Assembly (NCBI GenBank): GCA_022360075.1
Contig: JAKSDN010001198.1
Span: forward strand, 1-7,324
Source: Kiloniellales bacterium
Lineage (GTDB): Bacteria > Pseudomonadota > Alphaproteobacteria > Kiloniellales > JAKSDN01
Direction: 5' to 3'
DNA length: 7,324 nucleotides
A program made the translations under genes and the position numbers. The first letter of the stretch is position 1, and each line of letters opens with the position of its first letter. Under the pieces are notes generated by a model. The model worked only from the letters and a program-made list of their open reading frames with translations. It made no database searches and was not told the DNA's origin. This document shows, one piece after another, positions 1-7,324 of the stretch.

Positions 1-911
1 GCGCGCGCTTCGTCGATGCCGAGATCCTCGAGGGCTTGGCGCACGTCGAGATAGGACTTGCCGCAGGTGACGATGCCGAAACGCCGCTTGGGGCTGTCGA
101 TCATCCGGCGGTCGAGCTTATTGGCGCGGGCGAAGGCGATCGCTGCATAGACCTTGTAGCGGTGCAGGCGCGCTTCCTGCTCCAGGCGGTCGTCGGGCCA
201 ACGGATGTTGAGCCCGTCGGCCGGCAACTCGAAGTCCTCGGGCAGGACGATCTCGACGCGATGCGGATCGACGTAGACCGAGGCGGAGGACTCGACGGTC
301 TCGGCGATGGTCTTGAAGCCGACCCAGCAGCCGGAGTAGCGGCTGAGCGCCCAGCCGTAGATGCCGAGGTCGAGGAACTCCTGGACGCCCGCCGGATTGA
401 GCACGGGGATTCCGGCGTCCATGAAGGAGTACTCGCACTGATGGGCGAGCGTGGAGGACTTGGCGGTGTGGTCGTCGCCGGCCAGCAGCAGCACGCCGCC
501 GTGGCGCGAGGAGCCGGCCGAGTTGCCGTGCTTGAAGACGTCGCCGCAGCGGTCGACGCCCGGGCCCTTGCCGTACCACATCGAGAACACGCCGTCGTAG
601 GCGGCATCACCGTAGAGGGCGTTCTGCTGGCTGCCCCAAACGGCGGTGGCGGCCAGGTCCTCGTTGACGCCCGGCTGAAAGTGGATGTGGTTGCGGGCCA
701 GGAACTGACGCGCGGCCCAGAGCTGCTGATCGAGCCCGCCGAGCGGCGAGCCGCGATAGCCGGAGATGAAGCTGCCGGTGTTGAGCCCGGCGGCGACGTC
801 GCGCTGCCGCTGCATCATCGGCAGGCGCACGAGCGCCTGCGTGCCGGTGAGGAAGACCCGTCCTGAGTCGAGGGCGTACTTGTCGTCGAGAGAGACCGCC
901 GCCAGAGCCAT
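1..911 (-). CDS. Indolepyruvate ferredoxin oxidoreductase family protein, N-terminal part (gene cut by left edge)
   Basis: The first 303 codons of a gene that continues past the left edge; no stop is seen. The start is ATG at 911 with AGGAG ten bases upstream. The protein opens with a conserved block (SGRVFLTGTQALVRLPM, residues 16-32), then FISGYRGSPLGG (48-59), FQPGVNEDLAATAVWGSQQ (78-96), WYGKGPGVDR (112-121) and LLAGDDHTAKSST (142-154). These are typical of the fused alpha-beta enzymes of the 2-oxoacid:ferredoxin oxidoreductase superfamily; the visible part matches the thiamine-diphosphate pyrimidine-binding region. Family members run to roughly 1,100-1,200 residues, so about a quarter is present. 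The named reaction is oxidative decarboxylation of indolepyruvate or related aryl-pyruvates to the aryl-acetyl-CoA with reduction of ferredoxin, in the cytoplasm, during aromatic amino acid breakdown. The family call is firm; the substrate is inferred, since Fe-S and gamma-subunit regions lie outside the window. Confidence 0.9.
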   Translation of the reverse strand, partial: MALAAVSLDDKYALDSGRVFLTGTQALVRLPMMQRQRDVAAGLNTGSFISGYRGSPLGGLDQQLWAARQFLARNHIHFQPGVNEDLAATAVWGSQQNALYGDAAYDGVFSMWYGKGPGVDRCGDVFKHGNSAGSSRHGGVLLLAGDDHTAKSSTLAHQCEYSFMDAGIPVLNPAGVQEFLDLGIYGWALSRYSGCWVGFKTIAETVESSASVYVDPHRVEIVLPEDFELPADGLNIRWPDDRLEQEARLHRYKVYAAIAFARANKLDRRMIDSPKRRFGIVTCGKSYLDVRQALEDLGIDEAR

Positions 912-989
912 GTGTCGCCAACTCCTGAGCCGGTTCCTGGAACGCCGCCTTTGGGCCCACCTTACCCCAGGGAGCAGTGGGCCATAGCA

Positions 990-1002
990 TTTCTTAAAGA
1001 AA
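990..1002. promoter_or_regulatory. 13-bp palindrome upstream of the oxidoreductase gene, possible operator
   Basis: TTTCTT and AAGAAA are perfect inverted arms around a single central base, 79 bases upstream of the oxidoreductase ATG, in one of the few A+T-rich spots of this intergenic region. Position and symmetry would suit a dimeric repressor or activator. No convincing -35/-10 pair was found nearby, so the role is inferred only. Confidence 0.25.
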
Positions 1003-1077
1003 GGTAATAGTTGCTGACCTATTCGGCAATCGCCGGACGGGCGAACCGGGGCAGAAAGAAAAGAAACTGCGCGGGAG

Positions 1078-1111
1078 GGGGCTTCCCCGGCCGAGAGTTA
1101 CGTTTCGGCCG
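1078..1111 (-). terminator. Weak terminator-like stem-loops after the DUF2141 gene
   Basis: Two adjacent inverted repeats lie 84-117 bases past the DUF2141 stop on the minus strand. The first has 7-bp arms (1105-1111 with 1088-1094) around a 10-base loop. The second is GGGG/CCCC (1085-1088 with 1078-1081) around three bases, and it shares base 1088 with the first, so the two would compete. A pyrimidine-rich run with several Ts follows about 10-25 bases later (1053-1068), not immediately after the stem. This is therefore a poor intrinsic terminator at best. Confidence 0.25.
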
Positions 1112-1194
1112 ACGGCTGCGCAACAATCCGCCTTGGGCGCTCGGCCGCCGTCCTTGCCCGAGTCGCAACCAGGGGCCTGTGGCGTCGGCGGTCG

Positions 1195-1641
1195 CTAGTA
1201 ACGCAGGCCGATGGTCGTGTTGGTCGGGCCTTTCACCTCGATCGCCGCTTCCTCGAAGGAAGGCGGCCCGAAGGCTCTGATCCAGGCGCCGTTGCTGAAG
1301 CCCAGGCCCTCGGCCGGGAGTCCGATGAAGGTCTTGTCGAACTCGCCGTTGCCGTTCTCGTCGTGGTAGGCGATCAAGGCATAGAGTCCGGGCTCGATGT
1401 CCTTGAATAAGATCGCCTTCTCGCCGCTGCTGGCCGGCGCGCTGCTTTCCAGCAGGATCGCGTCGGTCTCCGTGAAGCCCTTGGGGTCCGACCAGAGCGC
1501 GATGCGCAGGCTGCCCTGGTCGCTGCGCACGTCCTTGATCACGACCTCGAGCGAGGACTCCTCGGCCGGCGCGGCGATCGCCGATCCGGCAACGACTGCG
1601 AGGGCGACGAGGCCGCCCAGGACCTTTGACTTCCCCAACAT
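1195..1641 (-). CDS. Secreted DUF2141 family protein
   Basis: A 148-residue protein. The start is taken at ATG 1641, because GGAG lies eight bases upstream and a signal peptide begins directly there: basic MLGKSK, a hydrophobic core (LGGLVALAVVAGSAIA, residues 8-23) and an Ala-X-Ala-type cleavage site near residue 23. An upstream in-frame start at 1710 would place the signal peptide internally and overlaps the likely -10 box. The mature domain of about 125 residues follows the DUF2141 pattern: a beta-rich start (LEVVIKDVRSDQGSLRIALW, 31-50), GLYALIAYHDENGNGEFD (85-102), then GLPAEGLGFSNGA (107-119), FGPPSFEEAAIEV (124-136) and a terminal beta strand ending LRY. The motif D94-x-N96-x-N98-G-x-x-D102 resembles a calcium-binding loop. 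No function is established for the family; a periplasmic or surface beta-sandwich is the likely form. It sits 136 bases after pspC on the same strand but appears to have its own promoter. Confidence 0.88.
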   Translation of the reverse strand: MLGKSKVLGGLVALAVVAGSAIAAPAEESSLEVVIKDVRSDQGSLRIALWSDPKGFTETDAILLESSAPASSGEKAILFKDIEPGLYALIAYHDENGNGEFDKTFIGLPAEGLGFSNGAWIRAFGPPSFEEAAIEVKGPTNTTIGLRY

Positions 1642-1707
1642 CTCCGCCGCTCCAGCAAACCAAGCCCGATGCAAACAATCGGATTCGGCCCCCATCTGTC
1701 CCGGAGG

Positions 1708-1736
1708 CATATAGTCCAGCGCTGCGCAAATGAAAA
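1708..1736 (-). promoter_or_regulatory. Sigma70-like promoter for the DUF2141 gene
   Basis: On the minus strand, TTTTCA (1736-1731, 4 of 6 to TTGACA) is followed after exactly 17 bases by TATATG (1713-1708, 4 of 6 to TATAAT). Transcription would start near 1701, giving a leader of about 60 bases before the ATG at 1641. Predicted by inspection only. Confidence 0.4.
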
Positions 1737-1777
1737 GGGGTTGCTTTTTCGGGGCTTAGTGTGTTTGCGCCGGGCGG

Positions 1778-2269
1778 TCAAGCTCGGCCCGAGCCCCTGC
1801 CGCCGTTCAGCTCCTGGTCCATCTTGAAGGCCGGCGAGGTGACATGGGCCTCGAGGCCGCGCAGGCGCAGCTCGAGCGTTCGGAACTTGTGCTTGAGGCC
1901 GGCGAAGGTCTTGCTGGGGTCGGTGCGGACCGAGCGCCAGAAGGCCTCCTCCTCCTTGGTCTCGAACAGGTCTTCGGGCTGCACGTCGAGGAGCCAGGCC
2001 AGGAAGAGATAGGTGACCAGCGTCGGCGGCGGGAACATCAAGAGAAAGACCAACCAGACCAGGCGCACCAGGCCGGCATTGATCCCGGCGTAGTCGGCGA
2101 TGCCGCCGCAGACGCCGAGGATCTTGGCGCCGGCGCGCGGGCGGCGGTAGAGCCGGCTGCGGCTCGGCGACTGGCCAGACTGCGCGTGGTGGCGCCAGGT
2201 GCCCGGCCCGCTCCAGCTCCACCGGCTGCGACGGGGACCGCAGCGGGAATGACGCTGGCGCCAGGTCAC
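1778..2269 (-). CDS. pspC: Phage shock protein C (inner-membrane stress sensor/effector)
   Basis: A 163-residue protein beginning with GTG at 2269. That codon overlaps the pspB stop (shared GTGA), and GGAG lies nine bases upstream, so translation is probably coupled to pspB. No other ATG, GTG or TTG lies in frame before the domain. The PspC domain spans about residues 39-103: RLYRRPRAGAKILGVCGGIADY (39-60), then a hydrophobic stretch (69-94) with a PPP turn, and DVQPEDLF at its end. The tail (104-163) is charged and probably helical (FWRSVRTDP, then a region rich in Leu and Arg), as is usual in alphaproteobacterial PspC. In known systems PspB and PspC sit together in the inner membrane and draw PspA off PspF under stress. 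The first 38 residues are unusual: very basic and Trp-rich, with six Trp and about ten Arg, and longer than the short N-terminus of the E. coli protein. Confidence 0.92.
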   Translation of the reverse strand: MTWRQRHSRCGPRRSRWSWSGPGTWRHHAQSGQSPSRSRLYRRPRAGAKILGVCGGIADYAGINAGLVRLVWLVFLLMFPPPTLVTYLFLAWLLDVQPEDLFETKEEEAFWRSVRTDPSKTFAGLKHKFRTLELRLRGLEAHVTSPAFKMDQELNGGRGSGRA

Positions 2270-2499
2270 GGCTTGTTTCTCCAGCCGGGCGCCTCGGCGT
2301 CGAGGATCTGTTCCAGAGTCGCGATCCGCGTCTCCATCTTCGCCGCGCTCTCCCAAAGGTCCGAGAGGACCTGCTCGTCGTCGGCGGAGATCGACTTCGC
2401 CAGACGCCAGCGGGTGACGTAGTGGGCGATGATCCACAGCGGTGCGACCACCGCCAGGAAGATGATCAGCGGTACTTCGATAAACGAGAGGATGCTCAT
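2266..2499 (-). CDS. pspB: Phage shock protein B (small membrane partner of PspC)
   Basis: A 77-residue protein, close to the 74 residues of E. coli PspB. Residues 4-27 form one membrane helix (LSFIEVPLIIFLAVVAPLWI and the residues after it). This is followed by the family's basic patch (RWRLAK) and a charged helix (DDEQVLSDLWESAAKMETRIATLE) likely to form a coiled coil in the cytoplasm. ATG at 2499 is preceded by GGA-rich sequence (GGACGGAACGCC). It begins 38 bases after the pspA stop and overlaps pspC by four bases, the standard psp order. PspB acts with PspC to pass the membrane-stress signal to PspA. Confidence 0.95.
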   Translation of the reverse strand: MSILSFIEVPLIIFLAVVAPLWIIAHYVTRWRLAKSISADDEQVLSDLWESAAKMETRIATLEQILDAEAPGWRNKP

Positions 2500-2537
2500 G
2501 GCGTTCCGTCCAGGCCTGCCCCCTTATCGCCGATCGC

Positions 2538-3209
2538 TCACCGCTTGTCGCGCGCCGCGATCCGGTCCTTCAGGCTTTCGAGCTCCGCCTCGATCGCGCT
2601 TTCGGCCTCCAGCGCCGCGATCTCCTCGGCCAGGGTCTTGCGCTGACCGAGATCGAAGGCTTCGACCCGGCCCTCGGCCTCGTCGAGCTTGCGCTCGACC
2701 TGCTCGAAGCGGGCCAGCGCGTCGTCGACCCGGCCATCCTGCAGCGTCGTGCGCACCTTCAGGCGCGAGCCGGCGGCCTCCTGCCGGGTGACGATCGCCT
2801 TCTGCTTGGCCTTGGCTTCCGCGAGCTTGGCCTGAAGCTTGGCGATGTCGGCATCGCCCTGGACGATCGCCTCTTCGACCTGGACCAGCTCCTGCTCCAA
2901 TATGCCGGCCGTGTCGGCGAGCTTGGCCTTTTCCAGGAGCGCGGCCTTGGCCAGGTCCTCGCGGCCCTTCTCCAGCGCCAGCTCGGCGCGCCGCGCCCAC
3001 TCCTCCTGGGCCTCCTTGACCTGGTCGAGCTTGCGGGCGATCGCTTTCTTGTCGGCGATCGAGCGCGCCGCGTTGGTGCGCACCTCGACCAGGGTGTCCT
3101 CCATCTCCTGGATGATCAGGCGGATGATCTTCTCCGGCTCCTCCGCCCGGTCGAGGATCGCGTTGATGTTCGAATTGATGATGTCGGCAAGTCGGGAAAA
3201 GATGCTCAT
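2538..3209 (-). CDS. pspA: Phage shock protein A (membrane-stabilising ESCRT-III-like protein and PspF inhibitor)
   Basis: A 223-residue protein, against 222 in E. coli. It starts with the amphipathic membrane-binding helix MSIFSRLADIINSNINAILD (residues 1-20), then EEPEKIIRLIIQEME (23-37) and the signature RTNAARSIADKKAI (44-57). The rest, up to about residue 215, is almost continuous charged helix rich in Ala, Glu, Lys and Leu, as expected of a coiled-coil PspA/IM30 protein. ATG at 3209 has AGGAAG about six bases upstream. In known systems PspA binds PspF and blocks its ATPase in unstressed cells; on stress it moves to the inner membrane and assembles into scaffolds that limit proton leak. 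It lies 32 bases after the small gene at 3242-3412 and is followed by pspB. VIPP1-type paralogues are excluded by the psp context and the lack of a long C-terminal extension. Confidence 0.97.
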   Translation of the reverse strand: MSIFSRLADIINSNINAILDRAEEPEKIIRLIIQEMEDTLVEVRTNAARSIADKKAIARKLDQVKEAQEEWARRAELALEKGREDLAKAALLEKAKLADTAGILEQELVQVEEAIVQGDADIAKLQAKLAEAKAKQKAIVTRQEAAGSRLKVRTTLQDGRVDDALARFEQVERKLDEAEGRVEAFDLGQRKTLAEEIAALEAESAIEAELESLKDRIAARDKR

Positions 3210-3241
3210 GGCGTGCTTCCTGTAATCTGCGGGGGTCGCGG

Positions 3242-3412
3242 TCAGCCGAGGATGAGGCCGATCACCAGGCCGGCGAAAAACAGCAGCCAGTGCTCGGCGG
3301 TCAGGCTGCGCAGATAGGTCCGGAGGCGTTCCGCCAGCTCGGGGCCGCGATGATGCGCCCGCGTATGGCGCCAGTCGGACTGCCGGAAATCCGTGAAGTC
3401 GTCGTTCCTCAT
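3242..3412 (-). CDS. Small predicted tail-anchored membrane protein, first gene of the psp operon (unrecognised)
   Basis: A 56-residue reading frame from ATG 3412 to TGA 3244-3242. It lies between the sigma54 promoter and pspA, so it should be the first gene translated from the psp message. The first 30 residues are hydrophilic and rich in His, Arg and Asp (MRNDDFTDFRQSDWRH at the start), followed by an amphipathic stretch (PELAERLRTYLRSLTAEHW, 24-42). The last 14 residues are hydrophobic (LLFFAGLVIGLILG), with glycines at 48, 52 and 56, the spacing of helix-packing glycine zippers. A single C-terminal membrane helix and a cytoplasmic N-terminus are inferred. The likely ribosome site is AGAGGA at 3430-3425, with a rather long 12-base spacer. 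The stop is 32 bases before pspA. It does not resemble PspD, PspE or PspG as I know them. Supporting points are the intact frame, position and clear membrane segment; short length leaves some doubt. Confidence 0.68.
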   Translation of the reverse strand: MRNDDFTDFRQSDWRHTRAHHRGPELAERLRTYLRSLTAEHWLLFFAGLVIGLILG

Positions 3413-3441
3413 GGTTATCGAATGTCCTCTCGCTTTCTTCC

Positions 3442-3458
3442 CGAGGCGCCTTGCCTCG
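3442..3458 (-). promoter_or_regulatory. Stem-loop in the 5' leader of the psp mRNA
   Basis: A perfect 6-bp G+C-rich inverted repeat (CGAGGC with GCCTCG) encloses a 5-base loop, beginning about seven bases after the predicted sigma54 start near 3465. No T run follows, so it is not a terminator. A stem this close to a 5' end commonly protects messages from decay; that role is inferred here. Confidence 0.45.
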
Positions 3459-3475
3459 ATGGTTGCCCTGAGATC

Positions 3476-3491
3476 TGCAGAGATCGTGCCA
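3476..3491 (-). promoter_or_regulatory. Sigma54 promoter of the psp operon
   Basis: On the minus strand, TGGCACG-ATCT-CTGCA matches the sigma54 consensus (TGGCACG, four bases, TTGCA) at all but one base. The invariant GG (3490-3489) and GC (3478-3477) are separated by exactly ten bases. Transcription would start near 3465 and run through the small gene, pspA, pspB and pspC. Its place between those genes and a divergent PspF activator is the classic psp arrangement, so this is the best-supported regulatory site in the window. Confidence 0.9.
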
Positions 3492-3527
3492 AACCGGCGA
3501 CGTGGGGCAGGTAGTTGTTTTTGCTCG

Positions 3528-3550
3528 AAAAATTGTAGCGTGCCATTTTT
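3528..3550. promoter_or_regulatory. Second A+T-rich dyad upstream of the psp promoter
   Basis: Eight-base arms (3528-3535 and 3543-3550) pair at seven of eight positions around a 7-base spacer, centred about 74 bases upstream of the predicted sigma54 start. It could be a second activator site or a bend. It is weaker than the dyad at 3554-3580, and A/T runs alone may explain it. Confidence 0.25.
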
Positions 3551-3568
3551 AGCAGCGATTTCTATGAT
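3540..3568 (+). promoter_or_regulatory. Sigma70-like promoter for pspF
   Basis: GTGCCA (3540-3545, 4 of 6 to TTGACA) and TATGAT (3563-3568, 5 of 6 to TATAAT) are separated by 17 bases on the plus strand. Transcription would start near 3575, about 50 bases before the pspF ATG. The -10 box lies inside the dyad at 3554-3580, so a protein bound there would block it, as PspF does at its own promoter in E. coli. Confidence 0.42.
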
Positions 3569-3580
3569 GTGGAAATTGCT
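3554..3580. promoter_or_regulatory. Candidate PspF upstream activating sequence
   Basis: AGCGATTTC (3554-3562) and GAAATTGCT (3572-3580) are inverted arms matching at eight of nine positions around a 9-base spacer. The centre is about 102 bases upstream of the predicted sigma54 start, within the usual range for enhancer sites of sigma54 activators. It lies in a markedly A+T-rich patch and spans the -10 box predicted for pspF. Confidence 0.5.
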
Positions 3581-3624
3581 AATTGATAGTAGAAAATCCC
3601 GATATTTGGCTTATTTGGTCAGTC

Positions 3625-4662
<1,038 letters not shown>

Positions 4663-4684
4663 TGACCGGCCTGCGACCCGCGGA

Positions 4685-5755
4685 TCAAGCCTCGCCCTGA
4701 AGGTCCGCGAGCTGGGTCATCAGGCCCGTGCCCGGAAGCTGTCCGACCTTGGCATCCTTCATGTCGGCGTCGCGCAGGTTGGCGTTCAGCAGGTCGGCGC
4801 CTCTCAGATCGGCGCCGACGAGCTTGGCCCGCAGCAGATTGGCGCCGCGAAGCCGCGCCGCCGCCAGGAGGGCGCCGTTGAGATTGGCGCCGACCAGGTT
4901 CGTCATCTCGAGATTGGCCAGCGCCAGGTTGGCGCCGGCGAGATCGAAGTCGCTGAGGTCGCTGCCCGAGAAGTCCGCCTGGCGACCCGCCTTGCCGCCG
5001 TGGTGGAACCACTCCTCGTGTTCTTGAAGCACGCGCGCGATCGTCTCCGGGTCCCTCTGCGCGCGCGTCGCGACCAGGGCCAGACCCAGATTCAGGCTCT
5101 CCGCCCCGGCGCCCGAGATCGCCGCGCTGCGCAGATCGGCTTCGTCCAGGCGCGCACCCTCGAGGTTGGCGTCGATCAGCTCCGCGCCGTGGAACAGCGC
5201 GCAACGCACGTCAGCGTCCTTGAGATTCGCGTGGTCCAGGATCGCGCCGCTGAAATCCACGCTCTTCAGCTTCGAGCTGGCCAGGTTCGTGCCGCGCAGG
5301 GTCGCGCAGCGGAAAGTGCTGCCCGTGTCGACCGTGACCTCTCGCCGGGCGACGTCCATGATCGCGCCTTCGCGCAGGTCGGCGCCCTCCAGATCGGTCG
5401 AAGTCAGATTGGCGCCCTCGAAGGTGGTGGCGCGCAGATCGGCCTTGAAGAAGTCGGCGTGGGAGAGGTCGGCCTCGTCGAAACAGGCGCCGAACAGCTG
5501 GGCGAAGCGGAAGCTGGCGCGTTTCAGCTTGGCGGCCTTGAAGTCGCAGGCGAAGAACTCCGACTCCGCGAAATCCATCCCATCGAAGCGCAGGCCTTCG
5601 AGCGTGCAGTGCCGGAGGACCGCCTTTCGTCCGCCGGGTTTGCCCTCGACGAAGCGCCGATGCTGGTCGTGCAGCTTGTCCAGCAGGTCCTGGGACAGCC
5701 GCATGTTCTTCAGCGCCTTGGCTCCCGTATAGGTGGGACTGGCATGGCTCAGCAT
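4685..5755 (-). CDS. Pentapeptide-repeat protein
   Basis: A 356-residue protein if started at ATG 5755. A TTG at 5761 or the ATG at 5704 (MRLSQDLLDKL) are alternatives; none has a strong ribosome site, and recognisable sequence begins only at the 5704 methionine. Most of the chain is A(D/N)LXX-type repeats, in blocks at about 45-128 (ADLSHADFFKADLRATTFEG), 147-224 and 259-336 (LVGADLRGADLLNANLRDAD). Such repeats fold as a right-handed square beta-helix. Two short non-repeat segments, before the first and third blocks, share the pattern of a helix, His, an aromatic residue, then G-K-x-G-R-x-A (HRRFVEGKPGGRKA and HEEWFHHGGKAGRQA). No signal peptide or membrane segment is visible, so it is probably cytoplasmic. 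There is no sign that it is a Qnr/MfpA-type gyrase protector; function unknown. It converges on pspF, with 22 bases between stops. Confidence 0.9.
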   Translation of the reverse strand: MLSHASPTYTGAKALKNMRLSQDLLDKLHDQHRRFVEGKPGGRKAVLRHCTLEGLRFDGMDFAESEFFACDFKAAKLKRASFRFAQLFGACFDEADLSHADFFKADLRATTFEGANLTSTDLEGADLREGAIMDVARREVTVDTGSTFRCATLRGTNLASSKLKSVDFSGAILDHANLKDADVRCALFHGAELIDANLEGARLDEADLRSAAISGAGAESLNLGLALVATRAQRDPETIARVLQEHEEWFHHGGKAGRQADFSGSDLSDFDLAGANLALANLEMTNLVGANLNGALLAAARLRGANLLRAKLVGADLRGADLLNANLRDADMKDAKVGQLPGTGLMTQLADLQGEA

Positions 5756-5928
5756 GGACAAAGGGCGGCCGTTTCCGGTTGCGGTGGCGTGTCGAATGCG
5801 AGGGGCTTGGCCCCGGCGTGAATGCCGCGCGTGGTGAAGCGGCGTTGCGCCTTGATCTCTAGGCTCGCAAGTGTAGCCCTAAGTGCCTAAATGCGGGGTA
5901 AAGTATTGCCGGCATTTGATATATTCCC

Positions 5929-5967
5929 GAGCGAGGCGCTGCGCTCCGGCGCCTGCTAAGGGGCGCC
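5929..5967 (-). terminator. Two small stem-loops right after the acyl-CoA synthetase stop
   Basis: GGCGCC arms (5962-5967 and 5948-5953, 8-base loop) abut the stop codon on the minus strand, followed by GAGCG/CGCTC arms (5942-5946 and 5929-5933, 8-base loop). They could mark the transcript end, but no T run follows either one. The rest of the 212-base gap to the pentapeptide gene is A+T-richer at 5880-5930, and I found no convincing promoter in it. Confidence 0.25.
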
Positions 5968-7324
5968 CTAGCCGCCGTAGAGCCGCTCGATCTGCTCGCC
6001 GTAAGCCGCCGTGATCATGTGCCGGCGGATCTTCAGGGTCGGGGTCATCATGCCGTTCTCGACCGAGAAGGGCTCCGGCGGCACCAGGAAGCGGCGCAAC
6101 TTCTCGATGTTGGACAGGCTGGCGTTGACCCGCTCCAGCGCCTCGCCCAGCGCCTTGCGCAGCGCCGGGTCCTCGGCCAGCGCCGACAGGTCCTGCGCTT
6201 TCCGCCCTGGCCCCGCCACCTCGCGCAGGCATTCCTCGTCGGGGACCAGCAGGGCCACGAGGTGCGAGCGCTTGTCGCCGAACACCATCGCCTGGGCGAT
6301 CTCGGGCTGTAGGGTTAACAGACCTTCAATGCGGGCGGGCGACACGTTGTCGCCGCCGGAGAGGACGATGATGTCCTTCTTGCGGTCGGTGATCTGGAGA
6401 TAGCCGTCCTCGTCGATCTTGCCGATGTCGCCGGTGTGCAGCCAGCCGTTCTGTAGCGCGCGGGCCGTGGCCTCCTCGTCCTTCCAGTAGCCCTTCATCA
6501 CCAGCTCGCCGCGGATCAGGATCTCGCCGTCCTCGGCGATCTTGACCTCGACGCCGCGCAGCGGCGGTCCCACCGTATGCATCTTCACCTTGCCGGGCAG
6601 GTTCGCGGAGACCACCGGCGCGGCCTCCGTCTGGCCATAGCCTTGCAGCACCGGCAGGCCGAGGGCGGTGAAAAAGACGCCGATGTCGGGATTGAGCGCG
6701 GCGCCGCCCGAGACCATGCCCTTCAGCCGGCCGCCGAAGCGCTCGCGCATCTTCTCGCGCACCAAGCGCTCGGCGAGGCTGTCCTGTAGGCGCTCGACCA
6801 GGGTCAGGCTGCCGGGCTCTTGGTACTTCTTGCGGCCCAGTCTCAGCGCCATGTCGAAGAGGGTCTTCTTCACGCCGCCCGCCTTCTCGACGCCGCGCAG
6901 GATGCGCTGGTTCATCATCTCGTAGAGCCGAGGCACGGCGGTCATGATCGTTGGCCGGGACTCGGCCAGGTTCGTCAGCAGGTGCTCGACGCCCTCGGCG
7001 TAGTAGATCTGCGCGCCGATCGAAATCGGAAAGAACTGCCCGGCCGTGTGCTCGTAGGAATGGGACAGCGGCAGGAACGACAGGAAAACCTCGTCGCCGA
7101 GCCCGAAGGTCTCCAGCAGGTGATAGGCGCCCATGCAATTGCACAGGATGTTGCCGTGCGTCAACATCACGCCCTTGGGCACACCGCCGGTGCCGGAAGT
7201 GTAGATGAAGCAGGCCACGTCGTCGCGCTTGACCTCGGCGACCCGCGCGTCGATGTCGTCCTCGGCCTGCTCGCCGGCAGCGATGACCGCGTCCCAGGCA
7301 TGCAGAGCCAGGCTGTCGCTGCCC
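5968..7324 (-). CDS. Long-chain fatty acid-CoA ligase (AMP-forming), C-terminal part (gene cut by right edge)
   Basis: The last 451 residues of an ANL-superfamily adenylating enzyme; the frame is open to the right edge and the start is outside. An internal GTG at 7218 (a Val just before ACFIYTSGTGG) is not the start. Motifs, numbered from the edge: the ATP/AMP loop YTSGTGGVPKG (41-51), PLSHSYEH (85-92), GYGQTEAAP (228-236), GWLHTGDIG (293-301), DRKKDIIVLSGGDNVSP (313-329) and the C-terminal catalytic-lysine region TPTLKIRR (428-435, K431). The length and the long insertion after PRLYEMM match bacterial and eukaryotic-type long-chain acyl-CoA synthetases of about 600 residues, so roughly 150 residues are missing. 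The reaction is fatty acid + ATP + CoA to acyl-CoA + AMP + PPi at the cytoplasmic membrane face, feeding beta-oxidation or lipid synthesis. Chain-length preference cannot be read from sequence. Confidence 0.92.
   Translation of the reverse strand, partial: GSDSLALHAWDAVIAAGEQAEDDIDARVAEVKRDDVACFIYTSGTGGVPKGVMLTHGNILCNCMGAYHLLETFGLGDEVFLSFLPLSHSYEHTAGQFFPISIGAQIYYAEGVEHLLTNLAESRPTIMTAVPRLYEMMNQRILRGVEKAGGVKKTLFDMALRLGRKKYQEPGSLTLVERLQDSLAERLVREKMRERFGGRLKGMVSGGAALNPDIGVFFTALGLPVLQGYGQTEAAPVVSANLPGKVKMHTVGPPLRGVEVKIAEDGEILIRGELVMKGYWKDEEATARALQNGWLHTGDIGKIDEDGYLQITDRKKDIIVLSGGDNVSPARIEGLLTLQPEIAQAMVFGDKRSHLVALLVPDEECLREVAGPGRKAQDLSALAEDPALRKALGEALERVNASLSNIEKLRRFLVPPEPFSVENGMMTPTLKIRRHMITAAYGEQIERLYGG

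Follow-up and report, generated by a model that had tools for sequence, protein, structure and literature searches.

Textbook accounts of Psp, a response to membrane stress, start from E. coli, in which pspA comes first. PspA is a membrane-repair protein related to ESCRT-III, and the same regulon includes the small membrane proteins PspD and PspG. In the sections of a comparative study covered here, PspD is reported only from Proteobacteria and PspG almost only from there, and the full set of components is found in Enterobacterales alone (PMC9239133). LiaI is described as the membrane anchor of LiaH, encoded with it in the LiaRS-controlled liaIH operon of Bacillus subtilis (PMC9239133, sections covered), and is placed in the four-helix LiaI-LiaF-TM family (PMC11237479, sections covered). 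Likewise, YdjG and YdjH are stated to be required for the membrane recruitment of PspA and its assembly into foci in B. subtilis (PMC8581546, sections covered), YdjG being listed with a zinc-ribbon domain (PMC9239133). A more distant point of comparison is TatA, in which a helix of 12 hydrophobic residues combined with an amphipathic helix gives rise to hydrophobic mismatch (PMC9527704), and PspA is reported to interact with TatA and to co-purify with the Tat system (PMC11178869), both according to the portions of these reports considered here. Among the variations of the operon, the section on pspFABC diversity in PMC11237479 names PspB duplicates, PspC-PspB fusions, PspD and Toastrack proteins. 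No description of a microprotein of the kind reported below was found in the literature searched, and the covered parts of the two comparative Psp studies (PMC9239133 and PMC11237479, including the diversity section) make no mention of one.

The window, that is the whole stretch of 7,324 nucleotides analysed here, contains a complete psp locus of an alphaproteobacterium, in which a small gene precedes pspA:

3242..3412, minus strand: microprotein gene, 56 amino acids, product predicted to be tail-anchored, first gene of the psp operon (intact frame and conservation)
3412 and 3242-3244, minus strand: ATG start and stop codon of the microprotein gene, respectively (sequence)
3425..3431, minus strand: Shine-Dalgarno-like GAGAGGA, 12 nt 5' of the microprotein ATG (sequence)
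3477..3491, minus strand: sigma54 (-24/-12) type site, TGGCACGATCTCTGC, sole match to the strict pattern in the window
2538..3209, minus strand: pspA (TIGR02977, 283.9 bits against a cut-off of 242.95)
2266..2499, minus strand: pspB (TIGR02976, 90.2 bits against 51.7)
1778..2269, minus strand: pspC, probable start GTG at 2269 (Pfam, NCBIfam)
3625..4662, plus strand: pspF, divergent sigma54 activator gene (TIGR02974, 487.4 bits against 443.55)

The identities of pspA, pspB, pspC and pspF are upheld by Pfam and NCBIfam, the score of PspC lying slightly below the cut-off of the TIGR model (98.6 against 104 bits) and above that of Pfam. PspA of the window is 72% identical to the PspA proteins of Denitrobaculum, one Pelagibius sp. 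and two uncultured Kiloniellaceae. The initial annotation had described an intact reading frame between a near-consensus sigma54 site (3477-3491) and pspA, and this was confirmed in the sequence; the gene lies directly before pspA and behind the sigma54-type site, as a component of the psp operon, and its stop codon is separated from pspA by 32 nt that include the motif CAGGAAG.

The microprotein shares some features with each of the described systems and differs from each in others. Like LiaI, it is a predicted membrane protein of small size whose gene accompanies that of a PspA-family protein and is probably co-induced with it; LiaI, however, is described in the sections covered as having four helices and as responding to LiaRS, whereas the microprotein has one hydrophobic tail and a sigma54-type site. 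YdjG and YdjH are also membrane proteins of a pspA operon (pspA-ydjGHI), but by the descriptions covered they are encoded after pspA, and the zinc ribbon of YdjG sets that protein further apart. With PspB, PspC, PspD and PspG the microprotein has in common that these are small membrane proteins of the Psp regulon; PspB and PspC, on the other hand, are separately encoded in every examined locus. TatA and the short-helix holins similarly place an unusually short hydrophobic helix beside a second helix, but the order of the elements is reversed and no family match was obtained, and the likeness is one of principle only. Pfam contains models for PspD, PspG and LiaI-type proteins. Among 27 members of the microprotein family, no Pfam match to PspB, PspC, PspD or PspG was observed at E ≤ 1, and none of the 27 matched the LiaI-type or TatA families; by these profile tests the resemblance to LiaI is one of role and not of homology. 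The window protein itself gave nothing convincing against Pfam or NCBIfam (in the latter only YtrI, E = 0.23), and eight weak Pfam matches of the 27 members (SNARE, DUF3185 and others; best E 0.011-0.19) were dismissed as chance.

A single hydrophobic segment is located at the extreme C-terminus, as in tail-anchored proteins, and membrane insertion of the predicted anchor is thereby suggested. This tail extends over 15 residues, W42-G56, with the pattern W-x2-F-x2-G-x3-G-x4. W42, F45, G48 and G52 are invariant in all 27 members of alignment A2, and in a set of 64 members W42, F45 and G52 remain invariant with G48 retained in at least 90%. Of the G48-xxx-G52-xxx-G56 series singled out in the initial annotation, the first two glycines are accordingly conserved, but the third is replaced in some members by S, A, T, M or F. 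The tail, counted from its Trp, is 15 residues long in 26 of the 27 A2 members (14 in the remaining one), in 84 of 87 database proteins (14 in one, two lacking the motif) and in 33 of 33 family and phylum loci, these sets overlapping, with two of the 33 already included in A2. The Arg/His-rich N-terminus noted for the window protein is no family trait: the head varies widely in length, and net charge ranges from -2 to +5. The amphipathic stretch, 14 residues that end four before the Trp, is evident in the window, at z 2.6, and only modest among the 27 members, with a mean z of 1.1 and values above zero in 26 and below it in one. AlphaFold placed helices at residues 22-38 and 41-55, with confidence in the tail only (a mean pLDDT of 79 over residues 41-50 and of 91 over residues 51-56), the model as a whole being weak (mean pLDDT 65.1, pTM 0.29). 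The protein would have its N-terminus inside: a cytosolic head with little conservation, then a short helix with Arg that may run on the membrane surface, and lastly a hydrophobic C-terminal helix whose length is fixed and which carries a G-x3-G motif.

The distribution of the gene was followed through several genome sets. A scan of 84,980 species, each represented by one genome, with the window PspA as single-protein query returned 40 loci, which represent close relatives only. At 14 of these (L001-L008, L012, L013, L015, L016, L020 and L021) a related frame is present between a sigma54-type site and pspA, and at three (the Nitrospirillum loci L017 and L018, and L019) another small hydrophobic frame is found in the slot. 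Seven loci (L009, L010, L011, L014 and the gammaproteobacterial L022, L023 and L025) have a sigma54-type site 56-87 nt before pspA without a related frame; at the other 16 (L024, L026-L040) the pattern recognized no site in the vicinity of pspA, apart from a loose match in L035 at -344, and no related frame was seen. The gap between the microprotein gene and pspA ranges from 17 nt (L049) to 180 nt (L056). Among 289 genomes drawn evenly from the class, profile A1 matched 14 at E ≤ 0.01; the match lies directly before pspA in nine genomes with E ≤ 2.1e-6 and in G250 (E = 0.001), and weak matches in G029, G030, G129 and G142 (E 0.001-0.003) were rejected, there being no PspA at the locus or in the genome. 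A larger profile, A3, which used 49 of the 87 database proteins, gave 11 of the same 289 genomes at E ≤ 0.001, namely the same ten and G129 (E = 7e-4, with two internal stops). With that stop-containing match left out, the microprotein is encoded in 10 of 31 class genomes with PspA and in 0 of 258 without (Fisher p = 4.6e-11, kinship ignored); 22-23 first-look candidates were scored per genome, and the absences may include misses.

The 30 class PspA loci over the cut-off, a count that leaves out four places below it (second copies in G274, G178 and G247, and the sole copy of G049), comprise ten with the gene, one with a probable divergent member (L082), two with an Azospirillaceae-type frame (L084, L085), 11 in which the sigma54-type site is 48-78 nt before pspA and thus leaves no space for the gene, and six that were unclassified (L086, L089, L099, L100, L103 and L104). 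The divergent member at L082 was recognized by eye from its 15-residue tail, was not detected by profile, and counts as a carrier in the tree below only. The Azospirillaceae-type frames of L017, L018, L084 and L085 (Nitrospirillum and similar) are small membrane ORFs of 56-66 aa before pspA, distinct from the microprotein; an uncontrolled profile comparison of the two gave a weak result, with a probability of 20%, P = 0.0011 and the same Trp register. At L019 the slot, about 160 nt before pspA, is taken by a hydrophobic ORF of 39 aa that has no Trp motif.

For the order to which the window belongs, assumed to be that of Pelagibius litoralis, PspA was found (E ≤ 1e-20) in 19 of 61 genomes, and the microprotein gene is present, in frame and next to pspA, in 13 of the 19 and absent from six, which show no match elsewhere in the genome either (loci L075-L078 are the same contigs as L001-L004). 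A search for relocated copies in 25 genomes without the gene in the pspA slot, scoring up to 150 first-look candidates per genome, gave three weak matches (E 0.0018, 0.058 and 0.09), none of which was accepted. From the family of G186, called Hyphomonas-like from named relatives, 101 genomes were drawn. The gene was detected in 96 of them and PspA in 94, and judging from coordinates all 94 with PspA have the gene immediately ahead of pspA and in the same orientation; of the seven genomes without PspA, five lack the gene and two (G764, G799) carry it at a contig end with less than 200 nt left for pspA. The same draw contained a weak stray match (G759, contig C19, E = 5e-4) and a second copy at a contig end (G745, contig C123), neither of which adjoins pspA. 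Given its place before pspA in 94 of 94 PspA genomes sampled from one family, the microprotein is probably an overlooked component of the alphaproteobacterial Psp system. In the phylum draw of 398 genomes, with 17 candidates scored per genome and absences that may include misses, six matches were obtained at E ≤ 0.001, all with the gene before pspA; all six are genomes from the class and family searches, and nothing was thus found outside the class. At the protein level, a single-sequence search returned one near-identical relative and an alignment search 87 proteins.

In combination, these searches reveal that the microprotein gene opens the psp operon in many alphaproteobacteria and that many other alphaproteobacterial psp operons are without it, which makes it accessory. 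Since pspF, pspA, pspB and pspC are present in all 56 distinct loci examined (61 less five duplicates) and in the window, with or without the microprotein, it is an addition and no substitute. On a tree of PspA and PspF from 63 loci (PspF for 57), in which the genome of L082 was entered as a carrier by hand and the Azospirillaceae-type and L019 frames were treated as absent, presence and absence change eight times, compared with an average of 20.2 changes and a minimum of 14 over 1000 shuffles. The small number of changes indicates mostly vertical inheritance with some losses or gains.

Selection was studied in 14 codon comparisons, eight of which are non-overlapping and were pooled, with six left out. 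The pooled pairs gave a pN/pS of 0.27 (pS 0.39, pN 0.10; 321.5 synonymous and 1013.5 non-synonymous sites), with 0.17 for the last 24 codons and 0.31 for the remainder, and 57, 42 and 133 changes at codon positions 1, 2 and 3, respectively. A shifted-frame control on four of the eight pairs yielded 0.19 in the true frame versus 1.77 and 1.60 in the shifted frames. These pairs thus show purifying selection at the protein level, strongest in the C-terminal tail. Comparisons outside the pool gave 0.32 (L001/L002) and, as weaker signals, 0.57 (L013/L063), 0.54 (L005/L012) and 0.60 for the Nitrospirillum ORF (L017/L018, nine changes). Those that include the window are weak too (0.70 with L005 over 38 codons, 0.78 with L007 over 47 codons), so that the case for selection rests on the relatives and not on the window's own lineage.

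The length of the frame is by itself no evidence of a gene: when the bases of the pspA-pspF interval were shuffled 2000 times, an ATG frame of at least 56 codons arose in 427 cases, so that the length is not significant. These shuffles would agree with a spurious open frame in a GC-rich interval; conservation, selection and pspA linkage all oppose that explanation, the adjacency in every PspA genome of the family draw contradicts it, and practically no weight can be given to it. Stops or frameshifts in the homologous intervals, with no conservation at the protein level, would have spoken against a gene; instead, the relatives keep the frame, the tail is under purifying selection and the slot before pspA is retained. 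The frame is a gene because it is conserved, and not because of its length: it is a real protein-coding gene, conserved, under selection and tied to pspA. The initial annotation had considered it short enough to be missed by routine gene calling, which is possible but does not always happen, some relatives being annotated as 'hypothetical protein'.

Its place in the operon and its tie to pspA suggest that the microprotein is a partner protein for PspA, and from these we infer that it may bind PspA. The reading of the initial annotation is supported, and its functional proposal, that the microprotein anchors or tunes PspA or PspBC or oligomerises, is plausible. Our favoured reading, held tentatively, is that of a predicted membrane docking or positioning factor for PspA, an accessory part of the alphaproteobacterial Psp system. 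Judging from the promoter-like site and the gene order, PspF and sigma54 would induce the microprotein jointly with PspA, PspB and PspC; assembly could then proceed via the G-x3-G motif, contact with PspA, or both, and PspA polymers would be docked or positioned at the membrane, much as LiaI serves LiaH and YdjG/YdjH serve PspA. Because the tail is short, the protein may possibly mark thinned or packing-defective membrane. PspA binds lipid by itself, however, so that an anchor need not exist.

Second in order of preference, though unlikely, is a signalling regulator that sets the threshold or the shut-off of the response, either through binding to PspB or PspC or as a competitor of PspF for PspA. 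Small membrane proteins often regulate larger partners, and a first gene with a sigma54-type site and a divergent pspF, in examined loci that all include pspB and pspC, would suit such a role; the missing Pfam resemblance to PspB and PspC in the 27 members, and conservation almost wholly in the tail, argue against it. Direct action on the bilayer ranks third and is distinctly improbable: the short G-x3-G helix and the surface helix would cluster, thin or seal damaged membrane, TatA-like in principle, with PspA as co-effector. The fixed 15-residue hydrophobic tail beside a predicted second helix (of low confidence in that region) is consistent with this, as are the mismatch caused by the short TatA helix and the interaction of PspA with TatA (PMC9527704 and PMC11178869, portions covered), yet the helix order is opposite to that of TatA, no family match was obtained and the amphipathicity is modest. 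A regulatory leader peptide, whose translation rather than product controls pspA, would agree with a short first gene directly upstream of pspA, but protein-level selection that is strongest in the C-terminal tail, a gap to pspA that varies from 17 to 180 nt, and the lack of any Rfam family in the window at gathering scores render it very improbable. Marginally less credible still is a membrane-depolarising toxin-like peptide, which the small hydrophobic helix might suggest, since the gene is retained in the psp operon across many genomes, its presence follows the PspA/PspF tree, and no toxin family is among the Pfam matches.

Returning to the docking factor, a bolder version would make the microprotein a new Psp protein family that belongs to the Alphaproteobacteria and is core-like in one or more of their families. 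Its 15-residue tail of fixed length would dock PspA on thinned or damaged inner membrane through hydrophobic mismatch, as a dedicated damage marker or receptor for PspA polymers, with the Azospirillaceae-type and other slot ORFs as fast-diverging versions in the same role; taken as a whole, this version is rather doubtful. A small, apparently co-induced membrane protein with a near-invariant 15-residue tail offers a simple genetic handle on the way in which PspA finds damaged membrane.

Further variation was observed around the gene. The strict sigma54 pattern matches nothing in the Hyphomonas-like loci; all 14 that were inspected among L151-L181, out of 33 loci retrieved, have a variant site, TGGCACG-GTCC-TTGAAA or near, with TTGA at -12, where sigma54 sites normally have TTGC. 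At L098 the microprotein gene is itself preceded by another small hydrophobic ORF (48 aa), placed after the sigma54-like site, and at L017, L018, L116 and L118 a further PspB-like and PspC-like match is found downstream of pspC. In the window (2255-2275), the probable GTG start of pspC at 2269 overlaps the pspB stop (GTGA) and adds an Arg/Trp-rich N-terminal extension. The locus is flanked by genes for a DUF2141 protein downstream of pspC (1195-1710, minus strand) and for a pentapeptide-repeat protein convergent with pspF (4685-5761, minus strand).
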